The notes under the pieces were generated by a model, which was not told the DNA's origin, ran no database searches, and was given only the letters and a program-made list of their open reading frames with translations. From positions 27,173 to 91,172 of the forward strand of contig POWY01000009.1 in NCBI GenBank assembly GCA_003044455.1: a DNA stretch of 64,000 nt, in the 5' to 3' direction. This stretch comes from Neisseria bergeri. Its GTDB lineage: Bacteria > Pseudomonadota > Gammaproteobacteria > Burkholderiales > Neisseriaceae. Positions 1 to 64,000 of the stretch are shown here, in pieces; position 1 is the stretch's first letter, and each line of letters starts with the position of its first letter. The position numbers and the translations under genes are program-made.

Positions 1-57
1 TGATGTGCCGTGAAATACGCTGCCGTCAGCGAGGACGAGGAGGGCGGGGGTGCTCAT
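1..57 (-). CDS. carA: Carbamoyl-phosphate synthase small subunit, N-terminal fragment
   Basis: This is the first 19 codons of a minus-strand gene that leaves the window at base 1. They read MSTPALLVLADGSVFHGTS, which matches the start of the glutamine-hydrolysing small subunit of carbamoyl-phosphate synthase as I remember it in Neisseria. The enzyme supplies ammonia from glutamine for carbamoyl phosphate, the precursor of arginine and pyrimidines. The ATG is at 57-55. The leader upstream (58-217) looks like an attenuator. Only the N-terminus is visible, so the call rests on 19 residues and on my recollection that carA lies beside pilC in meningococci. Confidence 0.8.
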   Translation of the reverse strand, partial: MSTPALLVLADGSVFHGTS

Positions 58-217
58 GAGTGGGAATCCTGTTTTTAATAAAATTCTTGACAATGCCGTC
101 TGAAGGGACTTCGGCAGGGTCATCTGGTCGGAAAAATCCGGTCAAAAAAAAACACGCCGCGCAAGAAAGGCGCGTAACGTGCTTTTCGGGCAAGTGCCTA
201 TACCCTGAAAGCAGCAT
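58..217 (-). promoter_or_regulatory. carA leader with two competing hairpins and a leader ORF (candidate attenuator)
   Basis: Read on the minus strand, an ATG at 217 opens a 63-codon frame that runs past the carA start and ends at 26, out of frame with carA. Its first part forms a hairpin: TGCTTTCAGGG pairs imperfectly with CCCGAAAAGCA, spanning about 180-216. The 3' arm of that hairpin shares its last bases with the 5' arm of an intrinsic terminator at 144-181. A leader ORF, a pause-type hairpin, a terminator and then carA is the arrangement of UTP-sensitive pyrBI-type attenuation. That mechanism here is inference. A DUS lies at 93-104. Confidence 0.45.
144..181 (-). terminator. Intrinsic terminator in carA leader
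   Basis: On the minus strand CACG and CGCGC pair with GCGCG and CGTG across a small internal loop, and nine T residues follow. It lies about 90 bases upstream of the carA ATG, so it would stop carA transcription unless bypassed. Confidence 0.6.
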
Positions 218-370
218 ATTTTAAGACGAAACATACCCGATTTCAAGCGCAAACGCGTCCGGCGGGCCTGTATGTTCGCGCGAAAACGGAAATCCGCGGC
301 GTAAAACCGCCCGCCCCGCGCCCACTATGCCCGTTACGCATTTCCCCACGTCCGCCCGGCGAAACTATGG

Positions 371-422
371 GAATACCCAAACCGTCAGGAATACCCGAAC
401 CGTCAGGAATACCCGAACCGTC
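371..422. repeat. Short tandem repeat, 18-bp unit, about 2.9 copies
   Basis: The unit GAATACCCGAACCGTCAG is repeated head to tail at 371-388, 389-406 and 407-422, with one base change in the first copy. It runs directly into the dRS3 element at 423. The same ATACCCGAACCGTC sequence precedes the dRS3 at 4240, so the unit appears to be an amplified edge of the neisserial mosaic element. Confidence 0.8.
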
Positions 423-861
423 ATTCCCGCGCAGGCGGGAATCCAGACCTGTCGGTGCAGAAACTTATCGGGTACAACTGAAGGTTTCTCCAGTCCTGAG
501 TCCTAGATTCCCGCCTGCGCGGGAATGACGCGTTTCATTTGCTGCCCCCCCCCATCCCGAAAAACGCAAAAAATGCCGTCTGAAAGCTCTTGTAGAGTAG
601 GCTTCAGCCCACCGATTCCATCAATCCCACATTTCCACCGTTTTCATCGAATACCCCGAATCCGCCCCTTTTCACAATCCGGTTCTACGCAACTGAACCG
701 TCATTCCCGCGCAGGCGGGAATCCAGACCCGTCGGTGCGGAAACTTATCGGGTACAACTGAAGGTTTCTCCAGTCCTGAGTCCTAGATTCCCACTTTCGT
801 GGGAATGACGGGATGTAGGTTTCCTTAACCCTGCATCCTAGATTCCCGCCTGCGCGGGAAT
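423..861. repeat. dRS3/NIME repeat array between carA and pilC
   Basis: The 20-bp dRS3 repeats (ATTCCC-N8-GGGAAT) occur at 423-442, 507-526, 703-722, 787-806 and 842-861, separated by related RS spacers such as ACTTATCGGGTACAACTGAAG. Such mosaics are recombination substrates and, as I recall, integration targets of neisserial filamentous prophages. Two poly-C runs (about 545-553 and 886-893) lie in the same region. No credible gene is seen in 218-999. Confidence 0.85.
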
Positions 862-942
862 GACGGCATCGGTTTGACGGCGTTTCCCCCCCCTCCCGAA
901 TTTGTCGGCGTTTCATTTGCCCCCCTCCGAAAAACGCAAAAA

Positions 943-971
943 ATGCCGTCTGAAGGGCTTTCAGGCGGCAT
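943..971 (-). terminator. DUS-pair terminator downstream of pilC
   Basis: A perfect DUS at 943-954 faces an imperfect inverted copy at 960-971 (TTCAGGCGGCAT, one base different). Together they form a stem-loop 28 bases past the pilC stop. Confidence 0.6.
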
Positions 972-999
972 TTGCGGAAAAATCGGACGTGCGGGCGGG

Positions 1000-3990
1000 T
1001 TAGAAGAAAACTTCGCGCCAGCTTACCCGTTTCATATTGCAGATCGGGCCGGCAACATCCAAGTCGGACATATCGTTCATCAGCAGCGTGTGCACGCCTT
1101 TGCTGAAGAAGCAGCGGTTGCCGGATTTTTGGAAGGGGGCGTTGTCGTTGCCGCTGCCGCCCGCGTCGCCGTCTGCCGTTGTCGGGTTGTCGCTTGTTTT
1201 TTGGCTGTCCAAATAGCTTGCGGTCAGCAGTTTCGGATAAACATATCCGCTCGGGCAGACGGTTTCAGTGCCTTTTTCCATACAGCCCACGGGGATATTG
1301 TTGCCTTTCGCGTCTTTTTTCTCGCCGACTTTTTTTGCCACGCGGGGATCAGGCACGACGGGGCGCGCGCTTTTCTTCGTCAGCCTGCCGCCGTCGGCGG
1401 TGTTGATGCCCAAAAATGCCGTTTCCGCGCCGCAGCCGTTGGCATTGTAGTTGCGGATGGTAACAAAGGCGGTACGCAATACCACGGTCGGTTTGACGGT
1501 AACGCGCTGTCCGGGCTGCAATTTCACTACCCAGCCCTTGTCGCCCGAGCCGTCAGACCTTTTGTAGTCGCTCAAGAACAGCGTATTGTTGCCGTCTTTT
1601 GTCAGCACTTGCTCAAGCAACCCTTTGCCCAATCCGTCTTCTGCCGGCAAAGAGTCCGTATCGTTATCAAAGATACCGTAAACGTGTTGGATTTCTTGGC
1701 TTGCCACATCATCCTCAGTCAAATCGCTGCCTGTGCCGAAGATGACGACGCGTTTGTCTTTCAGTTGGGAAATAGCGGGTGCGGAAGTAATCGGCTTCGT
1801 GCCGTTGAAAATGGAGCGTGCAGACCATCTGGTCGGATCGTTGCCGCTCAAATCAAAGCGGTACATCTTGCCGCCGCGATCGCCGGCATAGGCGATATCG
1901 ACCGTGCCGTCCAAATCTGTATCAACAAGCGTTGGGGACGAAAGCCCGCCCTTGCCGCCGGGTACGGCAATTTTTTTAATCAGCGTACCGTTGCTTTCCA
2001 AATCATATACATACAGCGCGGTTTGATTTTCCGGGCTGTTAATATCTTTGACGGCATAACCGGAGGCGAGGAAGGCGGCGTATTTGTCGTTGTGGGTTTT
2101 GCCGATTTGCGGTGTGCCGACGGTGTAGCCCAATCCGTTGCCTTGTACATCAAACAGGGAAACGCCGGTCTGGTTGCTGTCGGCTTTGGTCAAATCCAGG
2201 GCATACGCGCCTTTGCCGCCCTGACCCATCGCGCCGAACATAAACACGCGGTTTCCGACTTGGCGCAAGACAAAGCCGCCGTCCACGCCGTACAAACCGC
2301 CCGTGTAGTTTTCGTTGGCAAAATTGTGCAGGTCTTTTGCCAAATCGGAATCGTTATTGTCCAAATCTTTGCGCGGCATTTCACCGGGGATGTAGCTGAG
2401 TTTCAGATTGTAGCCGCCGCCGCTTTTTTTGAAGATATGCACCATCCCGTCGTTGGCGGCGGTTGCCAAATAGTCGCCGACCGCCGTTACCGGGCTGTTG
2501 ACAATGTCGCCCAAATTGCGATTCTTGTCGTCGCGGATGCGGTATTGCTGGCTATACAGTTTGCCGCGTGTCGAGGCATCTATCGTATTGTTAAAATAGT
2601 TAAACTGATTGTCGTTTGCATCGCGCCGGTCGGTCCAGCGCAGCAATACGGTTTTCCATTCGTCTTGATTGTTTCCCAAGCCGCCGATACCGAATGTGCT
2701 ATTCGTAATGCCGTTAATATTGCTGTCGCTCAAGGATACGCCGTTTGCCAGGCGGATTACCGCCTTGCGTCCGGCAAAGACGGGTTCGGTAAAACCTTTG
2801 CTTGGCAGATAATCCGCGCCGCCGTTTTTCTTATTGTTTTTATCCAAGGTGTAAAAGAGGATGCGGCTGCTTGCCGACTTGGGATCGGTAACGACCGCCG
2901 CCGCCTTGCCCGGGAAACCCACGCCCAAAGGGGCGGGAGCGACAATGGCGTATTGGCTGCCGTCCGGCCCGGCGGCGGTATATTGCGCCCGCGTACAGCC
3001 GCCCGCGCCTATGCTCGGAAGCTGGAGTTTTACGTCGATATGGCCCTGTTCCCGTACCTTATATATAGTTGCTGTCCGCCCCTTGCCGTTTTCATTATGC
3101 GGCATAAAGGCGAAGTTGGGCATACTAATCTCGCCCAGCTTGATTTCTTGGGCGTTGAGGCTGCCAGAGTTGCCCAGCATATGCAGTTTGGCGCGCAGGG
3201 CGAAGACCTGCCCCTTGCTTCTTTCCCCTGTCGGTTGGGTAACCATTTTGCTTACTTCGGTATGGTCTCTCTGAATGGCGAGCCAGTTTTCCGGTGTTTT
3301 GCCGTCTGATAAAGCCAATTGGAAGGAAACGCCCAGCCACGGATGGTCTGTCAGCTTGTATATCGGCAGACCGTCTGAACTGGTTCCCACCGATGTGGAG
3401 TCGAGCGCGCTATTGGTAAAGTCGAAAAAAAACTGGAAGGGCAAGTCGGGACACTGGCGGCTTTGCCCCGTCGATACGCCCACACCCTTGAGGAAGCAAC
3501 TCAAGCCGGTAAAATCGTAACCCATCTTCCCTTTGTGAACGGTCGTCAGCCAATTGTCGGTCTTGCGCCCCGCCATATTGTCGGCATCAAGCCCGGAAAC
3601 CTTGCCCCACAGCGGGGCGGAACCGCCGCCGAGAATCAGCTTCCCACCGTTCTTGCCCGCAAGCAGCGTGTCGGTGTTTGCGTAGGTGAGTTCATAAGTC
3701 AGTGCGGCGAGAAATGGACACCCTTGTACGGGGTCATGCTGGATACCCAGTTCCCTACATACGTTTTTTGGGCGTGTAGAGCTTCCGATTGGGAAAGTTT
3801 CTTTCTTACCCGTTCGTACGCCTTTGTTGCCGGGTGCCTGGTCGCCTTTTACGCTGCCGTCGTCGTTGACGATAAAATTGAAATTCGCGGTATCGCCCAC
3901 GCCGAACGCCTGTTGGGACGATACCGCCAAGAGCATCGCGGTATAAACCGCGGTATGGCGGAGCAAGTGCCGTTTGGGTGTTTTTTTCAT
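1000..3990 (-). CDS. pilC: Type IV pilus tip-associated adhesin/assembly protein PilC (PilY1 family)
   Basis: A 996-residue exported protein with an N-terminal signal sequence of hydrophobic core YTAMLLAVSS. The C-terminal half has the PilY1/PilC beta-propeller signatures, including a calcium-binding loop DTDLDGTVD near residue 690, repeated blade motifs (FGTGSDL, ASGYAV) and the terminal SWREVFF. PilC promotes pilus extrusion by counteracting PilT retraction and mediates epithelial adhesion. The start at 3990 is chosen because AGGAAAA lies just upstream and the signal peptide follows; an in-frame ATG at 4113 is unlikely. Meningococcal and gonococcal pilC genes usually carry a phase-variable poly-G tract in the signal-peptide codons. 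None is present here, only an A7 run after the ATG. Position beside carA suggests the pilC1 locus. Confidence 0.93.
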   Translation of the reverse strand: MKKTPKRHLLRHTAVYTAMLLAVSSQQAFGVGDTANFNFIVNDDGSVKGDQAPGNKGVRTGKKETFPIGSSTRPKNVCRELGIQHDPVQGCPFLAALTYELTYANTDTLLAGKNGGKLILGGGSAPLWGKVSGLDADNMAGRKTDNWLTTVHKGKMGYDFTGLSCFLKGVGVSTGQSRQCPDLPFQFFFDFTNSALDSTSVGTSSDGLPIYKLTDHPWLGVSFQLALSDGKTPENWLAIQRDHTEVSKMVTQPTGERSKGQVFALRAKLHMLGNSGSLNAQEIKLGEISMPNFAFMPHNENGKGRTATIYKVREQGHIDVKLQLPSIGAGGCTRAQYTAAGPDGSQYAIVAPAPLGVGFPGKAAAVVTDPKSASSRILFYTLDKNNKKNGGADYLPSKGFTEPVFAGRKAVIRLANGVSLSDSNINGITNSTFGIGGLGNNQDEWKTVLLRWTDRRDANDNQFNYFNNTIDASTRGKLYSQQYRIRDDKNRNLGDIVNSPVTAVGDYLATAANDGMVHIFKKSGGGYNLKLSYIPGEMPRKDLDNNDSDLAKDLHNFANENYTGGLYGVDGGFVLRQVGNRVFMFGAMGQGGKGAYALDLTKADSNQTGVSLFDVQGNGLGYTVGTPQIGKTHNDKYAAFLASGYAVKDINSPENQTALYVYDLESNGTLIKKIAVPGGKGGLSSPTLVDTDLDGTVDIAYAGDRGGKMYRFDLSGNDPTRWSARSIFNGTKPITSAPAISQLKDKRVVIFGTGSDLTEDDVASQEIQHVYGIFDNDTDSLPAEDGLGKGLLEQVLTKDGNNTLFLSDYKRSDGSGDKGWVVKLQPGQRVTVKPTVVLRTAFVTIRNYNANGCGAETAFLGINTADGGRLTKKSARPVVPDPRVAKKVGEKKDAKGNNIPVGCMEKGTETVCPSGYVYPKLLTASYLDSQKTSDNPTTADGDAGGSGNDNAPFQKSGNRCFFSKGVHTLLMNDMSDLDVAGPICNMKRVSWREVFF

Positions 3991-4239
3991 ATCGTTTTCC
4001 TTTTCCGTTTTCCTTTTTTGGTGAAACCCCACCACTTGGACATCCGTCCTTCGCGGCGGCAGAATCAGACTTTGTTTGGGAGGGGCGCAACCCCTTCCGA
4101 ATCGGGGCGGCACACAGGGCGACGCTTTATGTGCCGCCCTGCATGTCGAAACATATGTTTCGTGGGTTTCGCAGGGCGGGCTTTAGCCCACTCTATGGCG
4201 CACCTTGCGAATCTGCCTTATAAAGATACCCGAACCGTC

Positions 4240-5186
4240 ATTCCCGCGCAGGCGGGAATCTAGGATGAGGAATCTAGAGAAACCGTTTATCCGGTAAGTT
4301 TCCGTGCCGAAAGGTCTAGATTCCCGCCTGCGCGGGAATGACGAATCCATCCGCACGGAAACCTGCACCGCGTCATTCCCACGAAAGTGGGAATCTAGAA
4401 CGTAAAATCTCAAGAAACCGTTTTATCCGATAAGTTTCCGTTCCGACAGGTCTGGATTCCCGCCTGCGCGGGAATGACGAATCCATCCGCACGGAAACCT
4501 GCACCGCGTCATTCCCACAAACCTACATCCCGTCATTCCCACGAAAGTGGGAATCCAGAACGTAAAATCTGAAGAAACCGTTTTATCCGATAAGTTTCCG
4601 TGCCGACGGGTCTAGATTCCCGCCTGCGCGGGAATGACGGCGCATCGGTTTCCGTGCGGACGAGTCCGGATTCCTGCCTGTGTGGGAATGACGGACGGGA
4701 ACGGCGCACGGGCATTGCCGGAATCTTTTGTGTTTCCATTATCATACTCTTTTTAATGCGCTATTCCAAGAATATGATGCCCTCCGGCGGCATCGCGCCC
4801 TACGGCTTGCTATAAAAATACCTAAACCGTCATTCCCGCGCAGGCGGGAATCTAGAACGTAAAATCTGAAGAAACCGTTTTATCCGATAAGTTTCCGTGC
4901 CGAAAGGTCTGGATTCCCACTTCCGTGGGAATGACGGCGGAGGGGATAAGTTCTTGCAATCTAAAATTTCGTCATTTCTATAAAATAGCAACCCGAAACA
5001 GCAACCTGAAACCCCGTCATTCCCGCGCAGGCGGGAATCTAGACCTTCAATGCTAAGGCAATTTATCGGGAATGACTGAAACTCAAAAAACTGGATTCCC
5101 ACCTGCGCGGGAATGACGAAGTAGAAGTTACCCGAAACTTAAAACAAGCGAAACCGAACGAACTAGATTCCCACTTCCGTGGGAAT
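4240..5186. repeat. Large dRS3/NIME array between pilC and lspA
   Basis: At least eleven dRS3 copies lie here: 4240-4259, 4320-4339, 4375-4394, 4456-4475, 4535-4554, 4616-4635, 4832-4851, 4913-4932, 5019-5038, 5095-5114 and 5167-5186, with degenerate ones near 4511 and 4671. Repeated RS spacers of the type GAAACCGTTTTATCCGATAAG lie between them. Bases 3991-4239 hold the pilC upstream region and no gene. The short open frames across the array are repeat-encoded and not coding. Confidence 0.9.
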
Positions 5187-5434
5187 GACGGCGGGGCGGA
5201 TAAATCCTTGCAATCTAAAATCTCGGCATTTCCAATAAATTTCATATTTTTCATTTCTTTATTTTCAATCACTGATTGCCCGAAGGTCGGTTTGTATCGG
5301 CCGGTAAAAATCCGTCTCTTAATCAGCCGGGGTTTTTGGGGCGCATTAAGCGTTTCAGACGGCATTTGCCGTTTCGGGTACAGGCAGGGGGTTTTCGGGT
5401 AAAATGGCACTCTTTTATCCGGCTGTTGAAAAAT

Positions 5435-5929
5435 ATGTCTTCATCTGTTTCAAGTAAAACGCGCTATTGGGTATTGGCACTTGCCGCCATCGTGCTGGAC
5501 CAGTGGTCGAAGTGGGCGGTGCTGTCGTCGTTTCAGTATCGGGAACGCGTCAATGTCATCCCTTCCTTTTTCGATTTGACCTTGGTGTACAACCCGGGCG
5601 CGGCGTTCAGCTTCCTTGCCGATCAGGGCGGCTGGCAGAAATACTTTTTTTTGGTGCTGGCGGTGGCGGTGAGCGCGTATTTGGTACGCGCCATCTTGCG
5701 CGACGAGTTTGCAGCCCTCGGAAAAATCGGGGCGGCAATGATTATCGGCGGTGCGTTGGGCAATGTCATCGATCGCCTGATACACGGTCATGTGGTCGAT
5801 TTCTTATTGTTTTATTGGCAAAATTGGTTTTATCCCGCCTTTAATATTGCCGACAGTTTTATCTGCGTCGGCGCGGTGTTGGCAGTGTTGGACAATATCG
5901 TCCATCGCAAAGATAGCAAAAAAACGTGA
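5435..5929 (+). CDS. lspA: Lipoprotein signal peptidase (signal peptidase II)
   Basis: A 164-residue inner-membrane aspartyl protease that cleaves prolipoprotein signal peptides after diacylglyceryl transfer. Four hydrophobic segments are visible. The catalytic-Asp regions are conserved: GNVIDRLIHGHVVDF and FNIADSFICVG. The start at 5435 (MSSSVSSKTRYW) gives normal family length; the frame stays open upstream to 5276 but that part is not membrane-protein-like and carries repeat DNA. A DUS follows the TGA stop immediately (5930-5941). ispH follows 29 bases later, probably in one operon. As I recall, ileS normally precedes lspA in Neisseria; here a repeat array does. Confidence 0.95.
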   Translation: MSSSVSSKTRYWVLALAAIVLDQWSKWAVLSSFQYRERVNVIPSFFDLTLVYNPGAAFSFLADQGGWQKYFFLVLAVAVSAYLVRAILRDEFAALGKIGAAMIIGGALGNVIDRLIHGHVVDFLLFYWQNWFYPAFNIADSFICVGAVLAVLDNIVHRKDSKKT

Positions 5930-5958
5930 ATGCCGTCTGAACACGGAATGCAAAACTT

Positions 5959-6927
5959 ATGAACGGAAAAACCATCATCCTTGCCAATCCGCGCGGCTTC
6001 TGCGCCGGTGTGGATCGGGCAATCAGTATTGTCGAACGTGCTTTGGAAGAATTCGGCGCGCCGATTTATGTGCGCCACGAAGTCGTCCACAACAAATTCG
6101 TCGTGGACAACCTGCGCGAAAAAGGCGCGGTGTTTATCGAAGACTTGGCGGAAGTGCCTCGGGGCGCGACGCTGATTTATTCGGCACACGGCGTATCGAA
6201 GGCGGTGCAGCAAGAAGCGGCGGAGCGCGGTTTCCGCGTGTTTGATGCGACTTGCCCGCTAGTGACGAAAGTGCATAAGGAAGTCGCCCGACTGGATGCC
6301 CAAGACTGTGAAATCATCATGATCGGGCATAAGGGGCACGTCGAGGTCGAAGGAACGATGGGGCAGCTTGCGCCGGGCAAAATGCTTTTGGTCGAAACGG
6401 TCGGAGATGTGGCAAAACTCGAAGTCAGAAACCCCGACAAACTCGCCTATGTCAGCCAAACTACGCTCTCGGTCGATGAAACCAAAGACATCATCGCCGC
6501 GCTGAACGCGCGTTTCCCCAATATCCGCAATCCGCACAAGGAAGACATCTGCTATGCGACGACCAACCGGCAAACCGCCGTCAAAGAGCTGGCGGAACAG
6601 TGCGACATCGTGATTGTGGTCGGTTCGCCCAATTCGTCCAACAGCAACCGCCTGCGCGAAGTGGCGGCAGGCATCGGGACCGATGCGTATATGGTGGATA
6701 ATGCAGGCTACCTGCAACGCGCGTGGTTTGAGGGCAAGAACAAAGTCGGCGTAACGGCAGGCGCGTCCGCGCCCGAAGTGTTGGTGCGGGAAGTATTGGC
6801 AACCATACGCGGGTGGGGGCATGAAACCGTACGCGAAGGGGAGGGCGCGGAAGAAAGCATCGTGTTCGTCCTGCCCAAAGAGTTGCGCCGTGAGGGCGAA
6901 ACCAAACCTGATTTGTGCAAACGTTGA
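5959..6927 (+). CDS. ispH: 4-hydroxy-3-methylbut-2-enyl diphosphate reductase (IspH/LytB)
   Basis: A 322-residue iron-sulfur enzyme performing the last step of the non-mevalonate isoprenoid pathway, reducing HMBPP to IPP and DMAPP. The three cluster cysteines are in NPRGFCAG near residue 15, DATCPLV near residue 98 and [10 protein letters not shown] near residue 197. Substrate-binding histidines appear in RHEVVHN and SAHGVS. Length and motifs are complete. It lies 29 bases after lspA, and a DUS-pair terminator follows at 6957. Confidence 0.97.
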
Positions 6928-6956
6928 CGTAGGCATCGGATGTTTGGGCAACACAA

Positions 6957-6985
6957 ATGCCGTCTGAACAGGTTTCAGACGGCAT
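6957..6985. terminator. DUS-pair terminator between ispH and the HAD phosphatase gene
   Basis: ATGCCGTCTGAA at 6957-6968 and its inverse at 6974-6985 form a 12-bp stem followed by TTTTTG. It lies between two convergent genes and can serve both. Confidence 0.85.
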
Positions 6986-7014
6986 TTTTGCCGCGTGCCG
7001 GATGCGGAAACCAA

Positions 7015-7674
7015 TCAGGCGTAATGCCGTGCAAGAAAACCGGGCAGTTCGGACAAGTCATTCAATACGGCGAGATGCGGTGCGCCAAGGAGCTGTTCGC
7101 GCGAATGTGCGCCGGTGGCAACGCCGACTGCCGCCGCGCCCGCGTTTGCCGCCATATGCAGGTCGTGCGCCGTATCGCCGACGACCAATGCCTCTTTCGG
7201 GTCGAGTCCCAGTTCGCGGCAGATTTCGAATACCATTTCGGGCGAGGGTTTGGACGGATACTCGCTTGCACAGGCGGTGGCGAGCCAATAGCCGCTGGTG
7301 GCGGTTTGGCTGATGGCGTTGTCCAAACCCGCCCGCCCTTTGCCCGTGGCGACGGCAAGCCGGAAGCCTTGCGCTTTGAGCGTGTCCAGACAGGGCAGGG
7401 CATCGGGAAAGAGCGTCATATTGCGGTTGTTGGGATTGAGGTAATGCGCGGAATAAGTGCGCGCGATGTCGGCAACGGCGGCTTCAGACGGCATTTCGAG
7501 CAGGGCGCGGATGATGGCGGGCAGGCTGTAGCCGATCAGGCTGCGGACACGTTTCGCTTCGGGCGGCGGAAAACCGCATTCGGCGAAGCTGCGGCGCATG
7601 GTGTCGATGATGGGTTGGGTCGTGTCGGCAAGCGTGCCGTCCCAGTCGAAGATGATGAGTTTGGGCGTGGTCAT
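7015..7674 (-). CDS. HAD-family hydrolase, phosphoglycolate phosphatase-like
   Basis: A 219-residue cytoplasmic phosphatase of the haloacid dehalogenase family. Motif I is DWDGTLADT at the N-terminus with its nucleophile Asp, motif II is VATGKGR, motif III Lys is in YPSKPSPEM, and motif IV is VVGDTAHD. A helical cap lies between motifs I and II. It resembles Gph/PpaX-type phosphatases acting on small phosphorylated metabolites; the substrate is not known from sequence. An in-frame DUS encodes the MPSE segment near residue 61. It converges with ispH. Confidence 0.88.
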   Translation of the reverse strand: MTTPKLIIFDWDGTLADTTQPIIDTMRRSFAECGFPPPEAKRVRSLIGYSLPAIIRALLEMPSEAAVADIARTYSAHYLNPNNRNMTLFPDALPCLDTLKAQGFRLAVATGKGRAGLDNAISQTATSGYWLATACASEYPSKPSPEMVFEICRELGLDPKEALVVGDTAHDLHMAANAGAAAVGVATGAHSREQLLGAPHLAVLNDLSELPGFLARHYA

Positions 7675-7805
7675 GGCAGGTTGTTTGCGGTGAAAAGTCA
7701 GATTTTATGCGGGAAACGCAGACGTGTCGCATTTTCGACAAAATTTGTCGGCTGCGCGATATGTTTTTCCGAACAAGCCGCGTTGTGCTTTATTAAAATA
7801 GAACC

Positions 7806-7814
7806 ATTATCATT
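7806..7814. promoter_or_regulatory. Possible Fur half-site upstream of TonB receptor
   Basis: ATTATCATT sits 20 bases upstream of the receptor start and matches half of the Fur consensus GATAATGATAATCATTATC. The other half is poorly conserved. Iron regulation is expected for this gene class, but this site is weak. Confidence 0.35.
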
Positions 7815-7833
7815 TATGTGAATGGGACAGTTT

Positions 7834-9948
7834 ATGTCAGTTTTCCGCATCAATATGACCGCCGCCACGGTTTTGGCAGCACTTTCGTCTTCGGTTTTTG
7901 CCGCACAAACGGCGGATTTGGAAACCGTCCACATCAAAGGGCAGCGTTCTTACAACGCGATTGCCACCGAGAAAAACGGCGATTACAGCTCGTTTGCCGC
8001 CACTGTCGGCACAAAAATCCCCGCATCTTTGCGCGAAATTCCGCAATCCGTCAGCATCATCACCAACCGGCAGGTCAAAGACCGCAATGTCGATACGTTT
8101 GACCAGTTGGCACGCAAAACGCCCGGCCTGCGCGTGTTGAGCAACGACGACGGACGCTCTTCGGTTTACGCGCGCGGTTACGAATACAGCGAATACAACA
8201 TCGACGGTCTGCCCGCGCAGATGCAGAGTATCAACGGCACGCTGCCCAACCTGTTTGCCTTCGACCGCGTGGAAGTGATGCGCGGGCCGAGCGGACTGTT
8301 CGACAGCAGCGGTGAGATGGGGGGCATCGTGAATCTGGTACGCAAACGCCCGACCAAAGCGTTCCAAGGTCATGCTGCAGCGGGATTCGGTACGCACAAG
8401 CAATATAAAGCCGAAGCCGACGTATCGGGCAGCCTCAATTCAGACGGCAGCGTGCGCGGCCGCGTGATGGCGCAGACCGTCGGCGCGTCTCCGCGTCCCG
8501 CCGAGAAAAACAACCACCACGAAACCTTCTACGCGGCGGCGGATTGGGACATCAACCCCGATACGGTTTTGGGCGCGGGCTATCTTTACCAGCAACGCCG
8601 CCTCGCGCCGTATAACGGCCTGCCTGCCGATGCAGACGGCAAATTGCCGTCCCTGCCGCAACACGCATTTGTCGGCGCGGATTGGAACAAATTTAAAATG
8701 CACAGCCACGACGTGTTCGCCGATTTGAAACATTACTTCGGCAACGGCGGCTACGGCAAAGTCGGTATGCGCTATTCCGACCGGAAAGCCGATTCCAATT
8801 ACACGTTTGCGGGCAGCAAACTCAACAATGCCGGACAAGCCAACGTGGCGGGTTTGGGTACGGACATCAAACAAAAGGCGTTCGCGGTTGACGCAAGTTA
8901 CAGCCGGCCGTTTGCCTTGGGCAACACTGCCAACGAACTCGTCGTCGGCGCGGACTACAACCGCCTGCGCAGCACCAACGAACAAGGCCGTGCAGCCGTT
9001 GCGCGTAATGTTGCCTTGGGCGATTTCCACTCTGTTCCCTATGTCAACCTGATGCAGAACGCCCGTGCCGGCGCGCGTGGTTACAGCCATACCGTCGCTA
9101 CTGAAAACCTTGACGAATTCGGCGTTTACGGCAAATCCGTCTTCCATCCGGTCGACAGGCTGTCGCTCATCGGCGGCGGACGTTTGGGACACTACAAAAT
9201 CGAAGCGGGCGAAGGCAAAACCCTGCACAAAGCTTCAAAAACCAAATTCACGAGTTACGTCGGTGCGGTTTACGATATAGACGGCAGCAACAGCCTCTAC
9301 GCCAGCTTCTCCCAACTCTACACGCCGCAAACCAGCCTCGGCACCGACGGCAAGCTGCTCAAACCGCGCCAAGGCAACCAGTTTGAAGTCGGATACAAAG
9401 GCAGCTACATGGACGACCGCCTCAACACCCGCGTCTCCCTCTACCGCCTGAAAGACAAAAACGCCGCCGCACCGCTGAACCTGAACAATTGCAACAACTG
9501 TTACGCCGCATTGGGCAAGCGCGTGATGGAAGGCGTTGAGACCGAAATCAGCGGCGCGGTTACACCGAAATGGCAAATCCATGCAGGTTACAGCTATCTG
9601 CACAGCCAAATCAAAACCGCCGCCAATTCACGCGACGACGGCATCTTCCTGCTGATGCCCAAACACAGCGCGAACCTGTGGACGACTTACCAAGTTACGT
9701 CTGGGCTGACCGTCGGCGGCGGCGTGAACGCGATGAGCGGCATTACTTCATCTGCAGGGATGCATGCAGGCGGTTATGCCACGTTCGATGCGATGGCGGC
9801 ATACCGCTTCACGCCCAAGCTGAAGCTGCAAATCAACGCCGACAACATCTTCAACCGCCATTACTACGCCCGCGTCGGCAGCGCGAACACCTTTAACATT
9901 CCCGGTTCGGAGCGCAGCCTGACGGCAAACCTGCGTTACAGTTTTTAA
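7834..9948 (+). CDS. TonB-dependent outer-membrane receptor, siderophore type
   Basis: A 704-residue receptor. It has a signal peptide ending near SSSVFA, a TonB box-like LETVHIKG, a plug domain (REIPQSVSIITNRQV, VEVMRGPSGLFDSSGEMG) and a 22-strand barrel ending in LTANLRYSF with C-terminal Phe. The plug pattern is that of ferric-siderophore receptors (FhuE/FpvA-like). A start at 7834 is preferred over 7822 because GGGACA precedes it and the signal peptide is then normal. The downstream esterase gene suggests the ligand is a hydrolysable siderophore. Neisseria generally make no siderophore, so this would be piracy (inference). No adjacent inner-membrane permease is present. Confidence 0.9.
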   Translation: MSVFRINMTAATVLAALSSSVFAAQTADLETVHIKGQRSYNAIATEKNGDYSSFAATVGTKIPASLREIPQSVSIITNRQVKDRNVDTFDQLARKTPGLRVLSNDDGRSSVYARGYEYSEYNIDGLPAQMQSINGTLPNLFAFDRVEVMRGPSGLFDSSGEMGGIVNLVRKRPTKAFQGHAAAGFGTHKQYKAEADVSGSLNSDGSVRGRVMAQTVGASPRPAEKNNHHETFYAAADWDINPDTVLGAGYLYQQRRLAPYNGLPADADGKLPSLPQHAFVGADWNKFKMHSHDVFADLKHYFGNGGYGKVGMRYSDRKADSNYTFAGSKLNNAGQANVAGLGTDIKQKAFAVDASYSRPFALGNTANELVVGADYNRLRSTNEQGRAAVARNVALGDFHSVPYVNLMQNARAGARGYSHTVATENLDEFGVYGKSVFHPVDRLSLIGGGRLGHYKIEAGEGKTLHKASKTKFTSYVGAVYDIDGSNSLYASFSQLYTPQTSLGTDGKLLKPRQGNQFEVGYKGSYMDDRLNTRVSLYRLKDKNAAAPLNLNNCNNCYAALGKRVMEGVETEISGAVTPKWQIHAGYSYLHSQIKTAANSRDDGIFLLMPKHSANLWTTYQVTSGLTVGGGVNAMSGITSSAGMHAGGYATFDAMAAYRFTPKLKLQINADNIFNRHYYARVGSANTFNIPGSERSLTANLRYSF

Positions 9949-10134
9949 AGGCAAATATACCGTCTGAAACGGCAGCCGCAGCATCATCAAACCACAACAA
10001 GCTGCGCGGCATACCCTATGCTCTCACAACTGGAGTATGGCATTGCGAAGGAAAACAGACCGGACCGGCAGGCAGACCGCTTTGCCGGTTCGGTTTTACC
10101 GCTTGCCGCCAGTCTGACCCACAAGCCGAACATC

Positions 10135-10950
10135 ATGAAACCCATACCGACCGACACATTCCAACCTGCCATACTGCCCCAAGCCTTTGAAACCGAAATC
10201 AAATCCACCTGCACGGGGCGAATCTATCGGATTCAGACGGCAACACTCGGCAAAATGCCGTCTGAAGGTTATCCCGTCCTCTTTGTCCTCGACGGCGAAG
10301 CCTTTTTCCCCGCACTTTTCAACATCATGCAGTCGCTGATGAACAACCCCGTTACCCGAAGCAACGCCCCCTGCCTGATCGTAGGCATCGGCTATGTCGG
10401 AGGAGGAGTGCGCGATTTGGCACAACGTGCCGCCGACTACACGCCGCCGCTTGGAGACAACGCCACGGCAGACGAACGGCAGCAGTTCGGACAGGCAGAC
10501 CGCTTCGCCGACTTTATCGACAGCGAACTGACCACCTTTTTAGAAAGCAAATACCGGCTGGACAAAAATGAAACCGCCGTATTCGGGCATTCGTTCGGCG
10601 CACTGTTCGGACTGTATTCCCTGCTTTCCCACCGCCGTTTCAGACGGCATTGGCTCGTGTCCCCCTCGATTTGGTGGCACAACAGGCGGATACTCGATTT
10701 TATGCCGTCTGAAAACCGGCTAAACGGCATCGATGTCTGCCTCAACATCGGCGCGCTAGAACGGGGCAGCGATTGTAAACGCAGGGAAGAACGCGACATG
10801 GCAGGGCAGGCCGAACAAATGGCGGCAGAGTTGGACAGGCGCGGGGCCGCCGTCTTTTTCCGGGAATATCCGAATGCCAACCACGGCAATGCCCCGTTTC
10901 ACTCGCTGACCGATTGCGTCGAATATTTGAGGAAGGCTTGGCAGAGGTAG
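10135..10950 (+). CDS. Alpha/beta-hydrolase, siderophore esterase-like (IroE/Fes family)
   Basis: A 271-residue serine hydrolase with nucleophile elbow GHSFGALFG near residue 152 and a late catalytic His in PNANHGNAPF. It resembles the esterase family that opens tri-ester siderophores such as enterobactin to release iron. No clear signal peptide is seen from the ATG at 10135, so cytoplasmic or periplasmic location is open. The frame is open back to 10018, but MKPIPTDTFQP starts the conserved part. DUS-derived MPSE segments occur twice inside the protein. It lies 186 bases downstream of the TonB receptor. Confidence 0.8.
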   Translation: MKPIPTDTFQPAILPQAFETEIKSTCTGRIYRIQTATLGKMPSEGYPVLFVLDGEAFFPALFNIMQSLMNNPVTRSNAPCLIVGIGYVGGGVRDLAQRAADYTPPLGDNATADERQQFGQADRFADFIDSELTTFLESKYRLDKNETAVFGHSFGALFGLYSLLSHRRFRRHWLVSPSIWWHNRRILDFMPSENRLNGIDVCLNIGALERGSDCKRREERDMAGQAEQMAAELDRRGAAVFFREYPNANHGNAPFHSLTDCVEYLRKAWQR

Positions 10951-10956
10951 GGAATC

Positions 10957-11181
10957 AGGGGTGGGCATAAAAGGCTTATCGCAAGATTGGAAGCCAAGGA
11001 GACCAAAAAAGCCGTCATCGCCGCATTGATGCGTAAGCAGGCAGCGATTGCGTACCGCACAGACAAGAAAATCAAAGATGACGGCTCATCGCGTGACAAA
11101 CCGGCGGAAATCCTGATAAGAAAAAAAGGCATTTCTTTTGAAACGCCCGCCTTGCCGCGTGTAAAATCCTTTCAATTGTAA
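10957..11181 (+). pseudogene. Remnant of IS110-family transposase C-terminus
   Basis: The frame directly after the esterase stop reads RGGHKRLIARLEAKETKK, then AVIAALMRKQAAIAY. This matches the C-terminal Transposase_20 pattern of IS110 transposases (YQRL-KGK-KK-A-A-MRK), the same pattern seen in the partial transposase at the right end of this window. No ATG start, catalytic domain or element ends are visible, so it is a decayed fragment. It lies immediately upstream of the CRISPR array's distal end. The last 30 or so codons are unrelated sequence. Confidence 0.5.
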
Positions 11182-11197
11182 GGATTATGTTATCGAT

Positions 11198-11563
11198 CAA
11201 AGGAGTATCTTTTCCATTTCGCAGTGCTACAATAATTCACGCCGTACCAACCCAACCAAATAGGTTGTAGCTCCCATTCTCATTTCGCAGTGCTACAATG
11301 CCGCGCTATGATTGCCTGCCCTCCGACACGTTGTAGCTCCCATTCTCATTTCGCAGTGCTACAATCTGAACGTGCGGCGTAGTTTCATCATATTGGTTGT
11401 AGCTCCCATTCTCATTTCGCAGTGCTACAATCGTGGTCAGGCTCTCCAACACGCATTCGAGGTTGTAGCTCCCATTCTCATTTCGCAGTGCTACAATACG
11501 GTACGTTGGTTGTCGGTGGCCCCGACTGTTGTAGCTCCCATTCTCATTTCGCAGTGCTACAAT
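11198..11563 (+). CRISPR. Type II-C CRISPR array, five perfect repeats, one degenerate repeat, five spacers
   Basis: Repeats are 36 bp (GTTGTAGCTCCC...GTGCTACAAT) at 11264-11299, 11330-11365, 11396-11431, 11462-11497 and 11528-11563. A degenerate repeat at 11198-11233 keeps only its last 18 bases. Spacers are all 30 bp: 11234-11263, 11300-11329, 11366-11395, 11432-11461 and 11498-11527. Each repeat ends in TGCTACAAT, an extended -10 box, so each spacer probably carries its own promoter, as shown for N. meningitidis. Transcription is therefore on the plus strand, convergent with cas2. The degenerate repeat marks the old end, so new spacers probably enter at the cas2-proximal end. Confidence 0.98.
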
Positions 11564-11568
11564 ACTCC

Positions 11569-11610
11569 AACGGGAAATCCTTATTCTATAAGGGTTTCCC
11601 GTTTTATTTT
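11569..11610 (+). terminator. Terminator after the CRISPR array
   Basis: AACGGGAAA (11569-11577) pairs perfectly with TTTCCCGTT (11595-11603), and TTATTTT follows. It ends crRNA transcripts and separates them from convergent cas2. Confidence 0.75.
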
Positions 11611-11626
11611 GACTAAAAAAGTGGCT

Positions 11627-11953
11627 TTAAAATAATAATAGTTGGTCTGAATTGACCTTTTTTTCTTGGGTTTTCAGTTCGCCCAACAGCAGTTTCATAG
11701 CGGCATATTGCTTTTCTGTTACTTCCAAACAGCGGATTGAGCCTTCTTGCGGCAGGTTTGCACACAGCCTGTTGTGGTGTTTTTGCAACGAATCTCGGCC
11801 TTTGACGATACGGCTGTATACGGAAAGCTGGAGCATTTGGTATCCGTCTTTTAATAAAAACTGGCGGAATTGATTGGCGGCTTTGCGTTTTGCCGCCGTG
11901 ATAACCGGTAGGTCGAAGAAGACGATAATCCTCATAAATTTGGCCTCACTCAT
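11627..11953 (-). CDS. cas2: CRISPR-associated endonuclease Cas2
   Basis: A 108-residue adaptation protein that bridges two Cas1 dimers in the spacer-integration complex. The N-terminal ferredoxin-like strand [11 protein letters not shown] contains the conserved Asp, and the YSRIVKGRD region follows. The start MSEAKF at 11953 gives an 8-base overlap with the cas1 3' end, implying translational coupling; a shorter start at MRIIVFF is possible. Sequence and length fit neisserial Cas2. Confidence 0.97.
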
Positions 11954-12860
11954 ATCGGTATTCTTTCAATGGTAGGATTTCAGGCAGTTTCAGTTGTTTG
12001 GCGTTTTTATCGGTTACACCGGCTTGAAATGACGAAACCATTTTGTCGATGGCAGCCAAGGTGCTGAAATGTTGCCGTTCGATGCTGATTTGATAGTGAA
12101 GGGTTTTGATAAGGTGTTGTTTGATGCCGGGGGTCAGTTCGGCTTTCAGACGGCCTTGTTCGTACAAATGTATCACGGTCAGGTCGGCTAATGGGCGTAA
12201 GGGTTCGATAAAGTCATCGGCGAGATTGAATGGATTGAGTTCGCTTCCATGAAACAAGCCTAATGCGGGCAACCAACCGTATAAGGTGAGGGTGCGTGCA
12301 ACTGCGGCACGGAGCACGGCGTAGGTGTAGTTCAATGCGGCATTGACGGCGTTGTTGTCATTACGGGTAAATTTTTCTCCAAAGAGGGCTTGGAAGTAGA
12401 GGGCGGCAGCTTGGGCTTCACGGTTTCCTGTATCGCCTGAACGGACTTCAGATGCCAAAGTGCGCAGCCGTTTGGCTGCAAGATCATTGCCTGTTTCATC
12501 TGCAACAAAGGCTTGGTTCAGGATTTTTTGGCGGACGATATGTTGCCAGAATTGCTTTTTTAAGGGTTCGCTTATGTTCAGTTGCAGCTTGAGGATTTTA
12601 AGCTGGCGGTGATATTGGGCATAAGGCAGCCATTGTCCGCAGGGTAGGAACTGCTCGTCGCAGGTCAGCAGGGTTGCGCCATGTTCGGCTAAGGCTGATA
12701 GGAGCGGGGCGGTAATCAGGGTTTCGCGATTTTCGATGATGATAACGGCGATGTCTTCTAATGGTACGGTATGGGACTCGCCGTTTTGTTGAATCAGCAA
12801 TTGCCGGCGTTGCAAGGATAGTTTGCCGCCGTTTTGAATGAGCAGGCTGCGCCAAGTCAT
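11946..12860 (-). CDS. cas1: CRISPR-associated endonuclease Cas1
   Basis: A 304-residue metal-dependent integrase for spacer acquisition. The N-terminal beta domain ([20 protein letters not shown]) is followed by the helical domain with catalytic residues in [31 protein letters not shown]. It is full length. It lies 65 bases after cas9, with an intrinsic terminator in the gap, so it may depend on read-through or its own promoter. Confidence 0.97.
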
Positions 12861-12882
12861 GTTTTTCCCCTTATTTTGATAT

Positions 12883-12915
12883 AAAAATCCCTGCTTCAGG
12901 CCGTCTGAAGCAGGG
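12883..12915 (-). terminator. Intrinsic terminator between cas9 and cas1
   Basis: CCCTGCTTCAG (12889-12899) and CTGAAGCAGGG (12905-12915) form a perfect 11-bp stem with a 5-base loop; on the minus strand ATTTTTAT follows. The arm includes a DUS core. It should reduce transcription from cas9 into cas1-cas2. Confidence 0.75.
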
Positions 12916-12925
12916 ACAGATTAAT

Positions 12926-15900
12926 TTAACGGACAGATGGGCGTTTTTTCAGACGGCATGGTCTGATTTCTTTGCCCAGTTCATCGATTTGGTGTTTTTG
13001 GAATGAAAGGGCAGTTTTAATTCCGATTCGATATACACCGTCTTTACCTTTAGTTTTATCTAAATCATGTGAACGCAAAGAAATGTTGCCAGTAGAACGA
13101 TCTAATCCAGAAAAATAGCCGAAGAAAGTTTCTTTTTTAAGTTCAGCTTTAATCAGATCATTCGCATAAAGTACAAACCTAAACTCAAAACTATCATCCA
13201 TTACCGTCCAATCTTCTTCATCTTTGAAAGCAACAACAGCCCTATCCGGTAAAATCCCTTTCGCTACCTGCCAACTGTAAATCGGGACCAGATAATACTT
13301 GCCGCCTTTCTCAAACACATCTACGCGCACCATGGTTGCGTTGTCGGCAATGCCGTTATGGTTGCGCACCCATACGCCGGTTTTCTGTACTTGCTCTACG
13401 CGCACGGCTTTTACCTGTTGGGTGCGGTTGCCTGCTTTATCGTATTTGTAAAACGGTTCGGCAAAGGCTTTGGCTGGGTCGTCTTTATGTGCTTCCAAAC
13501 GTGCTTTCAGTGCTTCGTATAGCTTAGGTTCGCGCTCCCGATTGACCATTTTTTCCAAGTCTTTCAGTTTTAACTGTGTCAGCGGTACGCGCAACACGCT
13601 GATGCCTTCGTCCAGCCGTTTGGCGGATTTGACGGTTTCCATATGGCCTTGCCCGCTCATCTTCCGATTGGGCGCACGCGAAACAAACAGTGGCGTAACG
13701 TATTCGTGCACGGCTTCGGGACGAGATGATAATTTTTCTGCGAGCAGGGTACGCAGTTTTTCGGGGGTATCCGCTTCTTCAAATTCGGGTTTCCCGTCCG
13801 GTTTGCCGAAGACGCGAATCATGACTTCTTGTGCGAAAAATTCCCAAGGTTGCGGGAAGTGTGTTTTTTGATGCAGCACTTCTCCTGTTTCTTTATCTAT
13901 GGTTTTCCCGTCAAACGCGTTCATTTCTTTATAGCGTACAAAACGGGTAATTTTCTGCTGCATGGCAACGGTCGAGCAGGCAACGACGACGGCATCCAAG
14001 GCGTGATGGCGGTCGTTTTCCGCACGCACTTTGCGCAATCCCCAAAAGCCGCGCAACAGATTGGTAATTTGTCCGTTGGATGCAAAGACACGTCTTTTCC
14101 TTTTACCTGTCAGCAGCATATGGTCGGCAACGAATTGGCACAGGAAACGGTTGACGTAGCGCGTATCGTTCAGATTGCGTTCTTTAAAGCCCTCTTCATC
14201 GAATTTTTGCAGCAGAATCCGTTGTTTTTTACTGCGTGGGAAACGGCTGGTTTCGACACGCGCTTTAAATTCCTGCCATTCGCGGCTGTTGTCTTTGCCG
14301 TTGAAGTATTCGTAAGGGGTTTGATTGCCTTTGTTTTGGTTTTCGCTGCCCAATACCAGCACTTTATTGTTGAAACTGTCGTCCCATGTGCGCGAGAACG
14401 GCAGGGCATGGTCAATTTCGACATAGCCTTTTTCGTTCAGACGGCCTAAGTTGATTTCTTTGCCCGAATACAGGCATTTGCCGTGTTGTTGCTCGTACAG
14501 GCGCAGTTTCAGAATATCTTTGGATTTGGGTTCGCCGACAAAATTGGGGAAATACTCTCGGAATTTGGCGGCGGCTTTTTCACGGTCTTTACGGTTTTCT
14601 TCTTGGCGTTTTTCGATTTCTTTGCGGTCTTTAAACGATTTTCCTACTTCCCTTGCCGTTTCAATATGGATACGTGCGGGGGAGCCGTAACGCCGAACCA
14701 CGCCGTTAATGACTTTTCTGGCCTGAGATAAGGCACGCAAAACAACGGGGTTGCGGATTTCGTCGGCAGGGATGGGCGGCAGATCAATCTTTTCTTCCGT
14801 ATTCTTCTTGCCGTAATGGTCTCCGTAGATTTCGGCGCAGGCTTCATCGTAACGTTTGCCTTGTTCCATTAGAGGCACAATTCGGCGCAATGCTTTCAAG
14901 GAAATTTGAACGAACTTGTCGAAGCTGATGTGTTTTAACAGCGCTTCTAAGATTTCGGGCTGTACACGGTCTTTCAGACGGCCTGTAATGTCCTCATCGG
15001 TTTTGAACAGGGAGAATGCCGTGCCGATTTCGTCTTGTAATTCGGGAGAAAGGTTTAATGGGGATTTTTTGTCTTTCAATCCTTCTTTTTCCAGCGCACG
15101 GCTGATGGCATGGTAGGCCTTCATTTCCATCAACGTTGAGGCTTCGGCATTGTCTTTACCATAGCGCAAGCCTTTGAAAAAGGCGGTATTGTCTAGCTCC
15201 AAAAGCTTACGGGCTTGTGCGTAAGTCAGTTTGGATTTTCTGTATGGCTCATCTATAAGCGTGGTGCGTTCGGTATCGGTCAATGGCCGCTCGCTGCCTT
15301 GCTCTAAAATACGCAGGTTATTCAGTTTGGTTAGCCAGACGAAACGTTCGGCTGTGTAGGTGTTTTTAGCGGCTTTCGGCTCTGTCGGCTCAAAGGTGCA
15401 ATGCCCCAACATTTTTTGAACAGCATCGCCGGATAGGGCGGGGCGTTGCGTCATCAGCAGGGTTTCAATACCTTCTTTAAGGCCGCCTGAAATATGCGGA
15501 TTGCCGAATTCTTTTTGTTTTTCAAACAATAAATTCAGCTCCGCCTGCAAATCTTTGCGGCTGAACGTATGCGAATAATCGCCGCGCTGGTTGCGGATAT
15601 GGCCGCTTTCTTTCTCAAATTTATTTAAAGCCAATTCGGCCGGTGTGCGGAAATCGCCTGTCTGTAAGGCATGGGCATTGCCGGCTACGCCTTTAAGCAA
15701 AGCGCCAAGCTCCTTATCGGCAGTTTCGCCCTCGTTTTTCCGTTGCGATAAATAGCCGCGATGTTTGATTAAATGCAACAAGACTGCCGACCACTCTAAA
15801 GGCGTCAGTTTGCGGTCTAATGCGGCTGCGCGAAGTTGCCATGGTGTATTCGGTAAGGATTTAATCAAGCCGTTTTCGTCAAAATTGGCGGCTTGTAATA

Positions 15901-16171
15901 CGCCTTCGCGTTTCAATAGGCGGCGGGTCCGAAGCAGGCGGTGGGCGCGACGGCGGGTCAGGCGGCGAACACTGCGTGCCAAGCGTCTTGCCGCTGCGAG
16001 AGAGTCGCCTGTTTTCGGTACTTCCGCACGCTCAAATACGCGCACACCTAAATCAATCAGGCGGGTGGGGTTTTCTTCTTCATCAATTTCTACCATTGCC
16101 CAGCCGACGGATGCGATGCCGATATCGAGACCGAGGATGTAGTTGATTGGATTAGGTTTGGAGGCAGCCAT
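12926..16171 (-). CDS. cas9: CRISPR-associated endonuclease Cas9, type II-C
   Basis: A 1081-residue RNA-guided DNA endonuclease. RuvC-I is [13 protein letters not shown] with Asp16, an arginine-rich bridge helix follows ([20 protein letters not shown]), and HNH has [14 protein letters not shown] with His588. RuvC-III contains [10 protein letters not shown]. The body is near-identical to NmeCas9 from memory. The C-terminal PAM-interacting domain differs: after the RAVV near residue 980 it reads [19 protein letters not shown] and VLYANDL, where Nme1Cas9 has LHPNDL. The last 20 residues are conserved again. GGAG lies 7 bases before the ATG. A perfect DUS overlaps the codons for CRLKK near the end. 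It is transcribed divergently from tracrRNA. Confidence 0.98.
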
Positions 16172-16205
16172 TTATTACTCCGTAAACAACGTTGCAAATA
16201 ATGAT

Positions 16206-16235
16206 AATATATCTGATTGTCTTATTTATATACAA
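16206..16235 (-). promoter_or_regulatory. Candidate cas9 promoter
   Basis: On the minus strand TTGTAT (16235-16230) and TATATT (16211-16206) are separated by 18 bases, 34 bases upstream of the cas9 ATG. Confidence 0.45.
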
Positions 16236-16243
16236 ATAGATTA

Positions 16244-16272
16244 TTGACTTATCATCTCACAACGGCTAGAAT
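16244..16272 (+). promoter_or_regulatory. tracrRNA promoter
   Basis: TTGACT (16244-16249) and TAGAAT (16267-16272) are separated by exactly 17 bases, a near-consensus sigma-70 promoter placing the start near 16279, just before the anti-repeat. Confidence 0.8.
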
Positions 16273-16278
16273 TCTGAA

Positions 16279-16388
16279 CATATTGTCGCGCTGCGAAATG
16301 AGAACCGTTGCTACAATAAGGCCGTCTGAAAAGATGTGCCGCAACGCTCTGCCCCTTAAAGCTTCTGCTTTAAGGGGCATCGTTTATT
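16279..16388 (+). ncRNA. tracrRNA of the type II-C system
   Basis: The RNA begins with the anti-repeat ATTGTCGCGCTGCGAAATGA..., which pairs with the CRISPR repeat through an uninterrupted CTGCGAAATGAGAA block and flanking segments; one position is a G-U wobble. A nexus region (AAGATGTGCCGCAACGCTCT) and a terminal hairpin GCCCCTTAAAGC-TTCT-GCTTTAAGGGGC (16351-16378) follow. It guides RNase III processing where that occurs, and loads Cas9. The 10-mer DUS core GCCGTCTGAA is inside it at 16321-16330. Confidence 0.95.
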
Positions 16389-16399
16389 TCGGTTAAAAA

Positions 16400-16437
16400 A
16401 TGCCGTCTGAAACCGGTTTTTGGGTTTCAGACGGCAT
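16400..16437. terminator. DUS-pair terminator between tracrRNA and dnaE
   Basis: DUS at 16400-16411 and its inverse at 16426-16437, with TTT runs on both sides. It lies just past the dnaE stop and also insulates it from tracrRNA. Confidence 0.8.
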
Positions 16438-16449
16438 TTGTATTTCGGG

Positions 16450-19400
16450 TTACCAGTTGACGCGCACCGACCGGCTGCCGAGCAATGTTTCCAGTTCGCC
16501 GAACAATGCGGAACTCGGCGTAACCGTCCATTTCGGCGGCACTTGAAGCCTGCCCGACGCTTTTTCGTTGGCATACGACAGTTGCAGCGGGATGCGCGGC
16601 GTGTCGGGCAGTTGGTGGGCGGCGAGCAGTTGTACCAGTCCGCCGATGTCGTGATGCGGGGCGAGGGCGAGGCTGAGGCTGCGGGCGTAGCGTTCGCGCG
16701 CCGTTTGCAGGGTCATGACTTGGTTTGCCAGAATACGCAGCCCGTCGCCGCCGCCGTAGTCGTCGCGGCTGACTTTGGATTCGATAATCAGCACTTGGTC
16801 GGATTTGAGGTAGTCGGCACAGTTTTCCAGCGTGTGGCCGCTGACCATGATTTCAATCTGCCCGCTCAAATCTTCGAGGCTGACAAAGGCGATTTTGCCG
16901 CGTTTGCCCATCGTGGTGCGCACGGCGGTCACGAATCCGGCGAGGCGCACGCTGTCTTGCGGTTTGAGTTTCGACAGTTTCTGCGGGGCGATTTGGCGGA
17001 CTTCTTGGGCATACGGGCCAAAGGGGTGGCCGGACAGATAAAAGCCGATGACGGTTTTTTCTTCGGCGAGTTTTTCCGATTCGCTCCACATGGGCGCGTC
17101 AACGAGCCGCACCGGTTCGATGGCATCTTCCATCATGTCAAACAGCCCGCCCTGATTGGCGTTGGCGGCTTTTTGGTCGGCGTTGTTCATGGCAAGGTCG
17201 ATGTTTGCCAAGAGCATGGCGCGGTTGGGTTCGATGCTGTCGAACGCGCCGCCGCGTATCAGGGCTTCAAGGGTGCGGCGGTTCATGTGTTCTTTGCCGA
17301 CGCGCTCGCAGAAGTCCAACAGGCCGGTAAATTTGCCGCCGCTTTGCCGCGCGGCGGTGATGGATTCGACGGCGGCTTCGCCCGTGCCTTTAATCGCGCC
17401 GAGTGCGTAGCGGATTTTCATGTTCGGATACGGCGTGAAGCGGTAGTCGGATTCGTTGATGTCGGGCGGCAGGAACTCGATGCCGTTGGCGCGGCAGTCG
17501 TCGTAGAAATGCTTGAGCTGGTCGGTGTTGTCCAATTCAGACGACATGGTCGCCGCCATAAATTCGGCGGGGTAATGGGCTTTGAGCCATGCGGTCTGGT
17601 AGGAAATCAGGGCGTAGGCGGCGGCGTGGGATTTGTTGAAACCGTAGCCGGCGAATTTTTCCATATAGTTGAAGATTTCGTCGGATTTTTCGCGCGAAAT
17701 GCCTTGTTTTGCCGCGCCTTCGGCGAAGATTTCGCGGTGTTTCACCATCTCTTCGGGCTTTTTCTTACCCATGGCGCGACGCAGCAGGTCCGCGCCGCCG
17801 AGCGAGTAGCCGCCGATAATCTGCGCCGCCTGCATCACTTGTTCCTGATACACCATAATCCCGTAGGTCGGCGCGAGGATGCCTTCGAGCAGCGGGTGGA
17901 TGTATTGGAATTCCTGCCCCTTCATGCGCGCGACGAAGTCGGGGATGTTGTCCATCGGGCCGGGGCGGTAGAGCGATACGAAGGCGATGAGTTCTTCAAA
18001 CTTGGTGGTGTGCGCCGTTTTCAGCATTTTTTTCATGCCGGTCGACTCGAACTGGAAGACGGCGGTGGTGTTCGCGTCGCGGAAGATTTTGTAGGCGGCT
18101 TGGTCGTCGAGCGGGATTTTGCCGACATCGACAATATCGCCGGTGGTGTTTTTGATGTTGTTCTGCGCCATTTCGATAATGGTCAGGTTGCGCAGGCCCA
18201 AAAAGTCGAACTTCACCAAACCCACGTCTTCCACGTCGCCCTTGTCGTACATGGATACGGGCGAAGCGGATTCGTCCGCCTGATACACGGGGCTGTAATC
18301 GGAAATCTTGCCCGGCGCAATCAACACGCCGCCCGCGTGCATACCCAGACCGCGCGTCAAATCTTCCAGCTTTTTCGCCAGCGTAATCAGTTCGTCCGCT
18401 TCTTCCGCTTCGATCAATTCCTGAATCTGCGGCTCCGCCTTCATTGCATCGTCCAAACCCAAAGGTTTGTTGGCTTCCAACGGAATCAGCTTCGACAGTT
18501 TGTCGCACAGGGTAAACGGCAGTTCCAGCACGCGCCCTACGTCGCGTATCACCGCTTTGGACGACATCGTGCCGAAGGTAACAATTTGGCTGACCGCCTC
18601 CGCGCCGTATTTCTCGCGCACATATTCAATCACGCGGCCGCGGTTGCTTTGGCAAAAGTCCACGTCGAAGTCGGGCATAGAAACGCGTTCGGGGTTTAGG
18701 AAACGCTCGAACAGCAGCGCGTATTTGAGCGGATCAAGGTCGGTAATCTTCAATGAATACGCCACCAGCGAACCCGCGCCCGAACCACGGCCCGGCCCGA
18801 CCGGACAGCCGTGTGTTTTCGCCCAGTTGATAAAGTCTTGTACGATAAGGAAATAGCCGGGGAATTTCATCTGGATGATGATGTTCAGCTCAAAATCCAG
18901 CCGTTCCTGATATTCCGGCATTTTCGCCGCCCGCTCCGCCTCGTCGGGATAAAGCTGAATCATGCGTTCCTGCAAGCCTTCGTTGGACAGCTTGACCAGA
19001 TAATCGTCCAGCGACAGGCCGTCCGGAGTAGGGAAGAGCGGCAGGAAGTTTTTGCCCAATGTGATGTGCAGATTACAGCGTTTGGCAATTTCTACCGTGT
19101 TTTCCAAGGCTTCGGGCAAATCGGCGAAACGTTCGGCCATCGTTTCCGGCGGAATGAAAAACTGACCCGGCGTGAAATCGCGCGGACGTTTCTTGTCCGT
19201 CAATACCCAGCCGCCTGCGATACACACCCGCGCCTCGTGCGCGTTGAAATCGTCGCGGCTCATAAACTGCGTCGGATGCGTCGCCACTACCGGCAAACCC
19301 AGTTCCTCCGCCAGCTTCACGCTGCCGGAAACGCAAGCCTCCCATTCGGGACGCTCGGGCAGGCGTTGCAGCTCTAAATAAAACGCATCGGGAAACCACG

Positions 19401-19884
19401 CCGCATATTTCAACGCCGCCGCACGCGCCGCGTCTTCATTGCCGTTCAACAGATTCACGCCCACTTCGCCGTAATGCGCGCCGCTCAAACAAATCAAGCC
19501 GCTGTTGTCGCCGTTTTCCAGCCATTCGGGATTGAGTTCCGCATGGTGGACATTGCGGTCTTTGCCGACATAAGCCGCCGTTAAAAGCTCGCTCAAGCGC
19601 AGATAGCCCGCATCGTTGCGGATAATCAGCATGGCGCGGAACGGCTTGTCGGGCGCATTCGGATTGCCTATCCACACATCCGCTGCACCGACAGGCTTAA
19701 TCCCCGCGCCGCGGCAGGCTTTATAGAATTTCACCAAGCCGAATTCGTTCATCAAATCACTGATGCCCAAAGCAGGCAAACCGTATTCCTGCGCTTTGGC
19801 AATCAGTTTTTTAATCCGTACCATGCCGTCGGTAATCGAGAATTCGGTATGCAGGCGCAGGGGGATGTAGGTCGGCTCGGTCAT
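16450..19884 (-). CDS. dnaE: DNA polymerase III subunit alpha
   Basis: A 1144-residue replicative polymerase, cytoplasmic, part of the Pol III core. The N-terminal PHP domain (LRLHTEFSITDGMVRIK) covers about 280 residues. The palm active site PDFDVDFCQSNRGR lies near residue 400, and HAGGVLIAP and YQEQVMQAAQIIGGY follow. The C-terminal OB-fold (VRLAGFVTAVRTTMGKRGKI) is present. It is full length, and MTEPTYIPLRLH is the normal family start. It is flanked by the CRISPR locus and an accessory iron module. Confidence 0.98.
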   Translation of the reverse strand: MTEPTYIPLRLHTEFSITDGMVRIKKLIAKAQEYGLPALGISDLMNEFGLVKFYKACRGAGIKPVGAADVWIGNPNAPDKPFRAMLIIRNDAGYLRLSELLTAAYVGKDRNVHHAELNPEWLENGDNSGLICLSGAHYGEVGVNLLNGNEDAARAAALKYAAWFPDAFYLELQRLPERPEWEACVSGSVKLAEELGLPVVATHPTQFMSRDDFNAHEARVCIAGGWVLTDKKRPRDFTPGQFFIPPETMAERFADLPEALENTVEIAKRCNLHITLGKNFLPLFPTPDGLSLDDYLVKLSNEGLQERMIQLYPDEAERAAKMPEYQERLDFELNIIIQMKFPGYFLIVQDFINWAKTHGCPVGPGRGSGAGSLVAYSLKITDLDPLKYALLFERFLNPERVSMPDFDVDFCQSNRGRVIEYVREKYGAEAVSQIVTFGTMSSKAVIRDVGRVLELPFTLCDKLSKLIPLEANKPLGLDDAMKAEPQIQELIEAEEADELITLAKKLEDLTRGLGMHAGGVLIAPGKISDYSPVYQADESASPVSMYDKGDVEDVGLVKFDFLGLRNLTIIEMAQNNIKNTTGDIVDVGKIPLDDQAAYKIFRDANTTAVFQFESTGMKKMLKTAHTTKFEELIAFVSLYRPGPMDNIPDFVARMKGQEFQYIHPLLEGILAPTYGIMVYQEQVMQAAQIIGGYSLGGADLLRRAMGKKKPEEMVKHREIFAEGAAKQGISREKSDEIFNYMEKFAGYGFNKSHAAAYALISYQTAWLKAHYPAEFMAATMSSELDNTDQLKHFYDDCRANGIEFLPPDINESDYRFTPYPNMKIRYALGAIKGTGEAAVESITAARQSGGKFTGLLDFCERVGKEHMNRRTLEALIRGGAFDSIEPNRAMLLANIDLAMNNADQKAANANQGGLFDMMEDAIEPVRLVDAPMWSESEKLAEEKTVIGFYLSGHPFGPYAQEVRQIAPQKLSKLKPQDSVRLAGFVTAVRTTMGKRGKIAFVSLEDLSGQIEIMVSGHTLENCADYLKSDQVLIIESKVSRDDYGGGDGLRILANQVMTLQTARERYARSLSLALAPHHDIGGLVQLLAAHQLPDTPRIPLQLSYANEKASGRLQVPPKWTVTPSSALFGELETLLGSRSVRVNW

Positions 19885-20009
19885 GGCAAAATCGGCGTGA
19901 ACAATAAAAGGCGTATTGTAGCAGGGTTGTCTTCAGATGGCGGTGTAGGTAATGCCGTTTCGGATTCAGACGGCATGACCTGCAAATGTTTTTGAGCTTT
20001 TACGACGGC

Positions 20010-20040
20010 AAAAAAATGCCTCCTGCCGTATGGCGGAGGC
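20010..20040 (-). terminator. Terminator downstream of the ABC transporter
   Basis: GCCTCC-TGCC and GGC-GGAGGC (20018-20040) form a stem; on the minus strand seven T residues follow (20016-20010). Confidence 0.75.
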
Positions 20041-20064
20041 TTCCCAAGGAGTATTGATAGATAT

Positions 20065-20098
20065 AAAGAACTATCAAACTAGTCATAAAGAACTATAT
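20065..20098. repeat. Direct repeats AAAGAACTAT, left edge of accessory iron module
   Basis: AAAGAACTAT occurs at 20065-20074 and, extended to AAAGAACTATAT, at 20087-20098, four bases from the ABC transporter stop. The same 12-mer recurs at 24252-24263 on the far side of the two-gene module. The sequence is AT-rich, so chance is not excluded. Confidence 0.5.
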
Positions 20099-20101
20099 AC
20101 C

Positions 20102-21805
20102 TTATTTGGACGGACGGCAAGCAGTTAAATTAATTTTACGTTCAAACAGGTTTTTGATTTCGTTTTGATGGCTGATGCCGATGACCAGTGTATCGGGCAG
20201 TTCGCGTTTGAGGAGGTGCATCAGCGTCAATGCGGATTCGTCGTCGAGCTGGTTGGTGGCTTCGTCAAGGAACAGAATTTGCGGTTTGTGCAGCAATGCG
20301 CGGGCAAGGCTGAGCCGCTGTTGTTCGCCGCCTGACAGGAGGGAGTGCCATTCCCTTTCGGTATCCAAGTCGTCGGTCAGACAGCCTAACCCTACCTGTT
20401 CCAATGCCGTCTGAAGGGCGTGGTCGTCTGTATGTGCGGCATTCGGGTAGTGGGCGGTTTGACGCAGGGTTCCGGCGGGAAGATAGGGGCGTTGCGGTAG
20501 GAACAATGTTCCGCCTTTTAATGTGAAATTGCCGAGATAATAAGGCCACAACCCTGCCAATACGCGCAGAAGGGTGGATTTTCCGATGCCGCTTTTGCCT
20601 TCGAGCAATACCCATTCGGGGGCGCGGGCTTTGAGGGTGATACCGGAGAGCAGTTTGCCGCCGCTTTGGGTGTGGACGGTCAGGTCTTGCAGGGCGAGGA
20701 TGCCGCCTGCTTTGTTGCCGGACGGTGATGGGTCGGGCTTTTGTATTGCGGCTGCCGTTGTCCTTTTTTCACTTATTTGTTCCAATGCCGTCTGAAAACC
20801 GGAAAGGCGTTCGACGACTGCCGCCCATTCGATAAGGCTGCGGTAGTAATCGGTAAACCAGCCGAAGCTGTCTTGAACCCGGGCAAACGATGTGCGGGTC
20901 TGCATCATATCGCCGAAGGTCAGGGTTTTCGCCAGATACATGGGTAACGTGGCGAGGATGGGGATAAAGATGCTGATGCGGACGTAGGTTGCAAAGAAGG
21001 TTTCTTGGCGGAATTCGCAGTTGGTCAGCTGCCGCCAGTTGTCGCGGATACGCTTAAAACGCTGTTTCAGCCGGTCTGCTTCGGCATCGTTGCCATTGTA
21101 AAAGGCGATTTGTTCGGCATTATCGCGCACACGCAGGAGGGCGGCGCGGTAATCGGCTTCGCGGTGCTGGCGGTCAATGTTGAGGATTTTCAGTTTGCGG
21201 CCGACGAGGTGTGCGAAGAGTGTGCTGATGACGGAATAAATCAGGGCAACCCAGACGAGGTAGCCGTGCAGGGTGATGTTTTGTCCGCCGATATTGAAGG
21301 TTTGTACGCCGGAGAGCGTCCACAGTACGGCGACGAACGCGCTGAATTTGGCAACGTTGTTGATGAAGGAGCGAAAGAGGCTGATGCTTTTGTCGGCGAG
21401 GAGGTAGATGTCTTCGGCGATACGCTGGTCGGGGTTGTCCGGTTCGCCCGTCAGGCGCAGGCGGTAGTGTTTGTGTTCGTCAAGCCAGTGGTGTTGGAAC
21501 TGCTCGGTCAGATGGGAACGCCAGCGGAAAATAAGGCGTTTCTGCAGCCAGTCCCCAAATCCGATGCAGGCAACAATCATTGCCATATATCCTAAAAATT
21601 CACTGATCAGGGAAGGCATGGACGCGCCGTCGAATGCGGCCAGCGCATCATAGAAGCGTTTGTCCCAAGCGGCTATCCAAACGCTGATGGTGGTTGAAAA
21701 AAGCGTAAGGCCGATGAGTGAGGCGAGTATCAGCCATTGGGTTTTGCTGTGTCTGCCTGTCCAAAACGGACGGGCAAGATGAAGGAAGTTTTTTAGGGAT
21801 TTCAT
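20102..21805 (-). CDS. ABC transporter with fused ATPase, SbmA/YddA type
   Basis: A 567-residue inner-membrane transporter. The N-terminal domain has about six hydrophobic segments and the family hallmark NPDQRIAEDI near residue 125, typical of the SbmA/BacA/ABCD fold. A C-terminal ATPase domain is fused, as in YddA: Walker A LEGKSGIGKSTLL near residue 402, signature LSGGEQQRLSLARAL near 490, and Walker B ILFLDEA. Members move peptides, peptide antibiotics or cobalamin-like compounds. Its pairing with a siderophore receptor 98 bases upstream suggests inner-membrane passage of the imported ligand, or export of its remains; both are inference. Confidence 0.85.
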   Translation of the reverse strand: MKSLKNFLHLARPFWTGRHSKTQWLILASLIGLTLFSTTISVWIAAWDKRFYDALAAFDGASMPSLISEFLGYMAMIVACIGFGDWLQKRLIFRWRSHLTEQFQHHWLDEHKHYRLRLTGEPDNPDQRIAEDIYLLADKSISLFRSFINNVAKFSAFVAVLWTLSGVQTFNIGGQNITLHGYLVWVALIYSVISTLFAHLVGRKLKILNIDRQHREADYRAALLRVRDNAEQIAFYNGNDAEADRLKQRFKRIRDNWRQLTNCEFRQETFFATYVRISIFIPILATLPMYLAKTLTFGDMMQTRTSFARVQDSFGWFTDYYRSLIEWAAVVERLSGFQTALEQISEKRTTAAAIQKPDPSPSGNKAGGILALQDLTVHTQSGGKLLSGITLKARAPEWVLLEGKSGIGKSTLLRVLAGLWPYYLGNFTLKGGTLFLPQRPYLPAGTLRQTAHYPNAAHTDDHALQTALEQVGLGCLTDDLDTEREWHSLLSGGEQQRLSLARALLHKPQILFLDEATNQLDDESALTLMHLLKRELPDTLVIGISHQNEIKNLFERKINLTACRPSK

Positions 21806-21904
21806 GATGTTTTTAATGCATACGGCAAGCCGTCCGAAAGCAGGGTCAGGCTTTCAGACGGCCTCTTTGATTAAAAATGATACTTTTGCAGCGAAGGCAC
21901 GCCC

Positions 21905-24100
21905 TTACATCTTCCATTTCAGGCTGAACACGGCATTACGCGGTTCGCCGTAGAAGTTGCCGTAGTTTTTTGTACGGTTGCTGTTGTTTTCATAGTAGCG
22001 TTTGTCGGTCAGGTTGTTGACTGCCAGCCCCAGTTGCAAATTGTCGGTCGGACGGTATTGCAAACCGGCATTCCAAACCGTATAGCCGCCTTGGGGCAGT
22101 TTGCTGCCGGTTTTGCTTTGACTGGATAAGCCCATACCGATGCTTAACTTACCGTTTGCAAACGGCGGCGTATAGCTGCTGTAAGCGCGGAAAATGTGTT
22201 TTGGAGTCCAGTTGGCAAAATCGCCCTCGGTATGGGGATGGTTTTCTGTTTTGCGGATATTGTAGGTATAGCCGGCAAACAGTTTCCAATTTGCGCCGAT
22301 TGCTCCGGAAATTTCCGCATCTGCACCGCGGCTGCGTTCTTTTGCGGGAACGTAGTAGAAAGTCTGCTTCTTGTTGCCGCTGGCCGGAACGTTGACACGC
22401 ACGCCGACGTTGGTGTTATCGGTTTGGAACAGGGAAACGGCCGTATTGAGTTTGCCCTGCATCCATTCGCCTTTCCAACCCAATTCGTAGTTTTTACCGA
22501 CTTCGGGCGCGAGATAGCTGTTGTCCGCATTTGTTTTCAGAGTCGGTTTGTAGATGGATGTATAGCTTGCATAGAGGCTTTGCCCCGGCATGAAATCGTA
22601 GGTGATGCCGATGTATGGAATGAATTTGTTGTTTTTGACCGAATAGGTTTTTGCATCATTATCCGGAGCGCCTGCATAACGGGACCAGTTGTAATCGAAG
22701 TCGCGTTTCCAATGGGTATAGCGTCCGCCTGCCAACAGATGCAGTTTTTCCGTAGGATTGATGCGGGTACCTGCCGCAAGGGCGTGCGTATAGAAATGGT
22801 TGTTGCTGTCCATAATGCTGTATGGTTCGGCGGCCCAGTCCGGCTGAGGGATAACGGCAGAAAATGGATCGTAGCTGCCGGTTGCCTGCATACGGGTATG
22901 GTGCAGGGTATTGCGCTCTTTCGAATAATTATGGGTCAGGAAGATGTCGTGGGTTTGACCCAAGGCTTCAAACTTGCCGCGCAGGTTGTTTTGAATATGC
23001 AGGTGTTTGCTGTCGTGCTGATAGCGGAAAGCCTGTTGGTCTTCGATACCGATGGATTGATTGGCTTTCAACCCGCTTTTGCCTGCCATTAAGAAAGCAT
23101 ACCTTTGGTCGGAGTGGCTGTTTCGCCAATCGATTTTGCTGTTCCATTTCCAGTTGTCGTTGAAGTAGTGGTCAAATTCTGCAAAAACACCGTTTTTGAT
23201 GAACCGCCCATGATTCCAATCCGCACCGAAATAGCTGTTGCGCGGCAGGCTGCTTCCGTCTTCCCATAAAGGTAAGCCGTTGAGATTGGGGGTGTTGCGC
23301 TGGGCGATACGGTACGCGCCGACAGAAACCTTGCTGTTTTCCCCGATGTCTTTTTCCAAAATGCCGTAAAGAAGGCTGTTTTGCCCTTTCACTTTATCCT
23401 GAAAGGTTTTGTCATGATCAAAACTGCCGACAATACGCCCGCGGAGTTGGTTTTCTGGGCTTAAAGTGCCCGAGGCATCCAATTCGATATGCCGTTTGCC
23501 GAAACGGTCGGCTAAACCATTCATACTGATTTGTTTTTTAGCCGTCGGTTTTTTGCGTACGGCATTAATCGTACCGCCGGGCGCGCTGTTGGATTGGGTC
23601 AGCCCGGCCGCACCACGCACAACTTCAATGTGGTCATACATGGCAAGGTCGGTGATGTTGTGCCCGTCTCTGACAGGGCTGCCGAATATGCCCGGCGCGC
23701 CAATAGTGGTGGCCATGCCGTCTTCTTCCAATTTTTCAATATAGAATCCGCGGCTTTGGAAATGGGTGCGGTTCCCTTGGCGGACGACATTTACACCGGT
23801 CGTTGTTTTCAACGCATCTGCAAGCGTAGTAATACCTTGATCGTCAATTTGGTTTTTGGTAATCACGCTGACGGATTGCGGCGTCTCGCGCGGAGTCAAT
23901 GCCAGTCCTGTGGTGGAACTCATGGCCGAAGTCGTATAGTCATTACGGTTTTCGGTACGCAGGCTGCGGTTTTTGGCGGTTACGCGGATTTGTTCCAGTT
24001 CTGCCTGTTGCATTTCTCCGGCAGCCTGTGCGGCGTGGGACAATGCGGTCAGGCTGAGCGTCAGTATGCTGAGTTTGAAGAGTTTGTATGGGCGGTTCAT
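21905..24100 (-). CDS. TonB-dependent siderophore receptor (FhuE/FpvA-like)
   Basis: A 731-residue outer-membrane receptor. It has a signal peptide (LFKLSILTLSLTALSHAAQA), a TonB box-like LEQIRVTA, a plug domain (RETPQSVSVITKNQIDDQG, IEVVRGAAGLTQSNSAPGG) and a long barrel ending AVFSLKWKM. The start at 24100 is chosen because AGGAG lies 8 bases upstream and a normal signal peptide follows; upstream in-frame ATGs lack these. It differs clearly from the receptor at 7834. The set RETPQSVS plus RGAxGL is typical of hydroxamate or catecholate siderophore receptors. It probably forms an operon with the downstream ABC transporter. Confidence 0.9.
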   Translation of the reverse strand: MNRPYKLFKLSILTLSLTALSHAAQAAGEMQQAELEQIRVTAKNRSLRTENRNDYTTSAMSSTTGLALTPRETPQSVSVITKNQIDDQGITTLADALKTTTGVNVVRQGNRTHFQSRGFYIEKLEEDGMATTIGAPGIFGSPVRDGHNITDLAMYDHIEVVRGAAGLTQSNSAPGGTINAVRKKPTAKKQISMNGLADRFGKRHIELDASGTLSPENQLRGRIVGSFDHDKTFQDKVKGQNSLLYGILEKDIGENSKVSVGAYRIAQRNTPNLNGLPLWEDGSSLPRNSYFGADWNHGRFIKNGVFAEFDHYFNDNWKWNSKIDWRNSHSDQRYAFLMAGKSGLKANQSIGIEDQQAFRYQHDSKHLHIQNNLRGKFEALGQTHDIFLTHNYSKERNTLHHTRMQATGSYDPFSAVIPQPDWAAEPYSIMDSNNHFYTHALAAGTRINPTEKLHLLAGGRYTHWKRDFDYNWSRYAGAPDNDAKTYSVKNNKFIPYIGITYDFMPGQSLYASYTSIYKPTLKTNADNSYLAPEVGKNYELGWKGEWMQGKLNTAVSLFQTDNTNVGVRVNVPASGNKKQTFYYVPAKERSRGADAEISGAIGANWKLFAGYTYNIRKTENHPHTEGDFANWTPKHIFRAYSSYTPPFANGKLSIGMGLSSQSKTGSKLPQGGYTVWNAGLQYRPTDNLQLGLAVNNLTDKRYYENNSNRTKNYGNFYGEPRNAVFSLKWKM

Positions 24101-24651
24101 GCCTATGCTCCTGTGCAAGGTTGACTTGGTAAAGCTTATTAATGTTGCAAACATATCCCCTGTTTTGAAATAAACCAAATATTACTTGGCGGGTATTCGG
24201 ACAGGGTAGGATATGGTAGTTTAATGATTCGATACCAATAAAAATAATCAGAAAGAACTATATCGAAATCCTAAAAAAATCAACAGGATTTTTGTTGGAT
24301 TTGGAGGGGTTTAGATGCTTTGTTTTAAATCAAATTTTTTATCGGGCAAATTTTAATGGTTTTTTGATGGATGATGCCTGCCGTCGTTATAGCGGACGGT
24401 TTATGCGTTGGGATATATATAAACGGTTTGCGGATTTATTGTCGGTTTTCAGGGTAATGCGCGGTCGGGATAAGGCGTTGCAGCCTGCTGTTGGACAGGA
24501 TTTCTTTGATCGGATGGCGGCATATGGGGTTTCAGACGGCATTTTTACTTTTACGGAACAGGTGGGGTGGGATGTGCCGCCGGTTTTGCGGCAATTTGGG
24601 GTGCGCGGCGGCAGGTGCTACAATAACGGCCTCTTTCTGAAAGGGGACATT
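24101..24651. other. Intergenic region, receptor promoter and module edge
   Basis: The receptor side (24101-24263) is AT-rich and ends with the AAAGAACTATAT repeat at 24252-24263. No clear Fur box is visible. From 24292 the frame is open into the S4-domain gene, but the 120 extra residues resemble no known domain. A short 13-codon frame at 24315 follows AGGGG. A DUS inverse lies at 24531-24542. Nothing else is supported. Confidence 0.5.
24252..24263. repeat. Direct repeat AAAGAACTATAT, right edge of accessory iron module
   Basis: Identical 12 bp to 20087-20098, same orientation. The two copies bracket exactly the receptor and ABC transporter genes. Confidence 0.5.
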
Positions 24652-24885
24652 ATGGAAGCCACTGTCTATCTCGAAGACAACGAATACATCGCCTTGTGCG
24701 ACCTCTTGAAGTTGGCCGGACTTGCCGAAAGCGGCGGGCAGGCGAAAGCGTTGATTGCCGAAGGGCTGGTGTTGCGCAACGGCGAAACCGAAACCCGTAA
24801 AACCGCCAAAATACGCGGCGGCGAAGTCATCGAGTTTGACGGCGCGCGCTTGGAAATCGCCGATGGATACGACCCTGAAGAATAA
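24652..24885 (+). CDS. Small S4-domain RNA-binding protein (YbcJ/YaaA type)
   Basis: A 77-residue protein formed almost entirely by one S4 fold: IALCDLLKLAGLAESGGQAK then ALIAEGLVLRNGETETRK and GGEVIEFDG. The family binds structured RNA and is linked to ribosome biogenesis. AAAGGGGAC precedes the ATG at 24652. The next gene starts inside its 3' end (23-base overlap), so the two are coupled. Confidence 0.85.
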   Translation: MEATVYLEDNEYIALCDLLKLAGLAESGGQAKALIAEGLVLRNGETETRKTAKIRGGEVIEFDGARLEIADGYDPEE

Positions 24886-25066
24886 AGCCGAAGCCCTTTT
24901 GGGCGAGCCGCTTTTAGACGAACCCGTCCGACCCGAGTCGTGGGAATGCTGCGGCAGCGACTGCGGCGAGGCGTGCATTCAGACGATTTATTGGGCGGAT
25001 AAGGCCCGCTACGACGCGCAACGGCAGAAATTGAAAGAAGCGGGTTGGGCGGACAATGCCGTCTGA
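24863..25066 (+). CDS. Small cysteine-rich oxidoreductase-like protein
   Basis: A 67-residue protein with the cysteine cluster ESWECCGSDCGEACIQTIYW followed by ADKARYDAQ. This matches the oxidoreductase-like N-terminal domain family (PF09791, from memory), of unknown function and probably metal- or redox-binding. The start at 24863 overlaps the S4 gene. Its C-terminus DNAV and TGA stop are supplied by a perfect DUS at 25056-25067. Confidence 0.75.
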   Translation: MDTTLKNKAEALLGEPLLDEPVRPESWECCGSDCGEACIQTIYWADKARYDAQRQKLKEAGWADNAV

Positions 25067-25082
25067 AAACGGTTCGGCTTGA

Positions 25083-25237
25083 TATAGTGAATTAACAAAA
25101 ATCAGGACAAGGCGGCGAGCCGCAGACAGTACAAATAGTACGGAACCGATTCACTTGGTGCTTCAGCACCTTAGAGAATCGTTCTCTTTGAGCTAAGGCG
25201 AGCCAACGCTGTACCGGTTTAAATTTAATTCACTATA
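25083..25237. repeat. Full-length Correia element (CREE), 155 bp
   Basis: The terminal repeats are TATAGTGAATTAAC... and ...TTTAATTCACTATA. The interior contains the usual GTACGGAACCGATTCACTTG segment. Full-length CREE carry an IHF-binding core, can be cut by RNase III in transcripts and can supply promoters. This one follows the oxidoreductase-like gene. Confidence 0.95.
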
Positions 25238-25262
25238 AAACCACGTTTTCAGACAGTCTTTT

Positions 25263-25391
25263 ATAGTAGATTAAAATTGAAAACGTCCATATCGTCATTC
25301 CCGCGCAGGCGGGAATCCGGAAGTTCGAAATAGCGGTTAACCTTAAACATTTCCAATAAATCAAAGTCTGGATTCCCGCCTGCGCGGGAAT
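25263..25391. repeat. dRS3 pair and partial CREE end
   Basis: TATAGTAGATTAAA at 25263 resembles a lone CREE terminus. dRS3 repeats follow at 25297-25316 and 25372-25391. No gene is seen in 25067-25510. Confidence 0.8.
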
Positions 25392-25510
25392 GACGGCATA
25401 GCGGCTTTTCCTTTGCATTTGCCATACGCCCGTCTTCAACATTACCGCCGCCACACCGCCCGACAATATTGAAACACCCTGCCCACCATTTACCACACAC
25501 ATAACGCCTT

Positions 25511-26347
25511 ATGATAGACCTGCACTGCCATTCCACCGTTTCCGACGGTATGCTCTCCCCCGCCGAAGTCGTGCGTCTCGCGCATCAAAACGGCTGCACG
25601 CTGCTGGCGTTGACTGACCACGACCACACCGGCGGCATCGCCGAAGCGCGTGCCGAAGCTGACAGGCTCGGTTTGCGCCTGATTAACGGCGTGGAAATCT
25701 CCGTAACGTGGCGCGGGCGCACCATACACGTTGTCGGTTTGGATTTCGACGAGCAGGACGAAAACCTGCAAAACCTGTTGGCGCAAGTGCGGAAAGGTCG
25801 TCTGAAACGTCTTGAAGCCATCGCCGAAAAACTTGAAAAGAAAGGCATCGGCGGCGCATACGAAGGCGCGCTCGCGCTGGCGGCAAACAAAGAAATGGTC
25901 AGCCGCACCCACATCGCCGAGTTCCTCATCAAAAACGGATACGTCAAAAACAAGCAGCAGGCGTTCATCAAATACTTGGGCGACGGCAAATCCTGCGCCG
26001 TCCGACACGAATGGGCGACGCTGGCAGACTGCGTTTCCTCCGTCAACGGCGCGGGCGGGTTGGCGGTCATCGCCCACCCCATGCGCTACGATTTGTCCGC
26101 CACCGCCAAGCGCAATCTGTTTGAAGAATTTAAAAACCTCGGTGGCGCAGGCATCGAAGTCCACAGCGGCAACTGCTGCAAAAACGACCGCCTTAACTAC
26201 GCGCTTTTGGCAGAACGCTTCGGTATGCTCGCCAGCGCGGGCAGCGACTTCCACCGTTTAAACGACTTCAGCGGCGGCATTCTTGGCGCGTGTCCCGAAC
26301 TGCCGGAAAACTGCAAACCGGTGTGGGCGCATTTTTCCCGACATTGA
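25511..26347 (+). CDS. rnm: PHP-domain phosphatase/5'-3' exoribonuclease RNase AM (YciV/TrpH)
   Basis: A 278-residue cytoplasmic PHP enzyme. The metal site is visible: MIDLHCHSTVSDG (His5, His7), LALTDHDHTGG, NGVEIS, HPMRYD, and ASAGSDFHRLNDF. Homologues hydrolyse 3',5'-nucleoside bisphosphates and trim 5' ends of rRNA precursors. It is full length. A DUS-pair terminator separates it from convergent avtA. Confidence 0.9.
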   Translation: MIDLHCHSTVSDGMLSPAEVVRLAHQNGCTLLALTDHDHTGGIAEARAEADRLGLRLINGVEISVTWRGRTIHVVGLDFDEQDENLQNLLAQVRKGRLKRLEAIAEKLEKKGIGGAYEGALALAANKEMVSRTHIAEFLIKNGYVKNKQQAFIKYLGDGKSCAVRHEWATLADCVSSVNGAGGLAVIAHPMRYDLSATAKRNLFEEFKNLGGAGIEVHSGNCCKNDRLNYALLAERFGMLASAGSDFHRLNDFSGGILGACPELPENCKPVWAHFSRH

Positions 26348-26359
26348 ATGCGGATAAAA

Positions 26360-26388
26360 ATGCCGTCTGAAAACTTTTCAGACGGCAT
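26360..26388. terminator. DUS-pair terminator between rnm and avtA
   Basis: DUS at 26360-26371 and inverse at 26377-26388, with A and T runs outside, between convergent stops. Confidence 0.85.
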
Positions 26389-26400
26389 TTTTTTTGCGTT

Positions 26401-27693
26401 TTAAACGTTGTCGTACAGTTTTCGGACGGTTTTACCGATGGCGGCGATGCCTTTTTCCAGCGTTTGAGCGTCCTGCGCAATGCTCATGCGGATGCACTCG
26501 CCCGCGTGCGGGTAATCCTGCGTGTCGATGCCGACGAAGAAATGCTCGCCCGGAATAATCAGCGTACCTTCGGCTTTGAGCATTTCGTACAGGGTTTGCG
26601 ATGAAACGGGCAGGTTTTCAAACCAGAGCCACAGGAAAATCGCGCCTTCGGGTTTGTGGATTTTCATCGGGTACGCGCCCAGCTCGCGCTTGAGCAGCGA
26701 GACGGCGGTTCGCGCCTGATTGCGGTAAAACGGCCGGATGACTTGGTCGGCAAGCCGTTTCATCTCGCCGCTTTCCAGTAGAGGGGCGGCGATGGCCGCG
26801 CCGAAGCGCGTGGGGGCAAGGTTCACAATCGCGTTCAGGCTGCTGACGGCTTTGACGACTTCGGGCGCGGCGACGATGATGCCGGTGCGAACGCCTGGCA
26901 GGCCGACTTTGGAAAGGCTGAAGCAGAGGATGATGTTTTCGTGCCAATTCAGCGTTACGTCGCTGTAAATGATGTTGGGGAACGGCATTCCGTAGGCGTT
27001 GTCGATAATCAGCGGAATACCGTGTTCACGCGCCAAAGCGTCCAAACGCGCCATCTCACCGTCGGTCAACACATTGCCGGTCGGGTTGGTCGGGCGCGAA
27101 CAGCAAATCGCGCCGATTTTGCCTGCTTTGAGTTCGGGCAGGTTTTCCAATGCTTCAAAGTCCACGCGGTATTTGAAGAAGCCTGCTTCGCCTTCGTGTT
27201 TGACGTTTTCGATTTTGGGCTTGACGGAAACGAAGTGCTGCCCTTCGACGTGTACGTCGGCATAGCCGATATATTCGGGCGCGAGCGGCAACAAAATGGC
27301 TTTTTCTGCGGATGTGCCGTCTGAAAGGTTGAATTTGCCGCCGAAGAGGTTGAATAAATAGAAAAACGCGTTTTGCGAACCGTTGGTCAGCGCGATATTG
27401 TCGGCGGTCAGGTTCCAGCCGTATTCGCGGTTGAGGAAGGCGGTCAGTGCGTCAATCAGCGCGGCATCGCCTTGGGGGTTGGAGTAGTTGCCGATGTTTT
27501 CGACGGCGTGTTCTGCCGCCAGTTTGGAGAATATGTCGGCAAACGCCCGATCGATTTCCGGAATGCGCGCCGGGTTGCCGCCGCCGAGCATGTTGACGGG
27601 CTTGTCGCTTTTGAGCGCGTCGCCGAGGTCGTCCATCAGTTGGAGGATGCCGCTGTGTTGCGTGAATTTTTCGCCGAATGCTGAAAACTGCAT
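26401..27693 (-). CDS. avtA: Valine--pyruvate transaminase
   Basis: A 430-residue fold-type I PLP aminotransferase interconverting valine and 2-ketoisovalerate with alanine and pyruvate. The PLP lysine is in CFSLSKVGLPGVRTG, and NPTGNVLT and IIDNAYG are conserved cofactor-site motifs. The start MQFSAFGEKFTQH at 27693 is chosen; the upstream open frame crosses a terminator and pglD and is not coding. It lies 55 bases downstream of pglD, behind a terminator. Confidence 0.9.
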   Translation of the reverse strand: MQFSAFGEKFTQHSGILQLMDDLGDALKSDKPVNMLGGGNPARIPEIDRAFADIFSKLAAEHAVENIGNYSNPQGDAALIDALTAFLNREYGWNLTADNIALTNGSQNAFFYLFNLFGGKFNLSDGTSAEKAILLPLAPEYIGYADVHVEGQHFVSVKPKIENVKHEGEAGFFKYRVDFEALENLPELKAGKIGAICCSRPTNPTGNVLTDGEMARLDALAREHGIPLIIDNAYGMPFPNIIYSDVTLNWHENIILCFSLSKVGLPGVRTGIIVAAPEVVKAVSSLNAIVNLAPTRFGAAIAAPLLESGEMKRLADQVIRPFYRNQARTAVSLLKRELGAYPMKIHKPEGAIFLWLWFENLPVSSQTLYEMLKAEGTLIIPGEHFFVGIDTQDYPHAGECIRMSIAQDAQTLEKGIAAIGKTVRKLYDNV

Positions 27694-27733
27694 GTCAAAC
27701 TCCGTGTGTGTAAGGTAGGTTGGTTTGTACGTT

Positions 27734-27759
27734 ATGCCGTCTGAAGGTTCAGACGGCAT
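27734..27759 (-). terminator. DUS-pair terminator containing the pglD stop codon
   Basis: DUS at 27734-27745 and inverse at 27748-27759, with a two-base loop. The pglD TGA lies inside the second copy. The T-rich tail (TTTTTTG) is on the plus side, so on the minus strand this may act as an uptake site more than a strong terminator. Confidence 0.6.
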
Positions 27760-29659
27760 TTTTTGTGTGTGTTTCTCGTACCCAAAGCAGGTCGCAGATG
27801 CCGTCGCTCGGGGCAAAGCCGGTCGGGGCGTTGATGAGCAGGGTGCGGATTGCCTGCTGGTCGTAACGGTCGCAGGCCGCACGGATGCGGTTGAGCAGGG
27901 CGGAGAGCTCGTGCCACGGCAGCATGGTCTCGTTGGCGGTCATGATGCGCGGATGGCTGGTTTTGCGGACGTTGTCGCCGATGAGCAGCTCTTCGTAGAG
28001 TTTTTCTCCGGGACGCAATCCGGTAATGAGGATTTCGATGTCGCCGTCGGGTTGTTCGGGTGTTTTGGGTTTGAGGCCGCTTAGGGTAATCATTTGGCGG
28101 GCAAGGTCGATGATTTTGACGGATTCGCCCATGTCGAGGACAAATACGTCGCCGCCCGTACCCATCGCGCCTGCCTGTATGACGAGTTGGGCGGCTTCGG
28201 GTATGGTCATGAAATAACGTGTGATTTCGGGGTGGGTCAGGGTAAGCGGGCCGCCTTCGGCGATCTGTTTTTCAAACAGCGGGACAACGGAGCCGGACGA
28301 ACCTAAAACATTGCCGAAACGCACCATGCTGAAGCGGGTTTTTTGTCCTGGTTCGGCGGCGAGTGCCTGAAGGCAGAGTTCCGCCATGCGTTTGCTGGCA
28401 CCCATGGTGTTGGTGGGGCGGACGGCTTTGTCGGTGGAGATGAGGACGAAGGTTCTTACGCCCGATGCCGTGGCGGCAAGCGCGCACTCGAGTGTGCCGA
28501 AGATGTTGTTGCGTATGCCTTCGACGGTGTTGAATTCGACCATGGGGACGTGTTTGTAGGCAGCGGCGTGATAGACGGTCGCAATGGAAAAGGCGGTCAT
28601 GACGTGTTCGAGCAGGGTGCGGTTTTGCACCGAGCCGAGAAAGGGCAGGATTTCGGTGTCGAGGCGTTTTTGGATGCAGGTTTCGCGCAATTCTTTTTCG
28701 ATGGCGTACAGGGCGAATTCGGATAACTCGAACAGCAGCAGCTTTTCGGGGCGGCGGCGGATAATCTGGCGGCAGAGTTCCGAACCGATGGAGCCGCCCG
28801 CGCCGGTTACCATGACGGTTTTGCCTTCGATGTCGGCACTCATCAGGCGGTCGTCGGGCGTGACGGGGTCGCGCCCGAGCAGGTCGGAGACGGAGATTTT
28901 TTTGAGCGTGCCGATGCTGATTTTCCCGTCCATCAGGTCTTTCATTCCGGGAATGGTCAACACTTCGCACGGATAGGCTTCCAGTTTGCTGATGATTCGG
29001 CGGCGTTGTTCCTGAGTCGCGCCGGGGATGGCGAGCAGGATTTTTTCCACGCCGTAGCGTCCGATGAGGGCGGCGATGTCGTCGGGGCGGTAAACGGCAA
29101 GGCCGCAGATGACGGTGCGCCACAGTTTGGGGTCGTCGTCCACAAAGGCGGCGGCGGAATATTCGCGCATTTGTTTGACGGCCTCAAGCAGTTGTCTGCC
29201 CGACCGTCCCGCGCCGTAAATGATGACGGGGATCATCTGTTTTTTGGGGTGTTCGGACAACAGTCCGCGCAAAACCATACGCGAGCCGGTCACGGAAACA
29301 AACAGCAGTAAGAAATAGACAATCGGCAGGGCGAGGCGCAGCCTTTCTTCAAAAATCAATGTGTTGAGGAAGAACAGGACGGCGGAAACAATGCTGCCTG
29401 CCAGCGCGGTGGAGAGGATGCGGAAGCTGATGAAGCGTGTAACGGCACGGTAGAGCCCCATTCTGACGAACAGACCGATGGTCAACAGCGCGGTCAATAG
29501 GAAAGACTGCCAGTTGGCAGGGTCGAACCATTCGTTCGAGTAGTCGGCCTTTAGGCTTTGGGTGAACCAGAATGCAATGAAAATCATCAGAAAATCGTGT
29601 ATGAGGAAACAGATTTTCTTGATGTTGCGCGGCAGGGCGATCAGGGTTTCCAGAGTCAT
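27749..29659 (-). CDS. pglD: UDP-GlcNAc 4,6-dehydratase of protein glycosylation
   Basis: A 636-residue membrane enzyme. Four or five N-terminal membrane segments are followed by a first Rossmann-like region (VIIYGAGRSGRQLLEAVKQM) and a second catalytic one (VTGAGGSIGSELCRQIIRR). Later motifs include AAAYKHVPMVE and STDKAVRPTNTMGASKR. It starts diNAcBac synthesis by dehydrating UDP-GlcNAc. It is the last gene of the pgl operon, 47 bases after pglC. Its final residues KNAV and stop come from a DUS. Confidence 0.95.
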   Translation of the reverse strand: MTLETLIALPRNIKKICFLIHDFLMIFIAFWFTQSLKADYSNEWFDPANWQSFLLTALLTIGLFVRMGLYRAVTRFISFRILSTALAGSIVSAVLFFLNTLIFEERLRLALPIVYFLLLFVSVTGSRMVLRGLLSEHPKKQMIPVIIYGAGRSGRQLLEAVKQMREYSAAAFVDDDPKLWRTVICGLAVYRPDDIAALIGRYGVEKILLAIPGATQEQRRRIISKLEAYPCEVLTIPGMKDLMDGKISIGTLKKISVSDLLGRDPVTPDDRLMSADIEGKTVMVTGAGGSIGSELCRQIIRRRPEKLLLFELSEFALYAIEKELRETCIQKRLDTEILPFLGSVQNRTLLEHVMTAFSIATVYHAAAYKHVPMVEFNTVEGIRNNIFGTLECALAATASGVRTFVLISTDKAVRPTNTMGASKRMAELCLQALAAEPGQKTRFSMVRFGNVLGSSGSVVPLFEKQIAEGGPLTLTHPEITRYFMTIPEAAQLVIQAGAMGTGGDVFVLDMGESVKIIDLARQMITLSGLKPKTPEQPDGDIEILITGLRPGEKLYEELLIGDNVRKTSHPRIMTANETMLPWHELSALLNRIRAACDRYDQQAIRTLLINAPTGFAPSDGICDLLWVRETHTKNAV

Positions 29660-29706
29660 ATCGTGGGGCGGTATGTGCTTTCAGGCGGCATATGCCGTCT
29701 GAAGGG

Positions 29707-30882
29707 TTATCGTGCGGCTTCGGTCAATACGGCTTCGATGTGTTTTTTGCAGAATGCGATTTCGCCGTCGGTCAGCGTCGGGTGCACCAAGAACATCAGG
29801 CTGGTATCGCCCAACTCGACGGCGTTTTTCAGCCGCTCTTTGGGCCGCCACGGCGTGTTGTCGAAGGCTTTTTCCAAATACACTTCTGAGCAGCTGCCTT
29901 GATAGCAGGGGACTTTGCGCGCGTTCAGTTCGCTGACGATGCGGTCGCGCGTCCAGCCGTCTTTGAGGTGTTCGGGTTTGACGAAGGCGTAAAACTTGTA
30001 TTGCGCGTGTTCGATGTAGCCGGCGACTTCAATCAAGCGGATGCTTTTGAATTTGCCCAGGCTTTCCGCCAGCTTGGCGGCGTTTTCTCGGCGGCGCGCC
30101 GTCCATTCTGGCATACGTTTGAGCTGGATGCGCCCGATGACCGCCTGCATTTCCATCATACGCCAGTTTGTGCCGAAACTTTCGTGCAGCCAGCGGAAAC
30201 CGGGTGCGTGTTGGCGGCAGTACACGGCATCGTAGCTTTTGCCGTGGTCTTTGTACGACCACATTTTTTCCCACAGGGTTTTGTCGTTGGTCGTAACCAT
30301 ACCGCCCTCGCCGCCGGTGGTCATGATTTTGTCTTGGCAGAACGACCACGCGCCGACGTGTCCGATGCTGCCGACGGATTTGCCTTTGTATTTCGCGCCG
30401 TGCGCTTGGGCGCAGTCTTCGATTACCCAAAGATTATGTTCTTTTGCCAAAGCCATAATGCCGTCCATTTCGGCGGGCATACCGGCAAGGTGGACGACGA
30501 TGACGGCTTTGGTATTCGGGGTCAGCACAGCCTTGACGGTTTCCGCGCTGATGTTTTGGCTGTTCAAATCCACATCGGCAAACACCGGATTTGCGCCCGC
30601 GTTCACAATGCAGGACGCGGAAGCCAAGAAAGTGCGCGAGGTAACGATGACATCGTCGCCCGCGCCTATGCCGATTGCTTTGAGCGCGGCATCGAGTGCC
30701 AGCGTGCCGTTGGCAAGGGCGACGGCGTATTGCGTACCGGCGAAGGCGGCAAATTCTTTTTCAAATTCGCGGCATTCGTTTCCCGTCCAGTAATTGACTT
30801 TGTTGGACAGCAGGACTTTGGAAACGGCATCGGCTTCTTCTTGGGTGAAGCAGGGCCACGGGGAAAGGGAAGTGTTCAACAT
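29707..30882 (-). CDS. pglC: UDP-4-keto-sugar aminotransferase of protein glycosylation
   Basis: A 391-residue DegT/DnrJ/EryC1 PLP enzyme making the 4-amino sugar from the PglD product. The internal-aldimine Lys is in SFCQDKIMTTGGEGGMV, and DCAQAHGA is the conserved cofactor Asp motif. The start MLNTSLSPWPCFT at 30882 gives normal length; the open frame extends to 30963 through DUS-derived sequence. A 130-base gap with two DUS separates it from pglB. Confidence 0.93.
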   Translation of the reverse strand: MLNTSLSPWPCFTQEEADAVSKVLLSNKVNYWTGNECREFEKEFAAFAGTQYAVALANGTLALDAALKAIGIGAGDDVIVTSRTFLASASCIVNAGANPVFADVDLNSQNISAETVKAVLTPNTKAVIVVHLAGMPAEMDGIMALAKEHNLWVIEDCAQAHGAKYKGKSVGSIGHVGAWSFCQDKIMTTGGEGGMVTTNDKTLWEKMWSYKDHGKSYDAVYCRQHAPGFRWLHESFGTNWRMMEMQAVIGRIQLKRMPEWTARRRENAAKLAESLGKFKSIRLIEVAGYIEHAQYKFYAFVKPEHLKDGWTRDRIVSELNARKVPCYQGSCSEVYLEKAFDNTPWRPKERLKNAVELGDTSLMFLVHPTLTDGEIAFCKKHIEAVLTEAAR

Positions 30883-30900
30883 GATGGTTTGTCCGTCGGG

Positions 30901-30934
30901 TTCAGACGGCATTTCCGACCCTATGCCGTCTGAA
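30901..30934. repeat. Inverted DUS pair between pglB and pglC
   Basis: TTCAGACGGCAT at 30901-30912 and ATGCCGTCTGAA at 30923-30934. The stem could attenuate transcription inside the pgl operon, but no T run follows on the minus strand. Confidence 0.6.
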
Positions 30935-31012
30935 AGGGGTGCGTCCCGAAGAATCGGGCGCACGCCGCAGGTGTTGTCAAAATCGGTCTGTACGGGGGTG
31001 TATTTTAATCGC

Positions 31013-32254
31013 TTATGCTGTCGAGGTCTCGGGGTTTTTGCGCGGCAGCGGCTTTGCCGGATTGCCCGCGACGGTTATGCCGTCTGAAACGTCGCGTACG
31101 ACGACTGCGCCCGCTCCAATGGTTGCGCGGCTGCCGATACGGATTTGCTGGCGGCTGCACGCGCCCGTGCCTATCCAGCTTTCTTCGCCGATACGCGTGT
31201 TGCCCGACAGGTGCGCGCCCGGGCTGATGTGGACGAAAGCGTCAAGCAGGCAGTCGTGATCGACGGTGGCGGCAGTGTTCACAATCACGCCGTCTTTCAA
31301 TACGCTGCCGGCCTGTACGACTGCCTGAGCCATCACGACGCTGCCCTGACCGACGGTTGCCGACGGGGAAACGTATGCAAGCGGATGAATCAGGACGGGC
31401 AGTTTAAAACCCAATGCGGCGGCGCGTCCGGCGATTTGGCGGCGGATGCGGTTGTTGCCGACGGCGACGGCGATGTCGAATTGTTCGGGCAATAAACCGT
31501 TTTCAAGCAGCAGCGTCGTGCCGATGACGGGAAAGCCGTCGATACTGCCTTGTGCGCGGTCGTCCAGAAAAACGATTTCGCCGTATGTGCCGAGTGCGGC
31601 GGCAAGGTCGGCAACGACTTTTCCGTGTCCGCCCGCGCCGACGACGGCAAGTTTGCGTTTCCCTGTGAAAGGGGGCATGGTGGCTTCGCCCTGTGCGGAA
31701 ATCCCTTCTTTAATCAAGACTTTTCTGACTGTCAAAAACAGGATTTTCATATCCAGCCAAAAACTGTAATGGTCGATATACCAAACATCGCAGGCGAATT
31801 TTTCGTCCCACGAAAGCGCGTTGCGCCCGTTGACCTGCGCCCAGCCGGTAATGCCGGGTTTCATTTCGTGGCGGCGGTTTTGAAATTCGTCGTACAGCGG
31901 CAGATATTGCATCAGCAGCGGGCGCGGGCCGACCAGGCTCATCTCGCCTTTTAAGACATTCCACAGTTCGGGCAGTTCGTCCAAGCTGGCGGCACGCAGT
32001 TTTTTGCCGAAATCGGTCAGGCGTTCGCTGTCGGGCAGCGGAATGCCGTCTGAATCAAGCGCGTCGCGCATAGAGCGGAATTTAATCATTTTAAACGGCT
32101 TGCCGTCCTTGCCCGGCCGCTCTTGGATGAAGAATACGGGCGAACCCAGATTCTTGCGGATGAGGTACGCCAAAATCAGGAAAACGGGTGAGAGGACAAT
32201 CAGCCCCGATGCGGAGGCGGCAATGTCGAACAGGCGTTTGAAAAATTTATTCAT
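31013..32254 (-). CDS. pglB: Bifunctional phosphoglycosyltransferase/N-acetyltransferase
   Basis: A 413-residue protein. Residues 1-195 are a monotopic phosphoglycosyltransferase with an N-terminal re-entrant hydrophobic segment and the catalytic Asp-Glu dyad SLDELPELWN (Asp92, Glu93). Residues 197-413 are a left-handed beta-helix acetyltransferase (VVGAGGHGKVVAD, ATVDHDCLLDAF). It acetylates the amino sugar and loads it on undecaprenyl phosphate. The acetyltransferase half marks the pglB, not the pglB2 (ATP-grasp) allele, so the product should be diNAcBac. It overlaps the pglH end by 8 bases. Confidence 0.94.
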   Translation of the reverse strand: MNKFFKRLFDIAASASGLIVLSPVFLILAYLIRKNLGSPVFFIQERPGKDGKPFKMIKFRSMRDALDSDGIPLPDSERLTDFGKKLRAASLDELPELWNVLKGEMSLVGPRPLLMQYLPLYDEFQNRRHEMKPGITGWAQVNGRNALSWDEKFACDVWYIDHYSFWLDMKILFLTVRKVLIKEGISAQGEATMPPFTGKRKLAVVGAGGHGKVVADLAAALGTYGEIVFLDDRAQGSIDGFPVIGTTLLLENGLLPEQFDIAVAVGNNRIRRQIAGRAAALGFKLPVLIHPLAYVSPSATVGQGSVVMAQAVVQAGSVLKDGVIVNTAATVDHDCLLDAFVHISPGAHLSGNTRIGEESWIGTGACSRQQIRIGSRATIGAGAVVVRDVSDGITVAGNPAKPLPRKNPETSTA

Positions 32255-33413
32255 CAGCTAATCTTTCAATCAGGTTGACGATTTTTTGATAGGCAACGTC
32301 GCGCCTGAAGCGGCGGACGATTTCGTCGGACTGAACGGGGTCGTTTTTGCGCTTCAAAATATCTTTGGCGGCTTGAACGAAACCGTCCACATCGCCGGAA
32401 CGGTAGTTTTCGTGCGGCAGCAGGTTCAAGAGGCTAAGGACTTCGGCATTGTTCTGGCTGTTCAGAATCGGTTTTTGCAAAGCCATATAGTCGGAAAGTT
32501 TGTTGGTAACCGACTGCATGGCGTGGCTATGGATGGCGTTGACGGCAATGTCGCACGCTTTGGCAATCGACATCATTTCAGAATAGGGTAAATAACCGTA
32601 AAACTTGATGGCGCGGTTTTCATATTGTTTGAGTTTCTCCAAATCGGGTCCTCCGCCCATAATGTGCAATTCGACGTTTTCGCCGTCGTCTAAAAGTTTC
32701 CGAACACCTTTGCACACGGTTTCCACGTCATAGCTGTAACTGAGCGTGCCCAAGTAGAAAAGGCGGACGGTTTTGGAGCGGAATCGCGGGGGGGGGGCGA
32801 TGGCGGCAAAATCCGTACCGATATAGACGGCTTCGCCGGGTACGTTCGGATTGGCTTCTTTGGCGCGGTCGAGATAAGTCTGCGATACGGCAACCAGCGC
32901 GTCGGCGCAGCGGTAGGCACGGTTGGCGCGTGAAGCAAAGGGCAGCAGCTTGTGCGGTACTTTTTTCAAAAACGGTACGACCGAGGAGAAAGACTCCGGC
33001 CATACGTCCTGTACATCGACAATCAGTTTGTAGCCCAAACGCGCTTTGTGTTTGCCCAACAGCAGGTTGGTGGCAATCAGCGGATAGGCGGAATAGACGA
33101 TGTCTTGTTCGCCCGGCCGGCAGTTTTTCAGCCATTGCTCAAAATTTTTGACGAAGCGGTAATGGCTGGCAACACGTTCTAAAGACACGTTTTTGCCGTA
33201 GCCGCTTTCTTCCAACAGCATGACTTTCAGACGGCCTTGCGAGGCGGCCTCGGCATCTTCGGGCCGTCTGAAGGATTTGTCGTAGTGGCGGAAACGGCTG
33301 GTAATCAGTAACACGTCGTGCGATTGCGACAACAGTTCTGCCAGATACCAAAAGCGGTTGAAATACGGTTCGGACGGCAGCGAGCAGTAGGGGGCGACTA
33401 TGGTGATGTTCAT
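32247..33413 (-). CDS. pglH: Pgl glycosyltransferase, phase-variable, currently in frame
   Basis: A 388-residue GT4-type glycosyltransferase (GT-B fold): N-terminal MNITIVAPYCSLPSEPYFNRFW and a C-terminal nucleotide-sugar domain (LFYLGTLSYSYDVETVCKGV, LHIMGGGPDLEKL). A C10 tract (32788-32797) encodes the prolines of IAPPPRF and is in frame, so the gene is ON. PglH adds glucose to the lipid-linked first sugar. The symbol rests on remembered order pglF-G-H-B-C-D. It starts 19 bases after pglG. Confidence 0.8.
   Translation of the reverse strand: MNITIVAPYCSLPSEPYFNRFWYLAELLSQSHDVLLITSRFRHYDKSFRRPEDAEAASQGRLKVMLLEESGYGKNVSLERVASHYRFVKNFEQWLKNCRPGEQDIVYSAYPLIATNLLLGKHKARLGYKLIVDVQDVWPESFSSVVPFLKKVPHKLLPFASRANRAYRCADALVAVSQTYLDRAKEANPNVPGEAVYIGTDFAAIAPPPRFRSKTVRLFYLGTLSYSYDVETVCKGVRKLLDDGENVELHIMGGGPDLEKLKQYENRAIKFYGYLPYSEMMSIAKACDIAVNAIHSHAMQSVTNKLSDYMALQKPILNSQNNAEVLSLLNLLPHENYRSGDVDGFVQAAKDILKRKNDPVQSDEIVRRFRRDVAYQKIVNLIERLADE
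32788..32797 (-). repeat. Poly-C(10) phase-variation tract in pglH
   Basis: Ten G on the plus strand, ten C in the coding strand. Ten keeps the reading frame; nine or eleven would shift it. Confidence 0.9.
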
Positions 33414-33432
33414 CGGCGGCTTTCAGACGGCA

Positions 33433-34504
33433 TTACATGGTATAGGCGGCCATGGTGGTACGGTAGATTTCGTCGTCGGAACAGAGTGCGGCGACGTGTG
33501 CGTGCAGCCTTTTGCCCATTGCTTCGCGCAACAGCGGCTGTCTGACGAGCGTGTCTACGGCTTCGATAAATGCTTCTTCGTCGCCGAAGGGGATGCAGTA
33601 ACCCGTTTCCCCGTTGACGACCATTTCGGAAATGCCCGCCATATCGTAGGTAACGACGGGCGTGTCGTAAAGTCCGGCTTCCAAGATGTTGTTGCCGACA
33701 CCTGCGCCGTGGTCGCCCACGCAATGCGGCGTGTTCACCAAAATGTCGATTTCTTTGAAGTAGCCGGTCAAATCGCGTATGCCGCCGAGGAAGGTAACTT
33801 TGTCTTCAATGCCCAGACGTTCCGCCTGCATTTTTAAATTGTCCATTTCTTCTCCTATGCCCGCTATGTTGAGGCGGACGGGCATACCGCGGTCAACCAT
33901 TTCCTTCAAAATATCCAGCATCAGATGCACGGCGCGGACGGTGTCCAAACGGGAAAGCGTGCCGAGTACGGCGCATTCTTTTTCGGTTTTCCGGAAATAA
34001 AATTCCGGGGGGGGGGAGTGCGTTGTAGGCGTAGGCAATCCGGCCGGCGGGGAAGCCGTGGCGGATGAGTTTTTCGCGCTCGTGTTTGCAGTTGCCGATG
34101 ATGTACACGCCCAGCTTGTCGAAGAGTTTGGCGATTTTGGGGTAGGTTGCCGCGTCCAAACCGTGCGAGTGGTAGATGATTTTGGTTTTCGGCGAAACGA
34201 TTTTGGCGGCAAGGGCGCAGGCTGGAACAACGCGCGCCATTTGGCAGTCGATGATGTCGGGTTGTTCGCGGCGCAGCATCCGGGCGTAGGCAAAGGTGCT
34301 TTTGAGGTAGCCGGCAAGCCCGCCCCGGTAAAAATCAACCGGCTGCCAACGGATGCCCGATGCTTGCGCCTCTCCGACAAAAGGCCCGTCCGAAGAAGCA
34401 AGGATGATGTCGTGCCCGCGCCGTTTGAGCAGCCGCCCGAGGCGGACGGTGGCGGTTTCCGTGCCGCCCAAGCCCGACATAGAAGTGGTCAGGATGATTT
34501 TCAT
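33433..34504 (-). pseudogene. pglG: Pgl glycosyltransferase, phase-variable, currently out of frame
   Basis: The start at 34504 (MKIILTTSMSGLGGTETATV) opens a GT4 glycosyltransferase. At a C10 tract (34007-34016) it enters a frame that ends at 33893, giving a 203-residue product. The rest of the enzyme (EFYFRKTEKECAVLGTLSRL, then AGIGEEMDNLKMQAERLG, then GVGNNILEAGLYDTPVVTYD) continues in another frame to 33433. Nine or twelve C residues would restore about 356 codons. This is a reversible OFF state, not decay. ATGA overlap with the pglF stop implies coupling. The symbol follows the remembered operon order. Confidence 0.8.
34007..34016 (-). repeat. Poly-C(10) phase-variation tract in pglG
   Basis: Ten G on the plus strand. 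Reading CTC then three CCC codons leads to GGA ATT and the early stop; a multiple of three C residues is needed for the full frame. Confidence 0.92.
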
Positions 34505-35922
34505 AATGGAAACCCTTGTTTTTTCAAATAATGAAACAGTTTGTGCAAATCTTTCCGGTGGCGCAGGATGCAGCCTGCCAGATATGCCGCCCATACGCCG
34601 GCAAACAGGGGGTAGTTTGCCGGCGTGCCGAAGCAGGTGTAGGCCGCCGAGGAGGCCAGGCAGAACAATGTGTGCAGATAAAGCGGCAGGCGTTTGAGCG
34701 GCTGCCACAGGCGGCAGGAGCTTTCGGTCTTGAAAGCAAAAAACAGCCAGAATGAGGCGGCACAGGCAGCCGCCGCGCCGCGCGCGCCGCCGGACGGTAC
34801 GGCAAGCCCCAGCAGCAGCAGGTTTGCCGCCAGCGCGCCCAAGGTGGCAAGTGCGATCGGGCGTGTTTTTCGGACGACGTTCAAACCGATGCCGCTGATT
34901 TCTGCCAGCGTGCAAAACAGCGGCGGCAGCATACACGATACGACGATAAACCGGACGGCGGCGTAGTTTTCCGGCAGCAGGAGTGAGGCGAGGGGCGAGA
35001 AAATGCCGGTCAGGCAGAGGGCGGCGGCAAGCAGGGCGGCGGCGGATTCTGCCGTTGCCGAGAGACGGGCGGGCGGGGCGTTTTCTTCGATTGCGCGGAA
35101 AATATACGGTGTCCAGACCGTTGAAAAGATGCTTTGGAACAATAATGCCGCCCCGCCGAACGAAATTCCCATCGAATAAACGCCGAGCTGTTCCAGGCCG
35201 GCATATTTTTTCAGGAACAAACGGTCGGCGGATGCCAGCCCCCAATAGGCGATGCTGCTCAGTGCGATCGGTATGCCGTAGCGCAGCCCCCGGTGCAGGA
35301 CGGGGCGCGAAAACGGCGCGCGCCGGACGGCCTTCAGACGGCATCGGTTTTGAAACAGCAAAAAGGCGGCGGAGGCAAGGTTTGCCAGCGCGTAAACGGC
35401 GGTCAGGACGGCGGTGTTCGCCGGAAAGTGCAGCAGCCCGACCGTCAGCGGCAATAGCAGCAGCAGGGCGAGCTTGGGCACGAGTTGCGCTGACGAAAAG
35501 GCAAGGGCGCGCCCTTCCATACGCAAAACCAGTAAGAGAAAGCGGATGGGCAGGAAGCTCAGTTCAAACAGCACCAGCCCGATGCCGGCGGCGGCATCGT
35601 CGAGCGAAAACAGGATTTCAGACGGCAGGGACGGGCGGGAAAGCAGCAGGGCGGCTATCGCGGCGGCAGACAGCAGCGGCGGCAGGAACAGGGTTTTGAA
35701 CAAGGTGTCTTTGTCGGCGGCGGCATAGTATTCGCGGACGTATGCCTGATCCAGCCCGAGGCACAATACCGACACAGTCAGTCCCGCCGCCGTCTGCATC
35801 AGCACGATGCGCCCGATGTCGTCGGCGGGGAAATACCACGACAGCAGCGGCAGGATGATGACGGCTAAAACCGCGCTGCCGATCGAGCCTGCCGCGTAGC
35901 CGAGGATTTCTTTTGTGTCCAT
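34501..35922 (-). CDS. pglF: Lipid-linked oligosaccharide flippase
   Basis: A 473-residue polytopic membrane protein with about 12 to 14 hydrophobic segments, of the Wzx/MATE-like polysaccharide exporter superfamily (MDTKEILGYAAGSIGSAVLA at the N-terminus). It should move the undecaprenyl-linked glycan to the periplasmic face for transfer to pilin and other proteins. It is the first gene of the pgl operon. A DUS-derived PSEI segment lies within. Bases 35923-36116 upstream should hold the operon promoter, with no clear -10/-35 identified. Confidence 0.9.
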   Translation of the reverse strand: MDTKEILGYAAGSIGSAVLAVIILPLLSWYFPADDIGRIVLMQTAAGLTVSVLCLGLDQAYVREYYAAADKDTLFKTLFLPPLLSAAAIAALLLSRPSLPSEILFSLDDAAAGIGLVLFELSFLPIRFLLLVLRMEGRALAFSSAQLVPKLALLLLLPLTVGLLHFPANTAVLTAVYALANLASAAFLLFQNRCRLKAVRRAPFSRPVLHRGLRYGIPIALSSIAYWGLASADRLFLKKYAGLEQLGVYSMGISFGGAALLFQSIFSTVWTPYIFRAIEENAPPARLSATAESAAALLAAALCLTGIFSPLASLLLPENYAAVRFIVVSCMLPPLFCTLAEISGIGLNVVRKTRPIALATLGALAANLLLLGLAVPSGGARGAAAACAASFWLFFAFKTESSCRLWQPLKRLPLYLHTLFCLASSAAYTCFGTPANYPLFAGVWAAYLAGCILRHRKDLHKLFHYLKKQGFPL

Positions 35923-36116
35923 TTTTGATGTCCGGACGGCGGCGGGATTCTGCCTGTGCCGTCTGAAGCCTTTCTTGATCGGAATTTGACGGCTTTCAGT
36001 CCGTCGCGGCTGCCGGCGGGGTGCGGCAGTCCGGGTTGCGCTTTTCCGGGCGGGCGGCGGTCTGAACGGGGCCGTTTTTTATCGGCGTTATTATATAGTG
36101 AAACGGCGCAAACCCT

Positions 36117-37220
36117 CTAAAAGGCGTTGCCGTTTTTTCGGAACACTGTTTTGATGTCGTGTCCGAGGATTTCGCTGGAAACGGGTGTCCACAAGGGCGG
36201 TGCGGAAAGGGCGGCGCGGTTTTCGGGCAGGGAAAACAGGTCTTTGCCGTTGCCGAGGATTTTGGGCGAACGGTACAGCACGATTTCGTCCGCCAAATCT
36301 TCTGCCAAAAATGCGGATGTGAGTTCGGAGCCTGCTTCGACCATGAGTTCCCCTATGCCTTCGTCGGCGAGCAGGTGCAGCAGGCTGTTCAAATCGATTT
36401 TGCCGTCTGCCGTTTCAGACGGCATCAGGATGTGGGCGTGTTTGCGATAGGGGCGGAATTTGTCTTCATCGCGTTCCAAGGTGGCGATGTAGGTCGGAGA
36501 TTGTCCGTCGGTAACCAAATGGCTGTTCGGGGGCAGGCGCAGGCGGCTGTCTAACACGATGCGTGCGGGTTGGCGCAGGGTTGGGAAGTCGCGGACGTTG
36601 AGTTGGGGATTGTCCGCCAACACCGTGCCGATGCCGGTCAGCACCGCGCAGCTTTCGGCGCGCAAAACCTGTACGTCGGCACGCGCTTCTTCGCCGGTAA
36701 TCCAAAAACTGCTGCCGTCTGAAAGGGCGGTTTTGCCGTCCAGCGAAACGGCGCATTTGAGGCGGACAAAGGGGCGGCGGCGTTCGATGCGGGACAGGAA
36801 GCCTCGGTTGAGTTCGCGTGCTTTGTTTTCAAGCAGCCCGCATTCTGTTTTGATGCCTGCCGATTCGAGCAGGGCAAGCCCTTTGCCTGCAACCAGCGGG
36901 TTGGGGTCGCGCATGGCGGCGACGACGCGTGTTACGCCGGAACGGAGCAGGGCTTCGGCGCAGGGCGGCGTGCGTCCGTAATGGCTGCACGGTTCGAGGG
37001 TAACAAAGGCGGTCGCGCCTTGTGCCATTTCGCCCGCCTGACGCAGGGCGTGGACTTCGGCGTGCGGTTCGCCCGCTTTGACGTGGAAGCCCTGTCCGAC
37101 AATTTGACCGCCGTGTGCGATAACGCAGCCGACGCGCGGATTGGGCGAAGTGGAAAAACGCCCCAAAGCGGCAAGTTGGAGGGCGTTTTCCATCATGGAT
37201 ATATCTGTGTTCGAAAACAT
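36117..37220 (-). CDS. ribD: Bifunctional riboflavin deaminase/reductase
   Basis: A 367-residue enzyme of riboflavin synthesis. The N-terminal deaminase has the zinc motif HAEVHAL and the paired cysteines of EPCSHYGRTPPCAEAL. The C-terminal reductase begins around residue 147 (FVRLKCAVSLDGKTALSDG) and has ELMVEAGSELTSAFL. The start MFSNTDISMMENAL at 37220 gives normal length. It lies 31 bases after nrdR, a common pairing. Confidence 0.96.
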   Translation of the reverse strand: MFSNTDISMMENALQLAALGRFSTSPNPRVGCVIAHGGQIVGQGFHVKAGEPHAEVHALRQAGEMAQGATAFVTLEPCSHYGRTPPCAEALLRSGVTRVVAAMRDPNPLVAGKGLALLESAGIKTECGLLENKARELNRGFLSRIERRRPFVRLKCAVSLDGKTALSDGSSFWITGEEARADVQVLRAESCAVLTGIGTVLADNPQLNVRDFPTLRQPARIVLDSRLRLPPNSHLVTDGQSPTYIATLERDEDKFRPYRKHAHILMPSETADGKIDLNSLLHLLADEGIGELMVEAGSELTSAFLAEDLADEIVLYRSPKILGNGKDLFSLPENRAALSAPPLWTPVSSEILGHDIKTVFRKNGNAF

Positions 37221-37251
37221 AGGGATACCGTATCAATATGGGTTGGGGGAA

Positions 37252-37716
37252 TCAGGCTTTGCGGTCTGTTTTGACGGCTTGCGCCAGCCATGAGGCGAAA
37301 TGTTCCGGGCTGTCGAAGCGTTTGTGCAGCGCGGCGAAGCGTACGGCGGCTTCCGTATTTTGCCCGAACAGCTCTTCCAGCACGATTTCGACAAGTTCGG
37401 ATGAGGATATGTCGCGCTGACCCGAAGCGTAGAGCCTGAGTTCCGTCAGGCGGGCGGTTTCGTCGATCTGTTCGGGTGTCAGGGCGGATTTTCGGGCGGC
37501 GGCGGTCAGGTCGTTGCGGAGGCGTTGTGCATTGAAGGGCGAACGTTTTTTGTCCGGGCCGATGACGGCGGGCATTTTGAGTTCGGCGGTTTCGAGCGTG
37601 CCGAAGCGTTTGCCGCAGTTGGGGCATTGGCGGCGGCGGCGCACGGCGTTGCGTTCTTCCATCAGGCGGGAATCGGCAACTCGGGTGTCGGGGTGGGCGC
37701 AAAACGGGCATTTCAT
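37252..37716 (-). CDS. nrdR: Transcriptional repressor NrdR
   Basis: A 154-residue regulator of ribonucleotide reductase genes. The N-terminal zinc ribbon has MKCPFCAHPDTRVADSR and RRRQCPNCGKRF, and an ATP-cone follows (VIGPDKKRSPFNAQRLRNDL). The start at 37716 is set by MKCPFC, the invariant family start. It lies 28 bases after the amidotransferase gene. Confidence 0.96.
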   Translation of the reverse strand: MKCPFCAHPDTRVADSRLMEERNAVRRRRQCPNCGKRFGTLETAELKMPAVIGPDKKRSPFNAQRLRNDLTAAARKSALTPEQIDETARLTELRLYASGQRDISSSELVEIVLEELFGQNTEAAVRFAALHKRFDSPEHFASWLAQAVKTDRKA

Positions 37717-37744
37717 GGTATTTCTTCCTGATGCCGTCTGAACG

Positions 37745-38587
37745 TCAAACCGATACGCCGGCGGCGCGGGCGATTTCCAGACCTTCTTCGGCACTCATAT
37801 AGACGGGGTTTTCGGGACGGTCGTGCCGGACGATGTTGCCTTCGCGGAACATGACCAGTTCGTTCACGGCAAGTTGGGACCACGTTTCATCGCGCGTCAG
37901 CGGCAGGGTGGCGATAACGGCAACGCGGTCGTCCGGCGTGGTTACTTCGGCAAAATCGACCATTACATCGTCGTCGAGCAGGCGTGCCTTGCCGAACGGG
38001 GCTTGGCGGACGATGTAGTGCAGCAGTGTGCTGGCGTGGGCAAACAGTGATACGCCGTCGGACAAGACGAAGTTAAACAGTCCGAATTTGCGGATTTCGT
38101 GCGTCAGCCCCGCAATCGCGTCAAACAGCGTGTCGTCGTCGGGACGGGCGGCAAAGCGGGTGCGGAGGCGGTTGAGGATGTGGCAGAACGCGCGTTCGGA
38201 ATCGGTTGTGCCGACGGGGTGGAAAAATTCGTCCTGTTCGGGGAAAAAATCGACCAAATGCCCGTTGTGGGCAAACAGCCAGTAGCCGCCCCACATTTCG
38301 CGCATAAAGGGATGGGTGTTCGCCAGCGAGGTTTGACCTTGCGAGGCTTTGCGGATGTGTGCGACGACGTTTTCCGATTTAATCTGGTAGGCGCGTACGA
38401 GGTCGGCGACGGGGGAATTTGCACTCGGCTTGTCGTCATGGAACAGGCGCACGCCTTTGCCTTCGAAAAAGCCGATGCCGAAACCGTCGGCGTGGTGGTC
38501 GGTAATGCCGCCCCTGCGGCGGAAGCCTTCAAAGGAAAACATAATATCGGTCGGCGTATTGCAGTTCATGCCCAGCAGTTGACACAT
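37745..38587 (-). CDS. Class II glutamine amidotransferase, YafJ type
   Basis: A 280-residue Ntn-type amidohydrolase. After Met removal Cys2 of MCQLLGMNCNTPTD is the nucleophile. Other motifs are HHADGFGIGF, VVAHIRKASQG and FAHNGHL. YafJ-like enzymes split glutamine, but the acceptor is unknown. The start at 38587 is set by MCQLLGMN; the ten codons upstream are not conserved. Confidence 0.88.
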   Translation of the reverse strand: MCQLLGMNCNTPTDIMFSFEGFRRRGGITDHHADGFGIGFFEGKGVRLFHDDKPSANSPVADLVRAYQIKSENVVAHIRKASQGQTSLANTHPFMREMWGGYWLFAHNGHLVDFFPEQDEFFHPVGTTDSERAFCHILNRLRTRFAARPDDDTLFDAIAGLTHEIRKFGLFNFVLSDGVSLFAHASTLLHYIVRQAPFGKARLLDDDVMVDFAEVTTPDDRVAVIATLPLTRDETWSQLAVNELVMFREGNIVRHDRPENPVYMSAEEGLEIARAAGVSV

Positions 38588-38649
38588 AGTTTGTCCAAAT
38601 GATTCAGATGGTCGCAAGTATTCGGATTATACCCCGAACTGAAAATGCC

Positions 38650-39194
38650 GTCTGAAATACGGCTTGTTCCCCATTATTCCCGCGAAAACGGAAAACAAAG
38701 ACGGAAACTTAAGATTCCGCCATTTCCGCTCAGGCGGGAATCCGACTTGTCCGGTTTCGGTTGTTTTTCGTTCCGTAACTTTTGAGCCGTCATTTTCCCC
38801 ATTATTCCCGCAAAAACAGAAAACTAAGAACAGAAACCTAAAATCCGTCATTCCCGCGCAGGCGGGAATCTAGAATTTCAATGCCTCAAGAATTTATCGG
38901 GAAAAACCAAAACCCTTCCGCCGTCATTCCCACGAAAGTGGGAATCTAGAAATGAAAAGCAACAGGAATTTATCGGAAATGACCGAAGCTGAACGGACTG
39001 GATTCCCGCCTGCGCGGGAATGACGGGGTGTTTCGGGTTGCTGTTTTTTGTGGAAATGACGAGGCTTTGGATTGTGAGGATTTATCCCTTCCGCCGTCAT
39101 TCCCACGAAAGTGGGAATCTAGAAATGAAAAGCAACAGGAATTTATCGGAAATGACCGAAACTGAACGGACCGGATTCCCGCTTTCGCGGGAAT
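38650..39194. repeat. dRS3/NIME array upstream of the amidotransferase gene
   Basis: dRS3 at 38850-38869, 38926-38945, 39002-39021, 39099-39118 and 39175-39194. A segment of nearly 90 bp starting CCTTCCGCCGTCATTCCCAC is repeated at about 38915-39000 and 39088-39173, and again near 41623. No gene is seen between 38588 and 39559. Confidence 0.88.
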
Positions 39195-39214
39195 GACGGC
39201 GACAGGGTTGCTGT

Positions 39215-39369
39215 TATAGTGGATTAACAAAAACCAGTACGGCGTTGCCTCGCCTTAGCTCAAAGAGAACGATTCTCTAAGGTGCTGAAGCACCAAGTGA
39301 ATCGGTTCCGTACTATTTGTACTGTCTGCGGCTTCGTCGCCTTGTCCTGATTTTTGTTAATCCGCTATA
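39215..39369. repeat. Full-length Correia element, 155 bp
   Basis: TATAGTGGATTAAC... to ...GTTAATCCGCTATA. It is nearly the same sequence as the element at 25083, in the opposite orientation. It sits between the NIME array and aroB. Confidence 0.95.
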
Positions 39370-39559
39370 TTCCGGATAAATTCCTGTGATTTTGAATTTC
39401 CGGATTTTCATCTGCGCGGAAATGATGGCGGACAGGTTGTCGTTATTCCGGATAAATCCCTGCGATATGGGATAACCGGATGCCCACTTTCGCGGAGAAT
39501 GATGATGGAAAGTCATCATCGTGCGTCAAACCCGCGCGGCAACACATCGGTATGGCTAA

Positions 39560-40639
39560 TCAGAGATACGGTTGCAGGGTGCGGCGGAGGATGTCCGTGT
39601 CGGTAATTTCGGTGATGTTGGCTTCGCCCAGCCGGTTCAGACCGATAAAGCGCATCACGCCGCCGCTGACTTTTTTATCGTGGCTCATGTGTTCCAGCCA
39701 TTTTTCAAAGGCAAACACGGGCGGTGCGGACGGCAGTCCGGCGGCTTCGAGCAGGGCGGCGAGCCGCGCGGTATCTGCGGCGGAGGTTTTGCCCAGTTGT
39801 TCGGACAAACGCGCCGCCAACACGCAGCCGGCGGCAACAGCCTCGCCGTGCAGCCATACGCCGTAACCCATTTCCGCTTCGACAGCGTGTCCGAAGGTGT
39901 GTCCGAGGTTGAGCCATGCGCGTATGCCCTGTTCGGTCTCGTCTTGGGCGACGATGTCTGCCTTCATCTGACAGCAGCGGTACACGGCTTGGGCGAGTTT
40001 TTCCCGATCGAGCGTCATCAGTTCGGGCATATGCTGTTCCAGCCATTCAAAAAAACCGATGTCGCCGAGCGCGCCGTATTTGATGACTTCCGCCATACCG
40101 GCGGACAGTTCGCGGGCGGGCAGGGTGTGCAGCGTGTCCAGGTCGGCAAGTACGGCTTGCGGCTGGTAAAACGCGCCGATCATATTTTTGCCGAGCGGGT
40201 GGTTGATGGCGGTTTTGCCGCCGACGGAGGAATCGACCTGACTCAACAGCGTGGTCGGTATTTGGATGAACGGTGCGCCGCGCTGGTAGGTGGCGGCGGC
40301 AAAGCCGACCATGTCGCCAATCACGCCGCCGCCCAGTGCGATGAGCGTGGTTTTGCGTTCGGCGCGGTTTTGCATCAGCCCGTCAAAGATGAGGTTGAGC
40401 GTCTGCCAGTTTTTGTGCGCCTCGCCGTCGGGCAGGATGATGCTGAAATGGGATACGCCTGCCTCATCCAATGCCGTCTGAAGCGTGCAGAGGTAGAGCG
40501 GGGCGACGGTTTCGTTGGTAATGATGGCGGCACGCCTACCAAGATACGGTTTGAGCAGGCTTCCTGCCTGCGGCAGCAGCCCGTTGCCGATAAAGATGGG
40601 GTAGCTGTGCGAAGGTGCGTGTACGTTCAGTGTTTTCAT
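39560..40639 (-). CDS. aroB: 3-dehydroquinate synthase
   Basis: A 359-residue NAD- and metal-dependent shikimate-pathway enzyme. The glycine-rich NAD motif [19 protein letters not shown] is followed by [20 protein letters not shown] and [10 protein letters not shown]. The zinc ligands are in [16 protein letters not shown] and [10 protein letters not shown]. It is full length and lies 10 bases after aroK. Confidence 0.97.
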
Positions 40640-40649
40640 GCGTCGATTT

Positions 40650-41165
40650 TTATTCGGATAAAAGGTTGAGCAGGGTTTGTATGGTTTGCCGGCAGTTTCC
40701 AGATTCGACGGTGAAGTCGGCGGTTTGCCTGTAAAGCGGGTCGCGTGCGGTATAGAGTTCGCGCAATCTGCCTAAGGGATCGGCAACTTGTAAAAGGGGG
40801 CGGCTACTGTCGCAGCGCGTCCGTTCGAGGAGCGTCTCAGGTTGCGCGTGCAGATAGACGACCGTGCCGCTTTTGCGGATAAGGGCGCGGTTTTCTTCTT
40901 TTAACACCGCGCCGCCGCCGGTGGACAGGACGATATGGGGCAGGATAACCAGCTTTTTGAGCATGGCGGTTTCGCGCGAACGGAATCCCTGTTCGCCTTC
41001 CATTTCAAATATGGTGGGGATGGGAACGCCGGCGGCTGCGGCGATTTCGTGATCGCTGTCGTAAAAACGGTAATCCAGCCGCTGCGCCATTTGCCGGCCC
41101 AGCGTGGTTTTGCCCGCGCCCATCAGTCCGATGAGGATGAGTTTGTCGTTAAAGTTTTTCATCAC
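40650..41165 (-). CDS. aroK: Shikimate kinase
   Basis: A 171-residue kinase phosphorylating shikimate. Walker A is [15 protein letters not shown], the substrate-binding Asp is in [12 protein letters not shown], and [13 protein letters not shown] and RCDSSRPLL are present. The start may be at 41165 or at the next ATG (41162). In Neisseria it follows the pil operon; here a 707-base repeat-bearing gap and a hairpin separate it from pilQ. Confidence 0.96.
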
Positions 41166-41536
41166 GATTCCTTAATGTTTGACACCCCGCCTTTCGGGGC
41201 GGCAGGGTTCGGGCTTATCGGGTTACGGCGGGATTTTATACGAAATCGGCAGGGCGGCGATACGTTTGGAAAAATAACCCGACCATCCCGAACCTTTCTG
41301 ATTTTAAGGAAAAATAAAAGAAATCAGGGAGGTTTTTTATTTCAGGCTGTGTTTTGACAATCCGTTGATTTCACTTATTTGTCAGGAAAAGGCAATTATC
41401 TTTGCTTAGGTAAACAATTATCCAGTTGAATACATTGAAAATAATATGTTTATTAATACTATATTCAAACACAGCCGATCAAAAAAACGGATTCCCGCAA
41501 AAATAGAAAACAAAGAACAGCAACCTAAAATCCGTC

Positions 41537-41799
41537 ATTCCCGCCTGCGTGGGAATGACGGGGTGTTTCGGGTTGCTGTTTTTTGTGGAAATGACGAGGC
41601 TTTGGATTGCGAGGATTTATCCCTTCCGCCGTCATTCCCACGAAAGTGGGAATCTAGAAATGAAAAGCAACAGGAATTTATCGGAAATGACCGAAACTGA
41701 AGAGACCAGATTTCCGCTTTCGCGGGAATGACGGCTCAAAAGTTACGAGACGAAAAACAAGCGAAACCGGACAAGTTGGATTCCCGCCTGCGCGGGAAT
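41537..41799. repeat. dRS3/NIME array between pilQ and aroK
   Basis: dRS3 at 41537-41556, 41634-41653 and 41780-41799, with a degenerate copy near 41709. The RS spacer GAAATGAAAAGCAACAGGAA is shared with 38950 and 39124. Bases 41166-41536 are AT-rich upstream DNA of aroK with no gene seen. Confidence 0.85.
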
Positions 41800-41832
41800 G
41801 ACGGCATTTCGGGCGCGGCAAAAGCATAAAGA

Positions 41833-41861
41833 AAGGGCATATGCCGTAAACATATGCCCTT
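41833..41861 (-). terminator. Hairpin after pilQ
   Basis: AAGGGCATATG and CATATGCCCTT form a perfect 11-bp stem, 11 bases past the pilQ stop. The T run is stronger on the plus strand (TTATTTT) than on the minus, where only TCTTTAT follows. Confidence 0.6.
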
Positions 41862-41872
41862 ATTTTGCCGCA

Positions 41873-44050
41873 TCAATAGCGCAGGCTGTTGCCGGCCGTA
41901 TCCATAATCCTCGGGGTAATGAAAATCAGCAGTTCGCGGCGGTTGGTGCTTTTCCCGCGTGTTTTAAAGAGGTTGCCGATAACGGGGATGTCGCCCAACA
42001 GGGGGACTTTGGTCAGCGTATTGCCGTTCTCTTCTTCATAAATGCCGCCTACAATCAAAGTGCCGCCGTTTTCAACCATAGCCTGCGTATTCAGGTTTTT
42101 GGTTTGGATACACTTGGTCGTCTCATCTTTTACGGTACAGTCGACAGGTGTGTCTTTATTGATTTTGACGGTCATAATGATTTGCCCGTCGGGCGTGATG
42201 TTCGGCGTAACGGTCAGCCCCAAGACGGCTTTTTTGAAGGTTGTGGTCGTGCTGCTGCTACCGCCCGAACTTGAAGTGTCTTGGAAGGGGATTTCCGTAC
42301 CGGATTCGATTTTGGCTTCTTTCCGGTTTTGGGTCAGTACGCGCGGATTGGCAAGCGTTTTGGTTTTTGAAAGCGACTCGGATGCGGACAATTCCAAATT
42401 CAACGCGCCGGAGGAAATCGCGCGCACCAGCGAAATGCTGTTTGCGGCAGCGGCAACCGGCAGGTTGATGCTGGTTTGGGCAGACCATTTGCCGTCGCCG
42501 CCTTCAAAACCCGAGTTCACACCCCAGCCGAATGCGCGGTCTGCATCTTTCAGTTTTTTCTTGCCTGTCGCGCCGAATTTAACGCCCAAATCGCGCGAGA
42601 AGCCGTCTGCCGCTTCGACGATACGCGCCTCAATCATCACTTGTTGCGCGGGCACGTCCAATTCGTCAATCAGTTTGCGGAATTTTTCGATGACGCTGCG
42701 GGTGTCGGTAACAATCAGGGTGTTGGTGGCGGGATCGATCAGCACGCTGCCCCTGCCGCTGATAAGCGTGTTGCGGTTTCCGGTCGTGTCGGCATTGTCC
42801 AAACGCAGGATGCTGCGGAATTCTTCTACGTTTTTGTATTTCAACTGGAAGTTTTGGGAATACAGCGCACCCAGATCGGCAATGTCTTTTTCTGCCTGCA
42901 AGAGGGCTTTGTCTTTGGCAAGCAGTTCGTCGCGGGGCGCGATGTTGACGATGTTCCCTTGCTGGCGCATATCGAGGTTGCGCGCCTGCATAACCAAATC
43001 CAAAGCCTGATCCCAAGGTACGTCTTTGAGGGAGAGGGTCATTTTGCCGTTGACGGAATCGCTGGCAACAATGTTCATCCCGGATTCTTTTGCCAAAATC
43101 TGCAGGATGGTGCGGACTTCGACATCTTGGAAGTCAAGGGAGATTTTCCGGCCTTTGAAGGTTTTGGGCGCATTGTTCACGCCGCCTGACTCGAGGTTTT
43201 GTTTTTTCGGCAGGACTTGGAAGGTAAAGTATCCGGGCGCGGCGGATTTGTTGACGAGTTCCCAGTTGCCGACTGTTGTGATAATCAGCTGGGTGTCGTT
43301 ATTGAAGCGTTTCAGCGTAACCTTTTGAACCGGTGTTTTGAAGTCTGCCACATCCAAACTGCGTTGGAGCGCGGTCGGCAGGGTATGGTTTTTCAGCGTA
43401 ACGATGATGTGGTCGCGCTGTTGGCTGATGTCGGGCTGCCCGGCAAAGCCTAATGCCGCCAATTCGATAATGCCGGCATTTTTGCCGTCTTTGCGGAAAT
43501 CGATATTGGTTTGTTTTGCCTGTACAGCCGCCGTTTGTTGTGTTGCGGGGCTGAATGGGGCGGATACGGATACTACGGACTCGGTAAACGGCGCGGCAGC
43601 CTGTTGTTTTGCCGGTGCGGCAGGCGCGGCTTTTACGGCGGGGCGGGTGGGGGCGGATGTGGTATCGTCCGATTCGTTGATGAGAATCCAAACTTCATTT
43701 CCGCGTACTTCGGTATTGTATTGGCCCGGTTTGTTCAGATTCAGAACCAGACGCGCACGGCTGCTGTTTTGTGCGGCACTGATTTTGCTCAACAGAGGGT
43801 CGGCATACTCGAGTACCTGTTGATCCATGGAAATGCCGGTTTGTTCAAAGTCCAAGGCGATGCGGGCCGGTGAGGAGGTTATGAAGCCGGTCGGGTTGAC
43901 AACTTCTTTGTCAAAGCTGACTTTGACGATTTTCTGTTTGTTGGGCAGGGAGGAGACTTTGATGTCTGTAATGTTTCCTGCCGATGCCGTCTGAAAGGCG
44001 GCGGTTGCGACAAACAGGCCGGAAATGATTTTTGTCAGTTTGGTATTCAT
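41873..44050 (-). CDS. pilQ: Type IV pilus secretin PilQ
   Basis: A 725-residue outer-membrane pore for the pilus and for DNA uptake. In order: signal peptide ([16 protein letters not shown]), two AMIN domains, a linker, N0/N1 domains ([20 protein letters not shown]) and the secretin domain ([20 protein letters not shown]). The small basic repeat PAKQQAAA is present once, near residue 150; meningococcal PilQ usually carries several, and the protein is correspondingly shorter. It is the last gene of pilMNOPQ. Confidence 0.97.
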
Positions 44051-44067
44051 ATGGATTAATCCCCTTC

Positions 44068-44613
44068 TTAATTTTGTTCTGCGGCGGGTGCTGCCGCTTG
44101 TTCGGTGTTTTTGTCGGAAGCGTTCAGAGGCAGTTCCGCCCTGCGGGAAACCCAGTTGCCCGTACCGTCTTCGATTAATTCGTTCAAAACGATGCTGTCG
44201 TCGGTAATGCTTTGGATTTTACCGTAATTTTGCCCCAAATAGTTGCCGATGCCGACTGTGTAGACATAACCGTCGGCTTCAACGAAGCCGGATACTTTCT
44301 GACCGGACTTCACAATGCCGACATAGCGTATGTTTTCCAGGCTGAATTTTTCCAGCGTTTCTTTAATACGCTTGGTGTCGGGGGCGTTACCCCCTTTTTT
44401 GGCGGCTTCCATTCGGTGGAAATCGAAAGCGTTGGGTCCTGTCGTCTGAGGGGGGCTGTATACCGGCGCGACCGGCAGGGTCGGTGCTTGGAAAGGTATG
44501 ATTCCTGCTTTGGCTTCCTGCTGTGTCTGAGCCATCCACCCGTTCAGGTCTTCAGCATCTTGGGAACAGGCGGATAGGGCGGCAAGGCTGATGAATAAGG
44601 CGTAATATTTCAT
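44068..44613 (-). CDS. pilP: Type IV pilus assembly lipoprotein PilP
   Basis: A 181-residue lipoprotein with lipobox LSAC (Cys16) after [13 protein letters not shown] disordered stretch is followed by the HR-like domain near residues 85-150 ([36 protein letters not shown]). It links the inner-membrane PilNO complex to PilQ. It lies 17 bases from pilO and 17 from pilQ. Confidence 0.96.
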
Positions 44614-44630
44614 GGTTTCCCTAACATAAG

Positions 44631-45293
44631 TTATTTTTGTTCGGCATTTTGTGCCGCTTCTGCAGCCTGCTGTTGTGCGGCAAGTTCTTCTATGGATTTT
44701 GCCTTATAGGTAGTGGCAATGGCGCTGAGGTTCAGGATGTTGCTTTTGCCGTCCGCCCCCCCTCCGTTTTCGGAGGATTGGGTGATTTTGAGCGATTCAA
44801 GGGTGATAATCCGCGAAAGGCTGCCGACATCGCGCGTGAACTGGTTGATTTGATTGTAGTTTCCAGTAATGGAAATGGAATAGGGCAGCCTTTGTATCGG
44901 ACCGTCGTCAACAGGCGGCTGCGGTATGACGCTGTCCAAGCGCAGGCCGTTGCTCGAACCCGCCTGATGAAGCTCTTGAACCAGATTGGGAATTTCGGAA
45001 TCGGTCGGAAGCTGTTTCAGCATAATGTTGAAGGCGGATCGGATGGCGGCAAGCTCTTCTTTCAGGTTGTCCAAACTGGCCGCGTCGATACTTTTCTGTT
45101 TGTAGGTGTTTTTCAGTTCGGTTTCTTTTGCTTCATATTCCTCAAGGGATTCCATCTGGCTTTTGAACAATCCGGCATAACCGAGCCCCAGCATGGCGGC
45201 AACGACCAGCAGGGCGATAAAAAGCCTGGCAGGAAGGTTGAGCAGGTGAAGATTGTTGAGATCCAAGTTGGTTTTAGATGATTTAGAAGCCAT
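44631..45293 (-). CDS. pilO: Type IV pilus inner-membrane protein PilO
   Basis: A 220-residue bitopic protein: short cytoplasmic N-terminus, one membrane helix (FIALLVVAAMLGLGYAGLF), a coiled coil (LEEYEAKETELKNTYKQKSI) and a periplasmic ferredoxin-like domain. It pairs with PilN to form the alignment complex. It starts directly at the pilN stop. Confidence 0.96.
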   Translation of the reverse strand: MASKSSKTNLDLNNLHLLNLPARLFIALLVVAAMLGLGYAGLFKSQMESLEEYEAKETELKNTYKQKSIDAASLDNLKEELAAIRSAFNIMLKQLPTDSEIPNLVQELHQAGSSNGLRLDSVIPQPPVDDGPIQRLPYSISITGNYNQINQFTRDVGSLSRIITLESLKITQSSENGGGADGKSNILNLSAIATTYKAKSIEELAAQQQAAEAAQNAEQK

Positions 45294-45893
45294 TCAGTTT
45301 GCCTCCTGTGCATTTCCCGAAGCCGGATTCTCTTTGGATTCGGCCGCCTTTACGATAGGTTGTAATGTTGCCTGAAGGGTAAATTCTTGATACGAATTGT
45401 TTTTCTTGATGCTTAATAATTCGGGTTGCTTGAATATGCCGGTATTAGGCATCGCCCTCATCATGGCGGCAACGCGGTTGTCGCTGGATGTCCTGCCGTT
45501 GAGCCGGTAAGAGTCGGCGGTAACGGCATCCAGCGAGGTCAGGTAGGTGCTTTCGGGGACGGCCTCATTCAGGCTGTCGAGGATTTTTGCGGCTTGGAGG
45601 CGTTTGAGTTGGAGTTCCTCGATTTTGTTTTTCTTAATCAGGAAGGCATCTTTTTCCTGTTTGAGCTTTTGTATTTCCGACAGCTCGGTATCCAAGTGTG
45701 CGATGGAGGTTTCCAGCAGCGTGTTTCTTTCCGACTGGTTATTGATCATGTTGTCGATAAACAGGTAGGTTGCCGCAACGGCGGCAACGCCCGTCAGCAC
45801 GGCGCCGTACATCAGCATTTTAAACTGCTGCTGTTTGCGCTTGTCCATCTCTTCCCTGTAGGGGAGGAGGTTGATTTTGATTAAATTGTTCAT
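45294..45893 (-). CDS. pilN: Type IV pilus inner-membrane protein PilN
   Basis: A 199-residue bitopic protein. The cytoplasmic N-terminus MNNLIKINLLPYREE contains the INLLPYR motif that docks into PilM. One membrane helix (GAVLTGVAAVAATYLFIDNM) and a coiled coil (LSEIQKLKQEKDAFLIKKNK) follow. It starts 2 bases after the pilM stop. Confidence 0.96.
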   Translation of the reverse strand: MNNLIKINLLPYREEMDKRKQQQFKMLMYGAVLTGVAAVAATYLFIDNMINNQSERNTLLETSIAHLDTELSEIQKLKQEKDAFLIKKNKIEELQLKRLQAAKILDSLNEAVPESTYLTSLDAVTADSYRLNGRTSSDNRVAAMMRAMPNTGIFKQPELLSIKKNNSYQEFTLQATLQPIVKAAESKENPASGNAQEAN

Positions 45894-45895
45894 AA

Positions 45896-47011
45896 TTATA
45901 ATCCCCGTACCGCCAAACCGAACGCCCTGGTCAGTGTCGGCGCATCAAGTTCGAATTGTTGTTTGTCTGTTTTGAGGTCGTCCGCAAAATAACGCGCGGG
46001 ATGGACGCATTGTACATCCGCATTGGTTTGCGAGGCGACGGTTTGGGCGATGCCTTCCTGGCGCACCGCTTCCCCCGTCAGCAGGATATGCTTGATGTCG
46101 GTCATATCGTCTGCGGTCTGCGTGGTGTAATAAAACTGCAAGACCCTTTGTATTTCTTGGGTAATCTGCTGGTTGAAATGGTCTGCCACTCTTTCTTGGT
46201 AATCGGAAGGTTTTTGCGGGGAGTTGATGATTTCTTCCGCTTTTTCTTCTGTCACCTGATAGGTGCGCTGGATGAGTTGGTTGAGCTGTTCTTCGCTGAC
46301 GGAGGTTTCCTGTTTGTATAGGATTTTTCCGTCTTGGATGACCAAGGCGTAGGTTTGTGCGGCATATACGCCGAAAATGGCGACTTTTTCGGCTGCAAGT
46401 TCGGGGGCGAAATGGTTTATCCACAGCGCGTAGGCGTTGTATTGCCCGAAAATGTCCACATCAAGCGCGGATAATTTCATACCGGCGGCGTTGAATGCGT
46501 CAATCAGTGGTTCGATTTCATCCTTTCTCGATGCGACGGCCAAAACAGCTTCGCCGGCGGCCGATTGGGACAAGACCTGATAGTCGTAATTGGCTTCTTC
46601 GAGCGATATCGAGCTGACTTCGGAGATGGAGGACTCCACGAACCCCTGCAGATCCAATTCCGCATCTTTGGCCGTGTAGGTCAATTGTTCGATGGTTGTC
46701 AGATTTTGCGGGACGGATGCGATGATGTTTTTGCACGAAGCACCCAGTTCGGCATAGGCTTGTTGCAAATATGTAACAAGTTGATCGTAATTTTGAACTT
46801 TGTTGCCTTGGACAATATTTTTCGGCAGTTTGACAATAATGTATTTTTCCAATTGGATTTGGTTTAAACTACGTCCTGACAATTGGACCATTTTGATGGA
46901 ATGTTGGTCGATGTCGACGCCGATTGCCGTGCGGTTATTGAGCCCTGAGGATTTCTTTGGGGGCTTGGCATCTGTTTTTTTAGGGTTTTTCAAGCTGTTA
47001 AACAAGCGCAT
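45896..47011 (-). CDS. pilM: Type IV pilus assembly ATPase-like protein PilM
   Basis: A 371-residue actin-like cytoplasmic protein (FtsA fold) with the nucleotide motif IGVDIDQHSIKMVQLSG near residue 30 and DVDIFGQYNAYALW. It recruits PilN. It is the first gene of pilMNOPQ and is divergent from ponA, with 150 bases between starts. Confidence 0.96.
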   Translation of the reverse strand: MRLFNSLKNPKKTDAKPPKKSSGLNNRTAIGVDIDQHSIKMVQLSGRSLNQIQLEKYIIVKLPKNIVQGNKVQNYDQLVTYLQQAYAELGASCKNIIASVPQNLTTIEQLTYTAKDAELDLQGFVESSISEVSSISLEEANYDYQVLSQSAAGEAVLAVASRKDEIEPLIDAFNAAGMKLSALDVDIFGQYNAYALWINHFAPELAAEKVAIFGVYAAQTYALVIQDGKILYKQETSVSEEQLNQLIQRTYQVTEEKAEEIINSPQKPSDYQERVADHFNQQITQEIQRVLQFYYTTQTADDMTDIKHILLTGEAVRQEGIAQTVASQTNADVQCVHPARYFADDLKTDKQQFELDAPTLTRAFGLAVRGL

Positions 47012-47136
47012 GATGAAGTTCCTACTTTATTTGTACAGTGAGTAACCGTTTCGGTATCCGTAATGGATTTCTTGTTTTTTACACGTTGAAACTGTGCTTT
47101 GTAGAAATCGGCTGCTATTTTACTTTATTTAATACC

Positions 47137-47153
47137 GATAATGGTAAATTATC
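47137..47153. promoter_or_regulatory. Inverted repeat at the ponA start
   Basis: GATAAT-GGTAA-ATTATC, six-base arms, 8 bases before the ponA ATG. It could be an operator or a structure hiding the ribosome site. It resembles a shortened Fur-type palindrome. Confidence 0.35.
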
Positions 47154-47161
47154 ATTCAGCT

Positions 47162-49558
47162 ATGATTAAAAAGATTATAACTACCTGTTTTGGTTTGGTT
47201 TTGGGATTATGTGTATTTGGAGTGGGGCTGGTTGCCATTGCTATTTTGGTAACGTATCCGAAACTGCCGTCTTTGGATTCTTTGCAGCATTACCAGCCTA
47301 AAATGCCGTTGACTATTTATTCGGCGGATGGAGAAGTCATCGGTATGTATGGGGAGCAGCGGCGCGAATTTACAAAAATCGGCGATTTCCCCGAGGTGTT
47401 GCGGAATGCGGTTATCGCCGCCGAGGACAAACGCTTTTACCGGCATTGGGGGGTGGATGTTTGGGGTGTTGCCCGCGCTGCCGTCGGCAATGTCGTGTCC
47501 GGCAGCGTGCAGTCGGGTGCGAGTACGATTACGCAGCAGGTGGCGAAGAATTTTTATTTGAGCAGTGAAAAGACATTTACACGGAAGTTCAATGAGGCGT
47601 TGCTTGCTTATAAAATTGAGCAGTCTTTGAGTAAGGATAAAATCCTTGAGCTGTATTTCAATCAAATTTATTTGGGTCAGCGCGCTTATGGTTTCGCGTC
47701 TGCTGCGCAAATCTATTTTAATAAAGATGTCAAAGAGTTGACTCTGGCGGAAGCCGCCATGCTGGCGGGGCTGCCTAAGGCTCCATCTGCCTATAACCCT
47801 ATTGTTAATCCGGAACGAGCCAAGTTGCGTCAAAAGTATATTTTGAACAACATGCTTGAGGAAAAGATGATTACCTTGCAACAGCGCGATCAGGCGTTGA
47901 GTGAGGAACTGCATTATGAGCGGTTTGTCCAGAAAATTGATCAGAGTGCTCTATATGTTGCAGAAATGGTGCGTCAGGAACTGTATGAGAAATATGGTGA
48001 AGATGCCTATACGCAGGGTTTTAAGGTTTATACCACGGTCCGTACCGATCATCAGAAAGTAGCAACAGAGGCGTTGCGTAAAGCGTTGCGGAATTTTGAT
48101 CGCGGCAGCAGTTATCGTGGTGCGGAAAACTATATCGATTTGAGTAAGAGTGAAGATGTCGAAGAGACTGTCAGCCAGTATCTTTCGGGACTTTATACCG
48201 TCGATAAAATGGTTCCCGCTGTCGTATTGGATGTGACTAAAAAGAAAAATGTCGTCATACAGTTGCCCAGTGGTAAGCGGGTTACGCTTGACGGCCGTTC
48301 CTTAGGTTTTGCAGCCCGCGCGGTCAATAATGAAAAAATGGGAGAGGACCGTATCCGCAGGGGTTCGGTTATACGTGTTAGGAACAATGGCGGGCGTTGG
48401 GTAGTGGTTCAAGAGCCGCTCCTGCAGGGTGCTTTGGTTTCCTTGGATGCCAAAACCGGTGCGGTGCGCGCGCTGGTCGGCGGTTATGACTTCCACAGCA
48501 AAACATTCAACCGTGCCGCCCAAGCTATGCGGCAGCCGGGTTCGACATTTAAGCCGTTTGTTTATTCGGCAGCTTTATCTAAGGGTATGACTGCCTCTAC
48601 AATGGTTAACGACGCGCCGATTTCTCTGCCGGGGAAAGGGCCGAACGGTTCGGTTTGGACACCTAAAAATTCAGACGGCAGATATTCGGGATATATCACT
48701 TTAAGGCAGGCACTGACGGCTTCCAAAAATATGGTTTCCATCCGTATTTTGATGTCTATCGGTGTCGGTTACGCGCAACAGTATATCCGGCGTTTCGGCT
48801 TCAAACCGTCCGAGCTGCCTGTCAGCCTGTCTATGGCTTTAGGTACGGGCGAGACGACACCGTTGAGGATAGCGGAGGCATACAGCGTGTTCGCAAACGG
48901 GGGTTATAGGGTTTCTTCGTACGTCATCGATAAAATTTATGACAGCGAGGGCAGGTTGCGCGCACAAATGCAGCCTTTGGTGGCGGGGCAAAATGCGCCT
49001 CAGGCAATCGATCCGCGCAATGCCTATATTATGTATAAGATTATGCAGGATGTCGTCCGCGTCGGTACGGCAAGGGGCGCGACCGCGCTGGGCAGGTCGG
49101 ACATCGCCGGTAAAACGGGTACGACCAACGACAATAAAGATGCGTGGTTTGTCGGGTTTAACCCCGATGTGGTCACTGCCGTATATATCGGTTTTGACAA
49201 ACCTAAAAGTATGGGGCGTGCCGGTTACGGCGGTACGATTGCCGTTCCGGTTTGGGTGGACTATATGCGTTTTGCGTTGAAAGGAAAGCAGGGCAAAGGG
49301 ATGAAAATGCCTGAAGGTGTGGTCAGCAGCAATGGCGAATACTATATGAAAGAACGTATGGTAACCGATCCAGGCTTGATGCTGGACAACAGCGGTATTG
49401 CGCCGCAACCTTCCCGACGGGCAAAAGAAGATGATGAAGCGGCAGTAGAAAAAGAACAGCAGGGAAGGTCTGACGAAACGCGTCAGGACGTACAGGAAAC
49501 GCCGGTGCTTCCGAGCAATACGGATTCCAAACAGCAGCAGTTGGATTCTCTGTTTTAA
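47162..49558 (+). CDS. ponA: Penicillin-binding protein 1 (bifunctional class A)
   Basis: A 798-residue peptidoglycan synthase. It has an N-terminal membrane anchor (GLVLGLCVFGVGLVAIAILV), a GT51 glycosyltransferase (EDKRFYRHWGVD, GASTITQQVAKNFYL) and a transpeptidase with SxxK in PGSTFKPFVY, SKN and KTGTTNDNK. The start at 47162 (MIKKIITTCFG) matches the known length; an ATG seven codons earlier is inside an inverted repeat. A low-complexity acidic tail ends the protein. A Leu-to-Pro change near residue 421 links to penicillin resistance in gonococci; it was not resolved here. Confidence 0.96.
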   Translation: MIKKIITTCFGLVLGLCVFGVGLVAIAILVTYPKLPSLDSLQHYQPKMPLTIYSADGEVIGMYGEQRREFTKIGDFPEVLRNAVIAAEDKRFYRHWGVDVWGVARAAVGNVVSGSVQSGASTITQQVAKNFYLSSEKTFTRKFNEALLAYKIEQSLSKDKILELYFNQIYLGQRAYGFASAAQIYFNKDVKELTLAEAAMLAGLPKAPSAYNPIVNPERAKLRQKYILNNMLEEKMITLQQRDQALSEELHYERFVQKIDQSALYVAEMVRQELYEKYGEDAYTQGFKVYTTVRTDHQKVATEALRKALRNFDRGSSYRGAENYIDLSKSEDVEETVSQYLSGLYTVDKMVPAVVLDVTKKKNVVIQLPSGKRVTLDGRSLGFAARAVNNEKMGEDRIRRGSVIRVRNNGGRWVVVQEPLLQGALVSLDAKTGAVRALVGGYDFHSKTFNRAAQAMRQPGSTFKPFVYSAALSKGMTASTMVNDAPISLPGKGPNGSVWTPKNSDGRYSGYITLRQALTASKNMVSIRILMSIGVGYAQQYIRRFGFKPSELPVSLSMALGTGETTPLRIAEAYSVFANGGYRVSSYVIDKIYDSEGRLRAQMQPLVAGQNAPQAIDPRNAYIMYKIMQDVVRVGTARGATALGRSDIAGKTGTTNDNKDAWFVGFNPDVVTAVYIGFDKPKSMGRAGYGGTIAVPVWVDYMRFALKGKQGKGMKMPEGVVSSNGEYYMKERMVTDPGLMLDNSGIAPQPSRRAKEDDEAAVEKEQQGRSDETRQDVQETPVLPSNTDSKQQQLDSLF

Positions 49559-49570
49559 AGACTCCGCAAA

Positions 49571-49600
49571 ATGCCGTCTGAAAAGTCTTTCAGACGGCAT
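49571..49600. terminator. DUS-pair terminator between ponA and engB
   Basis: DUS at 49571-49582 and inverse at 49589-49600, followed by TTTTAG, between convergent genes. Confidence 0.85.
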
Positions 49601-49678
49601 TTTAGATTTGGCAGTGGCAATTTTTTAAATGTTTGCGGTCGGTCAAGTGGGGGAAATACGGTTTCCGTATAATTGGGG

Positions 49679-50308
49679 TCAGTTTTCCTCTGGAGAGGAA
49701 GCGGCGGCATCTGCTGCGTCAAACCAGCTTCCGACAGTTCGGTTGGTCTCGTCAATACCTTGTTTTTTCAGGCTGGAAAACAGCTGTACGCTGATGTTTT
49801 GCCTGTCGGAATAAGGTTTGAGCAGTTTTTTGACTTGGGACAGGGTTTTTATCTGTTCGTTTTTGGATAATTTGTCGGCTTTTGACAGAAGGATGTGAAC
49901 CGGTCTGCCGGTCGTGTGGAAAAAGTCCAGCATACGGATGTCGAGTTCTTTTAAAGGATGGCGGGCATCCATAATCAGAATCAGACCGATAAGCTGTTTC
50001 CGATGGCGGAGGTAGTCGCCGAGCAGATTGACCCAATGTGCGCGTACCGCTTCGGGGACTTGGGCATAACCGTAGCCGGGCAAATCGACCATAAAATTGC
50101 CGTTTTGCAGCTCGAAAAAGTTGATATGCTGCGTCCGTCCCGGTGTTTTTGAAACGTAGGCAAGACGGACATGGTTGGTCAGGGTATTGATGGCACTGGA
50201 TTTTCCGGCATTGCTCCTGCCGACAAAGGCAATTTCGAGCGATGTGTCCGGCAGGTCTTTGAGATGGTTTACCGTCGTGAAGAATTTGGCGTTTTGAAAA
50301 AGGTTCAT
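49679..50308 (-). CDS. engB: Ribosome biogenesis GTPase YihA/EngB
   Basis: A 209-residue GTPase for 50S assembly. G1 is [12 protein letters not shown]2 is the Thr of KTPGRTQ, G3 is DLPGYGYA and G4 is LSKADKLS. The start at 50308 is chosen because AAGGAT lies 7 bases upstream; an ATG two codons earlier overlaps that ribosome site. It is divergent from the cytochrome c4 gene. Confidence 0.94.
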
Positions 50309-50513
50309 GGGCATATCCTTGTTTTTCCGCCGCCGTTTGTCCGACAGCAAAATATGCGGTTGGTTTTATGTGAAACACAGTAGTAATTTAATGTAAATTT
50401 AGTATAGAATATCACGTTTGCAGAATCATCGGTTTTAATCGGGTCAAAAATCCCGTATTTGAATATAAAAAGAGCATTGTTGCGTTATCCAATGCTGTAA
50501 TCAGGAGCACTCC

Positions 50514-51137
50514 ATGAAACGATTGACTTTATTGGCCTTTGTTTTGGCTGCCGGTGCGGTTTCCGCATCTCCCAAAGCGGACGTGGAAAAAGGCAAACAG
50601 GTTGCCGCAACGGTTTGTGCGGCTTGCCATGCAGCAGACGGTAACAGCGGCATTGCGATGTATCCGCGTTTGGCGGCACAGCATACTGCTTACATCTATC
50701 ATCAAACCATCGGCATCCGTGACGGCAAACGCACCCACGGTTCGGCAGCCGTGATGAAGCCGATGGTAATGAATTTGAGCGATCAGGATATTTTGAACGT
50801 ATCCGCGTTCTATGCCAAACAACAGCCGAAATCGGGTGAGACGAATCCGAAAGAAAATCCCGAATTGGGTGCGAAAATCTATCGCGGCGGTTTGAGCGAT
50901 AAAAAATTGCCGGCGTGTATGTCCTGCCACGGTCCGAGCGGTGCGGGTATGCCGGGCGGCGGAAGCGAGATTCAGGCTTATCCGCGTTTGGGCGGCCAGC
51001 ATCAGGCATATATTGTCGAACAGATGAATGCCTACAAGTCCGGTCAGCGCAAAAATGCCATTATGGCGGATATTGCAAACCGTATGTCTGAAGAAGATTT
51101 GAAAGCGGTTGCCAACTTTATCCAAGGTTTGCGTTAA
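50514..51137 (+). CDS. Cytochrome c4, di-heme
   Basis: A 207-residue periplasmic or membrane-attached electron carrier to terminal oxidases. The signal peptide is MKRLTLLAFVLAAGAVSA. Heme sites are CAACH near residue 35 and CMSCH near residue 139, with the two homologous halves each having PRL and distal Met regions. It is followed by the cytochrome c maturation genes that attach its hemes. GGAG lies just upstream of the ATG. Confidence 0.95.
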   Translation: MKRLTLLAFVLAAGAVSASPKADVEKGKQVAATVCAACHAADGNSGIAMYPRLAAQHTAYIYHQTIGIRDGKRTHGSAAVMKPMVMNLSDQDILNVSAFYAKQQPKSGETNPKENPELGAKIYRGGLSDKKLPACMSCHGPSGAGMPGGGSEIQAYPRLGGQHQAYIVEQMNAYKSGQRKNAIMADIANRMSEEDLKAVANFIQGLR

Positions 51138-51160
51138 TTCCGCAATAGTCTGTTTTAGAG

Positions 51161-51185
51161 GCCGTCTGAAAAGTTTTCAGACGGC
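51161..51185. terminator. DUS-core hairpin after cytochrome c4
   Basis: GCCGTCTGAAAA and TTTTCAGACGGC form a 12-bp stem, 23 bases after the stop codon. Confidence 0.75.
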
Positions 51186-51350
51186 TTCAGACAATTCTGC
51201 GATAAGTTTTTTCAATCGCAACCGTTGGAATCGATGCAGGCTGTCTTCATTGTCTTGAAATAAAAAGCATCAAGACAGTAGAATCGGGGCGTTGTTTTCT
51301 GTTTGCCCAATTCTGCTTTCCCATATTCCTGATGGCGGAATAAACACACA

Positions 51351-53366
51351 ATGAGTAAATCCCGTATATCTCCCCCACTTCTTTCCCGTCCGTGGTTCGC
51401 TTTTTTCAGCTCCATGCGCTTTGCGGTCGCCTTGCTCAGTCTGCTGGGTATTGCATCGGTTATCGGTACGGTGTTGCAGCAAAACCAGCCGCAGACAGAT
51501 TATTTGGTCAAATTCGGACCGTTTTGGGTGCAGATTTTTGGTTTTCTGGGACTGTATGATGTCTATGCTTCGGCATGGTTCGTTGTCATTATGCTCTTTT
51601 TGGTCATCTCGACCAGTTTGTGCCTGATTCGCAATGTGCCGCCGTTCTGGCGCGAAATGAAGTCTTTTCGGGAAAAGGTTAAAGAAAAATCTCTGGCGGC
51701 GATGCGCCATTCTTCGCTGTTGGATGTAAAAATTGCCCCCGAAGTTGCCAAACGTTATCTGGAGGTGCAGGGTTTTCAGGGAAAAACCATTAACCGTGAA
51801 GACGGTTCGGTTTTGATTGCAGCTAAAAAAGGCACAATGAACAAATGGGGCTATATCTTTGCCCATATTGCTTTGATTGTCATTTGTTTGGGCGGTCTGA
51901 TAGACAGCAACCTGCTGTTGAAGCTGGGTATGCTGACCGGACGGATTGTCCCGGATAATCAGGCAGTTTATGCTAAGGATTTCAAACCCGAAAGTATTTT
52001 GGGTGCGTCCAATCTCTCATTTAGGGGCAACGTTAATATTTCCGAAGGGCAAAGTGCAGACGTAGTTTTCCTGAATGCTGACAACGGAATGCTGGTTCAG
52101 GACTTGCCTTTTGAAGTCAAACTGAAAAAATTCCATATCGACTTTTACAATACGGGTATGCCGCGCGATTTTGCCAGCGATATTGAAGTAATGGACAAGG
52201 CAACCGGTGAGAAACTCGAGCGGACCATACGGGTCAATCATCCGCTGACCTTGCACGGTATTACCATTTATCAGGCAAGCTTTGCGGATGGTGGTTCGGA
52301 TTTGGCATTTAAGGCGTGGAATCTGGGTGATGCTTCGCGCGAGCCTGTCGTGTTGAAGGCAACCTCCATGCGGCAGTTCCCGTTGGAAATCGGCAGGCAT
52401 AAATACCGTCTTGAATTTGATCAGTTTACTTCGATGAACGTGGAGGACATGAGTGAGGATGGGAAACGGGAAAAAAGTCTGAAATCCACGCTGAACGATG
52501 TCCGCGCCGTTACTCAGGAGGGTAAAAAATACACTAATATCGGTCCTTCCATCGTGTACCGCATTCGTGATGCGGCAGGGCAGGCGGTCGAATATAAAAA
52601 CTATATGCTGCCGGTTTTGCAGGAACAGGATTATTTTTGGATTACCGGCACGCGCAGCGGTTTGCAACAGCAATACCGTTGGCTGCGTATTCCTTTGGAC
52701 AAACAAGGGAAAGCGGACACTTTCATGGCATTGCGCGAGTTTTTGAAAGATGGGGAAGGGCGCAAACGTCTGGTTGCCGACGCAACCAAAGACGCACCTG
52801 CCGAAATCCGCGAACAATTCATGCTGGCGGCAGAAAACACGCTGAACATCTTTGCACAAAAAGGCTATTTGGGATTGGACGAATTTATTACGTCCAATAT
52901 CCCGAAAGAGCAGCAGGAGAAAATGCAGGGCTATTTCTACGAAATGCTTTACGGCGTGATGGACGCTGCTTTGGATGAAACCATACGCCGGTACGGCTTG
53001 CCGGAATGGCAGCAGGATGAAGCGCGGAACCGTTTCCTGCTGCACAGTATGGATGCCTATACGGGGCTGACGGAATATCCCGCCCCTATGCTGCTCCAGC
53101 TTGACGGGTTTTCGGAAGTGCGCTCTTCAGGTTTGCAGATGACCCGTTCGCCGGGTGCGCTTTTGGTCTATCTCGGCTCGGTATTGTTGGTTTTGGGTAC
53201 GGTATTTATGTTTTATGTGCGCGAAAAACGGGCGTGGGTATTGTTTTCAGACGGCAAAATCCGTTTTGCCATGTCTTCGGCCCGCAGCGAACGGGATTTG
53301 CAGAAGGAATTTCCAAAACACGTCGAGAGTCTGCAACGGCTCGGCAAGGACTTGAATCATGACTGA
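51351..53366 (+). CDS. resB: Cytochrome c biogenesis protein ResB/CcsB
   Basis: A 671-residue inner-membrane protein of the system II heme lyase. Hydrophobic segments lie near residues 23-45, 71-93, 164-184 and 603-625, with a large periplasmic domain between the last two. The N-terminal SMRFAVALLSLLGIASVIG and TVLQQNQP motifs are typical. It works with CcsA to move heme and attach it to c-type cytochromes. It overlaps ccsA by 8 bases. Confidence 0.95.
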   Translation: MSKSRISPPLLSRPWFAFFSSMRFAVALLSLLGIASVIGTVLQQNQPQTDYLVKFGPFWVQIFGFLGLYDVYASAWFVVIMLFLVISTSLCLIRNVPPFWREMKSFREKVKEKSLAAMRHSSLLDVKIAPEVAKRYLEVQGFQGKTINREDGSVLIAAKKGTMNKWGYIFAHIALIVICLGGLIDSNLLLKLGMLTGRIVPDNQAVYAKDFKPESILGASNLSFRGNVNISEGQSADVVFLNADNGMLVQDLPFEVKLKKFHIDFYNTGMPRDFASDIEVMDKATGEKLERTIRVNHPLTLHGITIYQASFADGGSDLAFKAWNLGDASREPVVLKATSMRQFPLEIGRHKYRLEFDQFTSMNVEDMSEDGKREKSLKSTLNDVRAVTQEGKKYTNIGPSIVYRIRDAAGQAVEYKNYMLPVLQEQDYFWITGTRSGLQQQYRWLRIPLDKQGKADTFMALREFLKDGEGRKRLVADATKDAPAEIREQFMLAAENTLNIFAQKGYLGLDEFITSNIPKEQQEKMQGYFYEMLYGVMDAALDETIRRYGLPEWQQDEARNRFLLHSMDAYTGLTEYPAPMLLQLDGFSEVRSSGLQMTRSPGALLVYLGSVLLVLGTVFMFYVREKRAWVLFSDGKIRFAMSSARSERDLQKEFPKHVESLQRLGKDLNHD

Positions 53367-54546
53367 ACACTATAAAACCCTTCCGGAACACGAGCTGCTG
53401 GTTCGAAAGTCTTTTATCCGTAATTTGAATATTTGGGATTGGGTGTTTGCCGCGCTGGTTTTTGCGGGTACGGTTTTCGTACAGACCCGTTCCGGTATGC
53501 ATATGGACATTTACGAAACGGTCATGTTGTGGGCGAGTGCCGGTATTGCCGTGTTTTTGGGTTGGTTTTTCAAACCGATGCGCTGGTTTGTGCCACTGTG
53601 CATATTGTTTGCTTATGCTGCCGTCGGTTTGTACGGAGGCGACATCAAATCGGCAGAGATTTTCCTGTTGCGGTATTTCCTCAGCAGCCAATCGGCGATT
53701 ATGTGGCAGTGTGCTTTTGTCTTCTTCGCCCTGTTCGCCTATATTTCGGGCGCGGTTTTGGCAAGAGTAAAAAATGTGCCGACCAACACGCTGTTGGGTA
53801 TGGGAACCGTGTTTGCATGGGTGTCTGCCGTAGCGGGCTTTACCGGTCTGCTGGTACGTTGGCACGAAAGCTACCTGCTCCGTCCCGATGCCGGGCATAT
53901 CCCCGTGTCCAACCTTTATGAAGTCTTCATCCTGTTTCTGGTCATTACCGCGCTGATGTATCTGTATTACGAGGGCAAATTCGCCGTACAGAAATTGGGC
54001 GGCTTCGTGTTCGGCTTTATGGCGGTCGTGGTTGGATTTGTCTTGTGGTACAGCGTGTCGCGTGAGGCGCATACCATCCAGCCGCTGATTCCCGCGCTCC
54101 AGTCTTGGTGGATGAAAATCCACGTTCCGGCAAACTTTATCGGTTACGGCGCGTTTTGTATTTCCGCGATGCTCGGTATTGCCGAACTGGTTTCCCTGCG
54201 TGCGGAAGAAAAAGGCGGAAAACTGTGGCTGCCGCCGTCGGCATTGATCGACGAGGTGATGTATAAGGCGATTGCCGTCGGCTTTCTGTTCTTTACCATT
54301 GCTACCATTTTGGGTGCGCTGTGGGCGGCGGATGCTTGGGGACGCTATTGGAGTTGGGATCCGAAAGAGACGTGGGCGTTCATCGTCTGGCTCAATTACG
54401 CCGTTTGGCTGCATTTGCGGCTGGTGGCAGGCTGGCGCGGCAAAGTGCTGGCGTGGTGGGCGATTATCGGTTTGTTCGTAACCGCATTTGCCTTTATCGG
54501 CGTGAATATGTTTTTGAGCGGGCTGCATTCTTACGGAACGCTTTGA
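53359..54546 (+). CDS. ccsA: Cytochrome c biogenesis protein CcsA/ResC
   Basis: A 395-residue polytopic membrane protein with about eight helices. The heme-handling WWD signature WGRYWSWDPKETWAF lies near residue 328. Conserved heme-ligand histidines include those in KIHVPANFIGYG and AVWLHLR. It forms the system II synthase with ResB; the 8-base overlap implies coupled translation. Confidence 0.95.
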   Translation: MTEHYKTLPEHELLVRKSFIRNLNIWDWVFAALVFAGTVFVQTRSGMHMDIYETVMLWASAGIAVFLGWFFKPMRWFVPLCILFAYAAVGLYGGDIKSAEIFLLRYFLSSQSAIMWQCAFVFFALFAYISGAVLARVKNVPTNTLLGMGTVFAWVSAVAGFTGLLVRWHESYLLRPDAGHIPVSNLYEVFILFLVITALMYLYYEGKFAVQKLGGFVFGFMAVVVGFVLWYSVSREAHTIQPLIPALQSWWMKIHVPANFIGYGAFCISAMLGIAELVSLRAEEKGGKLWLPPSALIDEVMYKAIAVGFLFFTIATILGALWAADAWGRYWSWDPKETWAFIVWLNYAVWLHLRLVAGWRGKVLAWWAIIGLFVTAFAFIGVNMFLSGLHSYGTL

Positions 54547-54558
54547 ATCAGGCAGAAT

Positions 54559-54587
54559 ATGCCGTCTGAACGGTCTTCAGACGGCAT
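54559..54587. terminator. DUS-pair terminator after ccsA
   Basis: DUS at 54559-54570 and inverse at 54576-54587. It ends the resB-ccsA operon before tsaD. Confidence 0.75.
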
Positions 54588-54663
54588 GTTCCGTTTTGGG
54601 GATACGGCAGTCGTGCCGAAATCCGCTAAAATATGTTTTTCAGTTTTTAGACGGCATCAGACC

Positions 54664-55728
54664 ATGTTGGTATTAGGAATCGAATCTTCTTGCGACGAAA
54701 CAGGCGTTGCGCTGTACGACACTGAACGCGGATTGCGGGCGCATTGCCTGCACACTCAAATGGCAATGCACGCCGAATACGGTGGGGTTGTGCCGGAATT
54801 GGCAAGCCGCGACCATATCCGCCGCCTTGTTCCGTTGACTGAAGGCTGTTTGGCGCAGGCGGGCGCATCGTATGGCGACATTGACGCGGTTGCCTTTACG
54901 CAGGGGCCCGGTTTGGGCGGCGCGCTGCTGGCGGGTTCGAGCTATGCCAACGCGCTGGCTTTGGCATTGGACAAGCCTGTCATTCCCGTCCATCATTTGG
55001 AAGGACATCTGCTGTCGCCGCTGTTGGCGGAGGAAAAACCTGACTTTCCTTTTGTCGCGCTGTTGGTTTCGGGCGGGCATACGCAGATTATGGCGGTCAG
55101 GGGCATAGGCAACTACGAGCTTTTGGGCGAGAGCGTCGATGATGCGGCGGGCGAGGCATTCGATAAAACGGCAAAATTGCTCGGATTGCCGTATCCGGGT
55201 GGCGCAAAGCTTTCCGAACTTGCCAAATTGGGCAGCCCCGATGCCTTTATTTTCCCACGCCCGATGATTCATTCCGACGATTTGCAGATGAGTTTTTCGG
55301 GATTGAAAACCGCTGTTTTGACTGCCGTTGAAAAAGTGCGTGAGGCAAACGGTTCGGAAACCATACCCGAGCAAACCCGCAACGACATCTGCCGTGCGTT
55401 TCAAGATGCGGTGGTAGATGTGTTGGAGGCAAAAGTGAAAAAAGCCCTGTTGCAGACGGGATTCAGGACGCTGGTTGTGGCAGGCGGTGTCGGTGCGAAT
55501 TGGAAGCTGCGCGAAACGTTCGGCAACATGACGGTGCAAATCCCGACCCCCAAAGGCAAGCCGAAACATCCGTCCGAAAAAGTCAGCGTGTTTTTCCCGC
55601 CGATGGCATACTGCACGGACAACGGTGCCATGATTGCCTTTGCAGGCGCGATGCATTTGAAAACGGGTAGGGAAGCCGGTGCATTTAATGTACGCCCGCG
55701 CTGGCCGTTGTCTGAAATCGTCAAATGA
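54664..55728 (+). CDS. tsaD: tRNA threonylcarbamoyladenosine synthase subunit TsaD
   Basis: A 354-residue ASKHA-fold enzyme that transfers threonylcarbamoyl to A37 of ANN-decoding tRNAs. The metal-binding [10 protein letters not shown], the nucleotide site LVSGGHTQI and VGGGVGAN-like [11 protein letters not shown] are visible. The start [17 protein letters not shown] at 54664 is the invariant family start; the open frame upstream contains a DUS-pair terminator. Confidence 0.97.
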
Positions 55729-55732
55729 CAAA

Positions 55733-55761
55733 ATGCCGTCTGAAACCTGTTCAGACGGCAT
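55733..55761. terminator. DUS-pair terminator between tsaD and the acyltransferase gene
   Basis: DUS at 55733-55744 and inverse at 55750-55761, between convergent genes. Confidence 0.85.
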
Positions 55762-55771
55762 TTCCATATGT

Positions 55772-56623
55772 TTACGGCGTTTTGTAGCGGTTGTACATAA
55801 ACAGATACTGCGTCGGAAAACGGCGTATCCAATATTCGGTATTGCGGTTGAACACGGCGGCATCATGGGCTTTGTCGCCGTTCAATTCCCCTTGGACGGG
55901 GCGGATGTGCAACACAAAGCCTTGTCCGTCGGGCAGGCGTTCGCAGCAGAAAAACAGGGTTTTCACGCCTTTGACGTTTGCCAATCTTGCCGCCAGCGTC
56001 ATCGTATAGGCAGGTTTGCCGAAAAAGTCCGCCCATACGCCTTCCCCGCCTTCTTGAGGGGAGGGGACGTGGTCGGGCAGGACGATGGTTGCTTCGCCCG
56101 CACGCAGGGCCTTGATGATTTGTTTGACCCCTTGCATGTCGGTGGGCGCGGTTTTACCTTTGCCGCGCACCCTGCCTGCCTGCATCACTTTGTCTATCGC
56201 TTTGATTTTCGGCGGTTTGTACATGGCGGTCAGCGGGAACGGAAGCTGCTGGCTGATGTAGCGTCCGCCCAAATCGTAGCTGCCGATGTGCGGCGTGATG
56301 AACAGCAGCCCTTCGCCCTTATCCAAAGCCTGTTGCACGTGTTCCCAGCCGTGTACCGATTGGAACAGCGTTTCGATGTCTTCCGGCTTTTTGAAAAACG
56401 CGGGGGCGAGTTCCAAACCGCATTTTGCCGTTTCCGCAAAAACGGCTTTGACCGTCTGCGTGTCGGGGTTCAAACCCGCCTGACGCATATTGGCAATAAT
56501 GCGTGCCCGGTCTTCTTTACGCAGGTAAAACGCCAGATGTCCGAGGAAAACACCTAATTTGTGCAGAAAGGGCAGGGGCAGCAGGGAAAAGGATTTGAGC
56601 AGGGCGGTCAATAAGGTGTACAT
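55772..56623 (-). CDS. Lipid A biosynthesis acyltransferase (LpxL/HtrB family)
   Basis: A 283-residue inner-membrane lysophospholipid/lipid A late acyltransferase. An N-terminal hydrophobic anchor is followed by the HX4D catalytic motif in ITPHIGSYDLGG near residue 110 and by MYKPPK and VLPDHVPSPQEG. Meningococci have two such enzymes, LpxL1 and LpxL2; locus memory favours the LpxL2 type, which adds a secondary laurate, but I cannot confirm which from sequence. Confidence 0.88.
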   Translation of the reverse strand: MYTLLTALLKSFSLLPLPFLHKLGVFLGHLAFYLRKEDRARIIANMRQAGLNPDTQTVKAVFAETAKCGLELAPAFFKKPEDIETLFQSVHGWEHVQQALDKGEGLLFITPHIGSYDLGGRYISQQLPFPLTAMYKPPKIKAIDKVMQAGRVRGKGKTAPTDMQGVKQIIKALRAGEATIVLPDHVPSPQEGGEGVWADFFGKPAYTMTLAARLANVKGVKTLFFCCERLPDGQGFVLHIRPVQGELNGDKAHDAAVFNRNTEYWIRRFPTQYLFMYNRYKTP

Positions 56624-56691
56624 AGCAGGGGGTGAAAGGGGGAAACAGCCCGAATTGTAAACGAAAGATGCCGTCTGAAAAAGGGAACGGC

Positions 56692-56720
56692 TTGCGGTGG
56701 AAAGGCTTTTCTGCTAACAT
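56692..56720 (+). promoter_or_regulatory. Promoter of the metK upstream RNA
   Basis: TTGCGG (56692-56697) and TAACAT (56715-56720) with a 17-base spacer. The start should be near 56727. Confidence 0.55.
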
Positions 56721-56726
56721 CACCCG

Positions 56727-56849
56727 CTTGCATCAAGAGTTGGGAATTCCATGCCAACCTGCTTTTCAAAAGGAAAAGTAAGGTGGACGGTTGAAAAGCT
56801 GATGTGGCCGCAAAGGCAATCCAAACCCGCTTGATGCGGGAATTTTTTT
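56727..56849 (+). ncRNA. Structured RNA upstream of metK, candidate SAM-responsive riboswitch or sRNA
   Basis: About 120 bases from a promoter to an intrinsic terminator (CCCGC-TTGAT-GCGGG-AA-T7, 56826-56849). An outer helix can form between CATCA (56731-56735) and TGATG (56800-56804). Inside are a hairpin TTGG...CCAA (56740-56757) and a hairpin ACCT-CTTTTC...GAAAAG-AGGT (56757-56783). A TCCA loop can pair with TGGA (56784-56787 region) as a pseudoknot. ATCAAGAG, CAACCTGC and AAGGTG resemble S-box blocks. GCATCAAG (56730-56737) can also pair with CTTGATGC (56830-56837) in the terminator, giving a switch. metK starts 270 bases later, beyond a CREE, so a free sRNA remains possible. Confidence 0.5.
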
Positions 56850-56883
56850 GCCTGTAAGAAACGTACGGGCAGAGATTCCAAAG

Positions 56884-56989
56884 TATAGTGGATTAAATTT
56901 AAACCAGTACAGCGTTGCCTCGCCTTGCCGTACTATTGTACTGTCTGCGGCTTCGTCGCCTTGTCCTGATTTAAATTTAATCCACTATA
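56884..56989. repeat. Short-form Correia element, 106 bp
   Basis: TATAGTGGATTAAATTTAAA... to ...TTTAAATTTAATCCACTATA. This is the internally deleted form lacking the IHF core. It lies between the structured RNA and metK and may supply a promoter or RNase III site. Confidence 0.95.
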
Positions 56990-57120
56990 CCATTTAAATG
57001 GGAATGTTTCTCAACTGGATGGCACGAATAGGGAAATTTTGCTATATTTCCCGCTGTCGACATTATGTTCATACAACATGCCGTCTGAAGAAGATGGTTT
57101 GTTTTTCAAGGAAAATCTCA

Positions 57121-58290
57121 ATGAGCGAATATCTGTTTACTTCCGAATCGGTATCCGAAGGCCATCCGGATAAAGTTGCCGACCAAGTATCTGATGCAAT
57201 TTTGGATGCCATCTTGGCGCAAGACCCCAAAGCGCGTGTCGCGGCGGAAACTTTGGTCAACACAGGCTTGTGCGTATTGGCGGGCGAAATCACCACCACC
57301 GCCCAAGTGGACTACATCAAAGTCGCACGCGAAACCATCAAACGCATCGGCTACAACTCCTCCGAGCTGGGCTTTGATGCCAACGGCTGCGCAGTCGGCG
57401 TGTACTACGACCAACAATCTCCGGACATCGCCCAAGGCGTGAACGAAGGCGAAGGCATCGACTTGAACCAAGGCGCGGGCGACCAAGGCCTGATGTTCGG
57501 CTACGCCTGCGACGAAACCCCGACCCTGATGCCGTTTGCCATCTATTACAGCCACCGCCTGATGCAGCGTCAAAGCGAATTGCGCAAAGACGGCCGCCTG
57601 CCGTGGTTGCGTCCCGACGCAAAAGCGCAGCTGACCGTGGTTTACGACAGCGAAACCGGCAAGGTAAAACGCATCGACACCGTCGTCCTGTCCACCCAGC
57701 ACGACCCTGCCATCAGCCATGAAGAACTGAGTAAAGCCGTGATCGAGCAGATTATCAAGCCCGTTCTGCCGCCCGAAATGCTGACCGCCGAAACCAAATA
57801 CCTGATCAACCCGACCGGCCGCTTCGTCATCGGCGGTCCGCAAGGCGACTGCGGTTTGACCGGCCGTAAAATCATCGTCGATACCTACGGCGGCGCAGCT
57901 CCGCACGGCGGCGGCGCGTTCTCCGGCAAAGACCCGTCCAAAGTCGACCGTTCCGCCGCTTACGCCTGCCGTTATGTTGCGAAAAACATCGTCGCTGCGG
58001 GTTTGGCAACCCAATGTCAGATTCAGGTTTCCTACGCCATCGGCGTTGCCGAACCGACTTCGATTTCCATCGATACCTTCGGCACAGGCAAAATCAGCGA
58101 AGAAAAACTGATTGCCTTAGTTCGCGAACATTTCGACCTGCGCCCCAAAGGCATCGTCCAAATGCTCGACCTCTTGCGCCCGATTTACGGCAAATCCGCC
58201 GCCTACGGCCACTTCGGCCGCGAAGAGCCTGAATTTACTTGGGAGCGCACCGACAAAGCGGCCGCATTGAAAGCAGCCGCCGGTCTGTAA
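57121..58290 (+). CDS. metK: S-adenosylmethionine synthase
   Basis: A 389-residue cytoplasmic enzyme making SAM from methionine and ATP. Motifs are [28 protein letters not shown] and [20 protein letters not shown]. The start [18 protein letters not shown] at 57121 is the conserved family start; an in-frame ATG at 56998 abuts the CREE and is unlikely. AAGGAAAATCTCA precedes the ATG. A long 5' region with a candidate regulatory RNA lies upstream. Confidence 0.97.
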
Positions 58291-58308
58291 TTTGGTCTGA
58301 ATAAAGAA

Positions 58309-58361
58309 ATGCCGTCTGAAACCGAACTGCCTCCGGAGGCGGTTTGTGTTTCAGACGGCAT
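58309..58361. terminator. DUS-pair terminator between metK and nsrR
   Basis: DUS at 58309-58320 and inverse at 58350-58361, with an inner hairpin CTGCCTCCGGAGGCGG. TTTTTG follows. It lies between convergent genes. Confidence 0.8.
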
Positions 58362-58381
58362 TTTTGCAGCCTTTTGCAGCC

Positions 58382-58828
58382 TTAATGTTGCGTTACAATC
58401 GGGATTCTCGGTTCGTAGAGCAGGTCGTAGGTCGGCTTGTTGAGCAGGTCTTGCAGCGTAAAACCGTCCAGATACGTGAAAAACGACTTCATCGCGCCGC
58501 CGAGTATGCCTGTCAGACGGCAGGACGGTGTAATCAGGCATTCGTTGTTCTCGCCCATGCACTCGACCAGCTGCATCGGTTCGAGATGACGGACGACCGC
58601 ACCGATATTGATGCAGTCGGGCGGAGCGGCAAGCCTCAGGCCGCCGCCTTTTCCGCGTATGCTGTGTAAGAACCCGCCTTTGACCAGCGAAGTAACCACC
58701 TTCATTAAATGACTTTTGGAAATACCGTATGTTTCGGCAATGGTGCCGATATTGACAAGCATATCGTCATTGATGGCGGCATAGATGAGGACGCGTAGAC
58801 CGTAGTCCGTATGTTGGGTCAGATACAT
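58382..58828 (-). CDS. nsrR: Nitric-oxide-sensing repressor NsrR (Rrf2 family)
   Basis: A 148-residue winged-helix regulator with an Fe-S cluster. The HTH lies around IAETYGISKSHLMKVV, and RGKGGGLRLA is the wing. The cluster cysteines are Cys90, Cys97 and Cys103, the NsrR spacing. NO destroys the cluster and relieves repression of aniA, norB and related genes. It is divergent from a hemerythrin-like gene and nnrS, which fits NO control. Confidence 0.9.
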   Translation of the reverse strand: MYLTQHTDYGLRVLIYAAINDDMLVNIGTIAETYGISKSHLMKVVTSLVKGGFLHSIRGKGGGLRLAAPPDCINIGAVVRHLEPMQLVECMGENNECLITPSCRLTGILGGAMKSFFTYLDGFTLQDLLNKPTYDLLYEPRIPIVTQH

Positions 58829-58870
58829 GATTTTTCCAGTATGGTTCGTTATTTTTATTGTCGCTGTCCA

Positions 58871-58925
58871 AGTTTCACAGAAAATACCTTAAAGGTTGAA
58901 ACTTTGTCAGTCAGGGCGGTAGAAT
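58871..58925 (+). promoter_or_regulatory. Promoter with nested inverted repeats between nsrR and the hemerythrin gene
   Basis: TTGAAA (58896-58901) and TAGAAT (58920-58925) have an 18-base spacer and face the hemerythrin-like gene. AGTTTCA (58871-58877) and TGAAACT (58897-58903) are inverted repeats. Between them is the palindrome ACCTT-A-AAGGT (58886-58896). An Rrf2 regulator site here is inference. Confidence 0.45.
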
Positions 58926-59001
58926 GCAGCCTGTTCGCGGCAGTATGCCGTCTGAAACAGGCGGGCTGCCGTTTGATAATTTATTATTATAACTCAAAAT
59001 C

Positions 59002-59391
59002 ATGAAACCGTTGAAACGACATTCGGCACTTATTGGACTTTCGCGCGACCACCACCATTCGCTTTCCCTGTGCGTGCGGCTGCTGCGTACGCCGGAAGAA
59101 GGGCATCGGGACGAACTCGAACCGCATTTTGCCGAACTGGAAATCCATTTTTGCGAAGAAGAAGCCAAGTTTGCCCCGATTTGGCAGAATGTCGCCCCCG
59201 AATTGAAACAACGTTTCGAGAAAGACCACGCCCGACTGCGGCAGATGATGGCGCAACCCGAATACGGGAGCAAAATATGGAACACGGATTTTGCCGTTAC
59301 GCTCCGCGATCACGCGCGCTTTGAAGAACGCGAGCTGTTTCCCGCCGCCGAACCGTTTTTGCCGTCCGAGCCCGCCGGTTCGGAGGGCTGA
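59002..59391 (+). CDS. Hemerythrin-like (HHE) protein
   Basis: A 129-residue helical protein with hemerythrin-type ligands: LSRDHHHSLSLCVRLL near residue 14, ELEIHFCEEEAKF, KDHARLRQMM and LRDHARFEERELFP. Such proteins bind a di-iron centre and sense or handle O2 or NO. Its position between nsrR and nnrS suggests a role in nitrosative stress. It starts at 59002 (MKPLKRHSALIGL). nnrS follows after 28 bases, probably in one operon. Confidence 0.8.
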   Translation: MKPLKRHSALIGLSRDHHHSLSLCVRLLRTPEEGHRDELEPHFAELEIHFCEEEAKFAPIWQNVAPELKQRFEKDHARLRQMMAQPEYGSKIWNTDFAVTLRDHARFEERELFPAAEPFLPSEPAGSEG

Positions 59392-59419
59392 ATATATTAA
59401 CGACAAATAAGGAACACGA

Positions 59420-60577
59420 ATGAGCGCATTTACCAAACACCCCGTCTGGGCAATGGCGTTCCGCCCGTTTTATTCGCTGGCGGCACTGTACGGCGCATTG
59501 TCCGTATTGCTGTGGGGCTTCGGCTACACGGGAACGCATGAGCTGTCTGGTTTCTATTGGCACGCGCATGAGATGATTTGGGGTTATGCCGGACTGGTCG
59601 TCGTCGCCTTCCTGCTGACCGCCGTTGCCACATGGACGGGACAGCCGCCCACGCAGGGCGGGGTTTTGGCCGGGCTGACCGCCTTTTGGCTGGCGGCGCG
59701 GATTGCTGCCTTTATCCCGGGTTGGGGTGCGTCGGCAAGCGGCATACTCGGTACGCTGTTTTTCTGGTACGGCGCGGTGTGCATGGCTTTGCCCGTTATC
59801 CGTTCGCAGAATCAACGCAACTATGTCGCCGTGTTCGCGCTGTTCGTCTTGGGCGGTACGCACGCAGCGTTCCACGTCCAATTGCACAACGGCAACCTAG
59901 GCGGACTCTTGAGCGGTTTGCAGTCGGGGCTGATTATGGTGTCGGGCTTTATCGGCCTGATTGGGATGAGGATTATTTCGTTTTTTACGTCCAAACGGTT
60001 GAATGTGCCGCAGATTCCCAGTCCGAAATGGGTGGCGCAGGCTTCGCTGTGGCTGCCCATGCTGACCGCCATGCTGATGGCGCACGGCGTGATGCCTTGG
60101 CTGTCGGCCGTTTTTGCCTTTGCGGCAGGTGTGATTTTTACCGTACAGGTTTACCGTTGGTGGTATAGGGCCGTGTTGAAAGAACCGATGCTGTGGATTC
60201 TGTTTGCCGGTTATCTGTTTACCGGATTGGGGCTGATTGCGGTCGGCGCGTCTTATTTCAAACCCGCCTTCCTCAATTTGGGCGTGCACCTGATCGGGGT
60301 CGGAGGTATCGGCGTGCTGACTTTGGGCATGATGGCGCGTACCGCGCTCGGTCATACGGGCAATCCGATTTATCCGCCGCCCAAAGCCGTTCCCGTTGCG
60401 TTTTGGCTGATGATGGCGGCAACCGCCGTCCGCATGGTTGCCGTATTTTCTTCCGGCACTGCCTACACGCACAGCATCCGCACGTCGTCGGTTTTGTTCG
60501 CCCTCGCGCTGCTGGTGTATGCGTGGAAATACATCCCGTGGCTGATCCGTCCGCGTGCCGACGGCAGGCCGGGTTGA
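59420..60577 (+). CDS. nnrS: NnrS family heme-copper membrane protein
   Basis: A 385-residue polytopic membrane protein with about 12 segments and the conserved N-terminal HPVWAMAFRPFYSLAALYG and FYWHAHEMIWGYAG, which hold histidines for metal and heme. NnrS proteins lower NO stress by an uncertain mechanism. AAGGAACACGA lies before the ATG. A 13-bp hairpin terminates it. Confidence 0.92.
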   Translation: MSAFTKHPVWAMAFRPFYSLAALYGALSVLLWGFGYTGTHELSGFYWHAHEMIWGYAGLVVVAFLLTAVATWTGQPPTQGGVLAGLTAFWLAARIAAFIPGWGASASGILGTLFFWYGAVCMALPVIRSQNQRNYVAVFALFVLGGTHAAFHVQLHNGNLGGLLSGLQSGLIMVSGFIGLIGMRIISFFTSKRLNVPQIPSPKWVAQASLWLPMLTAMLMAHGVMPWLSAVFAFAAGVIFTVQVYRWWYRAVLKEPMLWILFAGYLFTGLGLIAVGASYFKPAFLNLGVHLIGVGGIGVLTLGMMARTALGHTGNPIYPPPKAVPVAFWLMMAATAVRMVAVFSSGTAYTHSIRTSSVLFALALLVYAWKYIPWLIRPRADGRPG

Positions 60578-60580
60578 GCA

Positions 60581-60613
60581 AAACCGCCGCAGATTTTCGG
60601 TCTGCGGCGGTTT
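60581..60613. terminator. Terminator after nnrS
   Basis: AAACCGCCGCAGA (60581-60593) and TCTGCGGCGGTTT (60601-60613) form a perfect 13-bp stem; the flanks give A and T runs for both strands. Confidence 0.8.
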
Positions 60614-60640
60614 CGGTTTGGGCGCGATGCCGTCTGAACA

Positions 60641-61513
60641 TCAATTTTCATCAGACCAGCCGTCGCGTGTGGTTTTGGCTTCTTCAAGATAACAGTACAG
60701 GGCGGGACGGTCCCGGTTAAGCAGGATGGTTTCCAAAGTGTCCAACTGCCTGCCCAAGCCCCGAATCAGCTCCAACAGGTTGTCCCTGTTGGCAAGGCAG
60801 ATGTCCGCCCACACAGCAGGGTGGCCGGAAGCGATGCGGGTAAAGTCCTGAAAGCCCGTGGCGGCAAATTTCAGATACGCCTTCCCGTCGGGGTGGTCGA
60901 AAAGCTGGTGGACATAGGCAAAGGCGGTCAGGTGGGGCATATGGGAGACGGCGGCGAAAACCGCGTCGTGTTTTTGCGCGTCCATCGTATAAATTTCCGC
61001 ACCGACCGCGCGCCACAGGTTTTCTACCAATGCGATGCCGTCTGAATCTTCGCCGCCGTGTGGTGTGATGATGAGTTTTCTGTTTTTGAACAGACCGTAC
61101 TGCGCCGAATCTGCCCCGCTTTTGTCGGAACCGGCAATCGGATGGGCGGCGATGCAGTGGTGCAGGCGGTCGGGCAGACAGCGGCGGAAGGCTTCGATGA
61201 CCGAAGATTTGGTGCTGCCGACATCGGAAATCCAAGTGTGTTCCGGCAAAACGGGGCGCAGCGCGGTCAAAATGGCGGGAACGGTGGCGACGGGCGTGGC
61301 AATCAGCACCAAATCCGCACTGCCGATGCTGTCCGCGTCGATGGCAACGGACGCACGGTCAATCACGCCGCGTTCCAATGCACGTTCGAGGTTGTCGCGG
61401 TCGGTGTCGATACCGGTAACGGTGCGGACGAGTCCCTGCCTTTTGAGGTCGAGAACGAACGAACCGCCGATCAGCCCTACACCGATGAGGGCAATATGGT
61501 TCAAAATGGGCAT
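60641..61513 (-). CDS. tyrA: Prephenate dehydrogenase
   Basis: A 290-residue NAD(P)-dependent enzyme of tyrosine synthesis. The Rossmann motif is IGVGLIGGSFVLDLK, and DVGSTKSSV, HPIAGSDKSG (catalytic His) and SHMPHLTAFAY follow. The start MPILNHIALIGVG at 61513 is chosen; the frame is open further upstream through the divergent gene. A DUS sits inside the coding region at about 61035. Confidence 0.93.
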   Translation of the reverse strand: MPILNHIALIGVGLIGGSFVLDLKRQGLVRTVTGIDTDRDNLERALERGVIDRASVAIDADSIGSADLVLIATPVATVPAILTALRPVLPEHTWISDVGSTKSSVIEAFRRCLPDRLHHCIAAHPIAGSDKSGADSAQYGLFKNRKLIITPHGGEDSDGIALVENLWRAVGAEIYTMDAQKHDAVFAAVSHMPHLTAFAYVHQLFDHPDGKAYLKFAATGFQDFTRIASGHPAVWADICLANRDNLLELIRGLGRQLDTLETILLNRDRPALYCYLEEAKTTRDGWSDEN

Positions 61514-61597
61514 TTGTGTAAACGGTTTTCGCAAAGTGCCGTCATGGTAGCCTATCGGCGGAATATGCCGCAAGGTCGGCAGGGAAAAGGAGAAGAA

Positions 61598-62410
61598 ATG
61601 GACAAAATCAGAGTTGCCGCCGTGCAGATGGTGTCGGGCGTGTCGCCTGAAACCAACGTTGCCGCCATGAAACGCCTGGTCGCACGGGCGGCGGAGCAGG
61701 GTGCGGATTGGGTGCTGCTGCCCGAATATTGGGTGCTGATGGGCGCAAACGATGCCGACAAACTCGCGCTTGCCGAGCCTTTGGGCGGCGGACGCTTTCA
61801 GACGGCATTGGCGGAAACGGCGAAAGCGTGCGGCGTGGTGCTGTTCGGCGGAACCGTGCCGCTGCAAAGCCCCGAAGCGTGCAGGGTCATGAATACTTTA
61901 TTGGTGTACGGGCGCGACGGCAAACGGACGGGGCTGTACCACAAAATGCACCTCTTCGGTTTTTCCGGTTTGGGCGAACGCTATGCCGAAGCCGATACCA
62001 TCCGCGCGGGCGGGGAAGTGCCGCATCTGTCGGCGGACGGCGTGTCCGTGGCGGCAGGCATCTGTTACGACTTGCGTTTTCCCGAATTTTTCCGCCGCCA
62101 GCTGCCGTTTGACGTATTGATGCTGCCCGCTGCGTTTACGCACACGACGGGCAAGGCGCATTGGGAGCTGCTTTTGCGTACGCGTGCCGTCGAAAACCAA
62201 TGTTACGTCGTGGCGGCGGCACAGGGCGGGCTGCACGAAAACGGCAGGCGCACGTTCGGACACAGCATGATTGTCGATCCGTGGGGCGAAGTTTTGGACG
62301 TATTGCCCGAAGGCGAAGGCATCGTTACGGCAGACATCGATGCAGGCAGGCTGAATAGCGTCCGCAACCGCCTGCCCGCCCTGAAACACCGGGTTTTGGA
62401 TGCCGTCTGA
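61598..62410 (+). CDS. Nitrilase-family amidohydrolase (Nit2/omega-amidase-like)
   Basis: A 270-residue carbon-nitrogen hydrolase. The catalytic triad is seen as Glu in LLPEYWVL, Lys in LYHKMHLFGFSG and Cys in VAAGICYDLRFPEF. It resembles Nit1/Nit2 enzymes that repair deaminated glutathione or hydrolyse omega-amides. AAAAGGAGAAGAA precedes the ATG. The final Ala-Val codons and stop are part of a DUS (62400-62411). Confidence 0.85.
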   Translation: MDKIRVAAVQMVSGVSPETNVAAMKRLVARAAEQGADWVLLPEYWVLMGANDADKLALAEPLGGGRFQTALAETAKACGVVLFGGTVPLQSPEACRVMNTLLVYGRDGKRTGLYHKMHLFGFSGLGERYAEADTIRAGGEVPHLSADGVSVAAGICYDLRFPEFFRRQLPFDVLMLPAAFTHTTGKAHWELLLRTRAVENQCYVVAAAQGGLHENGRRTFGHSMIVDPWGEVLDVLPEGEGIVTADIDAGRLNSVRNRLPALKHRVLDAV

Positions 62411-62424
62411 AACGCGGTTTTATA

Positions 62425-62493
62425 TATAGTGGTTTAACAAAAATCAGGACAAGGCGGGGCAACGCTGTATCGGTTTAAATTTAAACCACTGTA
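62425..62493. repeat. Truncated Correia element, 69 bp
   Basis: TATAGTGGTTTAACAAAAAT... to ...TTTAAATTTAAACCACTGTA. Most of the interior is deleted. Confidence 0.85.
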
Positions 62494-62572
62494 CTTTTGC
62501 TGTATTTTGTTCCGTCAGCTTGTTAAACTGTTGCCCATATTCCAAAAAATACGGCTTTTGCCGCACATACCG

Positions 62573-63448
62573 ATGCTTTACCAAATCCTTGCCCTGATTA
62601 TCTGGAGCAGCTCGTTTATTGCCGCCAAATACGCCTATGCCGCCATCGATCCCGCGCTGATGGTCGGCGTGCGTCTGCTGATTGCCGCGCTTTTGGTGCT
62701 GCCTGCCTGCCGCCGTCATGTCGGCAAGATTCCGCGCAGGGAATGGAAGCCGTTGCTGGCGGTATCCTTCATCAGTTATGTATTCACCCTAATGATGCAG
62801 TTTATCGGACTGAAATACACGTCTGCCGCCAGCGCATCGACCATCGTCGGACTCGAGCCGTTGCTGATGGTGTTTGTCGGACACTTCTTTTTCAACGACA
62901 AAGCGCGTGCCTACCACTGGATATGCGGCGCGGCAGCATTTGCCGGTGTCGCGCTGCTGATGGCGGGCGGTGCGGAAGAGGGCGGCGAAGTCGGCTGGTT
63001 CGGCTGTTTTCTGGTGCTGCTTGCAGGAATCGGTTTCTGCACGGCAGTCCGCCCGACTCAACGGATGATTGCCCGTATCGGCGCACCGGCATTCACATCT
63101 GTTTCCATTGCCGCCGCATCGCTGATGTGCCTGCCGTTCTCACTTGCCTTGGCGCAGAGTTATACCGTGCATTGGAGCTGGCAGGGCGTGGTGTCGCTGC
63201 TGTATTTGGGCGTGGGGTGCAGCTGGTACGCCTATTGGTTGTGGAATAAAGGTACGGGCAGTGTTCCGGCAAACGTGTCGGGACTGTTGATTTCGCTCGA
63301 ACCCGTCGTCGGCGTGTTGTTGGCGGTTTTGATTTTGGGCGAACATTTATCGCCCGTGTCCGCTTTGGGCGTGTTTGTCGTCATCGCCGCCACTTTTGCC
63401 GCCGGCTGGCTGTCGCGCAACAGGGGCGGGGAGGGCGATGCCGTCTGA
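62573..63448 (+). CDS. EamA/DMT-family membrane transporter
   Basis: A 291-residue protein with ten membrane segments in two EamA repeats (IIWSSSFIAAKYAYAAIDP near the start; YLGVGCSWYAYWLWNKG in the second half). Members export metabolites or amino acids; the substrate is unknown. The start MLYQILALIIWSSS at 62573 begins directly with the first helix. Its last codons GDAV and stop lie in a DUS (63438-63449). Confidence 0.88.
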   Translation: MLYQILALIIWSSSFIAAKYAYAAIDPALMVGVRLLIAALLVLPACRRHVGKIPRREWKPLLAVSFISYVFTLMMQFIGLKYTSAASASTIVGLEPLLMVFVGHFFFNDKARAYHWICGAAAFAGVALLMAGGAEEGGEVGWFGCFLVLLAGIGFCTAVRPTQRMIARIGAPAFTSVSIAAASLMCLPFSLALAQSYTVHWSWQGVVSLLYLGVGCSWYAYWLWNKGTGSVPANVSGLLISLEPVVGVLLAVLILGEHLSPVSALGVFVVIAATFAAGWLSRNRGGEGDAV

Positions 63449-63607
63449 AGGCGGTGGGACGGGTTTGTATTTGCGCCGATGAGGACGCGCGCCACATATT
63501 TTGCGGAAGCCGTTGCAGCCGCATAAGTGATGCAGGCTTTATGTCCGATGCCGTTTCCAAGATGAACAAGCATCCTGATTTTTCTATTTTTTTTTTTTTT
63601 CAGAATT
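63449..63607. other. Intergenic region with a T14 homopolymer
   Basis: A run of fourteen T residues lies at 63587-63600, after TTTTTCTA. No coding feature with convincing support is seen here. The run is just outside the terminator that ends the IS110 transcript. Confidence 0.6.
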
Positions 63608-63639
63608 AAAAAAAGTATTGCGCCCCTTTGGCGGGGTGC
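63608..63639 (-). terminator. Intrinsic terminator downstream of IS110 transposase
   Basis: On the minus strand GCACCCC-GCCAAA-GGGGCGC (63639-63620) forms a 7-bp stem with one G-U pair; CAATAC and seven T residues follow. Confidence 0.65.
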
Positions 63640-63805
63640 GATATATAAAGTGTCCGCCGATTGGACATTTTTTGGCGCATCCCGTCCCTATCGAACACCC
63701 CGGCAGCCTCCGCTTTGAACGCGTAACCGCCAAGGCTTGCAGCATAGGGCAGTGCTGTAGCAACTGTATTTTTCACCCCGTCGGGCAAAAATACCAAAAC
63801 TCAAA
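63640..63805 (-). other. Non-coding 3' flank of IS110 transposase
   Basis: About 165 bases between the transposase stop and the terminator. A frame here reads NTVATALPYAASLGGYAFKA but runs through the terminator and has no ribosome site, so it is doubtful. In IS1111-type members of IS110 the flank beyond the transposase holds the bridge RNA; no fold was established here. The element end was not identified. Confidence 0.4.
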
Positions 63806-64000
63806 TCAAGCCATTTGGATACCGTTTTCGGTGGTACCGTTTTCGGCAAAGTAATCACGCATCCGGGCATTCGATATCGTCAGCAGTTTGCGCATACATG
63901 CCGTAACGGCAACCTTATACGGCTTACCCTTGGACAGCAGGCGTTGGTAGAAATCCCGAATAAGCGGTTCAAAACGTGTCGCTGCCACGGTAGCCATATA
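63806..64000 (-). CDS. IS110-family transposase, C-terminal part (runs off window)
   Basis: The last 64 codons of a transposase that begins beyond base 64000. MATVAATRFEPLIRDFYQRL then KVAVTACMRKLLTISNARM is the Transposase_20 C-terminal signature of IS110 enzymes, DEDD-type recombinases that use a bridge RNA. The frame is open to the window edge (a Tyr codon precedes the Met), so that Met is internal. Whether the gene is intact cannot be seen. Confidence 0.85.
   Translation of the reverse strand, partial: YMATVAATRFEPLIRDFYQRLLSKGKPYKVAVTACMRKLLTISNARMRDYFAENGTTENGIQMA

Follow-up and report, generated by a model that had tools for sequence, protein, structure and literature searches.

Does the RNA encoded ahead of the S-adenosylmethionine (SAM) synthetase gene metK of Neisseria bergeri belong to a known riboswitch class, and how might it act on the gene behind it? 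An initial annotation had noticed a promoter, a compact multi-helix RNA and an intrinsic terminator at this place, and had weighed a reduced SAM riboswitch, a new class and a free small RNA. Within the window, by which we mean the whole stretch of 64,000 nucleotides that was analysed, metK lies at 57121-58290 on the forward strand, as do all features of the locus given below, and encodes 389 aa with Pfam domains PF00438, PF02772 and PF02773. The promoter and terminator before it were both confirmed. The distal promoter (56692-56720), recognised from sequence, combines TTGCGG (56692-56697), a 17-nt spacer and the extended -10 element TGC-TAACAT (56712-56720), and the terminator (56826-56849), which also appeared as a terminator-like hairpin in our scan, consists of the hairpin CCCGC-TTGAT-GCGGG (56826-56840), two A residues and a run of seven T (56843-56849). 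The fold z-score of the 158-nt interval from 56692 to 56849 is -2.22, a value that is misleading in that the interval begins inside the promoter.

A cmscan of the whole window placed a match to SAM-I/IV (RF01725) at 56725-56833 with 44.3 bits, above the gathering cut-off of 41.1; this model is the best of the SAM clan at that position, and the match is the single one to RF01725 in the whole genome to which the window belongs. The metK-upstream RNA is a member of the RF01725 family and hence not a new class, which leaves the annotation's reduced SAM riboswitch as the option that held. GlsR10, Leu_leader and sR52 also appeared in a permissive scan of 56500-57000, far under their own cut-offs, and were taken as chance matches. 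Besides the score, the RNA has the loop-free P2 without PK-1, the P4 and the P5 of SAM-I/IV. The kink turn in P2 and the P2-loop pseudoknot PK-1 that characterise SAM-I (RF00162) are absent, P2 having only 3-4 bp and no internal loop, and so is the combination of P2a/P2b with PK-1 and no P4 that characterises SAM-IV (RF00634), with which the Neisseria RNA shares the common core and P5 but not, with its single P2 and covarying P4, the remaining architecture. A passage of PMC6890682 separates the two classes in the same way, giving SAM-IV P2a/P2b with PK-1 and no P4, and SAM-I/IV a P2 that is a single helix, no PK-1 and a P4, and a passage of PMC2864571 describes SAM-I/IV variants without the P2 internal loop. 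The kink-turn helix that the initial annotation found missing is thus missing because the P2 of SAM-I/IV does not contain the internal loop of SAM-I, as the class leads one to expect. Two further RNA features were seen elsewhere in the window, namely a Neisseria sigma-E sRNA (RF02270; 20011-20083 on the reverse strand, 105.7 bits) and five CRISPR direct repeats of family RF01344 with 66 nt spacing (11264-11563).

The core blocks AUnAAGAG, CCAACC and AAGGUG, in which we take the SAM-contacting residues to lie, are invariant in 24/24 metK leaders except for U/C at a single position of P1. That SAM is the ligand we infer from the class together with this intact core. It seems extremely improbable that this SAM-family aptamer has switched to a different ligand such as SAH or another nucleoside: nothing speaks for such a change directly, and the deviation of P2 and the loops from the class consensus has to be set against the invariance of the core blocks and a downstream gene that makes SAM itself. 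The annotation's remark that S-boxes are not established in Neisseria has to be amended as regards prediction. A passage of PMC7237195 (2020) reports a predicted SAM riboswitch ahead of metK (NMB1799) of N. meningitidis MC58, and a passage of PMC4176332 (2014) a predicted gonococcal one, not significant, at a gene given by its locus tag. Our literature search, supplementary files aside (a description could stand there), returned predictions only, with no experiment and no account of the expression platform.

The helices of the aptamer (56725-56833, from the RF01725 match) were followed in two alignments, a wider one of 24 sequences (17 from metK and 7 from other places) and one of 24 distinct metK leaders, from which one leader with a long insertion (L109) was left out; that leader was counted in the pairing, energy and promoter comparisons. 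P1 is formed by GCATC (56730-56734) and GATGT (56801-56805), as taken from the cmscan alignment, with the pair types GU/AU/GC and UG/CG among the 24 sequences of the wider alignment; the outer helix that the initial annotation had drawn with an internal TGATG is therefore present, with these strands as its exact form. P2 (56741-56751) is a minihelix of TGGG and TCCA without internal loop or kink turn, in which 3/4 pairs are changed on both sides, in one sequence each. P3 (56754-56786) carries the conserved CAACC/AAGGTG core, invariant in 24/24, and a distal part that covaries. P4 (56789-56800) shows both-side changes in 3/4 pairs among the metK leaders and in 4/4 pairs in the wider set, and P5 (56807-56817; GCC/GGC), which follows directly 3' of P1, in 3/4 pairs among the metK leaders. 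The proposed loop pseudoknot between TCCA and TGGA finds no support, since TCCA (56748-56751) is the 3' strand of P2, with compensatory changes, and the GG of TGGA (56784-56787) lies in P3.

In the wider alignment 94.5% of the cells pair, and both sides have changed in 12 pairs, where shuffling gives 5.8 on average and none of 500 shuffles reached 12. Sliding the partners by 1-3 columns lowers pairing to 34-48%, a comparison that favours the consensus structures over the slid versions, as the former were written by hand from the same sequences. Among the metK leaders alone, there is covariation in P4 and P5, and P1, P2 and the P3 core are nearly constant. The covariation, with compensatory changes in P2-P5, supports the aptamer and the multi-helix RNA that the annotation had described; P1 in the metK group is nearly invariant, so there is little variation to judge it by. 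The L3-tail duplex PK-2, in which the P3 loop of the class pairs with the tail behind P5, was not clearly visible in Neisseria: in none of the 24 metK copies was it matched by fewer than 77 of 500 shuffles, and the best of 18 other members of the class stood at 55/500, so that the test is a weak one. The single loop-free P2, the P3 core, P4 and P5 3' of P1 are thus shared with other SAM-I/IV members, from which the Neisseria RNA differs by a P2 of 3-4 bp and by the want of a clear L3-tail pseudoknot.

How such an aptamer could act on metK is suggested by its P1 5' strand. GCATCAAG at 56730-56737 and CTTGATGC at 56830-56837 are both present as the annotation had them; the former is the P1 5' strand plus AAG (56735-56737) and would be the 5' strand of an antiterminator, whose 3' strand, CTTGATGC extended to the GGG of the terminator (56830-56840), can pair with 56727-56737. 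In each of the 24 distinct metK leaders, an uninterrupted duplex of 7-11 bp, G-U included, can form between the P1 5' strand, extended by at most three bases on its 5' side, and the terminator loop and 3' arm, which supports the mutually exclusive pairings of the annotation. In 22/24 no more than 5 of 500 shuffles did as well, the exceptions being L020 (23/500) and L108 (43/500); the shuffles permuted single letters, and these counts are not independent, as the leaders are related to one another. A version based on duplex energy, with 25 distinct leaders, placed 24/25 at 25/500 or below (L020 at 25/500) and L108 at 110/500. Among the 47 terminator-like sites that a simple custom hairpin filter returned from the 64-kb window, the true one alone forms at least 7 Watson-Crick pairs with the P1 5' strand. 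A terminator with GGG and a T run was present in 29/29 metK leaders examined. The pairing is retained with one bulge in L106 and L107, and L110, whose 18-base terminator hairpin has a different sequence, retains 11 bp of it.

Compensatory change within the antiterminator itself is sparse. The pair 56734/56833 is CG in the window, UA in 12/24 sequences and UG in 11/24, with no mismatch; one antiterminator pair in all is changed on both sides, in one sequence (that of the window); the outermost pair is disrupted in 17/24 sequences, and P1 is almost invariant across the metK leaders. With so few compensations, the support for the antiterminator is that of conserved complementarity among related genomes. 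By predicted energy the antiterminated fold is more stable than P1 plus terminator in 23/24 distinct leaders, by 4.8 kcal/mol in the window, and is the minimum-energy fold in 18/24 and not in the other 6/24; in L109 the state with P1 and terminator is better by 0.3 kcal/mol. For a window transcript assumed to begin at 56724 the antiterminator fold is the minimum. Neither tertiary contacts nor SAM enter into these energies, and what was computed for the window as P1 plus terminator does not have the native aptamer fold inside P1. Terminator and antiterminator exclude each other, as do antiterminator and P1, judged by sequence and predicted energy. Since the antiterminated fold is lower in energy, the default without ligand is predicted to be ON, and SAM would have to supply the energy for P1 and so set the terminator free.

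Taken together, these results make it highly probable that the SAM-I/IV RNA is an OFF switch for metK that works through the exclusion between the P1 5' strand and the terminator. With SAM bound, the P1 5' strand would be held inside the aptamer, the terminator would form and metK would be off; with SAM absent, the same strand would pair with the terminator loop and 3' arm, allowing read-through. The choice would presumably be made cotranscriptionally, CTTGATGC emerging immediately ahead of the final GGG with which the terminator is complete. Both the OFF direction and a transcription start near P1 are what we infer here. As to the start, the distal promoter is absent from the list of a consensus scan because its -35 element is weak (3/6), and TGnTAnnAT stands 7 nt (9 in the window) before P1 in 23/23 distinct metK leaders; since the promoter adjoins P1, transcription likely starts at the P1 edge, so that some of the outer antiterminator pairs may lie outside the transcript. 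For gonococcus, a passage of PMC4176332 lists six riboswitch candidates, including a SAM one, all within 12 bp of annotated start sites, and does not itself name metK as the gene of the SAM candidate.

The predicted switch resembles known ones in part. It shares with the SAM-I (S-box) riboswitch of Bacillus subtilis yitJ, as a passage of PMC3656099 describes it, the common ligand core, the opposition of P1 and antiterminator, and the direction in which SAM turns expression off. The strand that switches in yitJ (U110) is the P1 3' strand, partner of the P1 5' strand, whereas the Neisseria element is predicted to switch by the P1 5' strand. Within the genus, the thiC TPP riboswitch of Neisseria meningitidis is likewise an OFF switch with terminator and antiterminator, according to a passage of PMC7237195; its ligand and aptamer are different, and it has been tested by experiment, while the metK element is predicted from sequence.

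The distribution of the RNA bears on whether it serves metK at all. RF01725 matched in 28/83 Neisseriaceae genomes, in 26 of them above the cut-off; of the two lower matches, one lies ahead of metK (L027) and the other (L028) resembles a genuine SAM-I upstream of metE, an apparent classical SAM-I leader in a Neisseriaceae genome (L028:1501-1617). A search of the same 83 genomes with a model built from the 24 sequences of the wider alignment, with 47 candidates examined per genome, returned at least 36 copies in at least 33 genomes. Of the 36 copies found, 29 stand upstream of metK, one per genome (at least 29/83 Neisseriaceae genomes), and 7 elsewhere; metK itself is present in 81/83. A set of thirty metK leaders comprised 7 with a diverged copy at metK, which scored 65-93 bits in an unfiltered search, and 23 without one (3 of which have a copy elsewhere in the genome), in which the same search returned nothing above 10.7 bits. 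An exact-pattern search of named records gave 33 stretches, 13 of them from Neisseriaceae, with a metK-type P1 in 11/13 and the terminator as well in 10/11: N. sicca, Neisseria sp. HMSC077D05, N. gonorrhoeae DSM 9188 (in whose record metK itself lies beyond the examined stretch), N. weixii, N. elongata, a Neisseria MAG, N. viridiae, N. iguanae, N. polysaccharea and Bergeriella denitrificans. In the wider order, with 9 candidates scored per genome, at least 28/399 genomes have RF01725, and copies outside Neisseriaceae are followed by metK (in L133 as judged by Pfam, in L138 by sequence similarity), a Cys/Met-metabolism enzyme (L071) or DUF3293 genes.

A free regulatory RNA of about 120 nt that is not, or not mainly, a metK leader would have in its favour the complete promoter-to-terminator unit and the second promoter-like site before metK described below, which would make the distal transcript dispensable. 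This reading is nonetheless very unlikely, given an aptamer core invariant in 24 metK leaders, the position of 29 of the 36 Neisseriaceae copies before metK and the genes behind the copies elsewhere (metK, a Cys/Met enzyme, DUF3293); a terminated riboswitch, moreover, yields such an RNA anyway, and it is solely as that product, and not as the main role, that the annotation's free small RNA survives.

Some loci met in these searches are worth recording in their own right. In 5/83 Neisseriaceae genomes the next gene behind a SAM-I/IV copy encodes each time an uncharacterised protein of about 101 aa (L014:1731-2036, L003:1074-1379, L004:1085-1390, L005:877-1185 and L026:1719-2030), for which there was no Pfam match at E <=1 and no match in the window's genome. 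The DUF3293 proteins, of unknown function, follow copies in L117, L122 and L115, all outside Neisseriaceae. The metK riboswitch at L109:197-446 is about 120 nt longer than the others, with the extra sequence in the P5 region, and is identical from promoter to P1 to the N. iguanae record L131. At L016:156-1500 (reverse strand) metK was read as two overlapping pieces in different frames.

Comparison with relatives bears on the choice of antiterminator. Outside Neisseriaceae, 16/18 distinct elements show a pairing over 9-10 bp between the P2 5' strand (typically GGGCCGACGC) and GCGTCGGCCC or a similar sequence beside the 5' arm of the terminator, reached by at most 18/500 shuffles, the exceptions being L134 and L138; the pairing of the P1 5' strand with the terminator extends over 2-7 bp in these 18 and is never matched by fewer than 26/500. 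The 18 come from 38 loci, of which 27 fit the aptamer pattern and 11 do not; 6 of the 27 have no T run in reach and 3 were collapsed as identical, and the 18 derive in part from a pattern search that favours one sequence type. When the 11 and 6 uncounted loci were re-examined with a relaxed pattern, a single and probably spurious match resulted; on visual inspection, L060, L064 and L068 have a P2-type pairing, and L062, L069 and L075-L078 appear different. It is accordingly conceivable that the Neisseria SAM-I/IV riboswitch uses another antiterminator, built for instance from the P1 3' strand or, as in the relatives, from P2 and the spacer, the more so as the predicted antiterminated fold of the window joins some of the P2 5' strand to the spacer as well. 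We consider this unlikely: in the Neisseria metK leaders the pairing of P2 with the pre-terminator sequence extends over just 4-8 bp and is reached by 46-463/500 shuffles, while that of the P1 5' strand is long and general.

With the P1 5' strand as the preferred switching strand, the expression platform appears to have changed in the Neisseria metK lineage while the SAM-I/IV aptamer was kept. Among the non-metK Neisseriaceae copies, 6/7 were compared (L004 was omitted as near to L003). Their P1-5' pairing extends over 4-7 bp, with L014 at 10/500, L018 at 32/500 and the others at 213/500 or above, and a P2 pairing is clear in L014 only (9 bp, 2/500). As these six copies mostly show neither platform, they do not tell the timing of the change.

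Between terminator and metK lies a Correia-type repeat (56884-56989; inverted arms 56883-56911 and 56962-56990, 93%). It is missing from the same place in L013 and L019, and L009 has a longer one; related ends occur in the window at 25216-25237 and 62472-62493. Beyond the repeat, a possible proximal metK promoter with the extended -10 element TGC-TATATT (TGCTATATT, 57040-57048; 9/12 in a consensus scan) stands 81 nt before the ATG. A similar site 74-95 nt before the ATG occurs in 16/27 distinct riboswitch-bearing leaders and is wanting in 11/27. Riboswitch-free metK leaders have such a site within the last 250 nt in 15/22 cases (L090 was not among the 22 scored), 12 of them at 68-104 nt, and letter-shuffled sequences in 0-18% of cases. 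These counts suggest that the riboswitch unit sits upstream of an older metK promoter, an arrangement that is not general, given the 11/27 leaders without the site. A transcript begun at this second promoter-like site would not pass the terminator, so that the switch may control metK expression only in part and some of it would be independent of SAM.

Joining platform and promoters, we lean towards an account in which SAM-I/IV elsewhere switches by the P2 5' strand, the Neisseria metK copies, with their short P2, switch by the P1 5' strand against the terminator loop and 3' arm, and the unit with its own promoter was placed upstream of an older, SAM-independent metK promoter, adding SAM tuning as a further layer of transcription. 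SAM riboswitches have been discussed as antibiotic targets (in a passage of PMC6890682). The RNA before metK looks like a member of a known riboswitch class with an expression platform apparently of its own; if this is true, it would be a case of an expression-platform swap within one riboswitch class, open to simple transcription assays, and the second promoter-like site and the repeat insertion would affect how tight the control of metK by SAM could be.
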